A DNA stretch of 64,000 nucleotides from a virus, in IMG/VR virus record IMGVR_UViG_3300028812_000003, positions 1 through 64,000 of that record; one strand, given 5' to 3'. Positions 1 through 64,000 of this stretch are shown piece by piece. Both the position numbers and the translations under genes were made by a program. Each line of letters opens with the position of its first letter. Position 1 is the first letter of the stretch. Under the pieces are notes generated by a model, which worked only from the letters and a program-made list of their open reading frames with translations, ran no database searches and was not told where the DNA came from.

Positions 1-98
1 ACCATCGTCTCCGTCTTGCCCGACCCGGAGGCGGACCGGCCGCTGGCGCACACGAAGTGGACAGGCGTCTCCGGGTCGGGCAAGACGGAGACGATGGT
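1..98. repeat. perfect 28-bp inverted repeat at window edge
   Basis: Bases 1-28 are the exact reverse complement of bases 71-98, leaving a 42-base spacer. The right arm encodes the P-loop of the FtsK-like ATPase, so the left arm is an antisense copy of coding sequence. This suggests a fold-back or chimeric contig end rather than a designed terminus. A hairpin terminus cannot be excluded from sequence alone. Confidence 0.9.
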
Positions 99-1236
99 CA
101 CGGCGATCCTCCAGATGCGCGAACGCATCGACGTCGTGCCGATCGTGGGCGACCCGGCCAAGTTCGAGCAGTCTTTCGGCGACGTCGAGGACATGCTGGG
201 ACTGGCCGCCAAGGACGAGGACGAGGTGAAGACCCTGGTCGTCAACCTCAAGCGGGTCATCGGGTACCGGTCGGGCCTGTTCGCCTCGCTGACCAGGGCA
301 GACGGCGGCGTCGGCTACAAGCAGTGGGTCTCGGAGATGTGGACGCTGCACCGCATCCCGCTGGTGTTCGTGGACATCGAGGAGGCGGCGGACATCGCCG
401 TGGAGATGGACGAGGAGCTGGACGAGCTGCTGCGCAAGCTGCGGTCCATCGGTGTCCACATCTGCCTGTCCATGCAGACCATGCCGCACGACAACATCAG
501 CCGGAAGACCCGGGCGGCCCTCGTGCAGTCCGTCGCCCACGGCCAGAACGAGGACCAGGACGCCAAGTACTCCCTGCACCGGGACACGCTGGAGGCGGGC
601 GCCGACCCGACGAAGTGGCGCAACGACAGCCCCGGCAGCCTGTATGCCGAGGTCGTGGGCACGGACCGGGCCCACTGGCCCATCGACGGCCGGGCGCCGA
701 GGCGCACCGCCAAGGACACGCAGGAGGCCCGGGAGTCCTCGCGGCAGTTCTGGGCGGAGCTGGACGAGGGGACGTACCGCATCCTCGCCCGGGGCATCGC
801 CGACGAGCAGCCCGAGCGGGTGTCCCCGGCCGCGCAGGCGGTCGCGGAGAGCACGGTGGACGACGACTTCACGGAGGTGCGGGACATGTCTCTGACCAGC
901 GACGGAATCGACACGGGGGAGCCGCTGGCCGCCCCCGACGGGCTGTCCCTCACCTTCGCCGACCCCATCGTGGACGAGGGCCGGATGACCACCGAGGACG
1001 CGCGGGCGGAGCTGCTGAACCGCATCAACATCCTCGCGTCCGGCGAGGACCACGAGGTCACGTTCCAGGCCCTGGAGGACATCCCGGGGCTGGTCGGCCG
1101 GTCGCGCGGGTGGGTGTACGACGAGCTGGAGCGGCTGGCCGACGACGGCGTGCTGCGCCGGCTCACGCCGCCCAACACCCGGGCCGTCTACGAGATCACG
1201 GGGAACGTGTTCGCGGAGGCCGCCGCTGCGGGATGA
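1..1236 (+). CDS. FtsK/TraB-like DNA translocase ATPase, 5' partial
   Basis: The frame is open from base 1 and the true start is missing. The first ATG (16) lies inside the terminal inverted repeat and should not be trusted. Just downstream is a Walker A (GVSGSGKTET), and about 95 residues later a hydrophobic strand ending in acidic residues (IPLVFVDIEEAADI) fits Walker B. The last 50 residues form a winged-helix-like module (DIPGLVGRSRGWVYDELERL). P-loop plus C-terminal winged helix is the layout of FtsK/SpoIIIE and of Streptomyces TraB conjugative translocases, which pump double-stranded DNA. The next gene repeats the winged-helix module. A role in DNA segregation or plasmid-like transfer is inferred. 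Confidence 0.7.
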   Translation, partial: TIVSVLPDPEADRPLAHTKWTGVSGSGKTETMVTAILQMRERIDVVPIVGDPAKFEQSFGDVEDMLGLAAKDEDEVKTLVVNLKRVIGYRSGLFASLTRADGGVGYKQWVSEMWTLHRIPLVFVDIEEAADIAVEMDEELDELLRKLRSIGVHICLSMQTMPHDNISRKTRAALVQSVAHGQNEDQDAKYSLHRDTLEAGADPTKWRNDSPGSLYAEVVGTDRAHWPIDGRAPRRTAKDTQEARESSRQFWAELDEGTYRILARGIADEQPERVSPAAQAVAESTVDDDFTEVRDMSLTSDGIDTGEPLAAPDGLSLTFADPIVDEGRMTTEDARAELLNRINILASGEDHEVTFQALEDIPGLVGRSRGWVYDELERLADDGVLRRLTPPNTRAVYEITGNVFAEAAAAG

Positions 1237-1513
1237 GGTCGTGAGGCGCCGCGTCAGGGCGGGTATCCGGGGCAGTCAACCGGGTGCCCGCCCTGACGTT
1301 TGCCGGTGTGTCAGACAGGTGTCGGAGGGTCATCCGGTGGGGCACACTGACTGTGTCGGCCCGTCACACCGTCAGTCGGCGATCATGCCTGACGGTGCCG
1401 GGCGCGTCAGTCGGCTGTCGGCCGACCGGCCGAACGACCTCCGGCCTTGGGTCTCTCTCTCGCCCTGTCGGCCGGCCGACACGACCAAGGAACTCTGACA
1501 AAGGATCACTGAC
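1237..1513. promoter_or_regulatory. intergenic region rich in GTCAG/CTGAC repeats
   Basis: This is a 277-base non-coding stretch. About seven copies of GTCAG or its complement CTGAC fall between 1252 and 1420. Two of them extend to a direct repeat GTCAGTCGGC. The layout resembles iterons or clustered operator sites. A short leader with AAAGGA precedes the next ATG. Which protein binds here cannot be told from sequence. Confidence 0.45.
1252..1298. terminator. 12-bp perfect inverted repeat after the ATPase gene
   Basis: CGTCAGGGCGGG (1252-1263) pairs exactly with 1287-1298 across a 23-base loop. It sits just after the ATPase stop and could be a terminator. Its CGTCAG/CTGACG ends also belong to the repeat cluster that follows. 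Confidence 0.6.
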
Positions 1514-1963
1514 ATGAGCAGGAACACTCGCTGCGCCGCCCGTTGCGACGCCTCGCCCGTCATCCTCAAGCCCGTCCCGCTGTGCGTCCTGCACAGCCTG
1601 GAAGTCGCCTCGGAAGTCGTCCCCGGGATGCTTCAGGGCTCCCTCCGTCTCGCCCGGCGGGAGGCCGCCGCGAGCCGCAGTCCGGGAAGCCTGGCCGCCG
1701 TCGCCGCGCCGCCGGACACGGTGCACGAGGACAGCCGTCCCCGGCCGACGCGGGTGGAAGCCGAACGCCTCGCCGCCGAACGGCTCGCCGCCCTCCGGGC
1801 CCGGGGCATCGAGCGGGTGGTGCCGCGTCACTTCAAGGACATCCCCGCCATGACCGGCCGGTCCCGCCCGTGGGTCTATATGTGGCTCAAGGCCCGGGTG
1901 GCGGAGGGCGTGCTGGTCGACGACACCCGGGGCGGGCAGGCCGGCTACCGGTTCGCCGCGTAG
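1514..1963 (+). CDS. small winged-helix protein related to the ATPase C-terminus
   Basis: The protein has 149 residues. The N-terminus has paired cysteines (NTRCAARCD...VPLCVLH) that may bind metal. The middle is Ala/Arg-rich and probably helical. The C-terminus (about 100-149) contains FKDIPAMTGRSRPWVYMWLK, closely matching the winged-helix tail of the preceding translocase. It may therefore recognise the same DNA site, or autoregulate. The ATG at 1514 follows AAAGGATCACTGAC. No named family was recognised. Confidence 0.65.
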   Translation: MSRNTRCAARCDASPVILKPVPLCVLHSLEVASEVVPGMLQGSLRLARREAAASRSPGSLAAVAAPPDTVHEDSRPRPTRVEAERLAAERLAALRARGIERVVPRHFKDIPAMTGRSRPWVYMWLKARVAEGVLVDDTRGGQAGYRFAA

Positions 1964-1966
1964 GGG

Positions 1967-2004
1967 TTGTGCAGCGGCAGAACCTATGGTTTAGTTAATT
2001 CATC
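1967..2004 (+). promoter_or_regulatory. promoter/operator element copy 1
   Basis: TTGTGC at 1967, 12 bases, then TATGGTTTAGTTAATTCATC at 1985-2004. TTTAGT lies 17 bases from the TTG box, a normal -35/-10 spacing. The AT-rich block is an imperfect dyad. Confidence 0.7.
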
Positions 2005-2027
2005 GAGACCGGCTGATGGAGGAACTG

Positions 2028-2219
2028 ATGAACTGGACCGTCGAGACGCTTCGCTCGGGAGTCGCGCTGGAGGTCGCCGCCGACGACCACGGGACGATGG
2101 GCGTTCCGGGCACGTGGCACCGGGTCCGCCAGGGTGACCGCGTCTCGCGGCCCACCCGCAACCGGGGCGACGCGCTCCGACTGTTCCAGCGCAAGGCGTT
2201 CCTGGCCTCCGGTGCCTGA
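2028..2219 (+). CDS. small uncharacterised protein
   Basis: 63 residues beginning MNWTVETLRSG. The ATG at 2028 is preferred over the in-frame ATG at 2016 because GGAGG lies five bases upstream. The protein is basic and has no recognisable domain. It is the only gene between promoter copy 1 and a hairpin terminator. Confidence 0.6.
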   Translation: MNWTVETLRSGVALEVAADDHGTMGVPGTWHRVRQGDRVSRPTRNRGDALRLFQRKAFLASGA

Positions 2220-2243
2220 CCGCACCGCACGACCCGAAGCCCC

Positions 2244-2275
2244 GAAGCCCCGGAGCCGCAACGGCCCGGGGCTTC
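2244..2275 (+). terminator. hairpin terminator
   Basis: GAAGCCCCGG pairs with CCGGGGCTTC. The same stem is reused at many unit ends in this genome. Confidence 0.7.
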
Positions 2276-2291
2276 GTCGTTAGCCGCCTGA

Positions 2292-2325
2292 TTGGGCCGC
2301 TCACGGCCGTGGTACAACTAATTCG
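2292..2325 (+). promoter_or_regulatory. degenerate promoter/operator element copy 2
   Basis: TTGGGC, 12 bases, then TGGTACAACTAATTC. It keeps the layout of the other copies but has lost most of the conserved AT-rich bases. Confidence 0.45.
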
Positions 2326-2373
2326 GGGCCCCTGCCGGGGCCCTTCTGCCCAAGGAATCAAGGAATGATGACC

Positions 2374-2784
2374 ATGGAGATAGAGCGGAGGCATACCCCC
2401 GTCCCCGGCGAGCTGCTGGAGTACCTGCGGGCCAACCCGACGGCGGCGCAGGCTGCGGCCGACGGCGGGGTTCACGTCCACGTCCACCACCATTACGAGG
2501 CCGCGCCGGCCGTCCCCGCCGGGGCGATCGTGCACCAGGGCCCGGAGCGGACGGCGGCGGAGAAGATGATCCCGTGGCTGTACGCGGCGCTGCTCGCCTG
2601 CGTCGTCCTGACGCTGTGCGCGCTGGTGCTGGCCACGGTGATGGTCATCGCCGTGGTGGTGCTGGCCGCGCTGGTGCTGCTCGGCCTGGTGGTCGCGCAC
2701 ATCATCAACTCCCACGCCGGCGCCGTCGAGGCGAAGGCCAAGGCGGAGGCGCTGGCCGCGAAGGGCACGCACCGGAGGCGGTGA
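2374..2784 (+). CDS. two-helix membrane protein
   Basis: About 136 residues. A His-rich stretch (VHVHVHHHY) precedes two long adjacent hydrophobic segments (about 70-110), followed by a basic tail ending THRRR. This is a small integral membrane protein, reminiscent in layout of Streptomyces plasmid spread proteins, though no family is certain. Possible starts are 2365, 2368 and 2374. The last is chosen because AAGGA then sits nine bases upstream, and the same AAGGAATGATGACCATGG string opens the gene ending at 55386. Confidence 0.6.
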   Translation: MEIERRHTPVPGELLEYLRANPTAAQAAADGGVHVHVHHHYEAAPAVPAGAIVHQGPERTAAEKMIPWLYAALLACVVLTLCALVLATVMVIAVVVLAALVLLGLVVAHIINSHAGAVEAKAKAEALAAKGTHRRR

Positions 2785-2807
2785 TCACAATGGCGCCGCC
2801 TGCGGCT

Positions 2808-2838
2808 GAACCCCGGAGACCCTGAGTCTCCGGGGTTC
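2808..2838 (+). terminator. 13-bp perfect hairpin terminator
   Basis: GAACCCCGGAGAC pairs fully with GTCTCCGGGGTTC across a five-base loop, followed by TTC-rich sequence. Confidence 0.8.
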
Positions 2839-2851
2839 TTCGCGTTCGGGG

Positions 2852-2890
2852 TTGCGGGCCGACGGACGCCTATGGTTTAGTTAATTCATC
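2852..2890 (+). promoter_or_regulatory. promoter/operator element copy 3
   Basis: TTGCGG, 13 bases, then TATGGTTTAGTTAATTCATC at 2871-2890. It precedes a GACCAAGGAACGAGGAACC leader. Confidence 0.7.
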
Positions 2891-2922
2891 GGAACCACGG
2901 ACCAAGGAACGAGGAACCGACC

Positions 2923-3522
2923 ATGTGGCACACGAACATCGGAGTGGCGGACCCCGACGGGGCCGTGCGGACGGCCTTCCCCACACGTACCTTCTTCACC
3001 GGGGCTGGGGCATTGGGCGAAGTCGCCGACTTCACCCCCGCGCAACACCTCCAGGGGGTCGCAGCCCATGAACTCGGGCACTTCCTCGTCAACTGGAGGC
3101 TGGGCGCCCGGATGGCCCGCATCTCCGTCCGGGAAGACCCCGGCAACGTCATCCCGAGCGGCGCCGTCTCCTTCGTCCACCCGGACGGCGACACGGCGCG
3201 TCCCGTCCTCGTCGGCGGCGCCGCCGGGGAACGGGCCTACGACATCTGGCTCCGCGAACAGGGTCTGTGGACCCCGGGCCGCGCCGTGTGCGGGGAACTC
3301 CAGGGCGAGTCGGACCGCCGGGCAGCGTTGGAGGCTGACCCGACGATCACGTTTGACGGTGGACCGAACGACTACCGCCGGTTCCAGAACGCGGCCGACG
3401 AGATCCTGAGCGACGTGTGGCCGCTGCTCCTGCGCGGCCTCGGACACTTCACCGACTTCGCCGAGTACACCGGCGACGCGATGTGCGGCCTGCTCGGCAT
3501 CGACAACAACCCGCCCGCCTGA
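2923..3522 (+). CDS. M41 (FtsH)-like zinc metallopeptidase, lone domain
   Basis: 199 residues. The centre carries AAHELGHFLVNWRLG, an HExGH zinc site. It is followed by a strand region and VLVGGAAGERAYD, which resembles the LAGRAAEE segment of the FtsH peptidase domain, and then a helical part with acidic residues that could supply the third ligand. No AAA+ domain or membrane segment is present, so this is a soluble stand-alone peptidase-like protein. It heads a unit with a small Cys protein and a RapZ-like domain. The start follows a consensus leader. Substrate unknown. Confidence 0.65.
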   Translation: MWHTNIGVADPDGAVRTAFPTRTFFTGAGALGEVADFTPAQHLQGVAAHELGHFLVNWRLGARMARISVREDPGNVIPSGAVSFVHPDGDTARPVLVGGAAGERAYDIWLREQGLWTPGRAVCGELQGESDRRAALEADPTITFDGGPNDYRRFQNAADEILSDVWPLLLRGLGHFTDFAEYTGDAMCGLLGIDNNPPA

Positions 3523-3540
3523 CCAAGGAACGAGGAAGCG

Positions 3541-3771
3541 ATGACCACGAAGCACAACCACGCTCCGCGCTTCGGCCAGAAGTTCGACGGCTGCCCGCGC
3601 TGCGACGAGCTGAAGGCAGGTGCCGCGCCGGTCCGCTGGGGCAACGGCCGGACGGAGAGGGGGCGCACCGGCGGCTACCCGACCGACGCCGAGGTCTCGA
3701 ACCACTTCGCTCCGGGCGGCCCGCACGAACGCGGCGCGTGCGGGCCTGTCTGCACCTTCGGGGACTGGTGA
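3541..3771 (+). CDS. small cysteine-containing protein
   Basis: 76 residues with CPRC near residue 18 and two further cysteines near the C-terminus (GACGPVC), a possible zinc site. The start follows GACCAAGGAACGAGGAAGCG. It lies two bases upstream of the RapZ-like gene, so the two are probably co-translated. No family recognised. Confidence 0.6.
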   Translation: MTTKHNHAPRFGQKFDGCPRCDELKAGAAPVRWGNGRTERGRTGGYPTDAEVSNHFAPGGPHERGACGPVCTFGDW

Positions 3772-3773
3772 CC

Positions 3774-4169
3774 ATGACCAAGCCCCGCCCCGGCGCCGTC
3801 CGGATCGTCTCCTTCGGCTACGGCCACGGCGACGCCCCGGCCGCCCACCTGACCCTGGACCTGCGGGCCCACTTCCGGGACCCGCACGTCAGCCCGGCCA
3901 TGCGCGAGCTGACCGCCGCAGACCGCACGGTGCGCCGTGCCGTGCTCGGCACGCCGGGCGTCAAGGCCCTGCTGGCCGCCACGGTGCGCGCCGTCCGGGC
4001 GTACGACGCCGGCCCGTCCGCCCGGGACACCGTCGTCGCGGTCGGCTGCACCGGCGGCCGTCACCGCTCCGCCGTCGCCGCCAACGTCCTCGCCCGACGC
4101 CTGCGCCGTCGGGGCCACGTGGTCACCGTGGAGCACCGCGACCTGCACCGCCCCGTCATCGCCCGCTGA
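3774..4169 (+). CDS. stand-alone RapZ C-terminal domain protein
   Basis: 131 residues. IVSFGYGHG at the start, DLRAHFRDPH, then VGCTGGRHRSA and a final EHRDLHRPV are hallmarks of the C-terminal domain of RapZ/YvcJ. In enterobacteria that domain binds the small RNA GlmZ and an amino-sugar metabolite to control GlmS. The N-terminal P-loop ATPase domain of full RapZ is absent here. The start at 3774 lies two bases after the preceding stop. A regulatory or RNA-binding role during infection is inferred from the fold only. Confidence 0.75.
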   Translation: MTKPRPGAVRIVSFGYGHGDAPAAHLTLDLRAHFRDPHVSPAMRELTAADRTVRRAVLGTPGVKALLAATVRAVRAYDAGPSARDTVVAVGCTGGRHRSAVAANVLARRLRRRGHVVTVEHRDLHRPVIAR

Positions 4170-4190
4170 CCGCCGGCCGGTTGGTCGCAC

Positions 4191-4218
4191 AGCCCCGGAG
4201 CCGTATGGTTCCGGGGCT
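4191..4218 (+). terminator. hairpin terminator
   Basis: AGCCCCGGA pairs with TCCGGGGCT, ending the peptidase-RapZ unit. Confidence 0.75.
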
Positions 4219-4234
4219 CTCGTCGTCTCCGGGG

Positions 4235-4273
4235 TTGTCCCCTTCGGAACACCTATGATTTAATCAATTCATC
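4235..4273 (+). promoter_or_regulatory. promoter/operator element copy 4
   Basis: TTGTCC, 13 bases, then TATGATTTAATCAATTCATC at 4254-4273. The dyad halves match at seven of nine positions. Confidence 0.75.
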
Positions 4274-4301
4274 AGCAACACCGACCAAGGAACGAGGGAC
4301 C

Positions 4302-5027
4302 ATGGACCGTCGCAACGTCACCGGCCACGCGGGCACCGTCCACCAGGGCCTGCTCAACTCGCACACCGGGTTCTTCATCGACGTCGCGTGCGACGCCGGC
4401 CGCTACGCCGTCGTCCGCCACTACGAGAAGCTGGACCCGGCCCGGCTCACCGAGGACGCGCTGACCTGCCCCGGCTGCATGGCCGCCGTCGCCGGCGAGA
4501 AGACCCACCCGGCGGACCTCGCCCGCCAGTGCGCGGACGCGGTCATCGCCGACGCCGACCGGCGCGGCTACGTGCCGCCGCTGGACAACGAGGCGCTGCG
4601 GCTGGCCTTCGTCCACCTCGCCCCGGACAGCGGGGAGCTGCGGCCGGTGTTCGAGCGGCTGGCCCGGGGCGTGTACGACCCGGAGAACCACTACCGCACC
4701 GAGCCGCTGTACGACCTGATCCAGGAACACCTGACGGACGACCTCACCGCGCGGGCCGGGGTCGTCCCGGAGGGTACGCCCGGGGTGTTCATCAGGTACA
4801 CGCGCTTCACCGGTGGCAGCGTCCAGGTCCCGGTCGGCGTCGGCGACCGGCTGGTGAAGGACGGCATCGCCTCCGGGCACTGGGACCGCTTCACGGTCCT
4901 CGTGGTCGAGCGCGGCGGCATCATCGCCCAGTCCGACGACGGGTGGACGAACCGCTTCACCCGCGACGAGGTGCGCCGGTTCTTCGCCTACAAGACGGAC
5001 CGCGCGCCGCAGCCGGCCACCGTCTGA
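4302..5027 (+). CDS. uncharacterised 241-residue protein
   Basis: Contains one CPGC pair near residue 60 and alternating charged helical segments. No membrane segment or catalytic motif was recognised. The start follows ACCGACCAAGGAACGAGG, the leader form that matches the tRNA-like element's insert exactly. Single-gene unit between promoter copy 4 and a hairpin. Confidence 0.65.
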   Translation: MDRRNVTGHAGTVHQGLLNSHTGFFIDVACDAGRYAVVRHYEKLDPARLTEDALTCPGCMAAVAGEKTHPADLARQCADAVIADADRRGYVPPLDNEALRLAFVHLAPDSGELRPVFERLARGVYDPENHYRTEPLYDLIQEHLTDDLTARAGVVPEGTPGVFIRYTRFTGGSVQVPVGVGDRLVKDGIASGHWDRFTVLVVERGGIIAQSDDGWTNRFTRDEVRRFFAYKTDRAPQPATV

Positions 5028-5041
5028 CCCGCCGACCGACC

Positions 5042-5073
5042 GAAGCCCCGGAGCCCTCGCGGCCCGGGGCTTC
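5042..5073 (+). terminator. hairpin terminator
   Basis: GAAGCCCCGG pairs with CCGGGGCTTC. Confidence 0.7.
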
Positions 5074-5131
5074 GTCGCGCCGGTGAGCCCGGGAGCGCAG
5101 CGACCGGTGCGGTGATTCAGCGAATCCTCGG

Positions 5132-5144
5132 TACGGTCCGGCGC
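5132..5144 (+). promoter_or_regulatory. -10 box for a probable leaderless transcript
   Basis: TACGGT at 5132-5137 lies seven bases before the ATG at 5145, and no Shine-Dalgarno is visible. This is the layout of leaderless actinomycete mRNAs. Unlike its neighbours this unit lacks the dyad promoter. Confidence 0.45.
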
Positions 5145-5867
5145 ATGACGCAGACCACCCCGCCCCTGGCGGTCCTCGTCCCCACGCGGGGACGGCCGCG
5201 AAACGCCGCCCGTCTCCAACAGGCGTTCACCGACACAGGTTCCCTCAACGCAGCCCTGATCTTCGTCGTGGACGCCGACGACCCCGAACTCCCCGGCTAC
5301 CGGGAGCGCGCGGGGGTCGGCGAGATCGCGCACCTGACCGTCCACGACGGCGAGGGCGGCACCGGCATGTCGGCCGCCCTGAACCACGCGGCCGGCCGGT
5401 TCGCCGGCGAGTACAGCGCGCTGGGCTTCATGGGTGACGACCACCTGCCGCGCACCGCCGGGTGGGACGCGCACGTCCTCGGCGCGCTCGCCGGACCCGG
5501 CCCGGCCGTCGTCTACTGCGACGACCTGCTCCAGGGCGAGGCCCTGCCGACGGCCGCGTTCATGCCGTCCCGGCTGGTGCGGGCGCTCGGCTTCATGGCG
5601 CCGCCGGTCCTGCGGCACCTGTACGTCGACAACTTCTGGCAGGAGCTGGGCCAGCGCCTCGGCGGCCTGCGGTACCTGCCGGACGTCGTCGTGGAGCACC
5701 TGCACCCGGCGGCGGGCAAGGCGGCCATGGACGAGCGGTACGCGGCCGTCAACGCCCCCGACGCCGACGCCGCCGACCGGCGCGCGTGGCTGGACTTCCG
5801 GGACGGCACGGGCCTCGCCGGGGCGCTGCGCCGCGTGCGCGCGGAGTACGGGACGGCGGCGGCATGA
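5145..5867 (+). CDS. GT-A-like glycosyltransferase
   Basis: 240 residues. It begins LAVLVPTRGRPRNAARLQQA, a typical first strand and nucleotide-sugar loop of GT-A enzymes, and has VVDADDPELPGY and LGFMGDDHLPR as Asp-rich metal/sugar sites. It overlaps the sugar epimerase by four bases (ATGA). The pair probably makes and attaches one sugar. The acceptor (virion protein, host wall or DNA) is not evident. The ATG at 5145 is chosen over 5112 because the latter precedes the apparent promoter. Confidence 0.7.
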   Translation: MTQTTPPLAVLVPTRGRPRNAARLQQAFTDTGSLNAALIFVVDADDPELPGYRERAGVGEIAHLTVHDGEGGTGMSAALNHAAGRFAGEYSALGFMGDDHLPRTAGWDAHVLGALAGPGPAVVYCDDLLQGEALPTAAFMPSRLVRALGFMAPPVLRHLYVDNFWQELGQRLGGLRYLPDVVVEHLHPAAGKAAMDERYAAVNAPDADAADRRAWLDFRDGTGLAGALRRVRAEYGTAAA

Positions 5868-6781
5868 GGGCGCTGGTCACCGGCGACAGGGGCTTCCTCG
5901 GGAGGCATTTCGCGGCGGAGCTGAGGCGGCGCGGGTACGACGTGACCGGCCTGGACACGAAGGCGTCCTCGGCGCAGGACTGCCGGGCCTTCTTCCGACG
6001 GCAGCTCACCTACCGGAACCCGCCGTCCCCGACGTTTGATCTCGTCGTGCACTGCGCGGCGGTCGTCGGCGGCCGGTCCACCATCGACGGCGACCCGCTC
6101 GCCACGGCGGAGTCGCTGAGCATCGACGCGGAGATGTTCCGGTGGGCGGCCGTCGCGCGGCCCGGCCGGGTGCTGTACTTCTCCAGCTCCGCCGCCTACC
6201 CGGTGTGGTTTCAGACGAAGTGGTCGGCGCGCAGCGGCTACCGGCTGCGCGAGGACGACGTGGACCTGGACGTGGTGCAGCAGCCGGACCAGGTGTATGG
6301 CTGGTCCAAGGTGACCGGCGAACTCCTCGCCGCCCGCCTCCGCGACAGCGGGGTGCCGGTGACCGTCGTGCGGCCGTTCTCCGGGTACGGCGAGGACCAG
6401 GACGAGGCGTACCCGTTCCGGGCGATCCTCGGCCGGGTGCTGCGCCGGGAGGACCCGTTGGAGGTGTGGGGCAGCGGCGCGCAGGTGCGCGACTGGATTC
6501 ACGTGGACGACGTCGTGGCCGGGGCGCTCGCTGTCGCCGAGGCGGGCACGACGGAGCCGGTGAACCTGTGCACTGGACGGGGGACCTCGTTCCTCGATCT
6601 CGCCCGGACGATGGCGGCGGTCGCCGGGTACGCCCCGGAGGTCAAGCCGCTGCCGGGGCGGCCGGCGGGCGTGGAGTACCGGGTCGGCGACCCGGCCCGG
6701 ATGCACCGCTACCACCGGCCCCGGGTCCGGCTGGAGGACGGCATCTGCCGCGCGCTCGGGGTTGTCCAACCGGCCGAGTGA
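5864..6781 (+). CDS. NAD-dependent sugar epimerase/dehydratase (extended SDR)
   Basis: 305 residues. The N-terminal TGDRGFLGRHF is the NAD-binding glycine motif. SSSAAYP and YGWSKVTGELL supply the catalytic Ser and YxxxK. VRPFSGYG and WIHVDDVV are typical of GDP-fucose synthase or UDP-glucose 4-epimerase relatives. The start overlaps the glycosyltransferase stop. The exact nucleotide sugar cannot be assigned. It acts in the cytoplasm, supplying the upstream glycosyltransferase. Confidence 0.8.
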   Translation: MRALVTGDRGFLGRHFAAELRRRGYDVTGLDTKASSAQDCRAFFRRQLTYRNPPSPTFDLVVHCAAVVGGRSTIDGDPLATAESLSIDAEMFRWAAVARPGRVLYFSSSAAYPVWFQTKWSARSGYRLREDDVDLDVVQQPDQVYGWSKVTGELLAARLRDSGVPVTVVRPFSGYGEDQDEAYPFRAILGRVLRREDPLEVWGSGAQVRDWIHVDDVVAGALAVAEAGTTEPVNLCTGRGTSFLDLARTMAAVAGYAPEVKPLPGRPAGVEYRVGDPARMHRYHRPRVRLEDGICRALGVVQPAE

Positions 6782-6799
6782 TGGTTTAATTAAGTCATC
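6762..6799 (+). promoter_or_regulatory. promoter/operator element copy 5
   Basis: TTGTCC, then GATGGTTTAATTAAGTCATC at 6780-6799. The -35 box lies inside the end of the epimerase gene. Confidence 0.7.
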
Positions 6800-6827
6800 G
6801 CACGACCGACCAAGGAACGAGGGACCC

Positions 6828-7160
6828 ATGACCGACACCCACGACCGCCCGATGCTGCGGAACGCCCGCGAGGCCGCCGACAGCTACCTGCTGCACAAGG
6901 TGGTGGACGACGGCATGGCGTCCGGCGTCGCCCAGAACATGGCCACCGTCGGCTTCGCCACCGCCGCCCGCACCCTGTCCACCCTGCGCACGCGGGACGG
7001 CCTGAGCGAGGACGCCATTGAGCAGGGGTTCCGGCGCAAGCTCGCCGAGGCCCGCGCGGCCGGCGACGAGCAGCGCGTCATCGCGGCCGAGTACACCCTG
7101 GCCATCTGGGGCGGCCTGCGCACCGACCTCGCCGCCTACCTCGGCAGCGTCGGCGAGTGA
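6828..7160 (+). CDS. small helical protein
   Basis: 110 residues, predicted largely helical and rich in Ala and charged residues, with no recognised domain. The start follows GACCAAGGAACGAGGGACCC. First gene of a unit that runs to 8420. Confidence 0.6.
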   Translation: MTDTHDRPMLRNAREAADSYLLHKVVDDGMASGVAQNMATVGFATAARTLSTLRTRDGLSEDAIEQGFRRKLAEARAAGDEQRVIAAEYTLAIWGGLRTDLAAYLGSVGE

Positions 7161-7167
7161 TCCGCCC

Positions 7168-7191
7168 GCCCCGGGTCCGACGGCCCGGGGC
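7168..7191 (+). terminator. hairpin between genes
   Basis: GCCCCGGG pairs with CCCGGGGC. No promoter copy follows, so it may attenuate rather than end transcription. Confidence 0.55.
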
Positions 7192-7220
7192 TTCCCTGCG
7201 ACCAAGGAAACGAGGAACCG

Positions 7221-7547
7221 ATGAGCCAGACCACCGACGTGACGGCAGTCGTCCGGGAGATCAGCCACGAGGTCCGCGTGAACCTGCCGGACCGGCCGGT
7301 CGTCAAGACATTCACCGGAGGCCGTCGGAAGGCGTACGGCCTGCGCATCCAGTACGGCATCCGCCAGGACGTCTCCCGCGTGGACATCACTGTGGAGTTC
7401 CACAACGCGGCGGAGCACTTCCCGCCCGTGATGGAGATGCCCGAGTGGATGCGCCGGATCGTGGAGGACAACCGGCCGCGCGACGTCGACAGCCCCGACA
7501 GCAACCGCCGTACCGGCATGGGCGGCTGGCCGCTCCCGGCGCCGTGA
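7221..7547 (+). CDS. uncharacterised 108-residue protein
   Basis: A predicted alpha/beta protein with alternating strand segments (VRVNLPD, LRIQYGI, VDITVEF). No family recognised. The start follows GACCAAGGAAACGAGGAACC, a leader variant with one extra A. Confidence 0.6.
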   Translation: MSQTTDVTAVVREISHEVRVNLPDRPVVKTFTGGRRKAYGLRIQYGIRQDVSRVDITVEFHNAAEHFPPVMEMPEWMRRIVEDNRPRDVDSPDSNRRTGMGGWPLPAP

Positions 7548-7555
7548 CCCACCCG

Positions 7556-7579
7556 CCCCGGGCCGTCGGGCCCGGGGCT
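7556..7579 (+). terminator. hairpin between genes
   Basis: GCCCCGGGC pairs with GCCCGGGGC. Sequence and position relative to the next leader nearly duplicate the hairpin at 7168. Confidence 0.55.
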
Positions 7580-7607
7580 TCCCTGCGACCAAGGAAACGA
7601 GGAAGCC

Positions 7608-7949
7608 ATGGCAACGCAGTTCGACCCGCCGCGCTACACCTGGAACGCGGCCACCGCCCGCGAGGCATTGGAGATGCTGGAGGCCGCGCGGGACCTGATC
7701 GACGCCCACCTGAAGACCCTCGCGCCCGGAGGCACCGGGCGGTTCGAGGCGTCCCGGACGGCGTCGGTCGCCCTGACCGTGACCCTGGACCTGTCCGGCC
7801 TCGTCCGGGCCGTCAACGACAAGGCGACGGTGGAGAACCTGGAGACGGCGCTGGACCTGCCCGCCGACACCACCTGCTGGTGCGGGGATGAGAAGCGCCC
7901 CGGCGACGACCACACGCTGTGCTACCCGGGCATGTGGCGAACAGCGTGA
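7608..7949 (+). CDS. uncharacterised 113-residue protein
   Basis: Helical N-terminal half, then a short Cys segment (TCWCGDEKRPGDDHTLC) that could bind one zinc. Start follows a consensus leader. The stop overlaps the GTG of the next gene. Confidence 0.6.
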   Translation: MATQFDPPRYTWNAATAREALEMLEAARDLIDAHLKTLAPGGTGRFEASRTASVALTVTLDLSGLVRAVNDKATVENLETALDLPADTTCWCGDEKRPGDDHTLCYPGMWRTA

Positions 7950-8152
7950 CTCGGCGCCCCGCTCTCGCCTGGGACCCCGAGGCGGACCCGTTCGGCCCGT
8001 GGGAGTACGTGGAGGCCGGGGACCTGTGCCGGGGCCACGGTGACGGCTGCATGTGGAGTCGCTGCACCGGGCGGGAGTCCACCTGCCGGTGCTGCTGTCC
8101 GGTCTGCCTCGGCGAGACGCCCGAGGACTACGGATTCGACGGCGACTGGTGA
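7946..8152 (+). CDS. small cysteine-rich protein
   Basis: 68 residues with seven cysteines, including the run CRCCCPVC, suggesting a zinc-binding knuckle. The GTG at 7946 overlaps the previous stop (GTGA) and fits translational coupling. An in-frame ATG at 7919 would lengthen it by nine residues. Unknown function. Confidence 0.55.
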   Translation: MTRRPALAWDPEADPFGPWEYVEAGDLCRGHGDGCMWSRCTGRESTCRCCCPVCLGETPEDYGFDGDW

Positions 8153-8186
8153 CCACCGGCCGCCCGACCGAGGAAACGAGGAACCG

Positions 8187-8420
8187 ATGCCCAGCTACAC
8201 CCTGACCCGCACCCTGCCCGACGGCACGGTGAGGGCCAACCCGACCCCACTGCGCACGCTGCGCGAGGTGGAGTTCGCCGTGGCGTACTGCCTGATGGAC
8301 AACTCCCGCGTGCCGCGCGGCGAGGCCCGCCGGTTCGCCGCCGACTTCGCCCACCGTCCGGCCGGCGAGCAGATGAAGCACGAGGGCAGTGGCTACGCGT
8401 TCCGCGTGGACCGTGTGTAG
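8187..8420 (+). CDS. uncharacterised 77-residue protein
   Basis: Begins MPSYTLTRTLPDGT. Strand-rich at the ends with a helical middle. The start follows GACCGAGGAAACGAGGAACC. Last gene of the unit before a hairpin and promoter copy 6. No family recognised. Confidence 0.6.
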   Translation: MPSYTLTRTLPDGTVRANPTPLRTLREVEFAVAYCLMDNSRVPRGEARRFAADFAHRPAGEQMKHEGSGYAFRVDRV

Positions 8421-8436
8421 AAATATTTCGACACGG

Positions 8437-8466
8437 AGCCCCGGCGACCCTCGCGGTCCCGGGGCT
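8437..8466 (+). terminator. hairpin terminator
   Basis: AGCCCCGG pairs with CCGGGGCT. Confidence 0.7.
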
Positions 8467-8481
8467 TCGCCGTGTCCGGGG

Positions 8482-8520
8482 TTGCCCCGCTGGCCCGCCT
8501 TATGATTTAATCAATTCATC
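8482..8520 (+). promoter_or_regulatory. promoter/operator element copy 6
   Basis: TTGCCC, 13 bases, then TATGATTTAATCAATTCATC at 8501-8520, identical to the dyad of copy 4. Confidence 0.75.
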
Positions 8521-8560
8521 GACGGGGTTGACCGCTGACAGACCAAGGAACGAGGAACAC

Positions 8561-8809
8561 ATGGACGCGAACGCACTGCGCGAGGCCGTGACAGCAGTCC
8601 AGGAGAAGATCAGCCGCATGTCGGACGAGGCCCTGAGCGTGACGTGGCTGACGTCCGAGACGCTGCCGATGAGCGAGGAACTGGCCGTCACGCGGGGCTG
8701 GCTGATAGACGAGCTGGAGAAGCGCATGGGGCCCGACAAGTTCGACGCCTGGCTGTTCACCGACGCCGACGCCGTGGACCCGTTCCCCTTCCTGCGCCGT
8801 CGCGCCTGA
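8561..8809 (+). CDS. small acidic helical protein
   Basis: 82 residues. Amphipathic helices and the end DADAVDPFPFLRRRA. No known domain. Start follows GACCAAGGAACGAGGAACAC. Confidence 0.6.
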   Translation: MDANALREAVTAVQEKISRMSDEALSVTWLTSETLPMSEELAVTRGWLIDELEKRMGPDKFDAWLFTDADAVDPFPFLRRRA

Positions 8810-8891
8810 CCACCCGCCGGGCCCCGGCGCCGCGTTGGCGATACCGGGGCCCTGCCCCACCCTGACCGAGGAACCGAGGACGGAGGAAGCC

Positions 8892-9488
8892 ATGGACCGG
8901 ATCTGGCGCGACGCCCGCAGCATCGACGAGGTGGGCGCGGCGATGGCCGGCTGGCTGGAGGGCCGCATCGACGCGCGGCCCGGGTACGGCGCCGCGCGGC
9001 CGGACGAGGAGACGGCGCACCTGGTGCCGGTGCTTGCCCGGCTGAACCGGCGCGGCTACGTCACCACCGACTCGCAGCCGGGTATGGACGCCGAGGCGTT
9101 CGACGGCCGCCGGTGGGAGCAGCGCGCGGCCGTGCAGGGCTGGATCGCCGGCGGGGACCCGCTGCTGCGGCTCCTCGTACGGACCGCGCGGGCGGCCGGG
9201 CTCATCGTCACCGCGTACGGCCCCGGAAGCGCTGTGGGGCCGTCTCGCGGCCTGCTGGCGACCCGGTGGGGCGGCGAGCCGCACACCGGCTTCGGAGGCC
9301 GTCCCGGCCGCCTCCAGCTCGGTTCGGAGCTGCCCGGCATCGGCCGCCGCGCCCGCCGGGGGCTGATCCGTGAGGGCGTGCTGCTCGCCGTCATCGACCC
9401 CGTGTGGGGCCGGGACGGCCGGCTCTGGCCCGCCTTGGACCGGGCCATCGACTTCGCGCACGACGACCAAGGAACGAGGACAGCATGA
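8892..9488 (+). CDS. uncharacterised actinobacterial family protein
   Basis: 198 residues. The segment LARLNRRGYVTTDSQPG and the N-terminal W..AR.IDE.G..MAGWLEGR pattern match a family I recall as common in Streptomyces (possibly DUF6919, from memory). Biochemical role unknown. The start follows GAGGAAGCC. The stop overlaps the next ATG by four bases. Confidence 0.6.
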   Translation: MDRIWRDARSIDEVGAAMAGWLEGRIDARPGYGAARPDEETAHLVPVLARLNRRGYVTTDSQPGMDAEAFDGRRWEQRAAVQGWIAGGDPLLRLLVRTARAAGLIVTAYGPGSAVGPSRGLLATRWGGEPHTGFGGRPGRLQLGSELPGIGRRARRGLIREGVLLAVIDPVWGRDGRLWPALDRAIDFAHDDQGTRTA

Positions 9489-9907
9489 CCACGACCGACA
9501 CGCAGACTCTCCCGCAGTCCGCCGTCCCGGCGGCACTGGACCGGGGCCACCTCTACAGCCCGACCCTGTCCCTGACCCGGTACGCGCTGGACCCCGGCGT
9601 CCACTACGACTACCGGCCCGGCGACCTGTTCGAGCCGATGCCCGAGACGCCGCGCGGAAACCCTGCGGACTACCGCCGGTGGTGGGAGGGCGCGGCGATG
9701 GTCGAGTCGCCCGACTTCCTCGGGCTGCGCGCCGGCGACACGGTCACCATGCACAGCCTGCACGGCGACCACTTCCCGGTCGTCGTGGCGGCCACGTACC
9801 GGCACCACGCGTCCGTCCGGTACGAGCTGCCCGGTCTCTGGTCGGACACGGTCCGGACCGTGCAGACGTACGTGACCCGCCGCAACGCCGACGGCCAGTG
9901 GTACTGA
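9485..9907 (+). CDS. uncharacterised 140-residue protein
   Basis: Translationally coupled to the preceding gene (ATGA overlap). Rich in Tyr and His with predicted strands, including GLRAGDTVTMHSLHGDHFPV, which resembles a small beta-barrel turn. No family recognised. Confidence 0.6.
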   Translation: MTTTDTQTLPQSAVPAALDRGHLYSPTLSLTRYALDPGVHYDYRPGDLFEPMPETPRGNPADYRRWWEGAAMVESPDFLGLRAGDTVTMHSLHGDHFPVVVAATYRHHASVRYELPGLWSDTVRTVQTYVTRRNADGQWY

Positions 9908-9917
9908 GGGGGACACC

Positions 9918-10109
9918 GTGAAGGGAAGCATGCGCGAGATCCGTGACATGGAGGAGCGGGCCCTGGCCCTCGCTGTCCAGGTCGCCGAGCTGCTGGACGC
10001 GATGGACCAGCTCGCCCCGAGCGGGACCCGGATCGTCGCCGGCCGCATCGTCGGCCCCGGCGTGGAGGTCCGCCGCACAGCCAACGGGTTCACCGCGCGG
10101 TCGGCCTGA
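9918..10109 (+). CDS. small helical protein, GTG start
   Basis: 63 residues. One long predicted amphipathic helix followed by a short beta tail. The GTG at 9918 follows GAGGGGGACACC. The in-frame ATG at 9930 has a weaker ribosome binding site. Confidence 0.55.
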   Translation: MKGSMREIRDMEERALALAVQVAELLDAMDQLAPSGTRIVAGRIVGPGVEVRRTANGFTARSA

Positions 10110-10124
10110 CTGCCAGCCGCACCA

Positions 10125-10154
10125 AAGCCCCGGAGCCGCGTTGCTCCGGGGCTT
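10125..10154 (+). terminator. hairpin terminator
   Basis: AAGCCCCGGAGC pairs with GCTCCGGGGCTT. Confidence 0.75.
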
Positions 10155-10169
10155 CTTCGCGTCCCGGGG

Positions 10170-10207
10170 TTGCCCCCGTCGCGAGTCTATGATTTAATTA
10201 AGTCATC
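10170..10207 (+). promoter_or_regulatory. promoter/operator element copy 7
   Basis: TTGCCC, 12 bases, then TATGATTTAATTAAGTCATC at 10188-10207. Confidence 0.75.
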
Positions 10208-10249
10208 GCCGGGAGGACCGGCGACAGACCAAGGAACGAGGAACCGACC

Positions 10250-10663
10250 ATGACGCAGACCTCCCGCCTCCGCCGCCGGATCGTCGCCCAGCGCTCCGCC
10301 GCCACCCGGCTGGCCCGCTCGCTGCACCGAGGCCGCGCCCTCGCCACCCACGCCCTCGCGGCCGGCGTGGACGCCGAGGCGGCCGAGGGTGTGGCGAACG
10401 GCCTGCGCTCCGTGGCCAAGCGCCTCGGCGTCGAGCCCGTCAAGGTCGTCCGCCGCCACCGCACCGTGCGCGGCTCGGAGAGCCGGACCCGCCGGACCTA
10501 CCACTACACCGCCGCACAGGTGGACGTCCTGCTGCGGAACTACAGGCCGCGCAAGGCGGAGTACAGGGCGGCCGTGGTGCTCATGGTCCTGGCCGGCGGC
10601 GCCCCGGTGACCGTCCGCCAGACGGTGCGCCCGGCGAAGACCCGCGAACTGGTCAGCGCCTGA
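10250..10663 (+). CDS. basic, probably nucleic-acid-binding protein
   Basis: 137 residues, very Arg-rich (RLRRRIVAQRS; KVVRRHRTVRGSESRTRR) with helical segments. Composition suggests DNA or RNA binding, but no defined fold was recognised. Start follows GACCAAGGAACGAGGAACC. Confidence 0.6.
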   Translation: MTQTSRLRRRIVAQRSAATRLARSLHRGRALATHALAAGVDAEAAEGVANGLRSVAKRLGVEPVKVVRRHRTVRGSESRTRRTYHYTAAQVDVLLRNYRPRKAEYRAAVVLMVLAGGAPVTVRQTVRPAKTRELVSA

Positions 10664-10730
10664 CCGACAGACAGACCCGGGGCCGTCGACCGGCGGCCCC
10701 GGCCCACCGAACACGAGAGGAACCGACACG

Positions 10731-11009
10731 ATGACCGGACCCGAGCACTACCTGGAGGCCGAACGGTTTCAGCGCCAGGCCGAGACGTGGGAGAACGCGG
10801 ACACCGGCTGGAAGGCGGACATGTCCGGAGAGGAGCGGATCGCCCGGCGTACGGCGGACCTGACCGCCGCCCTGGTCCACGCGACCCTCGCCGGCGCTGC
10901 CGCCACGGCGCTGGGGTCCTTGTCGAACGGGATGCCCGGCGAGGACTTCGCGGCGTGGAACGAGGCCGCCGGGGTGCCGACGTTCCCGGGGAACGCCTCC
11001 GCGCGCTGA
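10731..11009 (+). CDS. small helical protein
   Basis: 92 residues beginning MTGPEHYLEAERFQRQAE. The central Ala/Leu-rich helix (LVHATLAGAAATALG) is only weakly hydrophobic. Resembles small Streptomyces phage proteins of unknown role. Start follows GAGAGGAACCGACACG. Confidence 0.6.
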   Translation: MTGPEHYLEAERFQRQAETWENADTGWKADMSGEERIARRTADLTAALVHATLAGAAATALGSLSNGMPGEDFAAWNEAAGVPTFPGNASAR

Positions 11010-11097
11010 ACGCCGCCCGGGGGCGCGGCCGGTGAGCCGTCCGCGCCCCCTGTGAGGCAGCTCAGTCCGAGCGCCCGACCAAGGAATGAGGAAGATC

Positions 11098-11253
11098 ATG
11101 GCAGTGGTGTTCACGTCGCCGGCGGGCCACCCGCGCGGCGTCAAGCCGGCCGAGGCGAAGGCGCAGGAGATCCGCAGCAACGGCGGACAGGCCGAGGTGC
11201 GGATGGACCCGGCCAGCGACACGTTCCGCGTGCACGTCCCGGACGAGGACTGA
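11098..11253 (+). CDS. 51-residue protein
   Basis: A short gene with the standard leader (GACCAAGGAATGAGGAAGATC), ending just before a hairpin and promoter copy 8. The protein starts MAVVFTSPAGHPRGVK and ends HVPDED. Strand-helix-strand is likely. No family recognised. Confidence 0.6.
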   Translation: MAVVFTSPAGHPRGVKPAEAKAQEIRSNGGQAEVRMDPASDTFRVHVPDED

Positions 11254-11266
11254 CCGCAGAACCTGT

Positions 11267-11292
11267 GCCCCGGGGTTGTCCGCCCCGGGGCT
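11267..11292 (+). terminator. hairpin overlapping the next -35 box
   Basis: Two CCCCGGGG blocks pair around the TTGTCC of promoter copy 8, so terminator and promoter are interleaved. Confidence 0.55.
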
Positions 11293-11313
11293 TCATGGTT
11301 TAATTAAGTCATA
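11276..11313 (+). promoter_or_regulatory. promoter/operator element copy 8
   Basis: TTGTCC, 13 bases, then ATGGTTTAATTAAGTCATA. The first base of the dyad block is C rather than T. Confidence 0.7.
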
Positions 11314-11358
11314 ACGGCCGTTAGGTCGGAGACCAAAGACCAAGGAAAGTAGGGCCCC

Positions 11359-11820
11359 ATGACCAGCTACTCCGTGGAGCGACCGGTGCGGCGCAAGCCG
11401 TCCGGCCCCGCGTCCCGCGTCCGCCCCGGGCTGGTGCACCTGCGCCCCGGCGAGGCGACGATGGGCCAGCCGGTGACCATCCGCACGCTGGACGAGGACG
11501 GCGACGAGGTGGAGTTCCCGGCCGTCTACGTGCGCACCGACCGCACGCACCTGTACTGCGCCAAGGCCGGCGAGGAGCAGTCCCGCCGCTACCGCCCCTC
11601 GCAGGTGTTCCCGCGCCGGGAGACCTACCGCCGCTGGACCGTCACGCTCCAGCACAAGGCGATGGCGGAGGACGGCAGCCGGGACAGCCTGCTGCCGGTG
11701 TTCGTCTCCGCACGCACCGAGCTGGAGGCGCGGTACGAGGCGCTGAAGCAGGTGCGCGCCCGGTTCGGCGCGCGGGCCAACTTCCGGTTCACCCTCCACT
11801 CCGTGAAGCGGGCGAGGTGA
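11359..11820 (+). CDS. uncharacterised 153-residue basic protein
   Basis: Basic N-terminus, then a strand-rich region (VTIRTLDEDGDEVEFPAVYV), then a helical C-terminus rich in Arg. No known domain. It lies three bases before the next gene and belongs to the unit ending with the DNA methyltransferase. Confidence 0.6.
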   Translation: MTSYSVERPVRRKPSGPASRVRPGLVHLRPGEATMGQPVTIRTLDEDGDEVEFPAVYVRTDRTHLYCAKAGEEQSRRYRPSQVFPRRETYRRWTVTLQHKAMAEDGSRDSLLPVFVSARTELEARYEALKQVRARFGARANFRFTLHSVKRAR

Positions 11821-11821
11821 C

Positions 11822-12334
11822 ATGGCCGTCGACACACTGTCCCGCCGGGCCCTGCTGGAGATGAAGCGGGACAACGACTACGCGCCCCGGTACAGGGTCT
11901 GGCCGCCCGAGGGGTACACCGCCCCGACGGCGGAAGAGTTCGCCGACCTGCTGCGGCGGGCCAAGGGCTACCGCACTTCGCCGGCGTTCCGCTCGCAGTG
12001 GGAACGCCTGGACGACGCGACGGTGCTGCGCCGGGCGCAGCTCTGCGAGCTGACCAGCACGGTGTTCTCCGGTCAGGACAAAGGCTTCGTCTACGACTAC
12101 GCGCGGGCCCTGCGGGCGGAGATGAACCGGCGAAAGATCGTGTTCCGGTCCATCGCCATACTGCGCTGCCAGTCGTGCAGCCACGCCACGGAGCGACTGT
12201 TCGCGAAGCCCTCCGACCTCCCGGACCGGAAGGACGCCGCCTTCTACTGCGCGCGGTGCTGGAGCGGCTACACCCTCGGCGACCTCGCCGACGGCCTGGC
12301 CGACGAGGACGACGAGGCGGAGGACGAGGGATGA
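11822..12334 (+). CDS. zinc-ribbon protein upstream of DNA methyltransferase
   Basis: 170 residues. The C-terminal third carries LRCQSCSHATERLF and FYCARCWSGY, two CxxC knuckles of a zinc ribbon, followed by an acidic tail (DEDDEAEDEG). The N-terminal two thirds are helical. The stop overlaps the methyltransferase ATG, so the two products may act together on DNA. That is inference. Confidence 0.6.
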   Translation: MAVDTLSRRALLEMKRDNDYAPRYRVWPPEGYTAPTAEEFADLLRRAKGYRTSPAFRSQWERLDDATVLRRAQLCELTSTVFSGQDKGFVYDYARALRAEMNRRKIVFRSIAILRCQSCSHATERLFAKPSDLPDRKDAAFYCARCWSGYTLGDLADGLADEDDEAEDEG

Positions 12335-13338
12335 ACGGCGCGCAGGTTACCGAGATATTCGCGGGCGTCGGCTTCAGCGAGGTGCTGCGGCCCCTCGGCC
12401 TGCACGGCCCGGGGCTGGAAATGGACCCGGCCGCCTGCGCCACCCGACGGGCCGCCGGGCACTGGACCATCGAGTGCGACGTCACCCGGCACCCCACCGA
12501 GCCGTTCGCAGGCACGGGCGGCCTGGTGGGCGGGCCGCCCTGCCCGCCGTTCGGCAAGTCCGGGCGGAGGCTGGGCCTCACCGACCTGCCGCTGGTTCAC
12601 GAGGCCATCGACAGTCTGGCCCGGGGCCGGGACACCCGGGCCGCGCACGCTGCGGGGTGCCTGGACGCCCGGTCCATCCTGACCGCCGAGCCGATGCGCT
12701 GGCTGTACGACCTGCGCCCGGCGTGGGTCGTCCTGGAGCAGGTGCCGTCGGTGCTGCCGGTGTGGGGGCACTACGCGGAGATTCTGGGCGACTGGGGGTA
12801 CAGCACGGCCGCCGGCGTCCTGCACGCCGAGCGGCACGGCGCTGGGCAGAAGCGGCCTCGCGCCCTCCTGCTGGCGTCCCGGGTGCGGGAGGTGTCACTG
12901 CCCGCGTCGACGCACGGCGGGCCGGGACAGCCGCCGCTGGTCGCCATGGCGGACGTCGTCGGGTGGGGGTACACCCGCCGCCCGTCCCCGGCGGTGACCG
13001 GCGGCGGGGTCTACACCGGGGGCGCGGAGCCGTTCGGCAACGGCTCCCGGCAGGCCATGCGGAAGGTCATCGGCACTGACGCGTGGCGGGACCGGGCGCC
13101 GCTGTGCGTGCAGTGCGCGGAGGGCGGGGAGCGGGACCCGGCCGAGCCGTGCAAACACCTGCGGCCGTCCCTGGCCGAGTGCGCGGCGCTCCAGGGGTTC
13201 CGGCCGGACCTCGTCTTCCTCGGCAGGTCCGGCCAGCGGCACCTCCAGGTCGGCAACGCCGTTCCGAAGGCCCTGGCGCTCGCGGCCGTCCTCGCCGCGT
13301 CCGGTGTCGGCGAGCGCGGCGAGGTGCTGGCGGCGTAG
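12331..13338 (+). CDS. C5-cytosine DNA methyltransferase
   Basis: 335 residues. Motif I FAGVGF binds AdoMet. GGPPCPPFGKSG is motif IV with the catalytic Cys. LEQVPSV stands in for the usual ENV of motif VI. QKRPRALLLAS is motif VIII, and LQVGNAVP is motif X. The family transfers a methyl group to cytosine C5 in DNA. No restriction endonuclease is adjacent, so this is probably an orphan phage enzyme that shields phage DNA from host restriction. The target sequence cannot be read from the protein. A Cys-containing insert (CVQCAEGG...CKHL) precedes motif IX/X. Confidence 0.9.
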   Translation: MNGAQVTEIFAGVGFSEVLRPLGLHGPGLEMDPAACATRRAAGHWTIECDVTRHPTEPFAGTGGLVGGPPCPPFGKSGRRLGLTDLPLVHEAIDSLARGRDTRAAHAAGCLDARSILTAEPMRWLYDLRPAWVVLEQVPSVLPVWGHYAEILGDWGYSTAAGVLHAERHGAGQKRPRALLLASRVREVSLPASTHGGPGQPPLVAMADVVGWGYTRRPSPAVTGGGVYTGGAEPFGNGSRQAMRKVIGTDAWRDRAPLCVQCAEGGERDPAEPCKHLRPSLAECAALQGFRPDLVFLGRSGQRHLQVGNAVPKALALAAVLAASGVGERGEVLAA

Positions 13339-13444
13339 CCGACTGACAGGCGTGGATACGCTCCGTCGGCCGCTACATGGTGACGCCCGCCTGGGACCGC
13401 ATCATCCGCCCGCTGTCCCCCTGAACGACCGACCGCCCCACCCT

Positions 13445-13476
13445 GAAGCCCCGGAGCCCTCGCGGCCCGGGGCTTC
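13445..13476 (+). terminator. hairpin terminator
   Basis: GAAGCCCCGG pairs with CCGGGGCTTC after the methyltransferase. The 100 bases between gene and hairpin hold no supported ORF. Confidence 0.7.
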
Positions 13477-13489
13477 GTCGTGCCCGGGG

Positions 13490-13527
13490 TTGTCTTCCCC
13501 GGCACCCTATGGTTTAATTAATTCATC
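13490..13527 (+). promoter_or_regulatory. promoter/operator element copy 9
   Basis: TTGTCT, 12 bases, then TATGGTTTAATTAATTCATC at 13508-13527. Confidence 0.75.
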
Positions 13528-13574
13528 GGGGCGCTGGCCGGGCGGACCGCAGACCAGGGAACGGGGAACCGACC

Positions 13575-14117
13575 ATGACCGAGACGTTCGAGCCGGTGGA
13601 CTTCAGCAACGTGCACGAGGGCGACCGCGTCCAGTTCGTCACCAACGAGAACGGCTACGGCGGGCGCGGCTGGTACGAGCGCACCGGTGCGGTCGTCAAG
13701 GTCACCGAGAAGACCGTCCGAGTCGAGTGCGACGACGCACCGACACGCGTCAAGCGGGACGTCGCGGTCCTGCGCCGGAATGACTGGCACCCGCGCTCCG
13801 TGCGCAAGGCCGCCACCGAGCAGCCGGCCCGCCGGCCGTACAACGCGGAGAACGTGCGGATCGTGGACGCGGGCGTCGTCGTCACCGCCGTGTGGTGCTC
13901 CGACCCCACCGTGGACCCGGCGGTCGCGCTGGAGAACATCCTGCACCGTGACCTGCCGTACGAGGTGGAGGTCATCGCCGAAGCCAGCTGGTTCTTCAAG
14001 AACGAGGGCGCCTACTTCTCCGGGTGGGTCGTGGGCAGCAGCGACCCGATCCCGAACAAGCGCGAGGCGCTGCGGGAGCTGCGCCGCTGCATCGCCGACC
14101 ACTTCACCCGCGACTGA
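13575..14117 (+). CDS. uncharacterised 180-residue protein
   Basis: The N-terminal half resembles a small beta barrel (GDRVQFVTNENGYGGRGWYE, then TGAVVKVTEKTVRVEC). The C-terminal half is mixed alpha/beta. No family assigned. The start follows GACCAGGGAACGGGGAACC, a diverged copy of the leader. Confidence 0.6.
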   Translation: MTETFEPVDFSNVHEGDRVQFVTNENGYGGRGWYERTGAVVKVTEKTVRVECDDAPTRVKRDVAVLRRNDWHPRSVRKAATEQPARRPYNAENVRIVDAGVVVTAVWCSDPTVDPAVALENILHRDLPYEVEVIAEASWFFKNEGAYFSGWVVGSSDPIPNKREALRELRRCIADHFTRD

Positions 14118-14134
14118 GGGATGAGGCACAGACG

Positions 14135-14347
14135 ATGGCTGTTAGGACCCTGCGTCACCTCGGCAGCAGCGTGTACGCCACCAGCGACGGCCGTTACCGG
14201 CTGGAGCCGTACAACGACGACACCGAGGTGACGCGCGGCCGAGGCCCGAAGCGCTGGTACGTCATCGACACGACCGGCGCCGAGCCACCCCGCACCGGCT
14301 ACACCGTCTCCCGGTTCCGCCGGGAGTTCTGCACCACCGCTCACTGA
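14135..14347 (+). CDS. small basic protein
   Basis: 70 residues, strand-rich, beginning MAVRTLRHLGSSVYATSDGR. Start follows GAGGCACAGACG. Unknown function. Confidence 0.55.
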   Translation: MAVRTLRHLGSSVYATSDGRYRLEPYNDDTEVTRGRGPKRWYVIDTTGAEPPRTGYTVSRFRREFCTTAH

Positions 14348-14383
14348 CCAAGGAACCAGGAACGCAATTCCCGCCCCCGCCCG

Positions 14384-14389
14384 TATGAT
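14384..14389 (+). promoter_or_regulatory. possible -10 box
   Basis: TATGAT about 35 bases before the GTG at 14425, without the conserved TTGtcc box or the downstream half of the dyad. Weak evidence for an internal promoter. Confidence 0.3.
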
Positions 14390-14424
14390 CCGGCGCCAGG
14401 GGCGGGGCAGGAGGGATAACGACC

Positions 14425-14640
14425 GTGACGACCAGTGTGCAGAGCCCGGACGAGCGCATCGTGGACCCGGGGTTCACCCGGGCCATGGACACCACCGAGA
14501 CGGCGATAGCGGAGCTGCGCGGCCTCGGCGTGCCGATGGACCAGGCGATCGTCGTGGTGCAGCGCGTCTACAGCGCCGGCCGGGACCGGGGCCTGCACCT
14601 CGGCCTGCGGATGCTGGACGTCCCGGCCGCCGCGTCCTGA
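14425..14640 (+). CDS. small helical protein, GTG start
   Basis: 71 residues. Two predicted helices around DTTETAIAELRGLGVPMDQA. The GTG follows AGGAGGGATAACGACC, the strongest Shine-Dalgarno in this part of the genome. No family recognised. Confidence 0.6.
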   Translation: MTTSVQSPDERIVDPGFTRAMDTTETAIAELRGLGVPMDQAIVVVQRVYSAGRDRGLHLGLRMLDVPAAAS

Positions 14641-14672
14641 CGACCACCGACCAAGGAACGAGGAACCGACTC

Positions 14673-15554
14673 ATGACCGTCTACGCGCTGAAGCACCCCG
14701 ACGGCCGCCGGCTGTACCACCTGCCGGTGCCGGACGCGTTCGGCCGGCCCGGGTTCACCGCCCGCGCCAAGTTGACCGGGATGTTCGCCGACGGCCGCCC
14801 GATGGCGGAGCTGCACGGCGACTGGTGGGCCACGGACCGCGAGGCCGTCCGGCTCACCGCCACGGCTCAGCCCCGGCCGAAGACCGTCGGCTACCGGCTG
14901 ATCGACCCGAACGCGGAGTCCGTGCGCTACCCGGCCACCCTCACCGTCGAGGAGCGGAACGAGCGCGTGAGGGGCGACGAGGACGCGCTGTGGTCGTTCT
15001 ACACGGACGTCACCGAGGAGCAGCCGCCGCTGGAGCACGTCTACGACGGCCCGGTGGTGTTCCTGGAGGGCCGGGAGCCGCCGGCACCTGACGAGCCGCA
15101 GTGGGTCGCGCAGCTCCCGTACATGCTGGCCGAGCGGACGGAGTACGCGCACCTGTTCCCCGGGCACATCCCTGGCCTGGCCGCCCACCTGATGGCCGTC
15201 TTCAAGGGGATGCCGCGCGTCGACTTCGTCTCCCTGAACTTCCAGAACAGGCCCGGCGTGCACGTGAGCCTGTACGTCCCGTACGACGAGCCCCGCACCG
15301 AGTGGCGTGCCAACACCGGACGCGGCGGCCGGCCGCTGAAGTCGGGCAGGCACGTGCCGGTGAAGGTCAACCGGCGTCTGACTCTGCCGATCCCGGACCG
15401 GGTCGCGGCCGACAACTACGCCGAGGCGCTGGAGCAGTGGCAGCAGCAGGTCACCCACTGGACGGGCGTGGTGGAGTCCGTGTCGGTCGCCGCGTGCAGC
15501 CACTGCGACGGCAAGGGCTACGTCTCGCACGGCGCGGAGCAGTACGGCCGCTGA
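14673..15554 (+). CDS. 293-residue protein with CxxCxGxG knuckle
   Basis: Most of the protein is unrecognised mixed alpha/beta with several Trp-containing strands. The C-terminus carries CSHCDGKGYVSHG, like one zinc repeat of DnaJ proteins. The start follows ACCGACCAAGGAACG, an exact match to the antisense insert in the tRNA-like element. Last gene of its unit. Confidence 0.6.
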   Translation: MTVYALKHPDGRRLYHLPVPDAFGRPGFTARAKLTGMFADGRPMAELHGDWWATDREAVRLTATAQPRPKTVGYRLIDPNAESVRYPATLTVEERNERVRGDEDALWSFYTDVTEEQPPLEHVYDGPVVFLEGREPPAPDEPQWVAQLPYMLAERTEYAHLFPGHIPGLAAHLMAVFKGMPRVDFVSLNFQNRPGVHVSLYVPYDEPRTEWRANTGRGGRPLKSGRHVPVKVNRRLTLPIPDRVAADNYAEALEQWQQQVTHWTGVVESVSVAACSHCDGKGYVSHGAEQYGR

Positions 15555-15573
15555 CGGCCGGCCAGACTCGCCA

Positions 15574-15602
15574 GGGTCCCGGGGTTGTGCGTCCCGGGGC
15601 CC
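15574..15602 (+). terminator. hairpin overlapping the next -35 box
   Basis: GGGTCCCGGGG pairs (one G-T) with TCCCGGGGCCC. The loop contains the TTGTGC box of promoter copy 10. Confidence 0.5.
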
Positions 15603-15622
15603 TGTGGTTTAATTAAATCAAT
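15585..15622 (+). promoter_or_regulatory. promoter/operator element copy 10
   Basis: TTGTGC, 12 bases, then TGTGGTTTAATTAAATCAAT at 15603-15622, the most diverged right half among the rightward copies. Confidence 0.65.
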
Positions 15623-15657
15623 GGCCGGGTGGACCGGCCGGGAACGAGGAACCGACC

Positions 15658-16245
15658 ATGAGCGCACCCCGCAAGGGCGGAGGCCACAGCAAGGGCCAGT
15701 CCATGCCGTACGCCGTCGTGTACGCGTGGGACGGCGACAAGCCGGTCCGAAACGCGAAGTGGACCCTGGGCGCGGCCGAGGCCGCGATGCTCGACACGCT
15801 GCGCGCCGCGAACGCGCGGGGCGGAGAGCTGGAGATCCGGGTCACCGACCGTGCGACCGGCGAGACCGTGGTGGAGCCGCAGCGCTGCGCCGTGTGCCGC
15901 GACCAGTGGGCCACCGAACTCGGCCGCACCGACGGCGGGTACACGCTGTGCGGCACCTGCGACGAGGACGACCTGTCCGCCGATGAGCCGGTGACCCCGG
16001 CCGCGCCCGAACTGTCGGCCCCGCTCCTCGCGGCCCTCCGGGCCAAGGGGCTGGACCCCTCCGCGCGGCCGGACGGCACGGTGACCGTGACCACGAACGA
16101 CATCGACTGGACGCTGCGCCCGGAGCCGCACGCGGTCACGGGCGAGCCGTGCGGCGTGTGGTCGGCCGTCGGCCCCGTCGGCTCGCGCGGCATGTTCGGC
16201 GCGTCCAACGCGGCGGAGTTCATCGCCCAGCGCACCACCCCGTAG
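15658..16245 (+). CDS. uncharacterised protein with one zinc knuckle pair
   Basis: 195 residues. PQRCAVCRDQW and YTLCGTCDED form a CxxC pair in the middle, flanked by an alpha/beta N-terminal part and a C-terminal part with TVTVTTNDIDWTLRPEP. No named family. Start follows GGAACGAGGAACC. Confidence 0.6.
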   Translation: MSAPRKGGGHSKGQSMPYAVVYAWDGDKPVRNAKWTLGAAEAAMLDTLRAANARGGELEIRVTDRATGETVVEPQRCAVCRDQWATELGRTDGGYTLCGTCDEDDLSADEPVTPAAPELSAPLLAALRAKGLDPSARPDGTVTVTTNDIDWTLRPEPHAVTGEPCGVWSAVGPVGSRGMFGASNAAEFIAQRTTP

Positions 16246-16312
16246 ACCTGGCGCACGACGGCCGGGGCACCGTCGCCCCGGCCCCACCGATCACGGAAAC
16301 GAGGAACCGACC

Positions 16313-16909
16313 ATGACCAGGCAGACCGCCGCCCCGCTGGAACACGCCAGCCTGAACCCCTCAGCCCGTCAGGCGCGCGAAATCGCACGAACCGTCACCG
16401 AGGGGCACCTCCTGCTCAGCCCGCCGTACCAGCGCGGCAGCGTGTGGACGACCGACCAGCGCATCGCCCTGGTGGAGTCCTGGCTGCGCGGCCTGCCCGT
16501 TGGCGTTGTCATCCTCGCCGACCGGGCCACCGAGGAGTGGCGCACGGCCAACCCCGGCCGCGACCCGTACGAGACGGGCGGTGCCTTCTGGGCGGTCATC
16601 GACGGCCGGCAGCGACTCACCACCGCGTGCATGTGGTTCGCCGGCGAGTTCGCCGTCCCCGCGTCATGGTTCCCGACCGACCGCATCGAATTCACCGAGG
16701 ACACCTGCGACGGCCCGTACGTCCGGTACACCGGTCTGACCGTGCCGGGGCAGCGGATTTTCGCCAACCGAGCGCAGTTCATGGTCGCCGAGACGAAGGC
16801 GTGCGCGACCGAGGCAGACGAGGCCAGGTTCTACCTGCTGGTCAACGGCGGCGGCACGCAGCAGACCGAGGCCGACATGGCCAACGCGGCCCGCGTCGCG
16901 GGTCACTGA
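16313..16909 (+). CDS. DUF262 (GmrSD N-terminal-like) protein
   Basis: 198 residues. LLSPPYQRGSVWTTDQRIAL and VIDGRQRLTT match the YQR..W and DGQQRLT motifs of DUF262, a ParB/Srx-fold domain found in GmrSD-type restriction enzymes and related NTP-hydrolysing proteins. Only the DUF262 part is present. The C-terminal HNH (DUF1524) domain of GmrD is missing. It could counter or mimic host defence, or regulate DNA. Both are inference. A consensus leader precedes it. Confidence 0.75.
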   Translation: MTRQTAAPLEHASLNPSARQAREIARTVTEGHLLLSPPYQRGSVWTTDQRIALVESWLRGLPVGVVILADRATEEWRTANPGRDPYETGGAFWAVIDGRQRLTTACMWFAGEFAVPASWFPTDRIEFTEDTCDGPYVRYTGLTVPGQRIFANRAQFMVAETKACATEADEARFYLLVNGGGTQQTEADMANAARVAGH

Positions 16910-16929
16910 CCGCCGAGACGAGGAACGAC

Positions 16930-17181
16930 ATGAACAAGAACCTGCTGAAGGCCCTGGCCGAGATGGAGGACGGCGACGACCGGCCCGGTGTGAAAGCCCT
17001 GTCGACGTACGACATCCGTGAGTGGGCCGAGGACCCCCACGGGGGTGGTCTCCCCGCCGTCTCCGCCGACGCATTCGCCAAGTGGCTGGACGGAGTCTTC
17101 TACGACTGGAGCGAGGACGGCGAGACGACCAACGAGGACATTCTGAAGGGTGCGCGGGCTCACTGGGTCGGCGAGGCGTAG
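16930..17181 (+). CDS. small acidic protein
   Basis: 83 residues, acidic, containing WLDGVFYDWSEDGE. Start follows GACGAGGAACGAC. Lies directly after the DUF262 gene and before the tRNA-like element. No family recognised. Confidence 0.6.
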   Translation: MNKNLLKALAEMEDGDDRPGVKALSTYDIREWAEDPHGGGLPAVSADAFAKWLDGVFYDWSEDGETTNEDILKGARAHWVGEA

Positions 17182-17192
17182 CACGACGGCCG

Positions 17193-17214
17193 GCCGGGAG
17201 CCGCGATCCCGGCA
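17193..17214 (+). terminator. hairpin terminator
   Basis: GCCGGGA pairs with TCCCGGC. A second small hairpin (GCAGGC/GCCTGC) follows at 17221-17238. Confidence 0.5.
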
Positions 17215-17245
17215 CCGCTCGCAGGCTCACGGGCCTGCGGCACAC

Positions 17246-17344
17246 GGGGCTGTAGCACAGTCAGGCAGTGCACCCGTGAAGCGCGTTCCTTGGTCGGTTC
17301 CCGCGCTCCGGGAGACTCCGGTTCGAGTCCGGACAGGCCCACCA
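17246..17344 (+). tRNA. tRNA-like element with abnormal anticodon region
   Basis: Acceptor GGGGCTG (17246-17252) pairs with CAGGCCC (17334-17340) with one mismatch, then A and an encoded CCA. A D-arm GCAC/GTGC with AGTCAGGCA loop and a T-arm TCCGG-TTCGAGT-CCGGA are normal. The 44 bases between D- and T-arms do not form a 5-bp anticodon stem with a 7-base loop. CCCG/CGGG can close a 36-base segment containing a GCGCG/CGCGC hairpin. Inside it, 17284-17301 is the exact complement of GGAACCGACCAAGGAACG, the shared gene leader. No anticodon can be assigned. It may be a decayed tRNA or a tRNA-shaped regulator. Confidence 0.55.
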
Positions 17345-17380
17345 CCGACAGACCACCGACGACCAGGGAAGTGAGGAAGC

Positions 17381-18049
17381 ATGAGCGCACGAGAGTGGGT
17401 CTACGCCCGGTTGACCGGGGCCCGCATCAGCCCGGAAGACGCGGCCCGGAAGCTGGACGACTACCACGAGGAAGCGCGCCGGGAGATCCTGGGCAGCGAC
17501 CTGAACCCCTCCAGCCTCGTGCTGGACGCGCAGGCGTACCGGCGGCTGCGAGACGGCATCCAGGCCACGATGGCCGACCCGGACCGGTGGGACCAGGACG
17601 GGGCTGAGGACTCGATCCTGGCCGACTACGTGAAGTGGCTGGCCGACGGCAAGCCCGCGCGGGACGACGGCTGGGACGGGGAGATGCCTTCCCGGCAGAC
17701 GCTGCCCGACGTCCTGCGGGGCGCGGCCGACCGGATCGACGCGGAGGACGTGCCGCAGACCGCCGAGGACACGGCCGACTTCTGTGACGGCGCCCGATGG
17801 GCCACGGCCCAACTGCGAGCCATCGCCGGCGAGGCGGACGCAGCGCCCGAGGACATCGGCTGGCTGCCCGACTGGCTGGCGGGGCTGGCCCGGGACCACG
17901 CCGCGTCGCTCCTGTCCGACGACGAGCGCGCGATCCTGCGCTACGCCGTGGGCCTCGCGCAGGAGCAGATGTTCTCGCGCGGTGACGAATTCACCGACGC
18001 CGACGAGGCGGCGCTGGAGTCGCTGAAGCGTCTCGCGGGCGAGGGGTAG
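17381..18049 (+). CDS. uncharacterised 222-residue helical protein
   Basis: Almost entirely helical and acidic, rich in Asp/Glu/Ala, with no recognised motif. Start follows GACCAGGGAAGTGAGGAAGC. It sits immediately downstream of the tRNA-like element. Confidence 0.6.
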   Translation: MSAREWVYARLTGARISPEDAARKLDDYHEEARREILGSDLNPSSLVLDAQAYRRLRDGIQATMADPDRWDQDGAEDSILADYVKWLADGKPARDDGWDGEMPSRQTLPDVLRGAADRIDAEDVPQTAEDTADFCDGARWATAQLRAIAGEADAAPEDIGWLPDWLAGLARDHAASLLSDDERAILRYAVGLAQEQMFSRGDEFTDADEAALESLKRLAGEG

Positions 18050-18051
18050 CC

Positions 18052-18231
18052 ATGGCGACGTACGTGAAGGCGTCCGACACGGACCCGTTGAACGTGGAGC
18101 CCCGACCTATCTGCAACGCGGGCTCACGGTTCGACCCGGAAGGGTTCCCGCTACCGGTCGGCGACGACCAGCCCCGCCGCTGGGTCCCGCTGTGGGGTGG
18201 TCCCTGCACCGCCTGTGGCACGCCCTGCTGA
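18052..18231 (+). CDS. 59-residue Cys-containing protein
   Basis: Starts two bases after the preceding stop and ends CTACGTPC, a possible metal-binding tail. GAGGGGTAGCC serves as ribosome binding site. Last gene before a terminator shared with the convergent partition genes. Confidence 0.55.
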   Translation: MATYVKASDTDPLNVEPRPICNAGSRFDPEGFPLPVGDDQPRRWVPLWGGPCTACGTPC

Positions 18232-18244
18232 CCCCGCACAGCCC

Positions 18245-18277
18245 GAAGCCCCGGAGCCCTCACGGCGCCGGGGCTTC
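18245..18277. terminator. hairpin between convergent units
   Basis: GAAGCCCCGG pairs with CCGGGGCTTC. It can serve both the rightward unit and the leftward ParA/ParB pair. Confidence 0.75.
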
Positions 18278-18288
18278 GTCGTGTCCGC

Positions 18289-19104
18289 TCACCGCGTGAG
18301 GCGGTCGATCTTCCCGGCGAGGTCGCGGACCTGCGCGGCCAGCACCTGACCCCGTTCCGGATCGGCCTCCAGGGCGTCGGCGATGACCCGCCCGCGCAGC
18401 GCCCGGTGGGCACCGCGCAGCGCGGCCAGACCCTGTTCCAGCCGGACGAGTGCGCGGGCCTGCTCGGGGGTGTGCTCGGTCACCGGCTCCGCCGGCTGCC
18501 CCTCGGCCGGGGCGGGCGCGGGCGGCGGAAGGTAGTTGAGCCGGTCGGCCGCTCCCCGGATCGCCTTGACGGTGACCTTGTCGCCGGACTGCCGTGCGGC
18601 GGCGACCACCTCGCGCACGGCGACCTCCCCGTGGGCGGCGAGGACCGGGGCGAGGGCGCGGGCCTGCGACTCCACCGGCGCCGTGTCGAAAATTTTCGAC
18701 ATGACCAGCATGACCGGGGCGGCGTCGATGAGCTGGTAGGCGCGGGTGCGGTCCATGTCCCACCGCTGCCTGATGTAGTCCTCGAACGTCTCGTGCGTCA
18801 GCCGGAACAGGGTGTCGTCCCGGATCGCGCGCAGCGCCGTCCCGGCCTCCACGACGAACCGTGCGCGGGCCGCCTTGAGCGACCCGGCGGCCGTCTCCTG
18901 CGCCTCGGAGATGGCCGCCTCGAACGCGGCGAGACGCTGTTCGTCGGTGCCGGTGACGGCCGCCGGGTCGAGCGGCCGGGGTGCGAACGGGTCCGGCGTC
19001 TCGGGTTGCGCGGGCAGCAGCGGGTTGACGGCCGGCGCGGCGACGCGGGACCGGGCTCCGGTGAGCAGCGCGGCGCGGTCGACGCGGGGGCGTGCGGTGC
19101 TCAC
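18289..19104 (-). CDS. ParB-like centromere-binding protein
   Basis: 271 residues. The middle contains FEDYIRQRWDMDRTRAYQLI, the helix-turn-helix pattern seen in ParB-like proteins of actinomycete plasmids and phages. It is followed by LAPVLAAHGEVAVREVV. A Pro-rich linker leads to a C-terminal helical domain likely for dimerisation. The N-terminal CTPase/Srx box of chromosomal ParB is not evident. It overlaps the ParA stop by four bases, so the pair forms a leftward operon. It would bind a centromere site and recruit ParA for segregation. No clear parS-like repeats were seen. Confidence 0.65.
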   Translation of the reverse strand: MSTARPRVDRAALLTGARSRVAAPAVNPLLPAQPETPDPFAPRPLDPAAVTGTDEQRLAAFEAAISEAQETAAGSLKAARARFVVEAGTALRAIRDDTLFRLTHETFEDYIRQRWDMDRTRAYQLIDAAPVMLVMSKIFDTAPVESQARALAPVLAAHGEVAVREVVAAARQSGDKVTVKAIRGAADRLNYLPPPAPAPAEGQPAEPVTEHTPEQARALVRLEQGLAALRGAHRALRGRVIADALEADPERGQVLAAQVRDLAGKIDRLTR

Positions 19105-19766
19105 CGGGTCACCTCGTCCAGCAGCTCGCCGGCGAGCAGCGCCATGGGGCTGCCCTGCTCTATGCGGGGCGGGCGGCCGAACGCCTGCGCGTAGCCGTCG
19201 CGGCCGTCGCTGCGGGGCACCTCGGTACGCATCACGGTGAAGCCGGCGCCCGTCAGGTCTTCCCGCGTCTCGCGGGCGGAGGACGCGGAGCGGTTGACCA
19301 TCGTCATGAGCAGCAGCAGCCGGGGCGGCACGACGCCGACGGCTTCCAGTTGCTCGACTGCCTTGAGCACCGAGCCGGCGCGCTCCAGCTCTATCGGGGT
19401 GGGCTGCACGGCGAGGACGACCAGGTCACTGGCGGCCAGCACGGCGAAGTGCGCGTTCCCCGACCGGCGCTCCCACGCCCCGGTGTCGATGAGCGCCAGG
19501 CCGTGGGGTGGGGTGAGCCGGCGGGCCTCGTCGGCGATGCGGGACGCGGCGGGCGCGCGGTAGACCGGGGCGCCGAGATCCGCGCTGTCCGACCAGGCGT
19601 ACAGGCTGCCGTCCTCCTGCTCGCCGGGGTCGTCGGCGTCGATGCCGACGGCGGGGACGCCGGTGGAGCCCCAGTGCGCGAGCAGGTGACCACAGGTGGT
19701 GGATTTGCCGCTGCCGCCCTTGCCGATGACGCCGATGCGCCTGCCCTCGGCTGGTAGTCGTGTCAT
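19101..19766 (-). CDS. ParA-like partition ATPase
   Basis: 221 residues. RRIGVIGKGGSGKSTTCGHLL is the deviant Walker A of ParA/MinD proteins. LALIDTGAWERR covers Walker B, and LLLLMTMVNRSA fits the later nucleotide-binding strand. Such ATPases segregate low-copy plasmids and plasmid-prophages together with ParB. The start follows GACCGAGGAACCGGGAGACAGGC, a variant of the shared leader. It diverges from promoter copy 11. Confidence 0.8.
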   Translation of the reverse strand: MTRLPAEGRRIGVIGKGGSGKSTTCGHLLAHWGSTGVPAVGIDADDPGEQEDGSLYAWSDSADLGAPVYRAPAASRIADEARRLTPPHGLALIDTGAWERRSGNAHFAVLAASDLVVLAVQPTPIELERAGSVLKAVEQLEAVGVVPPRLLLLMTMVNRSASSARETREDLTGAGFTVMRTEVPRSDGRDGYAQAFGRPPRIEQGSPMALLAGELLDEVTR

Positions 19767-19848
19767 GCCTGTCTCCCGGTTCCTCGGTCGGTGGTCCGGG
19801 ATGAGCGTAGCGAGCGCCGGGCGGGCTCCGCCGGAAGGGTCGCGGGTG

Positions 19849-19886
19849 TTGTCCCGGACGGGCGACTATGATTTAATTAAGTCACC
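19849..19886 (+). promoter_or_regulatory. promoter/operator element copy 11
   Basis: TTGTCC, 12 bases, then TATGATTTAATTAAGTCACC at 19867-19886. It lies in the divergent region upstream of ParA. Confidence 0.7.
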
Positions 19887-19930
19887 GGGACGGACGGCCG
19901 GACCGGCAGACCACGGAACGAGGAACCGAC

Positions 19931-20206
19931 ATGCGGCAGACGACATGGGCCGAATGGGAGCCGGACGCCATGAGCGAGGCGGCGGAGCTGGAGGGGTACA
20001 CGGACCTGACCGCGTTGAAGGTCCCCGAGCAGCGGCTGGTGGAGTCCATGCCGTACCACGCCGCGTTCTCCGACTACCGCTTCCACGTCGTCGGCTGCGC
20101 CGACTGCCGGCGCGACGACCGGGCGGACTGCCCCGAGGGCGAGGCCCTGCTGGCCGTCTCCCGCATCGGCGTGGACGAACAGCACCGCGCCGCCGCGCAC
20201 AACTGA
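19931..20206 (+). CDS. small protein with Cys pair
   Basis: 91 residues with VVGCADCRRDDRADC, a possible zinc knuckle. The start follows a GGAACGAGGAACC leader. It is first in a unit with the sliding clamp. Confidence 0.6.
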   Translation: MRQTTWAEWEPDAMSEAAELEGYTDLTALKVPEQRLVESMPYHAAFSDYRFHVVGCADCRRDDRADCPEGEALLAVSRIGVDEQHRAAAHN

Positions 20207-20239
20207 TCGAACCGGAACCGACCAGGGAACGAGGAAGAC

Positions 20240-21439
20240 ATGACGACGCACGCGCAGGCACCCGAGACGGCCCCGGCCCGCTTCACCACCACCCACCGCG
20301 AACTGTCCGACGCGTTGAAGACCGTGGCGCTCGGGGTCGCCGCCAAGCCGCCCGTCCCCATCCTGGGCGGGGTGATGGCCGAGACGTCCGACGGCGCGCT
20401 CACCTTGCGCGCGTTCGACTACGAGACTTCCGTGTCCGTCCGCGTGGACGGCGGGACGGGAGGCGACGGGGCCAGCCTGTTCAACTTCTACGACGCGAAG
20501 GACGTCCTGGCCGCCGCTGTCGCCGGCGAGAAGACGGCCGTGGCCGCCCGCACGCGAGTCACCGTGGACGACGGGACGCTGTCCACGCCGGACCTGGCGG
20601 TGCCGCTCAACACGCTGCCGCTGGAGGAATACCCGGCCTTCCCGCCGGACGCCCCGGGGCAGGTGACCGTGAACGGCGCGGAGTGGTTCGCGCGGGTGGC
20701 CCGTGTGCTGCCCGCCGCCGCCGGCCGGGACGACATGCTGCCGGCGCTGACGTACGTGCACCTGCGCATCGCCGGCGGAGTGCTGCGCCTGACCGCCACC
20801 GACCGTTACCGCGTCACCGTGGGCGAGGTGGAGGCGATAGACGGAGGCCGGGCGGAGACTGCCGCACTGGTGCCCGCGTGGCTGCTGGAAAAGATGTCCA
20901 GGCTGCTGGGCAGGCACACCGGCCCGGTCACCGTCGGGGTGATGGACGACTGGGTGACGTTCACCGTCGGAGCGGTGACGGTGACGGTGCGTTGCCCGGT
21001 CGCGGCGGGGGACTTCCCGGACCTGTGGGGCATGCTCCCGTCGGGGGCGTTGCCGCTGGCCGTGCGGGTGGACCGTGAGGCCCTGACGCGGGCGGTCCGC
21101 AAGGCTCACGCCCTGTCCAAGGCCAAGGGTCTCAAGGCGCCGCACGTGCTGCTGGAGTTCGCCCCGGCTGGCGTGACCGTCTCGCCGGGCCTGGACGACG
21201 GGGTGCAGGACCGGGTGCGCGGGGTCGCCGTGGGCGGCGAGGCGCTGGCCGGCGGGAGCCTGGACGCCCCGATGGTGGTGAACGGGGCGTACCTGCTGGA
21301 CGCCCTCGGGACGTTCAACGGTCCGGCGGTGGTCGTCCACGCGCGGACCTCGCTCAAGCCGTTCGTCCTCACCGACGGCGAGGCCGTCACCGGCGAGGGC
21401 TTCGTGCACATGCTCATGCCGGTGCGGCTCAAGCGCTGA
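20240..21439 (+). CDS. dnaN: DNA polymerase III beta-like sliding clamp
   Basis: 399 residues, close to the usual DnaN length. Three repeated clamp-like domains can be followed: an N-terminal helix-strand part with ALKTVALGVAAKPPVPILGG, a central LRIAGGVLRLTATDRYRVTV that matches the L.+TATD.YR..+ signature, and the C-terminal VHMLMPVRLKR, matching the MPVRL end that forms the partner-binding pocket. It would ring DNA and tether a polymerase. No polymerase gene lies in this window, so it may recruit the host enzyme or one encoded outside. Confidence 0.85.
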   Translation: MTTHAQAPETAPARFTTTHRELSDALKTVALGVAAKPPVPILGGVMAETSDGALTLRAFDYETSVSVRVDGGTGGDGASLFNFYDAKDVLAAAVAGEKTAVAARTRVTVDDGTLSTPDLAVPLNTLPLEEYPAFPPDAPGQVTVNGAEWFARVARVLPAAAGRDDMLPALTYVHLRIAGGVLRLTATDRYRVTVGEVEAIDGGRAETAALVPAWLLEKMSRLLGRHTGPVTVGVMDDWVTFTVGAVTVTVRCPVAAGDFPDLWGMLPSGALPLAVRVDREALTRAVRKAHALSKAKGLKAPHVLLEFAPAGVTVSPGLDDGVQDRVRGVAVGGEALAGGSLDAPMVVNGAYLLDALGTFNGPAVVVHARTSLKPFVLTDGEAVTGEGFVHMLMPVRLKR

Positions 21440-21482
21440 CCGCACCGTACTCAACTGACCGAACCAGAACCGAGGAGACGAC

Positions 21483-21809
21483 GTGAGCAACGTAACCGAG
21501 GCCGTGGGCCGGCTGATCGCCGACTGGCAGGATGCCCGCGCGGCGCTGGCCGAGCTGGAGCGCGCCGAGCACCCGGACATCACCGACAGCCACGGCCGGG
21601 TGTGGACGTGGCGCGGGCGGGGCGACCTGTACCGGCACTGCGGCATCGCCGCGCCCGCCGACATGATCAACAACTTCGGGCTTCCGTCGCAGCGGTCACT
21701 CGACAATCCGAACTCCGACCCGTGCGGCATCTGCCTGGACGGCCGTGAGCGTCGCGCGCCCAAGTGCCGCCCGGAGTGGAACTGCTCGCACAAGTGGTGC
21801 CAGAGCTGA
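21483..21809 (+). CDS. uncharacterised 108-residue protein with Cys cluster
   Basis: A helical N-terminus, then CGICLDGRERRAPKC and a final CSHKWCQS, giving a likely zinc site. GTG start after GAACCGAGGAGACGAC. No family recognised. Confidence 0.6.
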   Translation: MSNVTEAVGRLIADWQDARAALAELERAEHPDITDSHGRVWTWRGRGDLYRHCGIAAPADMINNFGLPSQRSLDNPNSDPCGICLDGRERRAPKCRPEWNCSHKWCQS

Positions 21810-21820
21810 CCGAACCGCCG

Positions 21821-21851
21821 AGGGCCCCGGGGTTGTCGACCTCGGGGCCCT
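21821..21851 (+). terminator. hairpin overlapping the next -35 box
   Basis: AGGGCCCCG pairs with CGGGGCCCT. The TTGTCG of promoter copy 12 lies in the loop. Confidence 0.6.
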
Positions 21852-21871
21852 TATGATTTAATCAATTCATC
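21833..21871 (+). promoter_or_regulatory. promoter/operator element copy 12
   Basis: TTGTCG, 13 bases, then TATGATTTAATCAATTCATC at 21852-21871. Confidence 0.75.
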
Positions 21872-21913
21872 GGGCCGGACAGCCGGCCCGGCGGACCAAG
21901 GAACGAGGACCCG

Positions 21914-22078
21914 ATGACCGACCCGCGCACCCTGCTGATGCGTCCCGTCGACCAACCGCTGTACGGCGAGGCCGCGAAGGCGGCCGGCCGGCTGCTGCGG
22001 CTCCCGGTGGACGAGCCGCTGTACGGCGAGGCCGCCCGCGTCATCGGCCAGGCACTGACCAAGGAATCGAGGAACTGA
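21914..22078 (+). CDS. 54-residue protein with internal duplication
   Basis: VDQPLYGEAAKAAGRLLRLP is followed by a near repeat VDEPLYGEAARVIG, so the protein is a tandem duplication of about 23 residues. The start follows GACCAAGGAACGAGGACCCG. Its stop overlaps the next ATG by one base. Unknown function. Confidence 0.6.
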   Translation: MTDPRTLLMRPVDQPLYGEAAKAAGRLLRLPVDEPLYGEAARVIGQALTKESRN

Positions 22079-22284
22079 TGCTGAAGTCGACGAAGCTGGG
22101 CGCGGCCATGTTGGCCGTCGGAACGACGAGCGCCCTGGCGGCGTCCGGCGCGGCCGAGGACCGCGCCGCCGTCCTCGCCGTGACCACGGGCCTGGCGTCC
22201 GGCGCCTTCATCGCGCTGGGTGCCACGACCCTGATCATCGGGTGGACCGCGCGGCGCCCGGCCGCCGAGGCGGACAAGCACTGA
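22078..22284 (+). CDS. small membrane protein
   Basis: 68 residues with two hydrophobic stretches (LGAAMLAVGTTSALAASG; LASGAFIALGATTLIIGW) and a charged tail. Translationally coupled to the preceding gene. Its position in the early arm argues against a holin, but function is unknown. Confidence 0.6.
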   Translation: MLKSTKLGAAMLAVGTTSALAASGAAEDRAAVLAVTTGLASGAFIALGATTLIIGWTARRPAAEADKH

Positions 22285-22298
22285 CCGAACGAAGCCGG

Positions 22299-22325
22299 CG
22301 CCCCGGGGTTGTCTTCCCCGGGGCG
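22299..22325 (+). terminator. hairpin overlapping the next -35 box
   Basis: CGCCCCGGGG pairs perfectly with CCCCGGGGCG. TTGTCT of promoter copy 13 lies in the loop. Confidence 0.65.
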
Positions 22326-22346
22326 TTATGGTTTAATTAATTCATC
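22309..22346 (+). promoter_or_regulatory. promoter/operator element copy 13
   Basis: TTGTCT, 12 bases, then TATGGTTTAATTAATTCATC at 22327-22346. Confidence 0.75.
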
Positions 22347-22389
22347 AGCCGGACACGCCGGCCGAGGACTACGGAAGAAGGAACCGACC

Positions 22390-22674
22390 ATGCAGCTCTC
22401 CCGCCAGGACATCGTCACCGCCGCCGAGAACATCGAGCTGAGCGAGGACGACTACAGCATCCGCGAGTCGTACCCGGCCAGCTACGGCGAGACCTGCGCC
22501 GGCGTCGTCCTCCCCAGCACCGGCGAGGTGACCGAGTTCATGGTCTCGCTCGCGCTGCTGCTCGCCGAGGACGGCCGGGGCGAGGACGCGCGGGAGCTGG
22601 CCCGCAAGACGCGCACCGACTCGATGGGGTTCAGCACCATCGCCTACTGGGACGGCGTCGAGATCACCGACTGA
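22390..22674 (+). CDS. small acidic protein
   Basis: 94 residues. Alpha/beta prediction, acidic, no recognised motif. Start follows AGAAGGAACCGACC. Confidence 0.6.
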   Translation: MQLSRQDIVTAAENIELSEDDYSIRESYPASYGETCAGVVLPSTGEVTEFMVSLALLLAEDGRGEDARELARKTRTDSMGFSTIAYWDGVEITD

Positions 22675-22680
22675 CCGCCC

Positions 22681-22696
22681 GGGGCCGTTAGGCCCC
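22681..22696 (+). terminator. short hairpin
   Basis: GGGGCC-GTTA-GGCCCC directly after the preceding gene. No dyad promoter follows. Confidence 0.45.
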
Positions 22697-22806
22697 AACC
22701 CGCTCCCGTGGGATAACGGATGTCCGCCGGGCCCTCAACCCGGAAGTGCCGGATCGTGACCGGCCGGGAGCACTCCCCGCACCCCCGACCAAGGAAAGCA
22801 GGACTC

Positions 22807-23250
22807 ATGGACGCACTCACGATCCCGGGGACGGTCCTGGGCGCCGCGCTGAGGTTCACGCCTCCCGAGGACGGCAAGCCGGCCATGACCGTGGAAGGGC
22901 TGTTCGCCGGGCAGTACACCACCGTGCTGCTGTCGGCCGACTGGCTGCTCCCGCTCGCGGCGTGGTTCGCCGGCGAGGCGCAGCCGGCCGCCCTCGGGGA
23001 CCGGCCAGGCACGCTGTACGGGGCCAGCCTCGCCGTCCACGGCGACGAGACGGCCACCGTCTGGAACACGTACACCTGGGCTCGGCTGGAATGCCTCACG
23101 CCGTACGGCGACGCCCGGGTGGCCATCGGCCCGCGCGGCAAGGAGTACGGGACGTCCGTGCTGCTCCCGCCCGAGGGCCGCCAGTCGGCGGCGGCCTGGC
23201 TGCGCCGGACGGACGCCGAGGACTGGACGCCGCGCACCGCGACGGCCTGA
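22807..23250 (+). CDS. uncharacterised 147-residue protein
   Basis: Mixed alpha/beta with LLSADWLLPLAAWFAGEAQP as a hydrophobic helix that is too short and polar for a clear membrane span. Start follows GACCAAGGAAAGCAGGACTC. No family recognised. Confidence 0.6.
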   Translation: MDALTIPGTVLGAALRFTPPEDGKPAMTVEGLFAGQYTTVLLSADWLLPLAAWFAGEAQPAALGDRPGTLYGASLAVHGDETATVWNTYTWARLECLTPYGDARVAIGPRGKEYGTSVLLPPEGRQSAAAWLRRTDAEDWTPRTATA

Positions 23251-23335
23251 CCGGCCCGTTCGGCGATACGCACCACCGCCGGCACACTCCGAGCCGGTAC
23301 GCCGTGGCCCCTCCCCCACCGGGCCCGGCGTCACA

Positions 23336-23367
23336 GCGCCCCGTCCGCACCCCACTGGACGGGGCGC
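23336..23367 (+). terminator. 11-bp hairpin terminator
   Basis: GCGCCCCGTCC pairs perfectly with GGACGGGGCGC, between two genes that have no dyad promoter between them. Confidence 0.65.
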
Positions 23368-23409
23368 TCGCACCACCGCATCACCTGACCAAGGAACAGG
23401 GGGCCCGCC

Positions 23410-24408
23410 ATGGGCATCATCACCATCACGCACACCCGCGCCGACGGCACGCTGCTGGAAGGTTCCCGCAAGGGCGACGGCGTCCTGGAAGCCGTCCGGC
23501 CGCACGGCTTCCGCTGGTTCCCCTCGCTGGGCTGCCTCGGCATCCAGCGCTCCCGGGACCGGGCCGCGCAGATGTGGCGCATCAACGGCGCGAAGGACGC
23601 CCTGGAGGCCGCCGGGTGGACCGTGGACGTCGTCACCGACGAGGACACCGCGCGGCCGTTCGCCGAGGCGGAGGCCGACCGCGAGCAGCGCGCCGAGGAC
23701 CGGGCGGAACGGCTCACCGGCGCGGCCGGCCGGGCGCAGGCCGCGTCCGAGGCGGGGTACCGCCGGGCGCGCGAGATAGCCGAGCACATCCCTCCGGGCC
23801 AGCCGGTTCTGCGGGGCCATCACTCGGAGGGCCGTCACCGCCGGGACCTCGCGCGCATGGACGCCGGGGAGCGGAAGTTCATCGGCGAGGGCCAGCGGGC
23901 GGAGCGGCTGGCCGAGCGGGCCGGGACGGCCGCCGGGTACAGCGAGCGGCGCAACGACCCGGCGCGCACCCTGCGGCGCATCGAGAAGCTTCAGGCGGAC
24001 CGGCGCCGGGTGGAGCGGTCGCTGTCCCGGTGCACCCCGGGCTCCGACTACGCCGGCGAGCTGCGCCGTCAGCTCGCGGAGCTGGACGACCAGCTCGACC
24101 ACTGGCGGGTCGTCGTCCGGCGGGCCGAGGCCGAGGGGTTCAAGGTCTGGTCCCGGGCCGACTTCACGCGCGGCGACTTCGTGCGGTACCGGGGGACCTG
24201 GTACGAGGTGCTGCGGGTCAACCCCAAGTCGCTGACCATCCCGCACATCCACATCGGCGTCGGGCGGGACGTGGTGCGCAAGGGGGACGGCGGCCGGCTG
24301 AGCGACTGGACGTGGACTGCCCGCTACGACGACGGGATCACCGGGCGCAGGGGCGCCGAGGAGATGGCCGCGCACGAGGAGCGGGAGCGGGGCGACCGCC
24401 CCGTTTGA
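23410..24408 (+). CDS. DUF3560 protein
   Basis: 332 residues. The N-terminus IITITHTRADGTLLEGSRKG followed by GFRWFPSLGCLGIQRSRDR matches DUF3560, a domain common on actinobacterial plasmids and phages but of unknown activity. A long Arg/Glu-rich coiled-coil-like centre (about 75-240) follows, then a C-terminal strand-rich module (FTRGDFVRYRGTWYEVLRVN) resembling a small barrel. Start follows GACCAAGGAACAGGGGGCCCGCC. Confidence 0.7.
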   Translation: MGIITITHTRADGTLLEGSRKGDGVLEAVRPHGFRWFPSLGCLGIQRSRDRAAQMWRINGAKDALEAAGWTVDVVTDEDTARPFAEAEADREQRAEDRAERLTGAAGRAQAASEAGYRRAREIAEHIPPGQPVLRGHHSEGRHRRDLARMDAGERKFIGEGQRAERLAERAGTAAGYSERRNDPARTLRRIEKLQADRRRVERSLSRCTPGSDYAGELRRQLAELDDQLDHWRVVVRRAEAEGFKVWSRADFTRGDFVRYRGTWYEVLRVNPKSLTIPHIHIGVGRDVVRKGDGGRLSDWTWTARYDDGITGRRGAEEMAAHEERERGDRPV

Positions 24409-24446
24409 TCCTTTGGCCAGAACTCGACGGTCGGTGACAATCTGTT

Positions 24447-24481
24447 GACAGCCCCGTTCCTGACACCCGGGCGGGGCTGTC
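24447..24481 (+). terminator. 10-bp hairpin terminator
   Basis: GACAGCCCCG pairs perfectly with CGGGGCTGTC after the DUF3560 gene. Confidence 0.65.
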
Positions 24482-24708
24482 GCGCGTCCGCCCCAACTCC
24501 TGTTGACAATAAGTCAGTTGACCTCGCGGTACGTGCTCCCGGTGAACGATTCGTGAAGTCCTCCGCCCCTGAGCTGCGATGACTCACAATCGGAGACGCG
24601 TCTCTCACTTAGTGTGAGGGGCACATTTATCTACGTGTGTGCCGTTCCAAACCCGCGTGCACACCGCAATAGTTCAGTCTGAAAGTGTCACTGCGTCCGA
24701 GGAGTCAG
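24482..24708 (+). promoter_or_regulatory. regulatory region upstream of whiB-like gene
   Basis: This stretch before the WhiB start lacks the dyad promoter. It is visibly lower in G+C than its neighbours. It contains TTGACA at 24503 and TTGACC at 24518 as possible -35 boxes. A perfect 12-bp palindrome GAGACGCGTCTC lies at 24593-24604, and nested inverted arms CTCACA (24583) and TGTGAG (24613) flank it. These look like operator sites for a separate regulator, possibly WhiB itself or a host factor. Confidence 0.5.
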
Positions 24709-25113
24709 ATGGTGATACCGGTAACTGTCGGCGGGTACGCCGCGTCGGAGGTGCGCTGGCAGGACGACGCCCTGTGCAACGGGGCGCCGCTGGAGACGTT
24801 CGTCCCCGACAAGGAAGACGAGGCCGGTCTGGAGGCCGCGCAGACCTACTGCAACCCCTGTCCCGTCCGGGCGACTTGCCTGCGCTACGCCTTGACGTAT
24901 GGTCAGCGTGGGTACTGGGGTGGTACGGACACGGCGGAGCGCAGGCGCCTGAAGGCGAAGAAGAACCGGGCCAAGTGCCCGTCGTGCGAGTCCCGGAGGG
25001 TGGTCGACATGGAGGAGAGCATGGACGCCCTCTGCCTGGCCTGCGGCGTCTCCTGGCTGACCGAGGCCGCCGCCCAGCCCCGCACCCGGACCACGGTCCG
25101 GCCGGTGGCCTGA
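24709..25113 (+). CDS. WhiB-family iron-sulfur regulator with C-terminal zinc ribbon
   Basis: 134 residues. Four cysteines in the WhiB arrangement (ALCNG; TYCNPC; ATCLRYA) can bind a [4Fe-4S] cluster, and GYWGGTDTAERRR is the G[VI]WGG turn plus basic tail. An extra C-terminal segment (CPSCESRRV...CLACGVSW) is a zinc ribbon not found in short Wbl proteins. WhiB proteins modulate the principal sigma factor. The phage TM4 homologue represses host septation genes and blocks superinfection. A similar host-control role is inferred. The ATG at 24709 has GAGGAG five bases upstream and is preferred over the GTG at 24685. Confidence 0.85.
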   Translation: MVIPVTVGGYAASEVRWQDDALCNGAPLETFVPDKEDEAGLEAAQTYCNPCPVRATCLRYALTYGQRGYWGGTDTAERRRLKAKKNRAKCPSCESRRVVDMEESMDALCLACGVSWLTEAAAQPRTRTTVRPVA

Positions 25114-25147
25114 AGGCCCTCCCCGCTGACATCGGGGAGGGCCTTCA
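25112..25147. terminator. 14-bp perfect hairpin terminator
   Basis: GAAGGCCCTCCCCG pairs fully with CGGGGAGGGCCTTC, ending the rightward arm. Confidence 0.85.
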
Positions 25148-25162
25148 GTAGGGACAACGTAG

Positions 25163-25198
25163 TGGCCGGGCGTCCCGCTCAGTGAGGGGGCGCCCGGC
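25163..25198. terminator. second hairpin between convergent arms
   Basis: GGCCGGGCG pairs with a CGCCCGGCC arm. It probably terminates the leftward late operon. Confidence 0.65.
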
Positions 25199-25235
25199 CT
25201 AGTTGAAGTAAATTTGCCCCCGGGACAAGATTTCC

Positions 25236-26324
25236 TTACGCCGCGTGCACGCCGCGCGCATCCTGCACGTCACGCGCCCGCGCCCACGCCTCGGCCCACC
25301 GCCACGCGTTCGCCGACAGCCGCAGGCCCTCGGCCACCTCCCGGCCGGCCTCCGCCCGCTCCGCCCGCAGGGCCGCCGAGCCGGTCAGCCGCCGCAGCTC
25401 CCGGTACCACCGGCGCGGCGTGTCGGCGAGGACCCCGGCGCCCCGTGCGTGCAGCCGCACGTACTCCGCACGGGGCGAGGCCACCCACGGTATGCCGAGG
25501 GCCGACAGCTCCAGCGGCTTGAGCCACGACTTGGCCCGGTTGAACGCGGTGTCCGCCAGCGGGGCGATGCCGACCCCGACGTCCCCCGCCACGGCGGCCG
25601 GCCAGCCGTGCACATCCACACCGGTGCGCCCCTGCGGGTCGTGGAACAGGCCGAACGCCACGCCCACCCCGGTCGGGTCGCCGACGACGCGGAAGTCCCC
25701 GCCCTCGGAGACGAGACGCGCGACGGCGCCGCCGAGGACGGCCGGGTCGTCCGGGTGGGAGGCGAGCGCGGCGGGCCAGCCGATGGTGTCGCGATCGACG
25801 CGGGGCACGCCGTAGTAGCTGTCCGGCAGGTGGTTGTGGATCACATGCCCCCGGCCGTGCCGGGCGTAGCGCTCCAGCAGCGCCGGGGTGGACACGGTGA
25901 CCAGCGTGGCATCACGGCACGCGGCGGCAAGGTGCTGCCACGAGTGCCGCCGGACCTGCCGCGTGCGCGGGTCGACCCTCCCCGCGAAGCGGGGATGCAT
26001 CGACTCGTACGCCGGGTTACGCGGGTGGACGGCTGCCAGGTCGTCGTCCACGTCCACCACCACGGCGATGCCCTTGGCGCGCAGCAGCGGCACCGCCTCC
26101 GCCATCCACTGGTGGGTGAGGCGCTGGAAGACGAGGACGTCCACGCCATCCACGTCCAGCACGTCTTCCACCCGGTCATCCGCGCCGATCTTCAGCTTCA
26201 GCCCACGGTCGGCGGGCGGGCGGATCTCCACGTCGTGGCCGGCCGCCCGCAGCAGCTCCGCCGGCCAGATGAGCCGGAAGTGCCCGCACCCGCCCGTGTC
26301 CGCCGGATAGACGACGACTCGCAT
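25236..26324 (-). CDS. GT-B-like glycosyltransferase
   Basis: 362 residues. Begins MRVVVYPADTGGCGHFRLIWPA, the first glycine-rich strand of GT4-type enzymes. VVVDVDDDLAAVHP and LVTVSTPALLERYARHG lie in the acceptor half. The C-terminal half has GIAPLADTAFNRAKSWLKPL and ELSALGIPWVASPRAEY, the usual nucleotide-sugar binding end. It lies at the 3' end of the late operon, after the tail and lysis genes, which suggests glycosylation of a virion or host surface component. The leader is a variant of the shared one (GACCAGGGAACGGAGACCGAGG). Confidence 0.75.
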   Translation of the reverse strand: MRVVVYPADTGGCGHFRLIWPAELLRAAGHDVEIRPPADRGLKLKIGADDRVEDVLDVDGVDVLVFQRLTHQWMAEAVPLLRAKGIAVVVDVDDDLAAVHPRNPAYESMHPRFAGRVDPRTRQVRRHSWQHLAAACRDATLVTVSTPALLERYARHGRGHVIHNHLPDSYYGVPRVDRDTIGWPAALASHPDDPAVLGGAVARLVSEGGDFRVVGDPTGVGVAFGLFHDPQGRTGVDVHGWPAAVAGDVGVGIAPLADTAFNRAKSWLKPLELSALGIPWVASPRAEYVRLHARGAGVLADTPRRWYRELRRLTGSAALRAERAEAGREVAEGLRLSANAWRWAEAWARARDVQDARGVHAA

Positions 26325-26357
26325 TCCTCGGTCTCCGTTCCCTGGTCCACTGCCCGG

Positions 26358-26573
26358 CTACTGTCCGGTCCCGGCCTGTTCCCCCGCAGACCCCTTCACC
26401 CGCGCCGTACGACCCGCAGACGGCCGTTTGGGCTCCGGGGCGGACGTCCGGCCGCCGCCGTCCTCCACGGTCCGCAGACGGGCCTCTACGGCCGCCAGGC
26501 GCTCCTCCAGCGGCGCCGTGGCGCGGGCCACCGCCTCGTCGATGGACGCGCGCACGCGTGCTTCCTGGGACAT
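26358..26573 (-). CDS. small coiled-coil protein
   Basis: 71 residues, with a heptad-like helix (ATAPLEERLAAVEARLRTVE) then a basic, disordered tail. The start at 26573 lies 13 bases after the amidase stop. Unknown function. It could oligomerise with the lysis proteins. Confidence 0.55.
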   Translation of the reverse strand: MSQEARVRASIDEAVARATAPLEERLAAVEARLRTVEDGGGRTSAPEPKRPSAGRTARVKGSAGEQAGTGQ

Positions 26574-26586
26574 GGCCCGCCCGCCT

Positions 26587-27576
26587 TCAGCTCGCGCCGG
26601 TCTCAAGCCGGATGTCTATGGACTCGATGGCCGCCTGAATCCGGGCGACCAGCGCGTCCTCGTCGATGTCCTGCCGGTTGGCGGCGAGGGCGGCGACCGT
26701 CTTGGTCAGCTCCGCGATGGTCGCGGACTGCGCGGCGAGACGGCTGTCCATCGACCGCACCCGGTTGCCGATGTCCTTGAGGTAGCTCGCCGGCTGCCAG
26801 GTCGGGTTCGTCTTGCGGTCGGCGGCGCTGGTGGGCGCGGTGATCGCGTCCGTCTCCCACACCGCCTTGTAGATGTCCTGCTTGGTCATCCCTGCCATGG
26901 GGTCCTCTTCCTCTCCGGGGCTCCAGTCGGGCCCGTGCTTCAGCCGCTCGTCGACGTCCCGGCGGAACTGGTCCGGGGTGAAGGTGAACCGGCCGCGCGT
27001 GCCGTACCCCTCGACCGGCCCCTTCGGGTCGATCTTCCCCTCCACGCTCGTCTCCTTGTGGCATCCGACAGACTCGGCCGTCCAGCCGTGGTGGCGGCAC
27101 ACGGCCGCGTCGAGCCGCACCCACGCGTCGTACTGGGCGCGCGGGTAGACGTCCGTGCCGTCGCCCAGGTTCTCCGTCTCCACGCCGTAGCTGACGTCGT
27201 TGCCGTCGATGGTGCCCGACGCGCGGGACGGCGCGGGGTGCGCCGACAGCTCGTCGCGGAAGGACTGGTAGGCGTTGACGGCCATCGGCCCGGCGTGGTT
27301 GGCGCGGCCCGCGCTGCACATCGTGGCCGTGCCGTCCTTGGCGAGGTGGATGTGTGCGAGCGGGGCGGGCAGGCCGGGGACGCCTGTCTTGGCGACGATG
27401 TCCCGGGAGTTCCGGCCGGCCGTGTGGTGGTTGAGGATCATCCGCACCGGGCCGAAGGTGAGGCCCGTGGCGGAGTCGCGCGAGCGGGTGCGCCAGCCCG
27501 GGTACTCGGAGACCTTCACGCCTTCGGCGCGCAGGATGCGCAGCCACTGGTCTGCGGTCAGCGGGGTCGTCGACAT
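26587..27576 (-). CDS. endolysin: PGRP/amidase-type N-acetylmuramoyl-L-alanine amidase
   Basis: 329 residues. The core shows MILNHHTAGRNSRDI (first zinc His), HIHLAKDGTATMCSAGRANHAG (Amidase_2/PGRP core), GVETENLG and a later CHKE zinc/catalytic site. The C-terminal 100 residues are helical and coiled-coil-like (about 235-329), with no known wall-binding domain. It would cleave the amide between MurNAc and the stem peptide at lysis. It overlaps the upstream small gene by one base and has GGAG before the ATG. Probable holins lie just upstream. Confidence 0.85.
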   Translation of the reverse strand: MSTTPLTADQWLRILRAEGVKVSEYPGWRTRSRDSATGLTFGPVRMILNHHTAGRNSRDIVAKTGVPGLPAPLAHIHLAKDGTATMCSAGRANHAGPMAVNAYQSFRDELSAHPAPSRASGTIDGNDVSYGVETENLGDGTDVYPRAQYDAWVRLDAAVCRHHGWTAESVGCHKETSVEGKIDPKGPVEGYGTRGRFTFTPDQFRRDVDERLKHGPDWSPGEEEDPMAGMTKQDIYKAVWETDAITAPTSAADRKTNPTWQPASYLKDIGNRVRSMDSRLAAQSATIAELTKTVAALAANRQDIDEDALVARIQAAIESIDIRLETGAS

Positions 27577-27866
27577 CACACACGCTCCGGCCAGTGCCAG
27601 GTGCCGCCCGCCATGTGCTCGCGGTCGACGTGCGAGACCCCTTGATTGAAGAATTGTCCGGTCGGGTTGAACACGGCCAGCGAAACGATCCCTCCGCCGG
27701 CCTCCCCGGCAGGGTCTTCCACCTCCGTGATGATGGCCGCGCGGCACTGCGCGGTGTATGCCTGGCTGCCGTCCTCGCGGACCGGCGTGCCGTGGCTGAC
27801 GTAGTGGACGATCCGCCCGACGGAGGGAAGTTGCGGACGGAACGTGTCAGGTGCCGGTTGTGTCAC
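27576..27866 (-). CDS. small protein of lysis cassette
   Basis: 96 residues. A predicted small beta-barrel (VGRIVHYVSHG; CRAAIITEV; VSLAVFNPTGQFF). The GTG at 27866 follows AAGGGAGCGCC and overlaps the membrane-protein gene by 20 bases. No membrane segment. Role unknown. Confidence 0.6.
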   Translation of the reverse strand: MTQPAPDTFRPQLPSVGRIVHYVSHGTPVREDGSQAYTAQCRAAIITEVEDPAGEAGGGIVSLAVFNPTGQFFNQGVSHVDREHMAGGTWHWPERV

Positions 27867-28164
27867 GGCGCGCTCCCTTGATCTGCGTACGGCCGACAAG
27901 CCATGCCTGGTAGAGCATCAGCGCCCCAAACAGGGCGGCGAGGACCCCGCGCACGGTGCGCAGCACCTCGATGTCCGCCCGGAGCAGGGTGACGCAGATG
28001 GAGATGGCCATGAACGCGGAGATGGCCAGAGCCTTGATGACGAGCAGCCGGCCGACGGAGTCACGCCACCAGCGCGCCAGCAGGGAGTAGACGGCGACGA
28101 AGGTGAGGCTTCCCGACAGGGCGAGGATGCTGCCCCACAGGTTCACCGTCTCCCCTGTCGTCAT
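27847..28164 (-). CDS. three-helix membrane protein, possible holin
   Basis: 105 residues with three hydrophobic segments (LWGSILALSGSLTFVAVYSL; LLVIKALAISAFMAISICVT; VRGVLAALFGALMLYQAWLV) and a basic tail. Size, topology and position next to the endolysin fit a holin or a holin partner. The start overlaps the upstream stop (ATGA). Confidence 0.65.
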   Translation of the reverse strand: MTTGETVNLWGSILALSGSLTFVAVYSLLARWWRDSVGRLLVIKALAISAFMAISICVTLLRADIEVLRTVRGVLAALFGALMLYQAWLVGRTQIKGARRDTTGT

Positions 28165-28382
28165 TGGAACTTGCCCCCAAGTGCGTCCTTGATCAGCGGG
28201 GCGAAGTGGTTGCGTTCACCCAGCCGCCGCAGGGTACGCGAAATCTCCGAAATCACCGCCGTGCGCTCCCGGGCGCGGGCGAGGTCGCCTTCCAGGTCGT
28301 GCAGCGCTTCCTCCGCCGCGCGGACGTCCTCGGCCGCCCGCTCGTCTTCGGCCCTACTCGCCTTGTGTCGGCGCCAGCGCAC
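28161..28382 (-). CDS. small coiled-coil phage protein
   Basis: 73 residues starting with the GTG at 28382 behind GGGAGGGGGCGGCC. The sequence MRWRRHKASRAEDERAAEDV is followed by heptads and ends with FAPLIKDALGGKF. It matches a family I recall as common beside holins in Streptomyces phages. Function unknown. Confidence 0.6.
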   Translation of the reverse strand: MRWRRHKASRAEDERAAEDVRAAEEALHDLEGDLARARERTAVISEISRTLRRLGERNHFAPLIKDALGGKFQ

Positions 28383-28686
28383 GGCCGCCCCCTCCCTCAC
28401 GGTTGGCGCGGGCCGCCTCGGAGACGGCGTCCAGCACGCGCTCGGTGGTCACGGCCGTACCCATCAGCAGGTCCAGTTGGGACTGCTGAAGGTCGATCAT
28501 CTCCTTGCGGCCGTCGGCGAGGGAGCGCCAGACGTCGATCTGCCGGTCCTTGTCCTGCACGACGAGGTCCACGGTGGACCGGGGCACCAGCGCCCCGCGC
28601 AGCACCATCAGCACGACCAGCAGCACGACGCCGCCGGCGCCGAGGGTCGGGGTGAGGAAAGCGGCGAAGCCGTCCACGGGGGTCAC
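28354..28686 (-). CDS. single-span membrane protein, possible holin
   Basis: 110 residues. One hydrophobic helix (GVVLLVVLMVLRGALV) near the N-terminus, then a long polar helix and a disordered tail. Second candidate holin or anti-holin of the cassette. GTG start overlapping the upstream stop by four bases. Confidence 0.6.
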   Translation of the reverse strand: MTPVDGFAAFLTPTLGAGGVVLLVVLMVLRGALVPRSTVDLVVQDKDRQIDVWRSLADGRKEMIDLQQSQLDLLMGTAVTTERVLDAVSEAARANREGGGGRALAPTQGE

Positions 28687-29165
28687 AGCCCGGTCAGCCA
28701 GGAGAAGTCGGCGGCCCCGACGGCACCGACGGCCGCCGTCAGGTCGTCGTCCGACAGCACGCCCTTGTCCACGAGAGTCTTGGCCAGCCCGATGAGCATG
28801 ACGTCCTGACTGAACAGCAGTGCGCGCTGGCCTGCGGGGAGCGCCGCGACGTCCACGCTCAGCTTGGCCAGCAGCACGCGGTGGGCCTTCCAGAAGGCGA
28901 GCAGGCCCGCCTTGGTGGCGTCGCCCGAACCGGCCTCGGCGAACACGGCGTGCGCGCCCGCCTCGTCGTCACCGCCGTAGGTCCAGGCGGAGACGAGGCT
29001 GAGCCCGGCGCGCGTGAGCAGACCAGCAGCCTCGGTCTGCGCGCTCTCGCGGTCGGTGGCCGCGAGGGGCCGGGGCGGGGTGCTCTCGCGGCCGGACAGG
29101 GTGGCGTACCACGTACCGGTGTCGTGGTCGTGGTGGACGCGGACGGGGGTGTAGCCGGCTGGCAT
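28683..29165 (-). CDS. uncharacterised protein between tail and lysis genes
   Basis: 160 residues. N-terminal strands (YTPVRVHHDHDTGTWYATLSG) followed by helices. Strong ribosome binding site AGGAGACGACC. Co-transcribed with tail proteins upstream and holins downstream. Could be a tail-tip or lysis-associated protein. Confidence 0.55.
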   Translation of the reverse strand: MPAGYTPVRVHHDHDTGTWYATLSGRESTPPRPLAATDRESAQTEAAGLLTRAGLSLVSAWTYGGDDEAGAHAVFAEAGSGDATKAGLLAFWKAHRVLLAKLSVDVAALPAGQRALLFSQDVMLIGLAKTLVDKGVLSDDDLTAAVGAVGAADFSWLTGL

Positions 29166-29174
29166 GGTCGTCTC

Positions 29175-29711
29175 CTAGAAGGGCATGACGTGCAGGCGCC
29201 GGGACAGGAAGGTTCCGGTCCCGCCGGCGACCCGGTACTTCATCGTGAAGGTGTTGGACCCGGCGGTCAGGTCGCTGTGGAAGACCGCGTTCCCGGCGAC
29301 CTGGCCGACCCCGGCCGCGCCGAAGGTGGCCAGGCCCCGGTTGTCGGAGGCGGACATGGACGTGGCGCCGCTGATGTCGAACGCGACGCGGGACGAGGAC
29401 GCGCTGGTGTTCGTCATGGACGCGGAGAACAGGATCAGGGCGCAGTTGCTGGTGTCGACGGTGACGGCCGGGCCGGGGCCGGTGTCCAGGTCGCCGAAGG
29501 ACGTGGACGTGGTGGTGCCGCTGCTCAGGTCGACGCCCACCTTCGCGGTGCGTTCGACGATCTGGTTGGTGGCGACGGTGGTGAACCAGGACCCCGGGGT
29601 GGTCGCCTTGGCGGGCGCGACCTCGGCGAGGTTGTCGCGGATGAAGGTGTTGAACTGCGCCGCCGTGAAGACGGAGCCCGCGATGGCGGTCATGGGTGCG
29701 GTCCAGGCCAT
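29175..29711 (-). CDS. minor tail/appendage protein, paralogue of its neighbour
   Basis: 178 residues beginning MAWTAPMTAIAGSVFTAAQF, nearly the same opening as the next upstream gene. The rest is Ser/Thr/Gly-rich beta structure ending RRLHVMPF, as expected for a small trimeric appendage domain. Probable virion surface protein, since its gene follows the large minor tail proteins. Confidence 0.65.
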   Translation of the reverse strand: MAWTAPMTAIAGSVFTAAQFNTFIRDNLAEVAPAKATTPGSWFTTVATNQIVERTAKVGVDLSSGTTTSTSFGDLDTGPGPAVTVDTSNCALILFSASMTNTSASSSRVAFDISGATSMSASDNRGLATFGAAGVGQVAGNAVFHSDLTAGSNTFTMKYRVAGGTGTFLSRRLHVMPF

Positions 29712-29720
29712 GGGGTCACC

Positions 29721-30260
29721 TCAGAAGGGGAGGACGATCAGTTCGCGGTTGCCGAAGGTCCCGGAGCCCGAGCCGACGAGGTACTTCATCGTGAAGGTGT
29801 TGATGCCGGGGGTCAGGGTGTCGAACAGGTGGGACGTGCCCATGCGCCAGACGTTGCCGGCCGCCGCGCCGTCGCGGACCAGGCGCCAGGCGGGGGACGG
29901 GGCGATGCTGGACGCGCCCGAGACGCCGACGGACACGGTGGAGGCGCCGTTGCTCACGGTGTTGTTGAGGTCGGCGGAGAACATGACCAGCGCGCGGCTG
30001 CTGGTGGGGACGGTCACCCGGGGCCCGACGGTGGCGAGGTCCGCGTAGGTCATCGACGTGGTGCCCTGGCTGGTGAGTACGGAGTCCTGCGCGAGCTGTC
30101 GCGCGGCGAGGGCGTTGGGCCCGGTGGAGACGAAGAACTGGGCGTCGCTCGTCGCCTTGGCGGCGGGGCACTCCAGCAGGTTGTCGCGGACGAAGGTGTT
30201 GAACTGGCTCGCGCTGAACGTCGCGCCGGCCACGGCGGTCATGGGTGCGGTCCAGGCCAT
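29721..30260 (-). CDS. minor tail/appendage protein
   Basis: 179 residues, MAWTAPMTAVAGATFSASQF at the N-terminus and NRELIVLPF at the end. Paralogue of the downstream gene, with conserved N-terminus, conserved FTMKY strand and divergent middle. This pattern fits tandem duplication followed by diversification of a receptor-facing part. Start follows GGAGGTGGCCTGAACG. Confidence 0.65.
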   Translation of the reverse strand: MAWTAPMTAVAGATFSASQFNTFVRDNLLECPAAKATSDAQFFVSTGPNALAARQLAQDSVLTSQGTTSMTYADLATVGPRVTVPTSSRALVMFSADLNNTVSNGASTVSVGVSGASSIAPSPAWRLVRDGAAAGNVWRMGTSHLFDTLTPGINTFTMKYLVGSGSGTFGNRELIVLPF

Positions 30261-30429
30261 CGTTCAGGCCACCTCCAAAGGACGCTTATCGAAACGAATT
30301 AGTTTCGGTACTCCCGGTACCGTGTGCTCCCCATTACGTATAGGAGAGGCCAATTTCACGGTTAACCTGACAACACGGTACCGGCGGTACCTGATCTTGC
30401 TGTGTGCCCCCACCTGCGGATTTTCGACC
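30261..30429 (-). promoter_or_regulatory. AT-rich operator-like region inside the late operon
   Basis: A non-coding gap lower in G+C than its surroundings. It holds CGAAAC-GAATTA-GTTTCG (30290-30307) and two pairs of GGTAC boxes, each pair spaced 9 bases start to start (30307/30316 and 30377/30386). A candidate leftward promoter TTAACC-17-TATACG lies between the pairs. It may give separate control of the appendage and lysis genes. Confidence 0.5.
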
Positions 30430-30888
30430 TTAACCCTTATAGCGCCTAACGTTTCCCGAAGCCCTCCAGGGGCCGCAGGCACGCCCTCCGCGCACACCGT
30501 GCGCCTCACCCTCCGCCTCCAGATCCCGCACGCTCTGCCCGTGGGGCAGGCCGAAACGCAGCGCCACCGGATGGTCCGTCGGGTACCAGTTCCGCGTGTT
30601 CGGCACCGGCCTGCGGGCCAGCACCGCGAGGATGGCGTGCCGGTCGTCCGGCCACGAGACCGGCGCCTGCATCCCGCAGTACGAGCACAGGAAGAACCCG
30701 ACCTCCGCGTCCCTCGGCCCGCCCATGCGCGACGGCCGCAGCAGGAACTCCGCATTGCCGCAGCCGGCCCGGTCGGGCGCGGCCCCGGGGCGCGGGCAGT
30801 CCGCCACCCACTCCCCCGCGTACACGTACGCCCTCGCCACCGCCACCCGCTCCTGCGGCACTTCCATCCCCATCGCTGCCTCCCTCAT
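30430..30888 (-). CDS. zinc-ribbon protein of the tail region
   Basis: 152 residues. CPRPGAAPDRAGCGNAEFLL and FFLCSYCGMQAPVSWPDD form two Cys pairs. The remainder includes NTRNWYPTDHPVALRFGLPHG and a basic tail. Start overlaps the upstream stop (ATGA). An alternative ATG is at 30873. Likely tail-associated, family uncertain. Confidence 0.6.
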   Translation of the reverse strand: MREAAMGMEVPQERVAVARAYVYAGEWVADCPRPGAAPDRAGCGNAEFLLRPSRMGGPRDAEVGFFLCSYCGMQAPVSWPDDRHAILAVLARRPVPNTRNWYPTDHPVALRFGLPHGQSVRDLEAEGEAHGVRGGRACGPWRASGNVRRYKG

Positions 30889-33800
30889 GTGCCCAACTTC
30901 CCGACGTCGAACTGACCCTGGACCGGGTCGTCGAACACGAACACCTCGTCGGCCGCGTCCGCCACCGTCAGGTCGAACACGCCCTGGTCGAACCCCGCGC
31001 CGCGCTGGTCGAACGTGAACACGTTCTCCGGGACCAACAGGTCCCGCTCGCAGCCGAGGACCACCGAGTGCACCGGCGGCTGCCCCGCCCGGTTGAACCG
31101 CTGAATGGAGTGCGCGACCCGCTCCACGAAGAAGTCCGCGTCCAGCCCCATCTCCTCGTTGACGATGCGGACGCGGTCGCTGACGGTGCGTCGCACCACC
31201 TGCATGAAGTGCGCGGGGTCGCTGGAGGTGATCCGGAGTTGCACCGTGGGCCGCCGCCGTGCGTAGTGCAGCAGGATCATCCCGGCGATGGCCTCCGCGT
31301 CCGCCGGCGAGGCCCACGGCGCGCTGTCCGGGTAGGACCGCTCCCCGTGGCGGCCGACCGAGCCGGGGTCGGTCATCGACACCCGCACCGTGCGCTGCAC
31401 CCCCAGCGACCGCGCCCGGAGCTGAAGCCGTGTCACCTCCAGCGGCCCGCCCACCGCGCGCACCGTCAGCGTCGCCGACGCGCCCGAGCGGCGGTCGAGC
31501 TGGAGGGACGGCACCCCGCCGCCCGAGCTGAAGTAGGTGACGTCCGTACCCAGCACCGGCAGCACCGCGCCCACGAACGGCTCCGAGACGTTGACCGCGA
31601 CGTCCACCGACTGCCCCGGCGCGAGGCTGTACGTCGACTCGTCGGACCACACCGCCTCCAGCACCGGCGCCGGGCTGCGCTCCTCCACGTCGAACGCCAC
31701 CACGTTGACGATGTCCCGCCAGCCGTGGGCGTAGGTGAACGGCTTGGTGAAGTCGTACCCCTCGGCGGGCGCCCCGGCCGCGCAGTCCCCCAGCCGCCCG
31801 GCGGTGAACGTCGCCCGGGACGTGAGCGACGCCTGCCGCAGCAGCCGGTGGTGCCGGTCCCGGAAGACGAACGTCCCGTCCGGGGCGACGTAGGCGACGG
31901 CCGGCGGGCCCTCCGACTTCACCAGGTCGTTGATGGCGCTCAGCGCGTCGGTGCCCTCCAGCCACCAGTACCGCACCACCGAGGCGCCCGGGTCGATGTC
32001 CCGCCCTCCGGTCCACCCGGCCAGGTCCAGCACAGCGCGGACGAGGTCGCCCGTGCGCATTGACGTGTAGACGGCCGTCGACAGCTTCACGCCCGCCAGA
32101 TCGTTGAGACCGTCGAGAAAGGTGAACTCCGCCGTGCGGTCGGCGAAGTCCGCGTGCACGTTGTAGTCGTCGGTGCGGCCCGTGAACAGGGGGTACGTCT
32201 GGCCGTTGAACGTCACCGACCCGCCCATCAGCCGGGCCGGGTCCAGGTCCCCGTACAGCGGGCTGCCGGTGTTCTCCGGACTGTAGCGCCGGCTGGTGTT
32301 GTTCACGGTGAACCCGGCGGAGCCGACGGCGGCCGGACTGAGCTGCCGTTCCTGGTCGCGGCCGTAGCTCACCGACACGTCCGAGACGATGTCCCCGGTC
32401 ACGTCCTCGGTGTCGGCCGTGAACGACGCGGTGAAATCGTCGAACAGGAACGTCACCGGCAGCGTGTTGGTCGTGCTGCCGCCCAGAAGGGTGCGCACGC
32501 CGACCGCCCCGGCGGCCGTCAGATCGGGGTCCGTGGCGGACACCTGCCAGCCGGGCTCCGCGCTCCCGGCGGGCCACACCTTGGCCAGCAGCCGGTTGCC
32601 CGCCACGCGCAGCCGCACCGCGTAGGCCGCCCCGGCGGCGTGCGTCAGCCCGGTGGCCCCGGTGGCAAGGACGACCTCTGTGCCGCCCACCCGCTTGCGC
32701 AGCGTCGGGACGACGGCACCCGTGGACGCCATTTGCACACGGACGAAATAGAAGTTGTTCGCGTCGGTGTGCCGGGCCATCAGGTACACGTACATGCTGT
32801 CCGAAGCGGCGGTCTGGTCGACGGAGAAGGTGACGCGCAGGTCCGTGTCCGGCGAGGACGCGGGCACGGTGGAGAAGCGGGACGCGCTGCGCGTGCTCAC
32901 CGCGTGCACACCGGCGGAGCCGTTGACGGAGAAGTTGGACGCGATGGACCCCGTCGACCACGCCTGACCGCTGTCGGCCGTACCCCAGCCGCCTGTGACG
33001 CTGCGGCCGAAGGTGTCAGCCGCGTACGCCGCGCCCACCGCCTCGGTGTCTCCGATGGTCCCGTCACCGCTCCAGTCGATGGCAAACCGGTAACGGGGCA
33101 GACCCTGCTCCCCGCACAGGTCCCACCCACCCGGCTGCGTGACCACCGTCGGGCTGTTCGCCGTCGCGGACACGGCGGCCGAGCCGGGCAGCGCGAAGGC
33201 GGCGACGGTGACGGGCTTCAAGGCGACGGACCACATCGTGGACCCGCCCGCGCACAGGCCGTCACCGCCGGTGGCGAAGGTCGCGCGGACCGCCTGCGCA
33301 CCGGGGGTGATGGTGGAGTCGGAGTCGTACAGCGAGGCGAACAGTTCGCCCATGCCGTCGTTGTCGTCGACCCGCTTGGTGTTGGTGCCGCCGGCGATGG
33401 TCGTGGACCGCGCGCCCCAGGCGGAGCCGGTGCGCAGCGTCAGCAGCCAGTCCCCGTCGGCCACGGTGGTGAGCTGCGGGTGCGTCTGCGAGGACGCCGT
33501 GCCGGCGGTGCCGACGGCCGCGAACTTCTCGATGGGCCCGGCCGGGTCGACCCCGGAGTAGGCGACCGCGAACCCGAGCACGTACGGGCTGCCCGTCGGC
33601 CACGGCTCCCGGGAGAAGGTGAACAGCGCACCCGAGGTCGACCCGCTGGTGGCCACCCGGTAGTAGACCCGCGTCTGCACCCGGGAGTAACTGGCCCCGG
33701 ACGGCGTCTGCCCGGCGCTGGCCTTGCTCAGCAGCGTCCAGCCGGCCGGTGTGGCGGGGCCGGTGTTGCTGTCGTAGGCGAGGACGATCAGCAGCAGGTC

Positions 33801-33902
33801 CCCGGCCTGATGGCCCGGGGGCATGGGGACCACCTGCCAGGTGGGCGACACACCGATGTTGGCCTTGACCGAGGCGCCTGCGGAACGGAAGGCGATAGGC
33901 AT
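30885..33902 (-). CDS. large minor tail protein (tail tip/receptor-binding candidate)
   Basis: 1005 residues. The N-terminal third is beta-rich (GDLLLIVLAYDSNTGPATPAGW). A middle section looks like a lectin/LamG-type jelly roll (YVYLMARHTDANNFYFVRVQ). The C-terminal third contains VSVSYGRDQERQLSPAAVGS and a phage baseplate-like part, ending FDVGKLGT. The tape measure stop overlaps its ATG, the normal order for a siphoviral distal tail or fibre protein. Confidence 0.75.
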   Translation of the reverse strand: MPIAFRSAGASVKANIGVSPTWQVVPMPPGHQAGDLLLIVLAYDSNTGPATPAGWTLLSKASAGQTPSGASYSRVQTRVYYRVATSGSTSGALFTFSREPWPTGSPYVLGFAVAYSGVDPAGPIEKFAAVGTAGTASSQTHPQLTTVADGDWLLTLRTGSAWGARSTTIAGGTNTKRVDDNDGMGELFASLYDSDSTITPGAQAVRATFATGGDGLCAGGSTMWSVALKPVTVAAFALPGSAAVSATANSPTVVTQPGGWDLCGEQGLPRYRFAIDWSGDGTIGDTEAVGAAYAADTFGRSVTGGWGTADSGQAWSTGSIASNFSVNGSAGVHAVSTRSASRFSTVPASSPDTDLRVTFSVDQTAASDSMYVYLMARHTDANNFYFVRVQMASTGAVVPTLRKRVGGTEVVLATGATGLTHAAGAAYAVRLRVAGNRLLAKVWPAGSAEPGWQVSATDPDLTAAGAVGVRTLLGGSTTNTLPVTFLFDDFTASFTADTEDVTGDIVSDVSVSYGRDQERQLSPAAVGSAGFTVNNTSRRYSPENTGSPLYGDLDPARLMGGSVTFNGQTYPLFTGRTDDYNVHADFADRTAEFTFLDGLNDLAGVKLSTAVYTSMRTGDLVRAVLDLAGWTGGRDIDPGASVVRYWWLEGTDALSAINDLVKSEGPPAVAYVAPDGTFVFRDRHHRLLRQASLTSRATFTAGRLGDCAAGAPAEGYDFTKPFTYAHGWRDIVNVVAFDVEERSPAPVLEAVWSDESTYSLAPGQSVDVAVNVSEPFVGAVLPVLGTDVTYFSSGGGVPSLQLDRRSGASATLTVRAVGGPLEVTRLQLRARSLGVQRTVRVSMTDPGSVGRHGERSYPDSAPWASPADAEAIAGMILLHYARRRPTVQLRITSSDPAHFMQVVRRTVSDRVRIVNEEMGLDADFFVERVAHSIQRFNRAGQPPVHSVVLGCERDLLVPENVFTFDQRGAGFDQGVFDLTVADAADEVFVFDDPVQGQFDVGKLGT

Positions 33903-36900
33903 CAGGCGGTCCCTCCCAGCGCCTTGGGCAGACGGCCTTTACGGCGGAGCTGGTCCAGGGACGACACCAGCCAGTCCTCCGTCTCCCGGCGGGAGCCGAT
34001 CACCCCGTGGTTCTCCACGGTCAGGTGGACCACGCCCCCGCCGGTGGGCGCGGCGGCCTGGCGCAGCGAGGCGCGGTGGCTGCGGATGCGGGTCCCGGCG
34101 GGCAGCTTCATCAGCTCCGGGCCCAGCTCGCCCGTCCAGTGCCAGCCCGGCGCGGAGCCGTCGGTGCCCAGTGCGTAGCCGCCGGGCCGGTTGTATGCCC
34201 GGGGCAGCGAGCCGTACGCCGACAGCGCGTACCGCATCGAGGAGTAGATGTTGGCGAGCGGGTTGATCGACGTGCCGTACATGAACGGGCCGGTCTTGCG
34301 GAACCGGCCTGCGTGCGCCTGGAAGGTCGGGCGGATCACCTGCATGAGGCCGACCGAGGGGTATCCGCGCTTGGCGTTGATGTCCCAGAGGTTGACCGCC
34401 CGGGGGTTGCCCCCGGACTCCTGGTTCATCCGGCGCAGGGTGATGTTGGTGTACGCGGCCGGCTGGCCGACGAGGCGGAGCGCCTGCTGGACGACGCCGG
34501 ACCACCGCTTGACGCCGGACCCTCCGATGTCCACGTTGCCGCCTCCGCCGCCGAAGCCGAGCAGGTCCGTGCCGACCGACCTCACCGCGCGGATGAGGCC
34601 GTCCACGGCCATGCGCGGGATGCGCGCGGCCATGCGCGCCCACGGGCTCTTGCCGATGGCCGCCGTGATCCTCTTCAGCGGGCCCATCAGCAGATCCTTG
34701 GCCTTGCCGACCGGGTTGCTCAGGAAGTCCAGCGCGCCCTTGCCGAAGTTGGCGCCCTTCTCCAGCGCGGAGCCGATGGCGCCCTTGATGGAGCCGAGGA
34801 TGCCGCCGGACTCCATCATCGGGATGCCGAGGTGGTGTCCGGCCGCCTGCCACAGCGCACGCGCCCGCGAGCCGTACCGGGGGTCCGTCGGGATGACGTA
34901 TTCGGGCCGTGTCGTGTTGCCCTCGCCGACGATGGCGGTCGGCCGGTTGAAGACACCCATCGGCTCGCGCGGGCCCACGGTGCCGCCGGACTCCAGCAGT
35001 TTGACCGGCTTCAGCCTGTTGTCCAGGCCGATCCAACTGGTGATCTTGCCCCAGATGTTGACCAGGCCCTTGTTCCAGATCTTGTCCAGCACCCAGTTCA
35101 CGGGCGCCTTCGTCTTGCTGCGGATGCCGGACCAGATGGAGCCGATGCCGTCACGCATCTCCCGGAAATACCCCTTCACCTTGTCGCGCAAGGTCCGCGC
35201 CCAGCCGGGGATCGTCCGGGTGAAGAAGTTGCCGATGGGCGAGAAGACCCGGGACCGGATGGAGCCGTAGGCGTCGGCGAGCCCGTCGCGCAGGCTCCGC
35301 CAGGCGCCGGTGACCTTGTCCCGCGCGTTGCGCGCCCCGGTCGGAATCCTCCGGGTGAAAAAGTCGCCGATGGGTGCGAAGACCCTGTTGCGGACGGACT
35401 CGTAGACCCCGGCGAGCCGGTCGCGCAGACCGGTCCACGCGCCCACCACGCGGTCGCGCGCCGTGCCCGCCCAGCCGGGGATCGTCTTGGTGAAGAACCG
35501 GCCGATGGGTGAGAGCACCTGGTCTTTGAGGCCGAGCCAGACGGCGAGCACGTTCGCCACCATCACCCGCCAGGCCATCTCCACCTTCGTGCGCAGGGCC
35601 CCGGCGGCGGCCGGCAGCTTCTGCGTGAAGAACCGCCCTATGGGGCCGAAGACCTTGTCGCGCAGCCAGTCCCAGGCGCCGGTGAAGAAGTTGACGAAAG
35701 GCCCGGAGAACCACGCTCCGACGGCCCGCGCCGCGTCGGCGATACCGCCCAGCGCGCCCTTGACGATGTTGCGGAAGGTCTCCGACTTCTTCCACAGCAG
35801 CACGAACACGGCGCCGAGGGCGACGAGCAGGCCGATCACGATGCCGATGGGTGAGGAGATCATCGCCACGGCCAGCACGCGGAAGGCGGCCGTGGTCAGC
35901 ACGACTGCCAGGCGTACCGCCACCATCGCGTAGCGGAAGGCGAGCATGGCCGCGCGGCCCACCCTCATCGCCGTGGTGTGCAGCCACGTCGCCGCCGCTG
36001 CCGCCCGGGAGGCCGCCGCCGAGGCGACGAGGGTGACCCGGTGCGCGATCATCGTGGCGCGGCTGGCGTAGACGGCTCCCGAGGCGGCGGTGACCGACGT
36101 GCGGAACAGCCACGTGGCGGCCGTCGCAGCCGCCTGGTAGATGCGGTACAGCTTCAGCGCCGCGTTGACGGCGAGGATCGCCGGGACGAGCAGCTTCAGC
36201 ACCGGCGTGGGAATGGCGGCGACGATCTGCGCGAACACCTGGAGCATGAGCAGGCCGAACCCGCCCATCGGCCCGGCGGCCGAGGCGATGTCCGCCAGTG
36301 CCGAGCCGAACTCGGACAGGGCCGGGACGGCCGCCCGCGCCCGCTCCATGAACAGGGCGAAACTCTCGGACTTCCCGAGGCCCGCGCCGAAGTCGGCGAA
36401 CCGCTGCGTCAGCTCCACCAGCCCGCCCGACACCTCGGACTGCGCGGGCATGAACGCGTTGACCATGCCGACCACGCCGACGGTGATGTTCTTGACCGAC
36501 TCCAGGAAGTTGCCGAGCGCGCTGCCCGCGTTGCCCTGGAGGTTCGCGCCGAACTCCCGGAAGACACGGCCGGCCTGGCCCTCGCCGAGCGAGGCGGTGA
36601 ACTCCTTGATCTCGCGCGAGGCGATGCGCACGAACGGGGTCAGCTTGGGCAGCATCTCCCGCAGCTTGTTGATGCCTGCGGTGAAGATCGGCATGGTGGT
36701 GCCGGACAGGCTGTCCGACCACTTGTCGATGTCGTCCTTCAGGCCCTCGAACGCCTTGGCCGTCTCCCGGGTGGCCGGGGTCATGGCCTTCATCTTCTCG
36801 TCGTAGATGGCCTGTGACCGGCGGGCGGTGTTGGTCGTGGTGGTGACCTCGCCCAGCGCCCGGTTGTACTCCTGCGCCTTGGCCTTGGCCTCCGCAGACA

Positions 36901-37267
36901 TGTCGGCCGTGATCTTGATTTGCTGGCCGTACTTGACGCCCATGTCCTTGGCCAGCTTTTGCGCGTTGGCCTTGGCGATGGTCGCCTTCTCCTGCGCCTC
37001 CTCGGCCGCGTCCAGCTTCTCCCCGGCCTCGGTGATCTTCTGGAACTGCGGGACGACGGCCGCCGCGAAGCCGCCCGCCGCCGCGCCGGCGGACATCAGG
37101 GACGCGGTCATCGCGCCGACACCCGCCGTCACGGCCGCCGTCACGGGGAGGATCGCCGTGGACAGGGCCGAGGCACCGATGGACCCGAGGCCCTTGACTG
37201 CCTTCATCGCCGGCGACGTGTCGGCGTCGATCCGGACGAAGCCGGTCCCGATGAGAACGCCAGCCAT
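33902..37267 (-). CDS. tape measure protein with lytic transglycosylase domain
   Basis: 1121 residues. Helical N-terminal region, hydrophobic middle with membrane-like stretches, then four consecutive modules of about 50 residues each opening with [FS]xPIGxFFT (for example VFAPIGDFFTRRIPTGARNA). A C-terminal domain with RRMNQESGGNPRAVN and SVGLMQVIRPTFQAHA is a soluble lytic transglycosylase, which would open the wall during DNA injection. The ATG directly follows the chaperone stop. Length sets tail length. Confidence 0.9.
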   Translation of the reverse strand: MAGVLIGTGFVRIDADTSPAMKAVKGLGSIGASALSTAILPVTAAVTAGVGAMTASLMSAGAAAGGFAAAVVPQFQKITEAGEKLDAAEEAQEKATIAKANAQKLAKDMGVKYGQQIKITADMSAEAKAKAQEYNRALGEVTTTTNTARRSQAIYDEKMKAMTPATRETAKAFEGLKDDIDKWSDSLSGTTMPIFTAGINKLREMLPKLTPFVRIASREIKEFTASLGEGQAGRVFREFGANLQGNAGSALGNFLESVKNITVGVVGMVNAFMPAQSEVSGGLVELTQRFADFGAGLGKSESFALFMERARAAVPALSEFGSALADIASAAGPMGGFGLLMLQVFAQIVAAIPTPVLKLLVPAILAVNAALKLYRIYQAAATAATWLFRTSVTAASGAVYASRATMIAHRVTLVASAAASRAAAAATWLHTTAMRVGRAAMLAFRYAMVAVRLAVVLTTAAFRVLAVAMISSPIGIVIGLLVALGAVFVLLWKKSETFRNIVKGALGGIADAARAVGAWFSGPFVNFFTGAWDWLRDKVFGPIGRFFTQKLPAAAGALRTKVEMAWRVMVANVLAVWLGLKDQVLSPIGRFFTKTIPGWAGTARDRVVGAWTGLRDRLAGVYESVRNRVFAPIGDFFTRRIPTGARNARDKVTGAWRSLRDGLADAYGSIRSRVFSPIGNFFTRTIPGWARTLRDKVKGYFREMRDGIGSIWSGIRSKTKAPVNWVLDKIWNKGLVNIWGKITSWIGLDNRLKPVKLLESGGTVGPREPMGVFNRPTAIVGEGNTTRPEYVIPTDPRYGSRARALWQAAGHHLGIPMMESGGILGSIKGAIGSALEKGANFGKGALDFLSNPVGKAKDLLMGPLKRITAAIGKSPWARMAARIPRMAVDGLIRAVRSVGTDLLGFGGGGGNVDIGGSGVKRWSGVVQQALRLVGQPAAYTNITLRRMNQESGGNPRAVNLWDINAKRGYPSVGLMQVIRPTFQAHAGRFRKTGPFMYGTSINPLANIYSSMRYALSAYGSLPRAYNRPGGYALGTDGSAPGWHWTGELGPELMKLPAGTRIRSHRASLRQAAAPTGGGVVHLTVENHGVIGSRRETEDWLVSSLDQLRRKGRLPKALGGTA

Positions 37268-37923
37268 CTACAACATCACCCCTTGAGCCGCGAGGAACGC
37301 CTGGCTTGCGTCCTCGTCGCCGTGCCACCAGTACGGCGCTCCCTCTTCGACCTCCACCGGGGCGGGCGCGTCCTGTCCGGGCACCCGCCACAGACGGACC
37401 TCCAGGTCGGAGTCCAGCCGCTGCTGCGCTGCGTCCTCGGGCTCGTTCTCGCCCGGCTCCGCCCGCTGGCTCATCTCGTAGTAGACGACGTTCAGGAACC
37501 GGTCGATGGGGAGGCTGCGGAGATCAACACCTCGCCCGGTGTACTGTCCGTCAAGGACATGCCAGGTACCGGGACGGAGCGCCCATCCGGCGAGGATGAG
37601 GGCGCTTCGGTAGGGCGGAGCCCGTACTCCTCCATGAGCCAGGTGACGATGTCCTCCACCTGGTCGATCTCGATGGGGTTCTCCCGGTCCCGCATGCGCG
37701 CGTTGAAGCGCTCCAGCGACTCCGGGAGCAGCACGACGTCCAGCAGGCTGCGGAACGCCTTGAGCTGCTGGTCGACGGTCGCCGACACGTCCATGCCGGC
37801 GAACTCCCTGGCGAAGTCCAGCAGCACCTCGGCAGGGACACCGCGCGCCGCCTGGAACACGTCCTCGTCCACGCGGAAGGTGATGTCCTTCCGCTTCTTG
37901 CTGAAGTCGCGCATCTCGGTCAT
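37268..37923 (-). CDS. tail assembly chaperone, frameshift-extended form
   Basis: The downstream half (about 37268-37610) reads in the -1 frame relative to the shorter chaperone and contains YRSALILAGWALRPGTWHVL and DRFLNVVYYEMSQRA. That frame stays open through the overlap, the classic gpG/gpGT layout between major tail and tape measure genes. Translation would begin at 37923 and shift frame within about 37610-37700. The exact slippery site was not resolved. Confidence 0.75.
37492..37923 (-). CDS. tail assembly chaperone, short form
   Basis: 143 residues beginning MTEMRDFSKKRKDITFRVDE, with FQAARGVPAEVLLDFAREF and WLMEEYGLRP, features shared by actinophage tail assembly chaperones. After about residue 105 the sequence becomes Ser/Pro-rich, consistent with a tail used only when no frameshift occurs. 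Directs tape measure folding and tail polymerisation. No strong ribosome binding site is visible. Confidence 0.8.
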   Translation of the reverse strand: MTEMRDFSKKRKDITFRVDEDVFQAARGVPAEVLLDFAREFAGMDVSATVDQQLKAFRSLLDVVLLPESLERFNARMRDRENPIEIDQVEDIVTWLMEEYGLRPTEAPSSSPDGRSVPVPGMSLTDSTPGEVLISAASPSTGS

Positions 37924-37971
37924 GCGCGCACGGTAAGCCCACCGCGTAGCATGATCGTTCCGGTGGCCCCG

Positions 37972-38337
37972 TCAGCCCATGCGCAGGGCCTTGGTCATGA
38001 ACGGGTTCGGCTTCGTCCCCGGGTGGTTGACGACCCGGGCGAACACCGTGCGGCCCTTCACGGAGAACTTCAGCACCTGCCGGGTGCGCGGGTAGATGCG
38101 GTGCGGCCTCGTCCCGTTGTGGACGTACATCGTGGCGGGGTGGTTGGACTCCACGCGCACGTGCCGGCCGACGACGACCGCGCGTACCTTGCGGCCCATC
38201 TTCCCCGGGGCCATGCGCCGGGCGTTGCGCTGCACCCGGCGGGCCTTGCGGACCAGTTCCTTCATCACCGGCGAGTCCGGGGACAGCAGCAGGCCGTTGA
38301 CCCCGTCGGCGCGGATCTCGATGCGCGCGGCGGGCAC
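37972..38337 (-). CDS. HK97 gp10-like neck/tail-connection protein
   Basis: 121 residues. KELVRKARRVQRNARRMAPG followed by YVHNGTRPHRIYPRTRQVL and a final HPGTKPNPFMTKALR is the pattern of gp10-like head-tail joining proteins. GTG start just after the upstream stop. Confidence 0.75.
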   Translation of the reverse strand: MPAARIEIRADGVNGLLLSPDSPVMKELVRKARRVQRNARRMAPGKMGRKVRAVVVGRHVRVESNHPATMYVHNGTRPHRIYPRTRQVLKFSVKGRTVFARVVNHPGTKPNPFMTKALRMG

Positions 38338-38338
38338 G

Positions 38339-38839
38339 TCAGCCCCGCACCAGACAGACGCGGACGGTCAGGGTCACGCCCACACACCCGCCCTCCGGGC
38401 CGGCCGGCTCCACCGGCGTGACGAGGTAGTCCAGCACCTCGTCGTCCTCCTTGAGACGGCACAGCAGCGCGGACACCGCGTCCAGCATCTCGGTGGCGTC
38501 CTGGAGCAGCAGGCCCGCCGCCGTGTCCAGTTCGTCGGCCGGCGGGGCAGCCTCCACGCCGTCCGGGTTGGGCGCGCAGCGCACCACCGCCACGGTGAAC
38601 TGGCCCACCTCGTACGGCGGCTGGCAGGCGCCGTTGACCGCCTCCGACTCCTCGGGGAACCCCTCGGACAGGTACAGCCGGGACAGGGACACGGCGAGCA
38701 TCCCGCCGCAGTCGCACGAGTCCCAGGCGACCTCCCCGGGGACCAGGCCGACGCGGGACGGCTTGGACGACAGGCCGTCCCGCACAGCGGTCACCAGGTG
38801 CGTGCCGACGGTGTACCAGCGCGCGGCCCCTGCGATCAC
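38339..38839 (-). CDS. probable tail terminator/completion protein
   Basis: 166 residues, alpha/beta (VAVVRCAPNP; LDYLVTPVEPAG; GVTLTVRVCLVRG). Its place between connector and gp10-like genes is where siphoviruses carry the tail terminator. GTG start overlapping the upstream stop by four bases. Call rests mainly on position. Confidence 0.6.
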   Translation of the reverse strand: MIAGAARWYTVGTHLVTAVRDGLSSKPSRVGLVPGEVAWDSCDCGGMLAVSLSRLYLSEGFPEESEAVNGACQPPYEVGQFTVAVVRCAPNPDGVEAAPPADELDTAAGLLLQDATEMLDAVSALLCRLKEDDEVLDYLVTPVEPAGPEGGCVGVTLTVRVCLVRG

Positions 38840-39612
38840 GACAACCCCCTCCGCAGGATCGCGTCCACGTCCCCGATGCGCGCCCGGGAGCGCAGGCCCG
38901 ACGGGTTCTCGGAGGCGAGGAACATGTCCACCAGGTACAGGCCGGTACGGCCGTCCTTGAGCAGTTGCCCGATGTCCGGGTACTGGATGGTGACGCCCTG
39001 GCGGACGAGCTGCGTCACGCCCGGCGGCAGACGGCAGTCCAGCCCGGACATGGCCTTGACGATCTCGCAGGCGAGTTCGCCCATGGCGAGACGCCCGGAG
39101 TCGGGCACCTCTTCACCGACGACCGCCGTCACCGACCACGTGCCCGGCTCGTCGTCACCGGCGGAGAAGTCGTTGCAGCGCGGCCACGCGGCGCCGTCGA
39201 CGCGGATCAGGTCCCGCCCGGCGAGCCGGTACGCCCCGGCCGCCAGCACCGCCCCGTCCACCCGCACCTCGTCCACCCGGCTCGTCAGCGCGGGCAGCCG
39301 GACGGTGGACAGGTCCGTGCAGGAGCAGCCGCGACGGCAGCCGCCCGAGCAGTACGGCAGCCGGTAGACGTCCCACGGCGTACGCGACACCAGCAGCGAC
39401 GGGCCGTCCCACAGCGGGACCCCGGACCAGTCGCCGCAGTCGTCCGCACAGGGGCGCAGCGTCACCGCGCACTGCCCGAACCGGCGCCCGGACAGGGCCC
39501 ACAGGATGCGCGAGGCCGCGCGCACCGCGTACCCCGTGGCCTCCGGGGACCGCGCGGACACGTCGCACGTCCAGTACACCGGCCAGTCCTCGCACAGCAG
39601 AGCGTCCGCCAC
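38836..39612 (-). CDS. head-tail connector/adaptor protein
   Basis: 258 residues. ATGYAVRAASRILWALSGRR is the N-terminal adaptor helix typical of connector proteins, and VRQGVTIQYPDIGQLLKDGR near the end matches actinophage adaptors. A central Cys-rich insert (CSGGCRRGCSCTD) is unusual and may bind metal. GTG start after AGGAGGGGCA. Confidence 0.7.
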   Translation of the reverse strand: MADALLCEDWPVYWTCDVSARSPEATGYAVRAASRILWALSGRRFGQCAVTLRPCADDCGDWSGVPLWDGPSLLVSRTPWDVYRLPYCSGGCRRGCSCTDLSTVRLPALTSRVDEVRVDGAVLAAGAYRLAGRDLIRVDGAAWPRCNDFSAGDDEPGTWSVTAVVGEEVPDSGRLAMGELACEIVKAMSGLDCRLPPGVTQLVRQGVTIQYPDIGQLLKDGRTGLYLVDMFLASENPSGLRSRARIGDVDAILRRGLS

Positions 39613-39620
39613 TGCCCCTC

Positions 39621-40103
39621 CTACGCGGTGAAGGTGATCAGACCGGCGTCGTGCCAGACCACGGTGAAGGTCCCGGACACCACCGACTGCGCGCCGCCGA
39701 AGTACAGGTAGGCCACACCCTGGTCGGCGACGGTTCCGGCGGTGATGGAGTCGTCGTAGACGAGGCAGCCGTACGCGTCGGTCAGGGTGAGGGAGCCGGC
39801 GCCGGCGAGGTCCGCCGCGTCGAACGTGACTGTCCCGGAGGACGGCGCGGTGAAAGTCTTGGACGCGAGGGGCCGCCCGCCGGCGGGCCAGTTGGTGCCG
39901 CCGCTGACCTCGCGCGCCGCCGTCCACGTGCCGGCGCCGTAGGCGGTGGAGCCGACGACCGCGTCCAGGTCCGGCGTCACCGTGTTGTCGAACAGCGCGG
40001 CCTTGACGATGTCGGAGTCCAGCCCGGTGTAGCCGGTCCCGGACGCCTGCATCATCGGGCCGCGCACCCACTCGCGGAAGACACGGCTTTCCGTCCACGC
40101 CAT
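39621..40103 (-). CDS. probable virion structural protein
   Basis: 160 residues of mostly beta structure (TVTFDAADLAGAGSLTLTDA; GTFTVVWHDAGLITFTA). Located between the major tail and connector genes. Start follows AGGAGCTGAACCG. Could be a head decoration or fibre-like protein. Not recognised with certainty. Confidence 0.55.
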   Translation of the reverse strand: MAWTESRVFREWVRGPMMQASGTGYTGLDSDIVKAALFDNTVTPDLDAVVGSTAYGAGTWTAAREVSGGTNWPAGGRPLASKTFTAPSSGTVTFDAADLAGAGSLTLTDAYGCLVYDDSITAGTVADQGVAYLYFGGAQSVVSGTFTVVWHDAGLITFTA

Positions 40104-40107
40104 CGGT

Positions 40108-40401
40108 TCAGCTCCTTCGCACGTGCGCGGCCGGGGCGTACACCACGCGGTCCTCACCGTCGTCCCTCGTCACCGTCACGGCCATGACCGGGCGGCCGTC
40201 GCCGTCACGGCGTACGTCCTCGCCGCCCACGTAGTCCTCCCGGGCCACGGCCCGCACCGCGCACCGCACGCCGTCCAGCACCATCGGCGCGAGCAGCCCC
40301 GCGAGGCCGGGGCACGCGTGGAAGCGGTCGCCCGGTCCACGCGTGACGGCGGTGGCCGTGCAGTTGGGGCACGACCACCGCCGCTCGGGGTCCAGGATCA
40401 T
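40108..40401 (-). CDS. small zinc-ribbon protein in structural operon
   Basis: 97 residues, WSCPNCTATAV then a single HACPG, a partial zinc ribbon. Start overlaps the major tail protein stop. Role unknown. Confidence 0.6.
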   Translation of the reverse strand: MILDPERRWSCPNCTATAVTRGPGDRFHACPGLAGLLAPMVLDGVRCAVRAVAREDYVGGEDVRRDGDGRPVMAVTVTRDDGEDRVVYAPAAHVRRS

Positions 40402-41093
40402 GTGAGCTGGAGCGGGTTGACCTGCGGGGTGGGCGGGGCCGTGGTCGTCAGGTTCCACAGCCAGTGCTCACCGGCCTGCGCACTGTCCCCGGCGGGCAGC
40501 CACGAGGTGGACCCCGGGCCCCGGTTCCAGCCGACCACCGGTGTGACGGAGGCGGCCTGCGTCTCGGACTGCACCTGGAGTGTGGAGCGCCCGTTCTCCA
40601 CGGTGTACGTGCCGATGCGGCTGGCACCGACGTTGGGCCACGCGTTGTAGATGTAGCGCTGCGCCCCGGAAGGGTCGCACGCCCCGGAGCCGGCGACGCG
40701 CTGCCAGACCTCCAGCGAGTACCGGTTGGACGGGGTGCCCTCCGCGAAGGCGAAGCCGGTCCCGGTGACCCCGGCGCCGTTGACGGTCAGCTCACGCGCG
40801 CTCGCGAGGTACGCCACGCCGGTGGTGTTGATCTCGCAGAAGTCGATGGTGAGCTGCATTCGCTTCAGGACCGGGTCGTCCTTCTGGTTGACGCACGGCG
40901 AGCCGTCCGCAGTCCGCTCGAAGAACTCCTCGCCGTCCTCGTACTGCGGCTCCATCTGCACCTGAACGAAGCCCTTGGTCACGACGACCAGAGAGCCGGT
41001 GCCGGTGACCGGGTTGCCGCAGGCGTCCACGCGGACGATCCTCGCGTGCGTGCCCTTGATGGCGGTTGCCGCGCTGGCGACGGTTGATGGCAT
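40398..41093 (-). CDS. major tail protein
   Basis: 231 residues. A beta-rich protein with VTKGFVQVQMEPQYEDGEEF, LKRMQLTIDFCEINTTG and YSLEVWQRV, resembling actinophage tail tube proteins. Ribosome binding site AAGGGG. It lies upstream of the connector genes instead of after them, which is not the usual order. Confidence 0.7.
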   Translation of the reverse strand: MPSTVASAATAIKGTHARIVRVDACGNPVTGTGSLVVVTKGFVQVQMEPQYEDGEEFFERTADGSPCVNQKDDPVLKRMQLTIDFCEINTTGVAYLASARELTVNGAGVTGTGFAFAEGTPSNRYSLEVWQRVAGSGACDPSGAQRYIYNAWPNVGASRIGTYTVENGRSTLQVQSETQAASVTPVVGWNRGPGSTSWLPAGDSAQAGEHWLWNLTTTAPPTPQVNPLQLT

Positions 41094-41106
41094 TGCTGTT
41101 CACCCC

Positions 41107-42000
41107 TTACGCGGGAACGCCGAGAGTCATGAGGGCGGCGAGGTGCGCGCACTCCCACCCGAACAGGTAGGTGCGCGAAGCCTGCTTGCGCACCGTGTTG
41201 GTCGCCCGGTCGAACGTGCCGGGGAAGTCCCGCACCGCGACGTCGGAGCGGTAGCCGAACAGGGCGCCGGTGGCGTACAGCCACGCCGCCCCGGACGGAG
41301 CGGCGGCCCCGTCCGGCCCCGTCCCCGAGTAGCCTGCCGCCGCCACGATCAGGTGCCCGCCCGGCGTGCGCGGCAGGCCGTCCGCCTCGTCCTCGCACAC
41401 CAGGCGGCGGGCCTTCAGCGTCGCCATCGCGGACACGGGCACGTGCACCACACCCGCGCCGCCGTACTGTTCGGCGAGCGCCTGGTCCAGCCGGCCGATG
41501 ACGGTGGCCGCGTCGGCGGCCGTGGCCGAGACGGTGTCGGCCGCCGTCTGGAGGCGGATGCCCTGCGGGTCGTCCAGCGTGGCGGAGGCGGCGAGGTGCG
41601 GCCACACGGCCGCCTGTCCGCCGGCCCGCCCCGACCAGAACGCCCGGGAGACCTGGAACGCCTCGGAGCGCGCCAGCGCCTCGGCCGCCTGGTCCACGTC
41701 GGGCAGGCCGATGAGCGAGCAGTCGAACGCGGCGTACACCGTGAACGCCGTGGCCCCACGGTCCACACCGCCGTCGGCCGTGGGCTCCAGCGGCGCAGCG
41801 GCCGGGACCGCGCCGCCGGTGCCGGTGAGCGCGTCGCACTCGTCGGCGTACGTCGTGTCCGCCCCACCGCACCAGTCCGTCCAGGTCACGCCCTGCTGCC
41901 AGTGCGGCCCCGACGGGCCCGGGTGCTGCGCCGCGTCCCACAGTGTGTTGGGGAGCGCGACGAAGCCGGGCCCGTCGACTATGCCCCGGATTCCTGCCAC
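41107..42000 (-). CDS. structural protein downstream of capsid
   Basis: 297 residues. Opens MAGIRGIVDGPGFVALPNTL and contains WQQGVTWTDWCGG, a conserved opening I recall from Streptomyces phages. The rest is helical then beta. Ends GWECAHLAALMTLGVPA. GTG start after GGGGGCGTGAC. Probably a virion protein, exact role unclear. Confidence 0.6.
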   Translation of the reverse strand: MAGIRGIVDGPGFVALPNTLWDAAQHPGPSGPHWQQGVTWTDWCGGADTTYADECDALTGTGGAVPAAAPLEPTADGGVDRGATAFTVYAAFDCSLIGLPDVDQAAEALARSEAFQVSRAFWSGRAGGQAAVWPHLAASATLDDPQGIRLQTAADTVSATAADAATVIGRLDQALAEQYGGAGVVHVPVSAMATLKARRLVCEDEADGLPRTPGGHLIVAAAGYSGTGPDGAAAPSGAAWLYATGALFGYRSDVAVRDFPGTFDRATNTVRKQASRTYLFGWECAHLAALMTLGVPA

Positions 42001-42041
42001 GTCACGCCCCCTTCACGTCCTGCTCGGTCACCGATGACGGA

Positions 42042-43826
42042 TCAGATCTGCGCCGCTGCGGTGAGCCCGGCGGTGCCGGCACCGTTGACCTGGAAGCTGG
42101 CGCGGTACAGCCGCGACTCGTGACCGACCTTGGCGACCAGGTGCGCCTCTTCGGCCCACAGGGCCGTGTGGTCGTTCTCGGCGTTCAGCGCGCTGTCGCG
42201 CACCACGCCGAGGTCGAGCTGGAGGCCGTTGCCGTGCAGGAACGTGCCGGCCGCGTACAGCATGAAGTCCACCGACGTGGGCCAGGCCGTCATGTTGGCG
42301 GAGGTCCGGCCGAACTGCCCGGTGCCGCGCACCTGCCAGTCGCTCACGAACTGCGGGCGCACGTTGCGGTCGGTGAACCACGCGGTGATCTGCGCGTCGC
42401 TGACCGACTCGCGTTCGACCGAGGTCCTCCAGGCGAGGTCGGCCCGGATGACGGCGAGCGCCCAGCGCGGCAGGACGATCTCCAGCACCGCGTCCTCACG
42501 CATGGCGAACTTCGCGCGGTAGTCGATGGCCGCCAGCTCCACCGAGTTGAGCAGCGTCTGCGTCGCCGGGACGTTGCCGCCGAGGGTGATGGCGGCCGTG
42601 GACCGGGCGACCATGAGGGAGATCAGCCGCGCGTTGATGACGTGCGCGTACGCGGCGCGCAGCAGGCGGATGAAATTTTGCGTCGCCTCCGGGTACGCGT
42701 CGTCGGTGAGGTTACCGGCGGTCAGGCTGATGCCGTACGCCTCCAGCCGCGCCTCGTCGAACGTCGGGCACGGCACGCGCAGGGTGGGCTTGTTGACGGA
42801 GCCGGTGACGGTGGCGATGTCGTCCGCCTCGGTCCACAGCCACGGGTCGGACGCGTTGGAGAACGTGACGCCGAAGCCGCCGAAGCCACTCGCCGGGTTG
42901 GAGCCCGCGTTCTGGAAGAACACGTCACCGATGCTGGGGCTGACCGGGAAGCGGATGCCGCCCCGGGAGACACCGACGGTCGGCAGGTCGACGAGGCCCA
43001 CCGGCGTGTCGGCGATGTTGAAGAAGTCGTACGTGACCTCGGACGGCGCGCACCAGCCGCCGCCCGCGAGCAGGGCGTCCGCCTGCCCGCGCTGCTGCGT
43101 CATCGAGTGCCACAGCTCCTCGATGGTGCTCGCGCTGGTCCGGTCGTCCACCGTGTGGTCGAACTGGTTGCGCACCGACGCGACGAGGTGACGCGGGGCG
43201 CCCTGGTCGCCGTACTGCGTCGTCGGGACCGCCTTCGCCTTGGCACGGAAGGCTTCGCCCAGGGCCTCCAGCGTCGGCATGGACTGTCCCGCCGCGACGC
43301 CCGGGATGTCCACGGAGGCCGTCACGGCCATGGTCTGCGTGCCGGGTGCCTTGGGCTGCGGGGCCCGCTCGCGCACCTGGGAGAGGGAGGCGACCCGGCG
43401 CGTCGCCAGGTCCGGGTTTCCGTCGTAGAGGACCGAGGTCACGCCCTTGGCCACGGCCTCCGCCACGGCGTCCAGGTTGAACCGGCCGCCGGCGGTGACG
43501 GGTGCGGCGCCCTCGCCCCCGTCACCGCCCTCGCCGCCCTCGCCACCGTGGACGGACTGACGCAGGAGCGCCATCTGGCGGGTCCGCTCCTGCTGAGCTG
43601 AGGCCGCTTCCTCTTCCGCGCGGACCGCGCGCACGCGCAGCTCGGCGCGGAGGCGGTCCAGGTCGCGGGTGAGGCGCTGGCTGTAGCTGATGTGCTCGGG
43701 GGTGAGACTGGCGAGTCCGGCAACGCGGTCGAACTCCGCGACCGCCGTGGACTCCAGCTCACGCAGCTCCGACTCCCCCACCAGCGAGAGGTCGTCGGGT
43801 GCGCTGAACAGCTCGGGCTCCGACAC
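42042..43826 (-). CDS. major capsid protein with N-terminal scaffold-like region
   Basis: 594 residues. About 160 N-terminal residues are helical, charged and include a Gly/Glu run (GGEGGEGGDGGEG), like a delta/scaffold domain removed on maturation. The remainder fits an HK97-type capsid: RLISLMVARSTAAITLGG, VLEIVLPRWALAVIRADLAW, VDFMLYAAGTFLHGNGLQLD. GTG at 43826 after GGGAGGTCCGCA. The prohead protease is fused to the MuF protein upstream. Confidence 0.85.
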   Translation of the reverse strand: MSEPELFSAPDDLSLVGESELRELESTAVAEFDRVAGLASLTPEHISYSQRLTRDLDRLRAELRVRAVRAEEEAASAQQERTRQMALLRQSVHGGEGGEGGDGGEGAAPVTAGGRFNLDAVAEAVAKGVTSVLYDGNPDLATRRVASLSQVRERAPQPKAPGTQTMAVTASVDIPGVAAGQSMPTLEALGEAFRAKAKAVPTTQYGDQGAPRHLVASVRNQFDHTVDDRTSASTIEELWHSMTQQRGQADALLAGGGWCAPSEVTYDFFNIADTPVGLVDLPTVGVSRGGIRFPVSPSIGDVFFQNAGSNPASGFGGFGVTFSNASDPWLWTEADDIATVTGSVNKPTLRVPCPTFDEARLEAYGISLTAGNLTDDAYPEATQNFIRLLRAAYAHVINARLISLMVARSTAAITLGGNVPATQTLLNSVELAAIDYRAKFAMREDAVLEIVLPRWALAVIRADLAWRTSVERESVSDAQITAWFTDRNVRPQFVSDWQVRGTGQFGRTSANMTAWPTSVDFMLYAAGTFLHGNGLQLDLGVVRDSALNAENDHTALWAEEAHLVAKVGHESRLYRASFQVNGAGTAGLTAAAQI

Positions 43827-43935
43827 TGCGGACCTCCCGGGAAAGTGGTCTGATCGAATCGGCGCGCACGGTACATACAAACGGCCGAATCGCCAAAAGC
43901 CACACAGGCTCAGACGATCCGGCCGTCGCTGCTGG

Positions 43936-43998
43936 TCAGCCGCCGATGGGTTCCGGCTCGGGCGGCGGGGGCGGTGCGGGACGGTTGCAGCCACACAT
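43936..43998 (-). CDS. 20-residue Cys/Pro-rich micro-ORF
   Basis: MCGCNRPAPPPPPEPEPIGG behind a very strong ribosome binding site (GGGGAGGTGATCGTT), in the gap between the MuF/protease fusion and the capsid gene. CxC plus polyproline is not random-looking. It may be a translated leader for capsid expression or a real micro-protein. Confidence 0.5.
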   Translation of the reverse strand: MCGCNRPAPPPPPEPEPIGG

Positions 43999-44003
43999 AA
44001 CGA

Positions 44004-47000
44004 TCACCTCCCCTCGGTGGTGTGGACCCGGCGGGACAGCGCGGTCAGGACGCGCCGGTAGGCCCACTGGTCCAACTCGTCCTCGGTCAGTCCCTCGCTG
44101 AGCTGCGGGATACCCGCCGCGACGAGGGCGAGCTGCTGTCCGGCGGCCAGGGCCGTCTTCAGCTTGGGCACCGGGAAGCCGGGGACGTTCACGGCGAGCA
44201 GGCCGACGAGGCGCAGGTGACCGCCGATGCGACGCCAGTCGCCCGACACCTGCCCGGCCGCGCGCAGCTCGTGGATGCGCGACTCCGGGGTGCCGGGCCG
44301 CACGGACCCGGCGACCCAGATGCCGTGCGCGTCGTTGCCCACCGCGACGTCCGCCACGGCGGCCCCGGTGTTGTCGTAGTGGTCAGCGGCGGCCCGGTGG
44401 CCGTACGACAGCGGCGCGTGCCCGGTGCCGACGGTGATCTGTCCGACGGAGGTGGTCCCGCCGTCGTCGCACCACACGTTGCCGGTCATGAAGTACGGGT
44501 GCGACTCCTCGTGCGGAGGCGTCACGCACACACCCTCCTGCCCGATGTGACAGGTGCCCCACAGGGCTGCGTGTCCGTAGACGCGGCCCTCCGGGGTGAC
44601 GGTGATCCCGGTCGGGACGGACAGGGCCGGGCTGGCGAACCACGCGGCCGGCGGGCGCTGCGGCGCCTGCACCGTCAGGGACCGGAAGCGGGCCACCCGC
44701 GTCTCGCGCACCGCGCCGATGGGCTCGCCGCCGGCGACGACCGCGCCGTCCTCACCCAGCAGCGCGATGTACGCCTCCGCGAACGCCGGGATGTCCACGA
44801 GGGTCGCCGCGCGGATGCGGCCCCGGTTGAACACGACCTTCTCCGGGGACGCGAACAGCATGTCGAACGGGTCGGGGCCCTCGCCGTCGGCGTCCGGGTC
44901 TGCGGGCCACACCAGTTCCATGTCGGCGTCCTTGATGGAGTCGACATCCACGCTCACACCGCGCAGGAACTGGCCCTTGATTTTCCCGTGGACGGTGCGG
45001 CCGTCGTCGGTGGACAGGTCCAGCACGCCTTCGCCCATGATCAGGCCGCCGTCCTCGCGCCAGATGCGGTCGATCCGGCCCACGTTGACGGCGATGGTGC
45101 GGGGCTCCCCGCCGTGGGAGTCCTCCTTGTTCCAGCGCAGCGGCAGCGGCAGGTCAGCCCACGTGAGGGCGTCCGCCTTGAACTCCCGGCCGTCGCCGGT
45201 CTCGATACCCTCCACCGTCAGCGGGCCACGCCACGGCGCCGTCTCGCCGTCGGCGCCTATCTCCGCAGCCGGCTTGCCCGCCACCCGGTCGGCGTCGGCA
45301 GCCGCGCCGTGCGCCAGCGCCTCGGCCTGCCCGGCTGCCTTCTGCTCGCCGACCGGGACGCACTCGCCGCTCTCCTCGTCCGGCTCCATGCCGGGCGGGC
45401 ACTGCGCCTCCTCGCCGGCTGCCGACTGGTTCTCCTTCAGCCGCTTGTCCTTCTTCGTGCCGGGGTTCGGCTCGCCCTTGCCCAGGGCCTCGGCCGTCTC
45501 GGTCGCGCTCGTCACGGTGCTGTCTCCCTCCGCCGCGTACAGCGCGGCCAGTTGATCATCGGCGTCGTCTTCGGTTGCGTGGCAGCCGGACACCGATCCG
45601 TCGGCGTCCTTGACCACGGCCCACGGCTTGCCGTCCGGACACCCAGAATGGCCCTCCACTTTGTGCCAGGGCATGCCGGTCTCCTCTCCGCTCGCCGTGG
45701 TCGCCGTACGTACCTCCTGCCAGACGGCGACGATGAAGCCACGGCAGGCGTTGCCGTAGCGGGCGCCGGTGCAGTCCCGGTAACCCATGACCGGGTACTC
45801 CGCGACGGCGGCGTCCAAGGTGGTGAAGGTGCGGCCGTCGATGACCTTGCACGGGCCGCACGTCCGGCTGTCCAGGATCTCGCTCGCCACGTAGGTGGAG
45901 GCGGGCGGCGCGGCCTCCATCACCGCGTGCCGCCCGGCGTTCTGCGCGGCCGTCATGGCCGAGCCGACCGAGGCGCGCACCCCGGCGTCGTCCATCGTGG
46001 CCAGCTCCCGGTCCACCTCCGCCGCCACCGTTTCTGCCGGGGCCGAGGACCGCAGCAGCCCGGACAGTTTCCGCTTGGCCGCCTGCACGAGGGCGGAGGC
46101 TGCGAGGTCGGAGGTGAGCCGGGCGACGGAGGTGAGCAGTCGCCGTCCGCCGACCCCTGCGGTGAGTACGTCGGGGCCGTCGCCGTCCTCGGGCAGCGAC
46201 CAGTCCGGCACGGTCACGCCCTGCGCCTCGGCCTCCCGTTGGCAGGCCCTGCCGGCCTTGACCGCGTACTCCTCCATGAGGCCGGTCAGGGTGGCGGTGG
46301 CGTCCAGGGTGGATAGCGTCAGGTCCGGCAGCAGTTCAGGGTCGTCGGCGGCGAGGTGCTTGACGATCTGCTCGCGCAGATCCAGGCGCCACGCGGCCGT
46401 CGTGGACTTCAGCGCTTGGACCGCCCCGGCTGTCGCGGCCTCCCACTCGGCGTGTACCGACGCGAAGTCGGCGCGGCTGGACAGCTCCAGGTCGGTCGGC
46501 TCCCGGCGCAGCGGCCCGCCAGCGGCCGTCACCGCGTCGCCGGACAGCGGGATGTCCCGGTCGTCATCGCCGAAGCTGAGCCGGATGCGGTCGAACGTCA
46601 CCGGGCCCAGCCGCTGCTCCAGTTCAGGCAGGAGCGCCGGGTCGTCGCTGTAGGCAGCGCAGACGTGCGCGGCCCACGGGCTGTGCTGCTCGGGGATTTC
46701 CGGGAGGTCCATCGTCATGGTGAGTGCGGTCCCAGCCAGAACCCGGGCTTCCACGAGGGAGCCGCCCGCAGGCTCTGCATCCCGATCGTCGCCGACGGAC
46801 CACACCCAGCACGGGTAGTCCCCGCCGCCGTTCCAGTGAGCGGCGCCGAACGCCCTCGCTTGTACGGTCGGCAGCCCCGCGACGAGATTCCTTACTCGGC
46901 TCTCCAGCGTGTCGCGCTGGTCCTCGGTCCAGGTGGCGCCATCGTCTCCGAGGAAGAACAGCGTCAGGTGCAGTTCGTCAGCCGGCTCGCCGCCGGGCAC

Positions 47001-47198
47001 CGCGAGGCGTTCGGCGTCCTCGGCCGTCGGCATGAGGGCGATCATGCAACCCTGCGTGTGCGAGCCGTCGGCAGCGGCCGTCAGGACTGGTGGGTGCGGG
47101 TGAGACTGCCGACGGACCACGGCCACGGCGTCCGGCGGAAGTTGCCCGCGCAGCAGGTCCCCACCCTCGTTGACTTCCACCTCAGCGTGCTGCTCCAT
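44004..47198 (-). CDS. 2H phosphoesterase-like + MuF + prohead protease fusion
   Basis: 1064 residues. About 70-210: ELHLTLFFLGDD and later WAAHVCAAYSDDPALL resemble the two His motifs of 2H (LigT-like) phosphoesterases, the second having Cys in place of Thr/Ser. About 250-490: helical MuF minor-head region ending in CGPCKVIDGRTF and CRGFIV. About 500-560: SGCPDGKPWAVVKDADG repeat-like module. About 640-1000: protease section (LRGVSVDVDS; HAALWGTCHIGQ). Minor head and maturation protease are fused in many actinophages. The 2H piece is the odd part. Overlaps portal by 17 bases. Confidence 0.8.
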   Translation of the reverse strand: MEQHAEVEVNEGGDLLRGQLPPDAVAVVRRQSHPHPPVLTAAADGSHTQGCMIALMPTAEDAERLAVPGGEPADELHLTLFFLGDDGATWTEDQRDTLESRVRNLVAGLPTVQARAFGAAHWNGGGDYPCWVWSVGDDRDAEPAGGSLVEARVLAGTALTMTMDLPEIPEQHSPWAAHVCAAYSDDPALLPELEQRLGPVTFDRIRLSFGDDDRDIPLSGDAVTAAGGPLRREPTDLELSSRADFASVHAEWEAATAGAVQALKSTTAAWRLDLREQIVKHLAADDPELLPDLTLSTLDATATLTGLMEEYAVKAGRACQREAEAQGVTVPDWSLPEDGDGPDVLTAGVGGRRLLTSVARLTSDLAASALVQAAKRKLSGLLRSSAPAETVAAEVDRELATMDDAGVRASVGSAMTAAQNAGRHAVMEAAPPASTYVASEILDSRTCGPCKVIDGRTFTTLDAAVAEYPVMGYRDCTGARYGNACRGFIVAVWQEVRTATTASGEETGMPWHKVEGHSGCPDGKPWAVVKDADGSVSGCHATEDDADDQLAALYAAEGDSTVTSATETAEALGKGEPNPGTKKDKRLKENQSAAGEEAQCPPGMEPDEESGECVPVGEQKAAGQAEALAHGAAADADRVAGKPAAEIGADGETAPWRGPLTVEGIETGDGREFKADALTWADLPLPLRWNKEDSHGGEPRTIAVNVGRIDRIWREDGGLIMGEGVLDLSTDDGRTVHGKIKGQFLRGVSVDVDSIKDADMELVWPADPDADGEGPDPFDMLFASPEKVVFNRGRIRAATLVDIPAFAEAYIALLGEDGAVVAGGEPIGAVRETRVARFRSLTVQAPQRPPAAWFASPALSVPTGITVTPEGRVYGHAALWGTCHIGQEGVCVTPPHEESHPYFMTGNVWCDDGGTTSVGQITVGTGHAPLSYGHRAAADHYDNTGAAVADVAVGNDAHGIWVAGSVRPGTPESRIHELRAAGQVSGDWRRIGGHLRLVGLLAVNVPGFPVPKLKTALAAGQQLALVAAGIPQLSEGLTEDELDQWAYRRVLTALSRRVHTTEGR

Positions 47199-49023
47199 GA
47201 CCGCTCACCGCCCTCGGCCGCAGGGACGTAGAGATCATCGCCGTGGTGTCCGCGTAGGGGCTGCGGCCGTCCAGCACCAGGCGGCCGAAGGCGTCCAGGT
47301 GGCACAGGTAGGTCCCGCTGCTCCCGGGCCGTGCCGACGGGGCCGCCGTGGCGACCGCGTGCGTGAACGGACAGGAGTACTCGTGCTCGCCGCACAGCGC
47401 GGGGTGCAGCAGTTCCCACCGGCCGGCCGCGCCGACCCGGAGCATGTGCTGTGTGCGCGCCTGCTGGACGAGGAGCCGCGCCCGCTCCGCTGCCGCCGCC
47501 TGCGACGGGGGCCCGGTCTCGTCCTGCGTCGGCGGCGGCTGGTCGCCCTGCGGGGCCGGGCGGTCGGCAGGGCTCCCGGACGTCTGCTCGCCCGCAGGCG
47601 GCGGGGTGTTGCCCTCCTGCACTGCCTCGGCCGTGCCGGGGTCCTGCGGGGAGACGGGGACGATCTGCGGGACGTCCTCGCCAAGCAGTTGCGCGAGGGC
47701 GGACGCGGCGCCGGACGGCAGCGTGCGGATGATGGTCTTCAAGGCCAGGTTGCGCAGCTCGTCGCCTTCCGGCTTGTCGGACTCGCCGAAACCAAGTTCC
47801 CGGCGGTACGCCTCGGGCGACAGCTCCATGCGGTCGTATGCCAGCGTCGCGTTGCCGCTGCGGTCCGGGCGCATGGCCAGCTCGCTCATGTCGTACCAGA
47901 CGACCCACGCGGCAGGGTCCTCGCCGGACGCCTCCAGCCGGGGCTGGAGGTAGCCGCGCGTGAGGGCGTCGCAGATCAGTTCCGCCACCGGGGCGATGTG
48001 CGTCTTCAGCGCGCCCTCTTCGAGCTGCCAGGCGCCCCAGTGGTTGACGTCACCCATGCCCAGCAGGATCTCGGCGGGCATGTCCAGCTTGGTGGCCAGA
48101 CGCTTGATCGCGCTGTCCCGCTTCTCGATGATCTTTTCGTCGATCTTCAGGGTGAAGTCGATGTGCTTCACCTTGTCGATGGCGTCCGCCGGACCGACCA
48201 GCGGGATGGGGACGACGGCGGAGGCGGTGCCAGGGTTCTGGATCGCGGTGGCGCTGATCTCGATCCACTCCGCCATGAGCGGGTTGGGCTCGTCGGCGAA
48301 CTCCTCGCGTACCGGGAAGGTCAGTTCGTCCGGCAGCAGGACGAGGCCGGCCGACGCCAGGCGGGACAGGTACTCAGACGTGATCTTCCGGTTGACCAGC
48401 TCCAGCTCGCGCATGATGTCCCGCGCGCTGCGGGCCGGGGAGTCGGCGAGGTGGAAGTACCTGTCGTGCGGACGCCAGACGCGGACGACGTGGTGGTCCG
48501 GCGCGAGGTCCCGCCAGTCCTGGCCGGTGGTCGCCGACTCCTCGTCCATCACCTGGTACTTGCCGGACTGGACGCGGATCTCGTCCACGGACCGGACCTG
48601 CCAGCGCTCCACCTTGCCGTCCTGCTCGCCGACCAGGTAGCCCTCACCGGGGAGGGAGAGCTGCACCGTCAGGCGGCGCATGAGCTGGGCCTGCCCGGCG
48701 ACCCCTCCGCCGAGGCGCATCATCAGGTCAGCGGCCGTACCACCGGTGACGATCTCCGGTTCGTCGCTGTCCGGCTGGAGCCTGGCGGCGCGCAGGCGTA
48801 CCCGGGACAGCATGTTGCTGAGCCACCAGACGCCGTAGTTGAACTCCCCCAGGCTCTCGTGGAACTGCCAGACCTCTTCCTGCCAGCGGTCCGTGCGGCG
48901 CAGGAACTTGGTCTCCGGGCCGGGTGGCTCTGCTGCGGCGGCCGTCAGCGCCTCGGGCTGCGGCGCGGGCAGCGGGGAGGGGTGGGTGACACCTCGTCCC
49001 CGGAATACGTCGTACCACGGCAT
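47182..49023 (-). CDS. portal protein
   Basis: 613 residues. FNYGVWWLSNMLSRVRLRAA, PLMAEWIEISATAIQNPG and KLDMPAEILLGMGDVNHWGA are portal signatures (crown and stem helices). The C-terminal 130 residues are Pro/Gln-rich and then Cys-containing (CGEHEYSCPFTH), probably a flexible tail. Forms the dodecameric DNA gate and terminase dock. GGGGAGGTCCGC precedes the ATG. Confidence 0.9.
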   Translation of the reverse strand: MPWYDVFRGRGVTHPSPLPAPQPEALTAAAAEPPGPETKFLRRTDRWQEEVWQFHESLGEFNYGVWWLSNMLSRVRLRAARLQPDSDEPEIVTGGTAADLMMRLGGGVAGQAQLMRRLTVQLSLPGEGYLVGEQDGKVERWQVRSVDEIRVQSGKYQVMDEESATTGQDWRDLAPDHHVVRVWRPHDRYFHLADSPARSARDIMRELELVNRKITSEYLSRLASAGLVLLPDELTFPVREEFADEPNPLMAEWIEISATAIQNPGTASAVVPIPLVGPADAIDKVKHIDFTLKIDEKIIEKRDSAIKRLATKLDMPAEILLGMGDVNHWGAWQLEEGALKTHIAPVAELICDALTRGYLQPRLEASGEDPAAWVVWYDMSELAMRPDRSGNATLAYDRMELSPEAYRRELGFGESDKPEGDELRNLALKTIIRTLPSGAASALAQLLGEDVPQIVPVSPQDPGTAEAVQEGNTPPPAGEQTSGSPADRPAPQGDQPPPTQDETGPPSQAAAAERARLLVQQARTQHMLRVGAAGRWELLHPALCGEHEYSCPFTHAVATAAPSARPGSSGTYLCHLDAFGRLVLDGRSPYADTTAMISTSLRPRAVSGHGAAR

Positions 49024-49112
49024 GCGGACCTCCCCGGCTCGGATCGTGGGGCATGGTAGCCGCGATCATCCGAATAGCCGTTTTACGGACGCCCGGGACC
49101 GGCTCATGCGTG

Positions 49113-49140
49113 GGCCCCGCCGGCCACCACCAGCGGGGCC
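49113..49140. terminator. hairpin upstream of portal
   Basis: GGCCCCGC pairs with GCGGGGCC. Confidence 0.5.
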
Positions 49141-49227
49141 CACACCCCTGCGCACCCTGACCCGAGGAAGTCGGGGAACTGCGCGCACCATACGCGCACC
49201 AGGCCATATCGCCTACTCCCACAGCAA

Positions 49228-49255
49228 AGCCCCGGAACCCGACGGTTCCGGGGCT
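49228..49255 (-). terminator. 12-bp hairpin after the graspetide ligase
   Basis: AGCCCCGGAACC pairs perfectly with GGTTCCGGGGCT, 13 bases beyond the ligase stop on the leftward strand. It isolates the cassette from the late operon. Confidence 0.75.
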
Positions 49256-49267
49256 CAGCGGGCGGCC

Positions 49268-50275
49268 CTACGCGCCGGCGGAACCCCGCTGCCACGCCGC
49301 CCCGGAAGACGCGCGGTGGCCGCCTCCCGGGGTGTAGACGCGGGTGGCGAGCGCGGTCTGGACGAGGTGGTCGGAGACGGCGCGCGAGATGACCATGCCG
49401 GTCGCCGCCTCCACGAACCCGAACTGGCCGAACGGGTTCGCCTCCAGGAACCACCACGTGCCGTCACGATCGACGGCGAAGTCCAGCGCCGCGTACTCCA
49501 GGCCCAACGCGTCCATCAGCCGCTGCACCTTCTGGACCAGGGGCAGGCTGGCGCCCACGGCCTCGAACCGCAGGTCCCGCTCCGGGGCGGCCCGCCAGTC
49601 CAGCGCGCCCCCGGAGGTCACCTTGCAGGGGAACGCGCGGTCGCCGACCACGGTCAGCCGGACGTCGTACACCTTGTCCACCGGCCGCTGGAGGTAGCAC
49701 ACGGCCTGGCGCACGCTGTCGGCCGCGTCCTCGATCTCCTCGGCCGTCGTGAGCCGGGCCTGGACGAACCGGGACGGGTGCGCGGTGAGGGTTTTGCACA
49801 CCGCCCGGCCGCCCTGCTCCCGGGCGAACGTGACGGCACGGCTCGGGTCGTTGGTGAACAGGGCGGGCGGCGTGCGTAACCCGAGCGACGCGGCCAGCCG
49901 CAACTGCCTCGGCCCCGGCCTCGCCGACAGGGCGCGGTGCGGGTGGTTGACCCACAGCACGTCGTCGAGACCGAACAGGAAGTCCTCCAGGATGACGCGG
50001 GACTCCTGCTGCTCCCACCCGCCCGGCAGGCCGGGGTGCCACCAGAGAACCGACACGACCGACTGCGACAGGGTGGACCGGTGCGCGTCCGAGAGCGTGA
50101 ACCGTAGCGGCTCGCCGTCCGAGAGACCGGTCATCGTCAGGACCCCCGGGCGCGCGAGGTCCGACGGGTCGACGCGGTGGATGGAGACGCCGCGTTCCTG
50201 AATCTGCCGTATCACCATGTCGGCCCCGAGGTCGCCGGGGGAGGTGACGACAAGCACGGTGGGTGGGAGCGGCAT
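49268..50275 (-). CDS. ATP-grasp peptide ligase (graspetide maturase, TgmB/SAV_5884-type)
   Basis: 335 residues. N-terminal Rossmann-like part (VLVVTSPGDLGADMVIRQIQ) with SVLWWHPGLPGGW, typical of this maturase group. The ATP-grasp core includes GGRAVCKTLTAH (lysine for ATP), QRPVDKVYDVRLTVVG and LDFAVDRDGTWWFLEANPFG with the E-x-N metal site. These enzymes join Asp/Glu side chains to Thr/Ser/Lys side chains in a precursor peptide. The gene starts two bases after the precursor stop. No O-methyltransferase gene is adjacent, unlike many chromosomal relatives. Confidence 0.85.
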   Translation of the reverse strand: MPLPPTVLVVTSPGDLGADMVIRQIQERGVSIHRVDPSDLARPGVLTMTGLSDGEPLRFTLSDAHRSTLSQSVVSVLWWHPGLPGGWEQQESRVILEDFLFGLDDVLWVNHPHRALSARPGPRQLRLAASLGLRTPPALFTNDPSRAVTFAREQGGRAVCKTLTAHPSRFVQARLTTAEEIEDAADSVRQAVCYLQRPVDKVYDVRLTVVGDRAFPCKVTSGGALDWRAAPERDLRFEAVGASLPLVQKVQRLMDALGLEYAALDFAVDRDGTWWFLEANPFGQFGFVEAATGMVISRAVSDHLVQTALATRVYTPGGGHRASSGAAWQRGSAGA

Positions 50276-50277
50276 GA

Positions 50278-50550
50278 TCAGTCGTCGTCCTTCTTGAGCC
50301 CGGTGGAGTTGTGGGTCATGGTCGGTCCGACCAGCGCGGGCGTGGCGTCGGCGAAGTCGTCGTCCCGCTTGAATCCCTTGTTGTTGTGGGTCATGGTCGT
50401 GGCCCAGACGTCGGCGACGTCCACCACGGCGTCGCCGGCCGGGGTGATGTTGAGCTGGCGCAGCCGGTCGTACGTGTGCGCCGGCGTGCGGTCGGTGGGC
50501 GGCTCCGGGTCTGCGACGAGGAGTGCGAACGGGGTGAGGGTGGCGGTCAC
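50278..50550 (-). CDS. graspetide precursor peptide with two tandem cores
   Basis: 90 residues. The leader (1-45) has MTATLTPFALL and a YDRLRQ segment, like ATP-grasp target RiPP precursors. Two cores follow 25 residues apart: T52-M-T-H-N-N-K-G-F-K-R-D-D-D65 and T77-M-T-H-N-S-T-G-L-K-K-D-D-D90. Thr and Lys can act as acceptors and the DDD run as donors for ester/amide crosslinks. GTG start after GAAGGAACAGACT. Adjacent ligase supports the assignment. The mature product and its role are unknown. Confidence 0.8.
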   Translation of the reverse strand: MTATLTPFALLVADPEPPTDRTPAHTYDRLRQLNITPAGDAVVDVADVWATTMTHNNKGFKRDDDFADATPALVGPTMTHNSTGLKKDDD

Positions 50551-50632
50551 AGTCTGTTCCTTCTCGTGTAGGGGCCGAGCCTAGCGCCGGGTGGACGCCG
50601 GGCCGTGGGAAGAGGTCAGGGTGTTCCGGGGC

Positions 50633-51928
50633 TCACAGCCGCGCGGACACCCGCTCGCGCAGGTCGGTGACGGCCGGCGAGTCGGGGACGGACGGCAGTC
50701 GCGCGGCCACGGTGGCCAGGCCGTCGGAGATCTTCGTGGACTGCACGCCGGCGGAGCACGTCAGGAAGTCGTCCCAGGTGTGCAGCGCCTGCGCGGTGTT
50801 GCCGCGCTTGAGCTGCACGTGTCCCAGGTCGGCGAGCACGATGGCCCGCGTGCGCTTGCGGTCCAGGCCGTGAATGTCCAGTGCCAGGTTCAGGTGCTCC
50901 TCGGCGGCGGCGAGGTCACCGAGCCGGGCGTGGATCATCCCGGAGTCGTGCGCCCACCGGCCGTGGCTGTAGTGCGACGCCCACGACTGCCCCGGAGCGG
51001 ACGGGGCGTGCTCCATCGCGCCCTGCGCGGCGGACAGCAGCCGGGCCGCCGTGGCGCGGTCGCCGTCGGCCGCCTTCGCCCGCGCGAGGGTGTTGCGGTA
51101 GTAGGCGAGCGCCTTGGGGTTGTCCAGCCGCCGGCCGCGCTCCTCGCACGCCTCGGCCAGCCGCACCGCCGTGGGGATGTGCCCGAGGTCGATGGCCTGG
51201 TCAGCGAGCCCGCGCAGCGCGGTCGCCGCCAGCTCGTTCTCCCCGGCCTCGGTGGCCAGCCGTACGGAGTGGACGAGGTAGCGCTGGCTCAGGCCCACGT
51301 TGCCCTCGTCCCGCGCCATCCAGCCGATGAGGTGGACCAGTTCGGCGGTCGCCGCGAACAGCTCCCGGCCCACGGCTGCGGTGTACCGGCCGTCCAGCCA
51401 CCGGCGTACGTCCTCGGTCAGGTAGCGCACGGCGAGGTGCCGCGCGTGTCCGCCGCCCAGTTCCGAGGCCGCGTCCCCGAGGGTGCCGGTCATGGTGCGC
51501 ACGGCGGCCACCTCGCCCATGCCGACGGCCGCCGGGCCGGACCGGGCCACGCGCCGGGTCACCGCCTCGGGGTCCGGGAGGTCCAGGGCGGCCAGGCCCG
51601 CGCCGGCCGAGGCGGCGAGGAACGTCCTCCGGTTCACGTCGTCTCCCCCAAGGGTCATGACCGAGGTCACCGTGTCGTCCGGGCCGGCGGTCACTTCCGC
51701 AGCACCGCGAAAGTGATCCTGGAGGGCGACGCCCAGCGCCTGTTCGATGTAGGGGAGCCAGTCCACCGGGATACGCCGGCCGGTCTCCCACCGGTAGACC
51801 TGCTGCCGGTCGCAGTGTCCCCGCCGTCCCCAGCGCAGCTCCGATAACTGGTCCGCGAGGGCGGCCTGGCTGCACCGTGGGGTCCGGGCCTCCCGGGCGG
51901 CGCGAATGCGTTCGCCGATTGTCGACAT
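50633..51928 (-). CDS. XRE-family regulator with TPR-like C-terminus
   Basis: 431 residues. N-terminal HTH (ERIRAAREARTPRCSQAALA then QQVYRWETGRRIPVDWLPYI), a linker with DVNRRTFLAASAGAGLAAL, and a helical-repeat C-terminus of about 280 residues (ARLLSAAQGAMEHAP; LGDLAAAEEHLNLALDIHGL). This architecture is common in Streptomyces regulators beside RiPP and conjugation genes and often senses a peptide. It lies upstream of the precursor in the same direction. The ATG at 51928 follows GACCGAGGAAGAC. Confidence 0.8.
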   Translation of the reverse strand: MSTIGERIRAAREARTPRCSQAALADQLSELRWGRRGHCDRQQVYRWETGRRIPVDWLPYIEQALGVALQDHFRGAAEVTAGPDDTVTSVMTLGGDDVNRRTFLAASAGAGLAALDLPDPEAVTRRVARSGPAAVGMGEVAAVRTMTGTLGDAASELGGGHARHLAVRYLTEDVRRWLDGRYTAAVGRELFAATAELVHLIGWMARDEGNVGLSQRYLVHSVRLATEAGENELAATALRGLADQAIDLGHIPTAVRLAEACEERGRRLDNPKALAYYRNTLARAKAADGDRATAARLLSAAQGAMEHAPSAPGQSWASHYSHGRWAHDSGMIHARLGDLAAAEEHLNLALDIHGLDRKRTRAIVLADLGHVQLKRGNTAQALHTWDDFLTCSAGVQSTKISDGLATVAARLPSVPDSPAVTDLRERVSARL

Positions 51929-51960
51929 GTCTTCCTCGGTCCTGGTCACTGGTCTCTGGT

Positions 51961-52008
51961 CTACGGCTGGCCTACGCCTGGCCTACAGTCTGGCAGCTAC
52001 GCGCGGGC
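51961..52008. promoter_or_regulatory. phased direct repeats in divergent promoter
   Basis: CTACGGCTGGC, CTACGCCTGGC and CTACAGTCTGGC start at 51961, 51972 and 51983, exactly 11 bases apart, with a further CTACG at 51997. The spacing is one helical turn, suggesting cooperative binding on one DNA face between the XRE gene and the divergent gene at 52059. Confidence 0.6.
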
Positions 52009-52058
52009 CGTGGCAGGGGGTTGACTGGCCATTACGACAGCAACCCCCGGAGGACATC

Positions 52059-52439
52059 ATGCCCGCCACACTCGGCCTTCCCACCCTCACCGACACCGTC
52101 CGCCGCGCGGCGGAGATCCACGACGCCTGGACGGCGGACCCGGAGATGCCGGACGTGGCCGGGTGCGTGGCCGATGCCGTACGGGTCCTCGCCGTCCGGG
52201 CCGCCGTGCACGAGGCCACCAAGGACGAGGACGCCGCCGCTCTCGTCGCGCCGGTGGCGGTGGAGCTGTCCGCGCTTCTGCTGGACCGTCAGTTCCCGGA
52301 GGTGGCCCGTGTGATGGCCCGCACGGGTCACAGGTTTATTTCCGGCAGGCGGGGTACCCACTGGCAGCCCGGCGGATACCTGCACCGGGTGTACGTCGGC
52401 GCCTTCGGGCAGGCGGGCGGCCGGCACTGGCCCGTGTGA
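52059..52439 (+). CDS. uncharacterised protein divergent from XRE regulator
   Basis: 126 residues, mainly helical, with one Cys. Start at 52059 follows CCCGGAGGACATC. It shares the divergent promoter region with the regulator of the graspetide cassette, so it may belong to the same module. No family recognised. Confidence 0.6.
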   Translation: MPATLGLPTLTDTVRRAAEIHDAWTADPEMPDVAGCVADAVRVLAVRAAVHEATKDEDAAALVAPVAVELSALLLDRQFPEVARVMARTGHRFISGRRGTHWQPGGYLHRVYVGAFGQAGGRHWPV

Positions 52440-52453
52440 GACACGGGAACGAC

Positions 52454-52489
52454 GAAGCCCCGGGACCTGTGGTGGAGTCCCGGGGCTTC
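52454..52489. terminator. 13-bp perfect hairpin terminator
   Basis: GAAGCCCCGGGAC pairs fully with GTCCCGGGGCTTC between convergent genes. Confidence 0.8.
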
Positions 52490-52503
52490 GGTGTGTCTGC
52501 GGG

Positions 52504-52860
52504 TCAGGTGCGGCCGACGACCCCGCCGCCGGTGAGCAGGGAGTCGATGGTGTTGGCGATGTCCTGGAGCAGGATGCCGTCCCGCATACGGGCTTCGCCC
52601 ACCTCGTGGGTCTCGACGGTGCGGCGGTTGACGCGGCGGACACCGGCGATGCGGGAGCCGATGCGGCCGATGCGGCGGGCCAGCAGGGGCAGCGGGTTGT
52701 CCTCGTCGTAGCGGTAGCCGTAGCCGTCGGCGGTGATGTAGGCGAGGACACCGGCGACGCCGTGGACACCGTACTTGGCCAGCAGCGCCTCGTGCTCGCG
52801 CAGGACGGCGGCGATGCAGACCATGGCGGGGGCGGCGGTGCGGGTGGCGGTGGTGTTCAT
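52504..52860 (-). CDS. uncharacterised 118-residue protein
   Basis: Contains a helical N-terminus, LPLLARRIGRIGSRIAGVRR as a basic helix and an acidic C-terminal helix. Possibly nucleic-acid binding by charge only. Leader GACCAAGGAAGAAGGAACC on the leftward strand, behind promoter copy 14. Confidence 0.6.
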   Translation of the reverse strand: MNTTATRTAAPAMVCIAAVLREHEALLAKYGVHGVAGVLAYITADGYGYRYDEDNPLPLLARRIGRIGSRIAGVRRVNRRTVETHEVGEARMRDGILLQDIANTIDSLLTGGGVVGRT

Positions 52861-52905
52861 GGCGGGTTCCTTCTTCCTTGGTCTGTCGGTCCGGTACCCC
52901 GTCCC

Positions 52906-52943
52906 GATGAATTAATTAAACCATGACCTTGCGGAGAAGACAA
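52906..52943 (-). promoter_or_regulatory. leftward promoter/operator element copy 14
   Basis: On the minus strand TTGTCT, 13 bases, then CATGGTTTAATTAATTCATC. Orientation matches the downstream leftward gene. Confidence 0.75.
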
Positions 52944-53003
52944 CCCCGGGACCATCCTCGGATCGGCCGGTGCCCCGGATCGAGGCGCCGGTGCGCAGGC
53001 GGG

Positions 53004-53660
53004 TCAGACCGTGGCGGCCTTACGCCTCGGGGCGCGGCGGACGTTCTTGACCACGAAGTCCTTCGGGTCCTCGGACGGGAGCGGCCAGGTCTGGCCGGTG
53101 CGAGCCATCTCCGCGCGGGCCTTTGCGTTCTGTTCCCGGCGGAAGTCCACGGATTCGGCGACCGCGATGCGTGCGGCCTCGTCCTTGTCGGCGGCCGACA
53201 CCACGCGGACGCCGGCGCCGATCATGCCGCCGCGCGGGTGGTGGCGTTCGATCAGGACGCGGTACGTCTCGCGGGCCTCCCGCGCGGTCTCGCGGACAGT
53301 AGTCACGACCTCTTCGGCCAGGCCCGTCGGGATGTCCGTGTCGCCGTGCTCCTCGCGCACCACAGCGTAGACGGCCGCGTACATCTCCCAGCCCATCAGC
53401 TTGCCCCGGAGGATGACGCGCACCACGGGGTTGTCCTGTGCGTCGAACGCCTCTCGCGCCGCCGCGACCTTGCCGGCGTAGTACAGCGTCTGGTCCGGCG
53501 AGTAGTTGTCGCGGACGACGCTCTCCACCAGGGTGAGTCCCTTGCGGAGCACCTTGTTCGCCTCGGCCTGGCTGATGAGGCCGTCGCGGACGTAGGGCTT
53601 CATCGCGTCGCGGGCCGCGCGCTCCGTCTTGGGCATCTCGCGTCGGGTCACGCTGCTCAC
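53004..53660 (-). CDS. uncharacterised 218-residue helical protein
   Basis: Helical throughout, with a basic C-terminus (NVRRAPRRKAATV). The GTG at 53660 overlaps the preceding stop (GTGA). The frame stays open far upstream, but translational coupling favours this start. Second gene of the unit driven by promoter copy 15. Confidence 0.6.
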   Translation of the reverse strand: MSSVTRREMPKTERAARDAMKPYVRDGLISQAEANKVLRKGLTLVESVVRDNYSPDQTLYYAGKVAAAREAFDAQDNPVVRVILRGKLMGWEMYAAVYAVVREEHGDTDIPTGLAEEVVTTVRETAREARETYRVLIERHHPRGGMIGAGVRVVSAADKDEAARIAVAESVDFRREQNAKARAEMARTGQTWPLPSEDPKDFVVKNVRRAPRRKAATV

Positions 53661-54040
53661 CAGTTCTCCCCGTCGGACGGGTCGGCGTACCAGTCGGCCG
53701 GCAGCGGGTCGCCGTGCCAGTCGCGCGGCAGCGGGGTAAGGGCCCCGGGCTTCGGACGGTTCCTGCTCCAGGGCTGCGCGTGGCTGGCCCACCGCCGCGT
53801 AAGAGGGTTCCACCTGTTGACCATGACACCGCCTACGGCGTAGGTGCCCGTGTGACCGAACTTCGTGCGGAAGGCCACCCTGTCCGCACGGCCGCGTTCG
53901 TCCCGGATGCGCCGGGCTTCGGCGTACGCCTCGTCTTCCGTGGCGTACCTGTCGGACTGACGGAAGCCGGGCCCTTCGATCACGATCTCGAACGGCAGGG
54001 CGCTCCGGGGCGCGCCCGCCTGACTGGGATTGTCGGCCAT
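53657..54040 (-). CDS. uncharacterised 127-residue protein
   Basis: N-terminal strand-helix (FEIVIEGPGFRQSDRYATED, then DEAYAEARRIRDE) and a Trp/Pro-rich C-terminal part. Leader GACCAAGGAAAGAAGGAACC. Overlaps the next gene by four bases. No family recognised. Confidence 0.6.
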   Translation of the reverse strand: MADNPSQAGAPRSALPFEIVIEGPGFRQSDRYATEDEAYAEARRIRDERGRADRVAFRTKFGHTGTYAVGGVMVNRWNPLTRRWASHAQPWSRNRPKPGALTPLPRDWHGDPLPADWYADPSDGENW

Positions 54041-54084
54041 GGCCGGTTCCTTCTTTCCTTGGTCTGTCGGACGGCACCCCGTCC

Positions 54085-54123
54085 GATGGATTGATTAAAT
54101 CATACTCGCGGGCCGAAGGACAA
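54085..54123 (-). promoter_or_regulatory. leftward promoter/operator element copy 15
   Basis: On the minus strand TTGTCC, 13 bases, then TATGATTTAATCAATCCATC. Confidence 0.75.
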
Positions 54124-54179
54124 CCCGGAGCGGAGGATGCCACGGAACCCGGCAGCCGCAGAATCGCTCTGGGCGAAGC

Positions 54180-54197
54180 GCAAAACGTGTGTTTTGC
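54180..54197. promoter_or_regulatory. 18-bp perfect dyad upstream of recombinase
   Basis: GCAAAAC-GTGT-GTTTTGC. Symmetric and lower in G+C than its surroundings, 38 bases before the recombinase start. Either an operator or part of a recombination site. Confidence 0.55.
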
Positions 54198-54234
54198 AGG
54201 AGCCGGTCGACGGGCCCCGGTAGGCTCATCGCCC

Positions 54235-55335
54235 GTGACGATCATGACCCCGGGACCCGGAACGCTCGCCGCCGACGACCCGGCGCTGCGCACCGTCATG
54301 ACCCTGCGGGACCGGTTGGGCACCGTCGCGCCCCGTGACCCGAGGACGCGCCGGCTCGGGCCGCGCGTACACCGGCTGGACCTGCTGCACCAGTTGTGCG
54401 AGCGCGAGACGTTCGGACACGTCTGCGGGTGGCTGTCCTCCGAGCGGTTCACCTCCGACGGCACCCGGCGCGAGTACGCGGACGACGTCCGGCACTGGGC
54501 CCGCGCCGGCCGGGAGTTGGTGGGCACCGAGCCGTGGTACCTCGGGGCGATCACCCCGGACGTCATCCCGCACTGGCGCGCGTGGACCGACGACATCAAG
54601 CTGGGCTCCCGCCGGGTCAACCGGCTGTGCTCCTCGCTGACCTCGCTCATCGAGTACACCAAGTTCCGCACCCGGCTGGACATCGTCAACCCGATCACCC
54701 GGTACGACCGGCCGGTGATCGACCAGCACGACGAGACGGCGATGACGCCGGTCCTGGAGGTGGAGGAGTTCCAGGCCGTGGTGGAACAGGCGGCCACGGC
54801 GCGGCAGGCGTTCGTCCCGGTGCTCATCTACACCCTGGCCGGGCGGGTCTCCGAGTGCTGCGCGGCCGACCGGCGGGACATCAGGTCGGTGGGCGGCGAG
54901 TGCAAGCTGGACCTCACCCGCAAGGGCGGCAAGGGCCGCGTGTTCACCCTGCCGCCGCTGCTGTGCGAGCTGGGCGCCCGGTGCTGGGACGGACAGGAGT
55001 CCGGGCCGCTGTTCCTGGACGACGAGGGCCGGCCGATGGACCGGCACGCGGTGGACCGGCTGCTGAACCGCCTCGGCCGCGCGGCCGGCGTCCTGCCCGG
55101 CCGGGACCTCACCCCGCACGTGCTGCGCGCGAGCAAGCTCACCCACATGTACGACGAGGGGCAGAAGGCGCAGGACGGGAAGCCGACGCCGGACGACATC
55201 CGGCGCTTCGCCGACCACAGCCACCTGTCCACGACGATGCGTTACATCCGCCGCCGCGACGACGAGGCGCTGAAGCGGACGCACGCGGCGGCGGCCGTCC
55301 GCGTGTACGAGGGCCTGGTGGACCGGTTCCTGTGA
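54235..55335 (+). CDS. tyrosine recombinase (integrase/Xer-like)
   Basis: 366 residues. The N-terminal core-binding part contains RREYADDVRHWARAGRELVG. The catalytic part has YTLAGRVSECCAADRRDIR (first Arg), TRKGGKGRVFTL (Lys strand), LTPHVLRASKLTHMYDEG (H-x-x-R) and FADHSHLSTTMRYIRRRD (His and Tyr nucleophile). Such enzymes integrate prophages or resolve plasmid dimers. GTG at 54235 lies nine bases after TAGGCT and lacks a Shine-Dalgarno, so a leaderless mRNA is likely. No tRNA attachment core is visible nearby. Confidence 0.85.
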   Translation: MTIMTPGPGTLAADDPALRTVMTLRDRLGTVAPRDPRTRRLGPRVHRLDLLHQLCERETFGHVCGWLSSERFTSDGTRREYADDVRHWARAGRELVGTEPWYLGAITPDVIPHWRAWTDDIKLGSRRVNRLCSSLTSLIEYTKFRTRLDIVNPITRYDRPVIDQHDETAMTPVLEVEEFQAVVEQAATARQAFVPVLIYTLAGRVSECCAADRRDIRSVGGECKLDLTRKGGKGRVFTLPPLLCELGARCWDGQESGPLFLDDEGRPMDRHAVDRLLNRLGRAAGVLPGRDLTPHVLRASKLTHMYDEGQKAQDGKPTPDDIRRFADHSHLSTTMRYIRRRDDEALKRTHAAAAVRVYEGLVDRFL

Positions 55336-55341
55336 CACGAC

Positions 55342-55373
55342 GAAGCCCCGGGCCGATGCGGCTCCGGGGCTTC
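55342..55373. terminator. hairpin terminator
   Basis: GAAGCCCCGG pairs with CCGGGGCTTC, between convergent genes. Confidence 0.7.
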
Positions 55374-55385
55374 GTTGCGGTGCGG

Positions 55386-55772
55386 TCAACGCTGTCCGTA
55401 CCGCTGCTCGATGTCCGCCATGCACGGCTTGCAGGCGCTGTGCCCGGAGCCCCACGCCGAGACGGCGAGGGCGTCGGGGTCGACGTAGGTCATGCACATC
55501 CCGCACAGCTCCTGCCCCGGCGCGGGCGCGGAGTGCAGCCGGTATCCGGTCCGGCGCTCCGCGCCCCTGTCGGTCAGGCCCGTCGGGTGCAGCGACGAGA
55601 CCTTCACCCACCGGTGCCCGCCGAGGCCCTTGATACCGCCGAACGGGTCCCAGACGTAGACGTCGTCACCGTGCACGCGCTCCACGACGAACGGCCGGCA
55701 CCGGGACCCGGCGGAGGTCCGACACGGCACGTACGTCTGCCTCGGCTTCACCGCGAACGTCTCGCGCCCCAT
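55386..55772 (-). CDS. uncharacterised Cys-containing protein
   Basis: 128 residues. A strand-rich N-terminal half and a C-terminal pair CGMCMTYVD / CKPCMADIEQR forming a zinc knuckle. Candidate ATGs at 55781, 55778 and 55772. The last gives the best distance from AAGGA, as in the gene starting at 2374. Confidence 0.6.
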   Translation of the reverse strand: MGRETFAVKPRQTYVPCRTSAGSRCRPFVVERVHGDDVYVWDPFGGIKGLGGHRWVKVSSLHPTGLTDRGAERRTGYRLHSAPAPGQELCGMCMTYVDPDALAVSAWGSGHSACKPCMADIEQRYGQR

Positions 55773-55798
55773 GGTCATCATTCCTTGGTCTGAACTGT

Positions 55799-55829
55799 GG
55801 AGCCCCGGGCCGTGTGGCTCCGGGGCTCC
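55799..55829 (-). terminator. hairpin terminator
   Basis: GGAGCCCCGG pairs with CCGGGGCTCC, between two leftward genes. Confidence 0.65.
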
Positions 55830-55842
55830 CTGGCCGCGCGGG

Positions 55843-56022
55843 TCAGGCGGCGCGGTCGTGCTTGCGGACGGTCTCCCAGTAGACGTCATTGGGGACGGCG
55901 TCGATGTTCTCGATGGGTCCGTGTTCCTGGACCAGGTCTTCCACGACGGCGTCGATGTCGTAGTCCCCGGTGTGGTCACCGAGGGTGAGGGACACCTGGT
56001 GGGCAAGCGCGGTACGGTCCAT
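55843..56022 (-). CDS. 59-residue acidic protein
   Basis: MDRTALAHQVSLTLGDHTGD then a helical acidic stretch, ending RKHDRAA. Leader GACCAAGGAAGGAACGGCC and promoter copy 16 directly upstream support it. No family recognised. Confidence 0.6.
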   Translation of the reverse strand: MDRTALAHQVSLTLGDHTGDYDIDAVVEDLVQEHGPIENIDAVPNDVYWETVRKHDRAA

Positions 56023-56047
56023 GGCCGTTCCTTCCTTGGTCGGGTTC

Positions 56048-56085
56048 CTTGGTTTGATTAAATCATCCCGAGGTCGTTGTCACAA
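56048..56085 (-). promoter_or_regulatory. leftward promoter/operator element copy 16
   Basis: On the minus strand TTGTGA, 12 bases, then GATGATTTAATCAAACC. The distal half of the dyad is degraded and runs directly into the leader. Confidence 0.6.
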
Positions 56086-56628
56086 CCCCTCGGCCCGCTT
56101 CTTCGCCACGTAGTCGGTGAGCATGTCGGCGGCCCCGTACATCTCCTCCGAGTGCCGGGCCACCTCGTCGGCGTGGAAGTCCTCCGAGCCGGTGCCCACG
56201 GCGATCTCCGACGCGGCGCCGAACGCGTGGTACGCCGCGAGCAGCGCGACGGCGGCCACGGACATTTGCTGACTCGCCTGCGGCACCTGCACGATGCCCT
56301 GCCGGGCGAACTCCGACAGGGCCCGGAACTGTCCGGCGAGGCCCGACAGCATCGCGGGCAGGTCCCGCTCGTACGCGGTGAACCACCCCTTCTGCACGTC
56401 GGCCTCCAGCGGCCCGCCGCGCAGCCCTTCCTCCATCTGCGCCACGAGGCCCTTGAGCAGGCCGACATACTGCGCGGCGTACCCGGCGTCGCCCATCGGG
56501 TGCTGCGCACCGGCGGGCCTGCGGGCGTCCAGCCCGGTCTCCAGGCTGTCGATGGCCCGCTTGACCCGGCGGGACTCAGGCAGCGGGATGGCGTGGGTGC
56601 GGGCACCCCGGGGTTCCTCGGTCGTCAT
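56080..56628 (-). CDS. uncharacterised 182-residue helical protein
   Basis: Mostly helical (YAAQYVGLLKGLVAQMEEGL; MSVAAVALLAAYHAFGAASE) with an acidic and His-containing C-terminal third. Reminiscent of small virion or host-interaction proteins, but no assignment is safe. ATG at 56628. Confidence 0.55.
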   Translation of the reverse strand: MTTEEPRGARTHAIPLPESRRVKRAIDSLETGLDARRPAGAQHPMGDAGYAAQYVGLLKGLVAQMEEGLRGGPLEADVQKGWFTAYERDLPAMLSGLAGQFRALSEFARQGIVQVPQASQQMSVAAVALLAAYHAFGAASEIAVGTGSEDFHADEVARHSEEMYGAADMLTDYVAKKRAEGL

Positions 56629-56665
56629 GGCCCGTACGCTACCGGCACCCGCCGACAGCGTGCGG

Positions 56666-57034
56666 TCACTCCGGGGAACCGACGGAGCCGAGGGCCTGGT
56701 GCGCGCGGTCCAGGGAGGCGTACAGCGCGCGAGTCTTCTGGATGGCCTCGGCCATGGCGCTGTGAAAGGCGAGCAGCCGGACCTCCAGATCGTCCGGCCC
56801 GTGGTCGCTGCGCAGACGGCCGTCGTCCTCCATCTCACCGACGAACCCCTCCAACTGGCCAACGGCCTGCGTGAGCCGGTTCGCCAGGATCGCCAGGTTC
56901 GCCACGGTGCTGTACGCGTCGCTCGGGTACTCCCACCCGGCGGCCGGACGGGACAGGGTGGCGTGGGCCAGGGCGCGGACTGCCTCGGCGGCGTCGTCGG
57001 CGAGCTGGGCAGGGGTGCGGGGTTCCTTGGTCAA
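56666..57034 (-). CDS. uncharacterised 122-residue protein, TTG start
   Basis: Helical, with two central hydrophobic patches (TVANLAILANRLTQAVGQL). The TTG at 57034 overlaps the upstream stop (TTGA), suggesting coupling. The string GACCAAGGAACC at its start is coding here rather than leader. Confidence 0.5.
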   Translation of the reverse strand: MTKEPRTPAQLADDAAEAVRALAHATLSRPAAGWEYPSDAYSTVANLAILANRLTQAVGQLEGFVGEMEDDGRLRSDHGPDDLEVRLLAFHSAMAEAIQKTRALYASLDRAHQALGSVGSPE

Positions 57035-57282
57035 CGCCGTGCCTCCCGCGCACCGGCGACGACCCCGTCCAGGTACGCGTACACGCTCGCCCGGTCCATC
57101 GGGCTCTGGCCGCTGCCGCCCACGTGCACGGCGTACTTGTCGTCGTCCAGGTCGACGACGTGGATACGCAGTCCGGTCTCACAGGCTGCGACCCCTGCGG
57201 TCCACTGGACCTCCAGGTGTGGCGGCCACTCGGGGTCGTACGACGGTGTGTGGCTCCCGTCGGGGTTTCTCGTGACGTCCAT
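57031..57282 (-). CDS. small protein, probable leaderless start
   Basis: 83 residues with strands HLEVQWTAGVAACETGLRIHVVD. On the minus strand TAGCCT lies seven bases before the ATG and there is no Shine-Dalgarno, as in leaderless mRNAs. No family recognised. Confidence 0.55.
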   Translation of the reverse strand: MDVTRNPDGSHTPSYDPEWPPHLEVQWTAGVAACETGLRIHVVDLDDDKYAVHVGGSGQSPMDRASVYAYLDGVVAGAREARR

Positions 57283-57313
57283 GCCCCGAAGGCTATCGGT
57301 CCGGCGAGGGCGG

Positions 57314-57748
57314 TCAGGCCCATTCCCGCGAGGCGAGCAGTGCGGCGCCGGCCCACACCGCGCCCCACACGAGGAGCGGCGCCGGGACGCCGACGGTGAA
57401 GGCGACGCCGGCTGTGATCGCGGCCGACAGCCACCCGGACACGCACCACGGACAGGTGATCAGTTCGGCGAGCCAGTGGGGCGACCATTTGGCCCGGCGG
57501 ACGTAGCGGTTCACCCGGCCGTCGAGTCGGGTCAGGGTGCCGAGGGAGGGGTGCCGCACGAACGGTTCGTCGTCCGACAGACCCGGCACCGGGCCCCACT
57601 TCTCCTCTTCCCGGTCGGTGAGCGGTCGCCACCCGCCGGCGAGGCGGTCGCGCAGCCACAACACGGGCGGGAACGTGTCCTTCGCGGCGAGGCGGGAGGC
57701 GCGGTAGCTGGCGAGGATCATGCAGGCGACGAGCAGCCAGGCGGGCAC
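57314..57748 (-). CDS. DUF1360-like membrane protein
   Basis: 144 residues. N-terminal hydrophobic helix followed by YRASRLAAKDTFPP, a long polar loop, then ELITCPWCVSGWLSAAITAG and a last hydrophobic helix. The R....D and CPWC features fit DUF1360, a membrane family with a sporulation-linked member in Bacillus. GTG start after GGAGCGCCCC. Confidence 0.65.
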   Translation of the reverse strand: MPAWLLVACMILASYRASRLAAKDTFPPVLWLRDRLAGGWRPLTDREEEKWGPVPGLSDDEPFVRHPSLGTLTRLDGRVNRYVRRAKWSPHWLAELITCPWCVSGWLSAAITAGVAFTVGVPAPLLVWGAVWAGAALLASREWA

Positions 57749-57800
57749 GGGGCGCTCCAGGGTCGTGGACGGGACGCCCTGTCGGGCGACGATTGGAGGT

Positions 57801-57851
57801 GGTCACCAGGCCGAACGCCCCGCCATAGGAGAGACGTTGCGCCTGGTGACC
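57801..57851. repeat. 11-bp perfect inverted repeat
   Basis: GGTCACCAGGC (57801-57811) pairs with GCCTGGTGACC (57841-57851) over a 29-base loop, between the DUF1360 and holin genes. A related GCCTGGTCACCC occurs at 58303. Terminator or protein site. Confidence 0.55.
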
Positions 57852-57859
57852 CGGTTGCG

Positions 57860-58225
57860 TCAAGCGACGAGACGGCCGGACGGTGAGACGGCTGCGGGCT
57901 GCGGCGCGGCCACGTTCGGCCGGGTGACGAACCACGCGACGAGCAGCATGACCGCGCCCACGACCTTCGCCTGGTCCTCCGCGCTCCACTCGAACGCGAA
58001 GTAGCTCACCAGTGACACCCCTGCCACCACGAGACCGTTGACGGCGGCGATGATGCCGTCACCCACCTGCACGGCGACGATGACGCCGAGGACGGCCGCG
58101 ACGACGGCCGTGATGATGGACTGGAGCTGCGCGTCGAACCCGAAGCCGAAGGCGCTCAGGATCTGCCACACCGCGCCGACGGCCGCCAGCCATACCGCCG
58201 GCTCTCGCCCGTAGACCTTGCCCAT
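57860..58225 (-). CDS. holin-like membrane protein
   Basis: 121 residues with three or four hydrophobic helices (VWLAAVGAVWQILSAFGFGF; IITAVVAAVLGVIVAVQVGD; GLVVAGVSLVSYFAF; VVGAVMLLVAWFVTRP). AAGGAGG ribosome binding site. Lies far from the amidase but close to the terminase and the Rpf/NlpC hydrolase, so the genome has two separate membrane/hydrolase sets. Confidence 0.65.
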   Translation of the reverse strand: MGKVYGREPAVWLAAVGAVWQILSAFGFGFDAQLQSIITAVVAAVLGVIVAVQVGDGIIAAVNGLVVAGVSLVSYFAFEWSAEDQAKVVGAVMLLVAWFVTRPNVAAPQPAAVSPSGRLVA

Positions 58226-58308
58226 GACTGCCTCCTTGAGGGGATCAATCCCGGGGCAGGGTAGGGCAGATCCCCCGATTCACCATCTCGGGCAACGGCG
58301 AAGCCTGG

Positions 58309-60513
58309 TCACCCGATGGAGCGTGTCGCCGAGGACAGACCGCCGGCCACGGCAATGCCGGTCATGGTCGCCTTCACGATCCGCTGGTGCCAGGCCGGCC
58401 AGACCATCGCGTCCAGACGGTCCGGACTCCAGTCCAGCTCGTCGTACCAGGTGCACATCTGGTCTTCCAGCTCCGGGTGCTCCCCCACCATGTGCCACCG
58501 GCCCTGCTCCGAAAGGGCGCTGACCGGCTCCGCGCGGACCTTCTTCCCCCTCGTCGCCCGCACGACCTTGATGGGGATGCGCACGCCCAGGGCGTCGGCC
58601 GCCGCGCGGATCGTGTTGACGGCCATGTCCCCGCCGAAGTTGACCTCCACGCAGATGTCGTCCGCCTCGTGGTCGACGGCGGCCTGCACCGCGCGGCGGC
58701 CCCAGCCGTCCGGGGAGAGGTGGCACGACCTGTCGGCGAGGACGTAGCCGTGCGCGAGCTGCGTCGGGCGGCCGTCGGCCCGCACGTGCTCCTGCACCGC
58801 CTTGCCGACGACGACGATGCCCTGTTCGCCCCGGCCGCCCGACGGGTCCACCCCGACGGAGATCCGTGCGAGGTCGGGCAGGTCGCTCGGGCGCACCCGG
58901 TGGTCGTCGATCATCGCGCGGTTCCACAGCGCGTTCTCGTCGGCGTCGATGATCTCCGCGTGGAGTTCCTGCCGACCGATCTGCGTGCCCGCATAGGCGT
59001 CCTCCAGCGCGGCCCGGATGTCTTCGGGCAGGTGGGGGTTGTCGTACATGGACGCGTGCGTGCGCACGACGTTGCCCACACCGCCGGCCGCGAGTTTCTT
59101 GATCAGGGCCCGGGGCTTGGGGGTGGTGGAGGCGATCCAGTGCGGGCGTGGGCCGACGCGTAGGCCGAACCGCATCTGGTCCCAGGTGTCGTCCAGGTAG
59201 CGCCACGCGGCCAGCTCCTCCAGCCACGCAAGGCAGTTGGAGACGAGCAGGCCGCCCGCGAAGAACTCGTGATCGTGTTCAATCGTCAGGTCGTACACGC
59301 GCACGGCGCGACTGGTACGCGAGGACCGAAGTGCACCGGCGCGAACAAGTGCGGGTCGGGTTCCGGCGCTGGCACTCGAACGCGTCGCCGCACACGCCGC
59401 ACACCCGCTGCTCCCGTGCTCGTGACGGAGCAACAGCCTCCCGGCAGGCTCCGGGGCAGTACCGCGCTCCGGTCGTCCCTCGGGAGCGGAAGACTGCGCC
59501 GCACCGCTGACAGGTGAAGTCCCGGTATTCCGCGCGGTCCCAGGTTGCCCGGCCGCCCTTACGGTGCCAGTCCTCTCCGCGCTCCTCGCCGTGCTCGTGC
59601 CAATGCTGGCCCGGCGCGAGCAGCACGAAGTTGCTGACCCGGTTGTCCCGCTTGTTGTGGTTGCGGTGGTGCACTTGCATGCCTGCGGGGATCGGACCGA
59701 CCTCCCGCGCGTACATGTACCGGTGCAGCAGTCCGTGCCGCGTGCTCCGGTAGTAGTCGTCCGGGCCTGCATGCCAGGTGACGCCGTCGTACCGTATCGA
59801 ATCCCCGTATTTCCCCATGTAAAGATTGTCTCCGTTGGCTGAACGAGCGAAACCGGCTTCCAGCCGTCGGCCGTCGCCACCTTGTGATCCGGCGTGAGCC
59901 ACGTGGACCCCGCGTCGTGGTCGTAGCGCACGACGTCCTTGATGCCGTTGTCCCAGGCCGCCAGAACCTCTCGCAGGCCGTTGCGCGTCCACACGCGGTC
60001 CCCGGGCCGGATGGTCTCGATGGGTCTCTCTCCGTACTCGGTGCGCACCAGGGTGCCCTCGGCCACGCACCGGTTACCGCCGGACCGCAGGCGCTCGATG
60101 TCCTCCGGGCTGTGCGCGCCGAACACCTTGGCCTCGCTACCGTTGGGCCACTTGATGATCGTGCCGCCCTGGCGGGTCGTCATCTTCGCCTCGGGGCTGT
60201 GCACCCGCAGGCCGGACGGGCCGGCGTAGCAGGACGTCGCCGCGTCGCCGAGGGTGGGCGCGATGATCCCGATCCAGTGCGGGATGGGACCGGGCAGGCA
60301 CGGCGGGCCCATGACGTGCTCGTGGACGTACCGCGCGCACGCGTCGGTCTTCCCGGCGCCTCGCCCGGCCAGCAGCAGCCATCCGTACCAGTCGCCGGGC
60401 GGCGGGACCTGGTGGGGCAGCGGAGTCCAGCGCGGCTCCGTCAGCGTCCGCGCGTGCATGAGCAGCTTCTCCGCCGCGCGGCTCCTCAGCCTCGTGTCCG
60501 CCATGCCCGCCAT
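58309..60513 (-). CDS. terminase large subunit interrupted by an intein
   Basis: 734 residues before splicing. Walker A LLAGRGAGKTDACARYV in the ATPase part. After the intein come WLEELAAWRYLDD (Walker B region), GVDPSGGRGEQGIVVVG, CVEVNFGGDMAVN and DRLDAMVWPAWH, the nuclease acidic residues. Packages DNA into heads. The start at 60513 lies after an upstream hairpin, although the frame is open to 60756. The intein spans 59236-60069. Its middle third reads as Thr/Ser/Arg-rich sequence in this frame because an HNH ORF occupies another frame. Confidence 0.85.
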   Translation of the reverse strand: MAGMADTRLRSRAAEKLLMHARTLTEPRWTPLPHQVPPPGDWYGWLLLAGRGAGKTDACARYVHEHVMGPPCLPGPIPHWIGIIAPTLGDAATSCYAGPSGLRVHSPEAKMTTRQGGTIIKWPNGSEAKVFGAHSPEDIERLRSGGNRCVAEGTLVRTEYGERPIETIRPGDRVWTRNGLREVLAAWDNGIKDVVRYDHDAGSTWLTPDHKVATADGWKPVSLVQPTETIFTWGNTGIRYGTTASPGMQARTTTTGARGTDCCTGTCTRGRSVRSPQACKCTTATTTSGTTGSATSCCSRRASIGTSTARSAERTGTVRAAGQPGTARNTGTSPVSGAAQSSAPEGRPERGTAPEPAGRLLLRHEHGSSGCAACAATRSSASAGTRPALVRAGALRSSRTSRAVRVYDLTIEHDHEFFAGGLLVSNCLAWLEELAAWRYLDDTWDQMRFGLRVGPRPHWIASTTPKPRALIKKLAAGGVGNVVRTHASMYDNPHLPEDIRAALEDAYAGTQIGRQELHAEIIDADENALWNRAMIDDHRVRPSDLPDLARISVGVDPSGGRGEQGIVVVGKAVQEHVRADGRPTQLAHGYVLADRSCHLSPDGWGRRAVQAAVDHEADDICVEVNFGGDMAVNTIRAAADALGVRIPIKVVRATRGKKVRAEPVSALSEQGRWHMVGEHPELEDQMCTWYDELDWSPDRLDAMVWPAWHQRIVKATMTGIAVAGGLSSATRSIG
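59236..60069 (-). other. intein (278 codons) in terminase
   Basis: Starts at Cys (CVAEGTLVRTEYGERPIETI, block A), has WLTPDHKVATADGW (block B) and ends HDHEFFAGGLLVSN before the +1 Cys of the extein. The penultimate residue is Ser rather than the usual His. Insertion lies between GGNR and CLAWLEE, next to the Walker B strand of the ATPase. About residues 80-260 of the intein are compositionally aberrant in the terminase frame. Confidence 0.8.
59279..59818 (-). CDS. HNH endonuclease nested out of frame in the intein
   Basis: 179 residues. AGMQVHHRNHNKRDNRVSNF followed by LLAPGQHWHEH is an HNH motif. Two Cys-pair knuckles follow (CQRCGAVFRS...CPGACR and CGVCGDAFEC...CSRRC). The ORF is in a different frame from the terminase, begins at an ATG (59818) with GGAG upstream, and stops inside the intein's C-terminal block. 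It would act as a free-standing homing endonuclease. Alternatively two compensating indels separate it from the terminase frame. Confidence 0.7.
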   Translation of the reverse strand: MGKYGDSIRYDGVTWHAGPDDYYRSTRHGLLHRYMYAREVGPIPAGMQVHHRNHNKRDNRVSNFVLLAPGQHWHEHGEERGEDWHRKGGRATWDRAEYRDFTCQRCGAVFRSRGTTGARYCPGACREAVAPSRAREQRVCGVCGDAFECQRRNPTRTCSRRCTSVLAYQSRRARVRPDD

Positions 60514-60545
60514 TGTCGGCTGCCGGGCGGCGCGCGGTTTCCGGA

Positions 60546-60589
60546 GCACGACGAGGCCCGCACCGGACGGGGGTGTCGGTGCGGGCCTC
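60546..60589 (-). terminator. 13-bp hairpin terminator
   Basis: CGAGGCCCGCACC pairs with GGTGCGGGCCTCG, just upstream of the terminase start. It separates the terminase from the hydrolase unit. Confidence 0.75.
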
Positions 60590-60616
60590 GGTGGTGCAAT
60601 GCAGACGGCGGCGAGT

Positions 60617-61869
<1,253 letters not shown>

Positions 61870-61889
61870 TCACGAAACGGCCAAACGGC

Positions 61890-62708
61890 TCAGGTGGTGG
61901 CCGGCTCGGGCAGCAGGCCGTGCTCACGAGCCTTGCGCAGGGCGGCGGGGCGGCGGTCGGCCTTGTCCATCCACGCCACGTCCAGGCGCCGGTACGCCTC
62001 GCTCAGCCGCGTGGACAGGGTCCCCGGATGCATCTTCAGCTCACGTGCCGCCTCGGAAAGGGACGCCCCGTCCTCTAGCGCTACGAGTACTCTCACCTGC
62101 GTGTCCGTGAGGGTGACCGGGTTGGTTCGGACGACGCGGGGTTCCGGCATCCGCAGGCGGAGCAGACCCCGGGCGGCGGCCTCGCGCAGCGCGGCCTCAC
62201 GGCGCACCGTCTGAGGCAGGTGGCTCACCCCGAGGGCCGCATAGGCGGACGCGGTGAGTTCCTTGACGACCTTCTGACTGACGCCCCAACGGGTGCAGAT
62301 CTGCGCCACCGTGCGGCCGGCGTCGAACGCGCGCAACAGCCGTGTCTCGGCCTCGGACAGGGTCACCCGGCGGTTGCGCAACGCGGCCTCGGTCTCGGCC
62401 CGCTCGCGGTTGCCGCGTTTGCACGCCGCGCAGATCGCCTCGTCCCGCTTGATGTGGCGGCGGTAGGCTGCGAGCGTCCCGCAATCCTCGTACGGGCCGA
62501 TGTGCCCGGCCAGCAGACCGTTGCGTACGGCCTGTGCGGCCGTGGACGCCCCGAGCTGACGGTAAATGCGATTGCAGGAACTCTTGACCCCGACGGACGT
62601 GACGCCCGTCTCCCGTGCGATTACTTCGCGGGGGCGGCCGACGGACAGCAGCCACAGCAGCCGGCGCTGGCGCTCCGTCAGGACGATGGGCTGAAGTGCT
62701 GCATCCAC
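61890..62708 (-). CDS. regulator with three tandem GerE/LuxR-type HTH domains
   Basis: 272 residues. Three related modules: LTERQRRLLWLLSVGRPREV (about 10-70), LSEAETRLLRAFDAGRTVAQ (about 117-180) and LTDTQVRVLVALEDGASLSE (about 200-265). Each has the L[TS]..Q..+L opening and paired helices of GerE HTHs. A short Cys/His segment (AYRRHIKRDEAICAACKRGN) lies between the first two. No receiver or ligand domain. GTG at 62708 after GAGAGGGGCG. Probably binds repeated or extended operators. Confidence 0.75.
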   Translation of the reverse strand: MDAALQPIVLTERQRRLLWLLSVGRPREVIARETGVTSVGVKSSCNRIYRQLGASTAAQAVRNGLLAGHIGPYEDCGTLAAYRRHIKRDEAICAACKRGNRERAETEAALRNRRVTLSEAETRLLRAFDAGRTVAQICTRWGVSQKVVKELTASAYAALGVSHLPQTVRREAALREAAARGLLRLRMPEPRVVRTNPVTLTDTQVRVLVALEDGASLSEAARELKMHPGTLSTRLSEAYRRLDVAWMDKADRRPAALRKAREHGLLPEPATT

Positions 62709-62737
62709 GGGACGCCCCTCTCGTAGATTGGGTTGGA

Positions 62738-62766
62738 CCCCGGGCCACGTCCACTGGCCCGGGGTC
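62738..62766 (-). terminator. hairpin terminator
   Basis: ACCCCGGGCCA pairs with TGGCCCGGGGT, between the RmlB-like gene and the triple-HTH gene. Confidence 0.65.
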
Positions 62767-62820
62767 CTTGTCGACCGGCGACGGCCCGGGGTCGTTCCGC
62801 CGGGTCTGGCCGGGACACTC

Positions 62821-62862
62821 ATTTAGTTAAATCCCCGTTCCATGGTTTTGCTAAACCATCAC
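62821..62862 (-). promoter_or_regulatory. degenerate promoter/operator element copy 17
   Basis: On the minus strand GATGGTTTAGCAAAACCATG, followed by a second AT-rich half TTTAACTAAATGA. It overlaps the end of the RmlB-like gene and precedes the triple-HTH regulator. No clear TTG box. Confidence 0.45.
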
Positions 62863-63938
62863 AGGGCCAGCCACTCGGGGTTGTCCAGCGACCAGCGCAC
62901 GGTGGTCTCCAGCGACTTCTCCAGGGACACCGGAGGCGTCCAGCCGAAGGCCGCCATCCGCGAGCCGTCCAGGGCGTACCGCAGGTCGTGCCCCGGCCGC
63001 GAGGCGTGGAAGGACACCGGCTGCACCAGGGCCCGGACGTAGTCGTCGGACAGCCCCATGACCTCCCCGACCATCCGCACCAGTTCGACGTTGTCCACCT
63101 CGCGCTCGCCGACGATGTGGAACCGCTCGGGCCGCGTGACCCCGTCGCCGTAGCGCGCCGGGCCCATGGCGATGCGGATCATGTCGCCGCCCAGCGTCCA
63201 CACCTCCGGTTCGGCCTCGGTGTACCGGCGCGTCAGGTACAGCCACGCGTCGGCGAGGTTGCGCGCGTGCAGGTAGAACCGTGAACCGGGCGTGCCGTCG
63301 AGCGCGGTGTGCACGGTGATCGGCAAGCCGTCCCGCAGGCCCCGGACGACCATCGGGAGGAACTTCTCGGGGTCCTGCGTCTCGCCGATGATGTTCATCG
63401 TGTTGGTGAGGACGAGGGGCACGTCATAGGTCCGCCAGTAGCTGACGGCGATGGACTCCTGCGCCGCCTTGCTCGCGGAATACGGGTTGGACGGCACGGC
63501 CGTCTCCCACTCGGTGTGCCGGTGGTCGCCGTACGCCGGACCGTACACCTCGTCGGTGGACATCTGGAGGAACAGGCGCGGCCGGATCTCCCGCGCGACC
63601 TCCAGCACGTGGAGCATCAGGGCGACGTTGTTCTGCACGAAGTCGACGGGGTGGGCGATGGACCGGTCCACGTGCGACTCGCTGGCGACGTTCATGATGA
63701 CGTCGCAGTCCCCGAACATGTGCAGGGTCAGCGGGTCCGCCGGGGCGCGCATGTCCCAGTGGACGATGTCCACGCGCTTGCCCCAGTCGGTGTCGCACAC
63801 GGCGGAGGCGACACGGGCGGGCAGCCCCTTGTGCCGGAAGGACACCGGGCAGACGATCTCCCAGTCCGTGCGGGCGAGCAGGTGACGCAGGACGTGCGAG
63901 CCGACGAACCCGGCCGCCCCGGTGAGCAGGACGCGCAT
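62859..63938 (-). CDS. dTDP-glucose 4,6-dehydratase-like (RmlB family) enzyme
   Basis: 359 residues. MRVLLTGAAGFVGSHVLRHL binds NAD. QMSTDEVYGP supplies the Thr-Asp-Glu catalytic set of sugar 4,6-dehydratases, and PYSASKAAQESIAVSY contains YxxxK. PVSFHASRPGHDLRYALD is typical of RmlB C-termini. It would convert dTDP-glucose to the 4-keto-6-deoxy sugar. No other rml genes lie nearby. The ATG at 63938 follows AAGGGGTGTCC and a variant of the shared leader. Confidence 0.85.
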   Translation of the reverse strand: MRVLLTGAAGFVGSHVLRHLLARTDWEIVCPVSFRHKGLPARVASAVCDTDWGKRVDIVHWDMRAPADPLTLHMFGDCDVIMNVASESHVDRSIAHPVDFVQNNVALMLHVLEVAREIRPRLFLQMSTDEVYGPAYGDHRHTEWETAVPSNPYSASKAAQESIAVSYWRTYDVPLVLTNTMNIIGETQDPEKFLPMVVRGLRDGLPITVHTALDGTPGSRFYLHARNLADAWLYLTRRYTEAEPEVWTLGGDMIRIAMGPARYGDGVTRPERFHIVGEREVDNVELVRMVGEVMGLSDDYVRALVQPVSFHASRPGHDLRYALDGSRMAAFGWTPPVSLEKSLETTVRWSLDNPEWLAL

Positions 63939-64000
63939 GGACACCCCTTGTTCCGTGGTCTTTGATCGTGGCGGCAGGGTAGCCACGGACCGGGGAATCG
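63939..64000 (-). promoter_or_regulatory. upstream region of RmlB-like gene
   Basis: Contains the leader variant GACCACGGAACAAGGGG and a small CGTGGC/GCCACG hairpin. The dyad promoter, if present, would lie beyond the window. Confidence 0.35.

Follow-up and report, generated by a model that had tools for sequence, protein, structure and literature searches.

Graspetide ligases bind the leader of a precursor peptide, activate aspartate residues of its core with ATP, and link them to side chains that carry a hydroxyl or an amine. In the prunipeptin type (PruB, PDB 9BOU; tgmA and tgmB), two genes encode a TIGR04187-type ligase and a precursor with a single core of the type TTTSTAGSKTHFDD. The graspimiditides (fuscimiditide and amycolimiditide; group 13) are actinobacterial ATP-grasp graspetides with Thr-Asp esters (PMC12291112), and a two-core, divalent fuscimiditide has been engineered (PMC12291112). 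Plesiocin and thuringinin carry several cyclised core repeats per precursor (PMC12291112). A large hidden diversity of cores on related leaders has been described by Makarova et al. (PMC8939145), so that a core of a new kind is no surprise by itself; the main text of that paper does not contain the word "phage". A survey of actinobacterial prophages found small biosynthetic clusters in 0.6% of elements and named lanthipeptides and type III PKS (PMC10023795), and a literature search whose reach excluded most subscription papers found no paper on phage graspetides.

The window analysed here, a stretch of 64,000 nucleotides, comes from a virus record of 76,514 bp (IMGVR_UViG_3300028812_000003), an incomplete contig. 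It contains a cassette of two genes that is like the prunipeptin type in gene number, in its related leader, in its TIGR04187-type ligase, and in cores that are comparable in length and have T-x-T, Lys and, at the end, Asp residues. It differs in being phage-borne, in a ligase of a separate clade that is 32-39% identical, and in its precursor, which has two tandem cores with THN and DDD and not the single TTTSTAGSKTHFDD-type core, with STAGS...HFDD, of the prunipeptin family. It is unlike the graspimiditides in its different core and in the lack of a PIMT-type methyltransferase in the phage record, and unlike plesiocin and thuringinin in core motif and enzyme clade; its two-core precursor is natural, in contrast to the engineered fuscimiditide.

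Phage-borne graspetide cassettes are not unique to this lineage, and graspetide ligases are not confined to bacterial chromosomes, from which graspetides were said to be known in the preliminary description: ligase relatives are common on plasmids (76 plasmid records), and in Leptospira phage vB_LalZ_80412-LE1 (KF114876) a precursor with several cores directly precedes a ligase of the graspetide type, with a ParB-like gene nearby. The Leptospira phage and its host are unrelated to those described here, its cores are of the form TKT...DD, and its precursor is unannotated. That precursor (L157:2655-2972; also L112) has three cores, LQTKTFTQRESDDEE, LVTKTDTIREVDDDM and LLTKTEENKEQDE, and the ligase (2968-3936) is annotated as RimK-like; a relative of the pair with 67% DNA identity was noted in viral contig L107. 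Two viral-classed contigs of 77 and 199 kb (L086 and L087), putatively phage, share identical 13-kb stretches that encode a cassette of the prunipeptin type, with core TTTSTAGSKTHFDD and a ligase of 37% identity. In an unverified faecal contig labelled as phage (MT835913; L156:2404-2955), an ORF that resembles a multi-core precursor lies just ahead of a ligase of the graspetide type.

Organisation of the cassette and its carrier

The features of the window that bear on the cassette are as follows.
47182..49023, minus strand: portal protein gene, downstream of the cassette
49225..49257, minus strand: terminator-like hairpin TGAGCCCCGGAACCGTCGGGTTCCGGGGCTTTG at the cassette end (from sequence and folding)
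49265..50626, minus strand: cassette segment that is missing in relative L126 (from comparison with L126)
49268..50275, minus strand: putative graspetide synthetase (ATP-grasp ligase), 335 aa, with E278-x-N280, D265 and K161 and a tail predicted to be disordered
50278..50550, minus strand: predicted graspetide precursor, 90 aa, with leader (residues 1-50, PFALL motif), core 1 (52-65), linker FADATPALVGP and core 2 (77-90)
50281..50322, minus strand: precursor core 2 (from sequence)
50356..50397, minus strand: precursor core 1 (from sequence)
50623..50635, minus strand: the upstream one of two TGAGCCCCGGAAC copies, located at the stop codon of nsdA; it pairs with 49245-49257 as a direct repeat around the cassette
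50633..51949, minus strand: NsdA-family HTH-TPR regulator, directly upstream of the cassette (from profile matches)
52912..52922, minus strand: promoter-like element GGGGTTGTC...GGTTTAATTAA, the copy nearest the cassette
54091..55335, plus strand: tyrosine integrase (temperate lifestyle)
58309-60756: large terminase gene

The pair of open reading frames first noted in the preliminary description is present on the minus strand with 2 bases between precursor and ligase, the precursor starting at a GTG codon just 3' of a ribosome-binding-site-like GAAGGA. Its placement between portal and terminase genes was also correct, and the interval from cassette to terminase holds, in addition, a regulator, small and accessory genes, the tyrosine integrase and a holin. 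The terminator given there as the boundary is plausible: a hairpin with a 13-bp stem (-35 kcal/mol, z -5.4) lies just past the ligase stop codon, but its T run is short. No protease, exporter, tailoring enzyme or immunity gene was found within the cassette, and, as first described, no O-methyltransferase adjoins it; TIGR04188 (PIMT-type O-methyltransferase) had no match in the window's record, in G003 or in G004, of which G003 looks complete and the other two are fragments. Near the portal gene, a 1064-aa virion protein (44004-47198) combines an RNA-ligase/2H-phosphoesterase-like N-terminal part with Mu-F-like and head-protease-like parts.

The carrier, first described as a siphovirus, belongs to a lineage of temperate phage-plasmids of Streptomyces, and the window is a fragment of such an element; with regard to the siphovirus label, a tape-measure homologue was found. 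Partition and replication genes accompany the virion genes: homologues of ParB and of the primase occur in the window's record, and ParA in the contig of Streptomyces sp. NRRL S-455. The closest annotated relative, pS1D4-14.2 (NZ_CP041606), is a Streptomyces plasmid of 98.8 kb on which virion genes occur together with those for ParA, ParB, a P4-type primase and an integrase; it belongs to the same lineage, with a portal protein 74% identical and a similar gene order, but has no ligase, and XRE and PH-domain genes occupy the slot. The ends of two other contigs of the lineage are identical over 99 bp (NRRL S-455) and 127 bp (L127), which fits circular molecules; no such overlap was seen in the S. 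africanus contig. The extrachromosomal state is thus documented for relatives of the window's phage, by the plasmid and by these end overlaps.

Identity of the ligase and the precursor

The ligase matches TIGR04187 over its full length (E 1e-70) with 238.3 bits, and its L130 counterpart with 242.7 bits; because the curated cut-off of 350 is not reached, it is a relative and not a formal member of this GRASP_SAV_5884 subfamily. All six matches in a sequence search of the PDB are graspetide synthetases, led by 9BOU (E 2.8e-38; PruB of S. coelicolor, the name being that given in the structure search), with PsnB matching weakly (E 1e-9). In a profile search six graspetide synthetases rank above RimK and LysX, and Foldseek matches 1-32 of an AlphaFold model (mean pLDDT 83) are graspetide synthetases, followed by RimK. 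A RimK-type or other ATP-grasp identity was rejected on these sequence and fold rankings, and alignment with unrelated ATP-grasp families, which had been named beforehand as the outcome that would speak against the graspetide reading, is not what was found. The E-x-N site first described as intact is present as E278-x-N280, and K161, R206, D265, E278 and N280 are invariant in 19 of 19 aligned ligases. A C-terminal tail, VYTPGGGHRASSGAAWQRG (residues 312-335; 49268-49342), is predicted to be disordered; among the phages it varies less than the rest of the ligase, and the chromosomal enzymes inspected lack it.

In the ligase tree the phage enzymes, 32-39% identical to chromosomal ones, form a clade (support 100/100) on a stem of 1.09 changes per site, placed weakly beside the prunipeptin-type chromosomal clade, where the tree tool warned that long branches meet. 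The best chromosomal ligase in a sample of 247 Streptomyces genomes reaches at most 174 bits, versus 737 bits for a phage copy. The phage ligases therefore look like an old phage-specialised branch, and a recent capture from a Streptomyces chromosome was rejected on this sample of 247 genomes.

The precursor has, as claimed, 90 residues, a leader, and two cores 25 residues apart: TMTHNNKGFKRDDD (residues 52-65) and TMTHNSTGLKKDDD (residues 77-90). Four further phage precursors keep both cores at a spacing of 24 or 25, by which a chance repeat was ruled out. All ten cores of the five phages have [TS]xTHN, two Ser/Thr, at least one Lys, and DDD, so that the THN and DDD residues, whose conservation had been named in advance as a test, are kept throughout; the Gly at core position 8 is lost once, in core 2 of L128. 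The leader is homologous to those of chromosomal Streptomyces tgm precursors with TTTSTAGSKTHFDD-type cores, each beside a TIGR04187-like ligase, and its PFALL agrees with the Phhx(1,2)h motif described in PMC8939145 in four of the five phages, L127 being without the Pro. The claim that the core is unlike known ones holds in that the core is new, but it is related to the common Streptomyces prunipeptin-type core. Against TIGR04186 (GRASP_targ) the precursor scores 20.6 bits and its relatives 16-21, so that both models proposed for a check in the preliminary description were matched, but each below its curated cut-off (25 bits for TIGR04186).

The genome searches covered samples, of 393 Streptomyces and 396 Actinomycetota genomes for the precursor. 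A precursor match at E <= 0.01 was obtained in 162 of the 393 Streptomyces genomes (NRRL S-455 included); at the 29 loci inspected besides that of NRRL S-455 it extended over no more than the leader and the region of core 1, and beyond NRRL S-455 the full two-core precursor was found in none of the sampled Streptomyces and Actinomycetota genomes. A tblastn search of plasmids with the precursor gave no match, and the two-core DNA pattern, searched in viral contigs with one codon choice for core 1, was found solely in known members of the lineage.

As far as sequence can tell, the following is established: a graspetide-type ligase, a tgm-type leader and two tandem cores, in five phages, with presence or absence at one site. 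In all sequence features open to testing, the cassette agrees with the graspetide class, and it lies outside the curated limits of TIGR04186 and TIGR04187. The interpretation in the preliminary description is partly supported: the graspetide reading passes the two sequence-based refutation tests of the three named there, and expression in lysogeny, superinfection exclusion and prophage signalling are conjectural.

Distribution, exchange and regulation

The co-occurrence of the two genes in other actinophages, proposed as a check, was found in four more phages of the lineage, which carry the cassette at ~80% identity (ligases 78-84% identical): L127 (92,595 bp), L128 (NRRL S-455; 95,726 bp), L130 (95,700 bp) and L135 (S. 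africanus; 92,743 bp). Because IMG/VR contigs may include host flanks, a contig was taken as a carrier solely if it had virion genes of this lineage; L004/L125 is the window's own phage from another record. The cassette is absent from L126, L129, L131, L133, L136 (the sequence of pS1D4-14.2) and L138, relatives in which the site is covered, and its presence is scattered on the portal tree. Between L126 and the window, homology ends just past the nsdA-like gene and resumes just past the ligase, with a different 328-bp segment between. In the window, one copy of TGAGCCCCGGAAC lies at the stop codon of nsdA and a second forms the left arm of the hairpin that follows the ligase, and thus a 13-bp direct repeat flanks the cassette; movement by recombination between terminator-like sequences is plausible.

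The regulator upstream of the site is exchanged as well, being of the NsdA family in the window, L126 and L127, GntR-like in L128 (the one assigned by Pfam), L129, L130, L131, L135 and L138, and XRE in L133 and L136. In L126 (9323-9655), L127 (8653-9018) and L131 (8761-8997), the cassette slot holds, beside or instead of the cassette, a small-protein family (~80 aa, ending ...DGLW..E.EA.D.LAR), whose genes in L126 and L127 each have a promoter-like element and a terminator to themselves.

A promoter-like element, GGGGTTG(T/C) followed after ~17 bases by GGTTTAATTAA, has 12 matches in the window versus 0 expected, and looks like the mark of a phage-wide regulon. Copies were noted at 1988, 2874, 6783, 10191, 11297, 13511, 15606, 19870, 22330, 52912 and 56051, before many small genes, the copy at 56051 being without the upstream GGGGTTG part on that strand. 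A variant of the element lies directly upstream of the precursor in L127, L128 and L130; it was not found directly upstream of the window's cassette, and the window and L135 share GGCGCTAGGCTC at that place. A dyad, GTTGCGTGCATCACACAAC, ahead of GGTTTAATTAA at L127:7265, L128:7985 and L130:7551 and missing from the window's copies, is perhaps an operator. Because the cassette is absent at the same site in near relatives and stands behind a variant of the element in three phages, it resembles a phage moron, that is, an extra transcription unit that relatives lack at the same site. It is very probably a working two-gene graspetide cassette, borne as an exchangeable moron by a temperate Streptomyces phage-plasmid lineage, to judge from these comparisons.

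Predicted product and its possible roles

Every core has two Ser/Thr near its beginning and a triplet of Asp preceded by one or two Lys, from which two to three links would be expected in each core and at least four in the whole peptide. The ligase would bind the leader, phosphorylate the side chains of Asp in DDD with ATP, and join them to the hydroxyls of the Thr/Ser at core positions 1 and 3, and perhaps also to the Lys that precedes DDD. The result would be a single peptide with two prunipeptin-like domains, each cyclised on its own. About two water molecules, and no more than three, would be lost per core, which makes roughly four for the peptide. Removal of the leader and release would fall to host proteases and exporters, since none are encoded. 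More speculatively, the product would be made while the phage resides as a plasmid, would benefit the lysogen, and would target other cells or secreted or host proteins rather than phage assembly.

The product may, at less than even odds, be a secreted antagonist or protease inhibitor that helps the lysogen to compete. Microviridins, the best-studied graspetides, are serine protease inhibitors (PMC9826346), and temperate phages that carry biosynthetic weapons are a familiar theme (Dragos 2021, as cited in PMC10023795), but the cassette has no dedicated exporter, protease or immunity gene. A role inside the lysogen, in superinfection exclusion or against other phages, as with the intracellular lanthipeptides of Streptomyces (reviewed in PMC12360287), is a little less likely again. 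That precedent comes from another RiPP class, and the position of the cassette, in an accessory slot of a resident phage beside swapped regulators, would suit such a role. So would the lack of an exporter, but this carries little weight because chromosomal relatives are also compact, and PADLOC matched no defence model to the cassette or to the neighbours tested. An annotation as antiviral defence was dropped for this last reason.

It is very improbable that the two genes are chromosomal RiPP genes acquired by chance and now decaying as passengers without a product. Their distribution is patchy and their NCBIfam scores lie under the cut-offs, as such an origin might predict, but the reading frames are open in five phages at ~80% identity, a promoter-like element and a terminator are retained, and the ligases form a separate clade on a long stem. 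The dN/dS of the ligase among the phage copies is 0.16-0.27, on which decay of the cassette was rejected, and the ligase is, on this comparison of sequences, intact and under purifying selection. The cores of the precursor (pN 0.12-0.17) are more constrained than the linker (0.27), with synonymous change throughout. Equally slight is the chance that the ligase modifies a phage or host protein in the manner of RimK or a glutamate ligase, with the repeat peptide acting unmodified as a small regulatory or inhibitor protein, for which the weak match (1.5e-9) to PHROG 2599, whose members are named ribosomal protein S6 glutaminyl transferase, could be cited, but sequence and fold both favour macrocyclases over RimK, and in the lineage phages a leader-bearing precursor with conserved Thr/Lys/Asp cores always adjoins the ligase.

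With the graspetide reading retained, it is on balance somewhat probable that this phage-plasmid lineage evolved its own graspetide clade, in which a two-domain THN...DDD peptide under the phage's own promoter network serves residence in Streptomyces, and that, together with the Leptospira cassette, it represents a recurring strategy of resident phages. The virus appears to bring its Streptomyces host a natural product of its own, a predicted cross-linked peptide with two copies of a new core. With five homologues, cassette-free relatives and carrier strains (Streptomyces sp. NRRL S-455 and S. africanus NRRL B-24243), what a graspetide does for its carriers is directly testable, and the natural two-core precursor is a ready bivalent scaffold.
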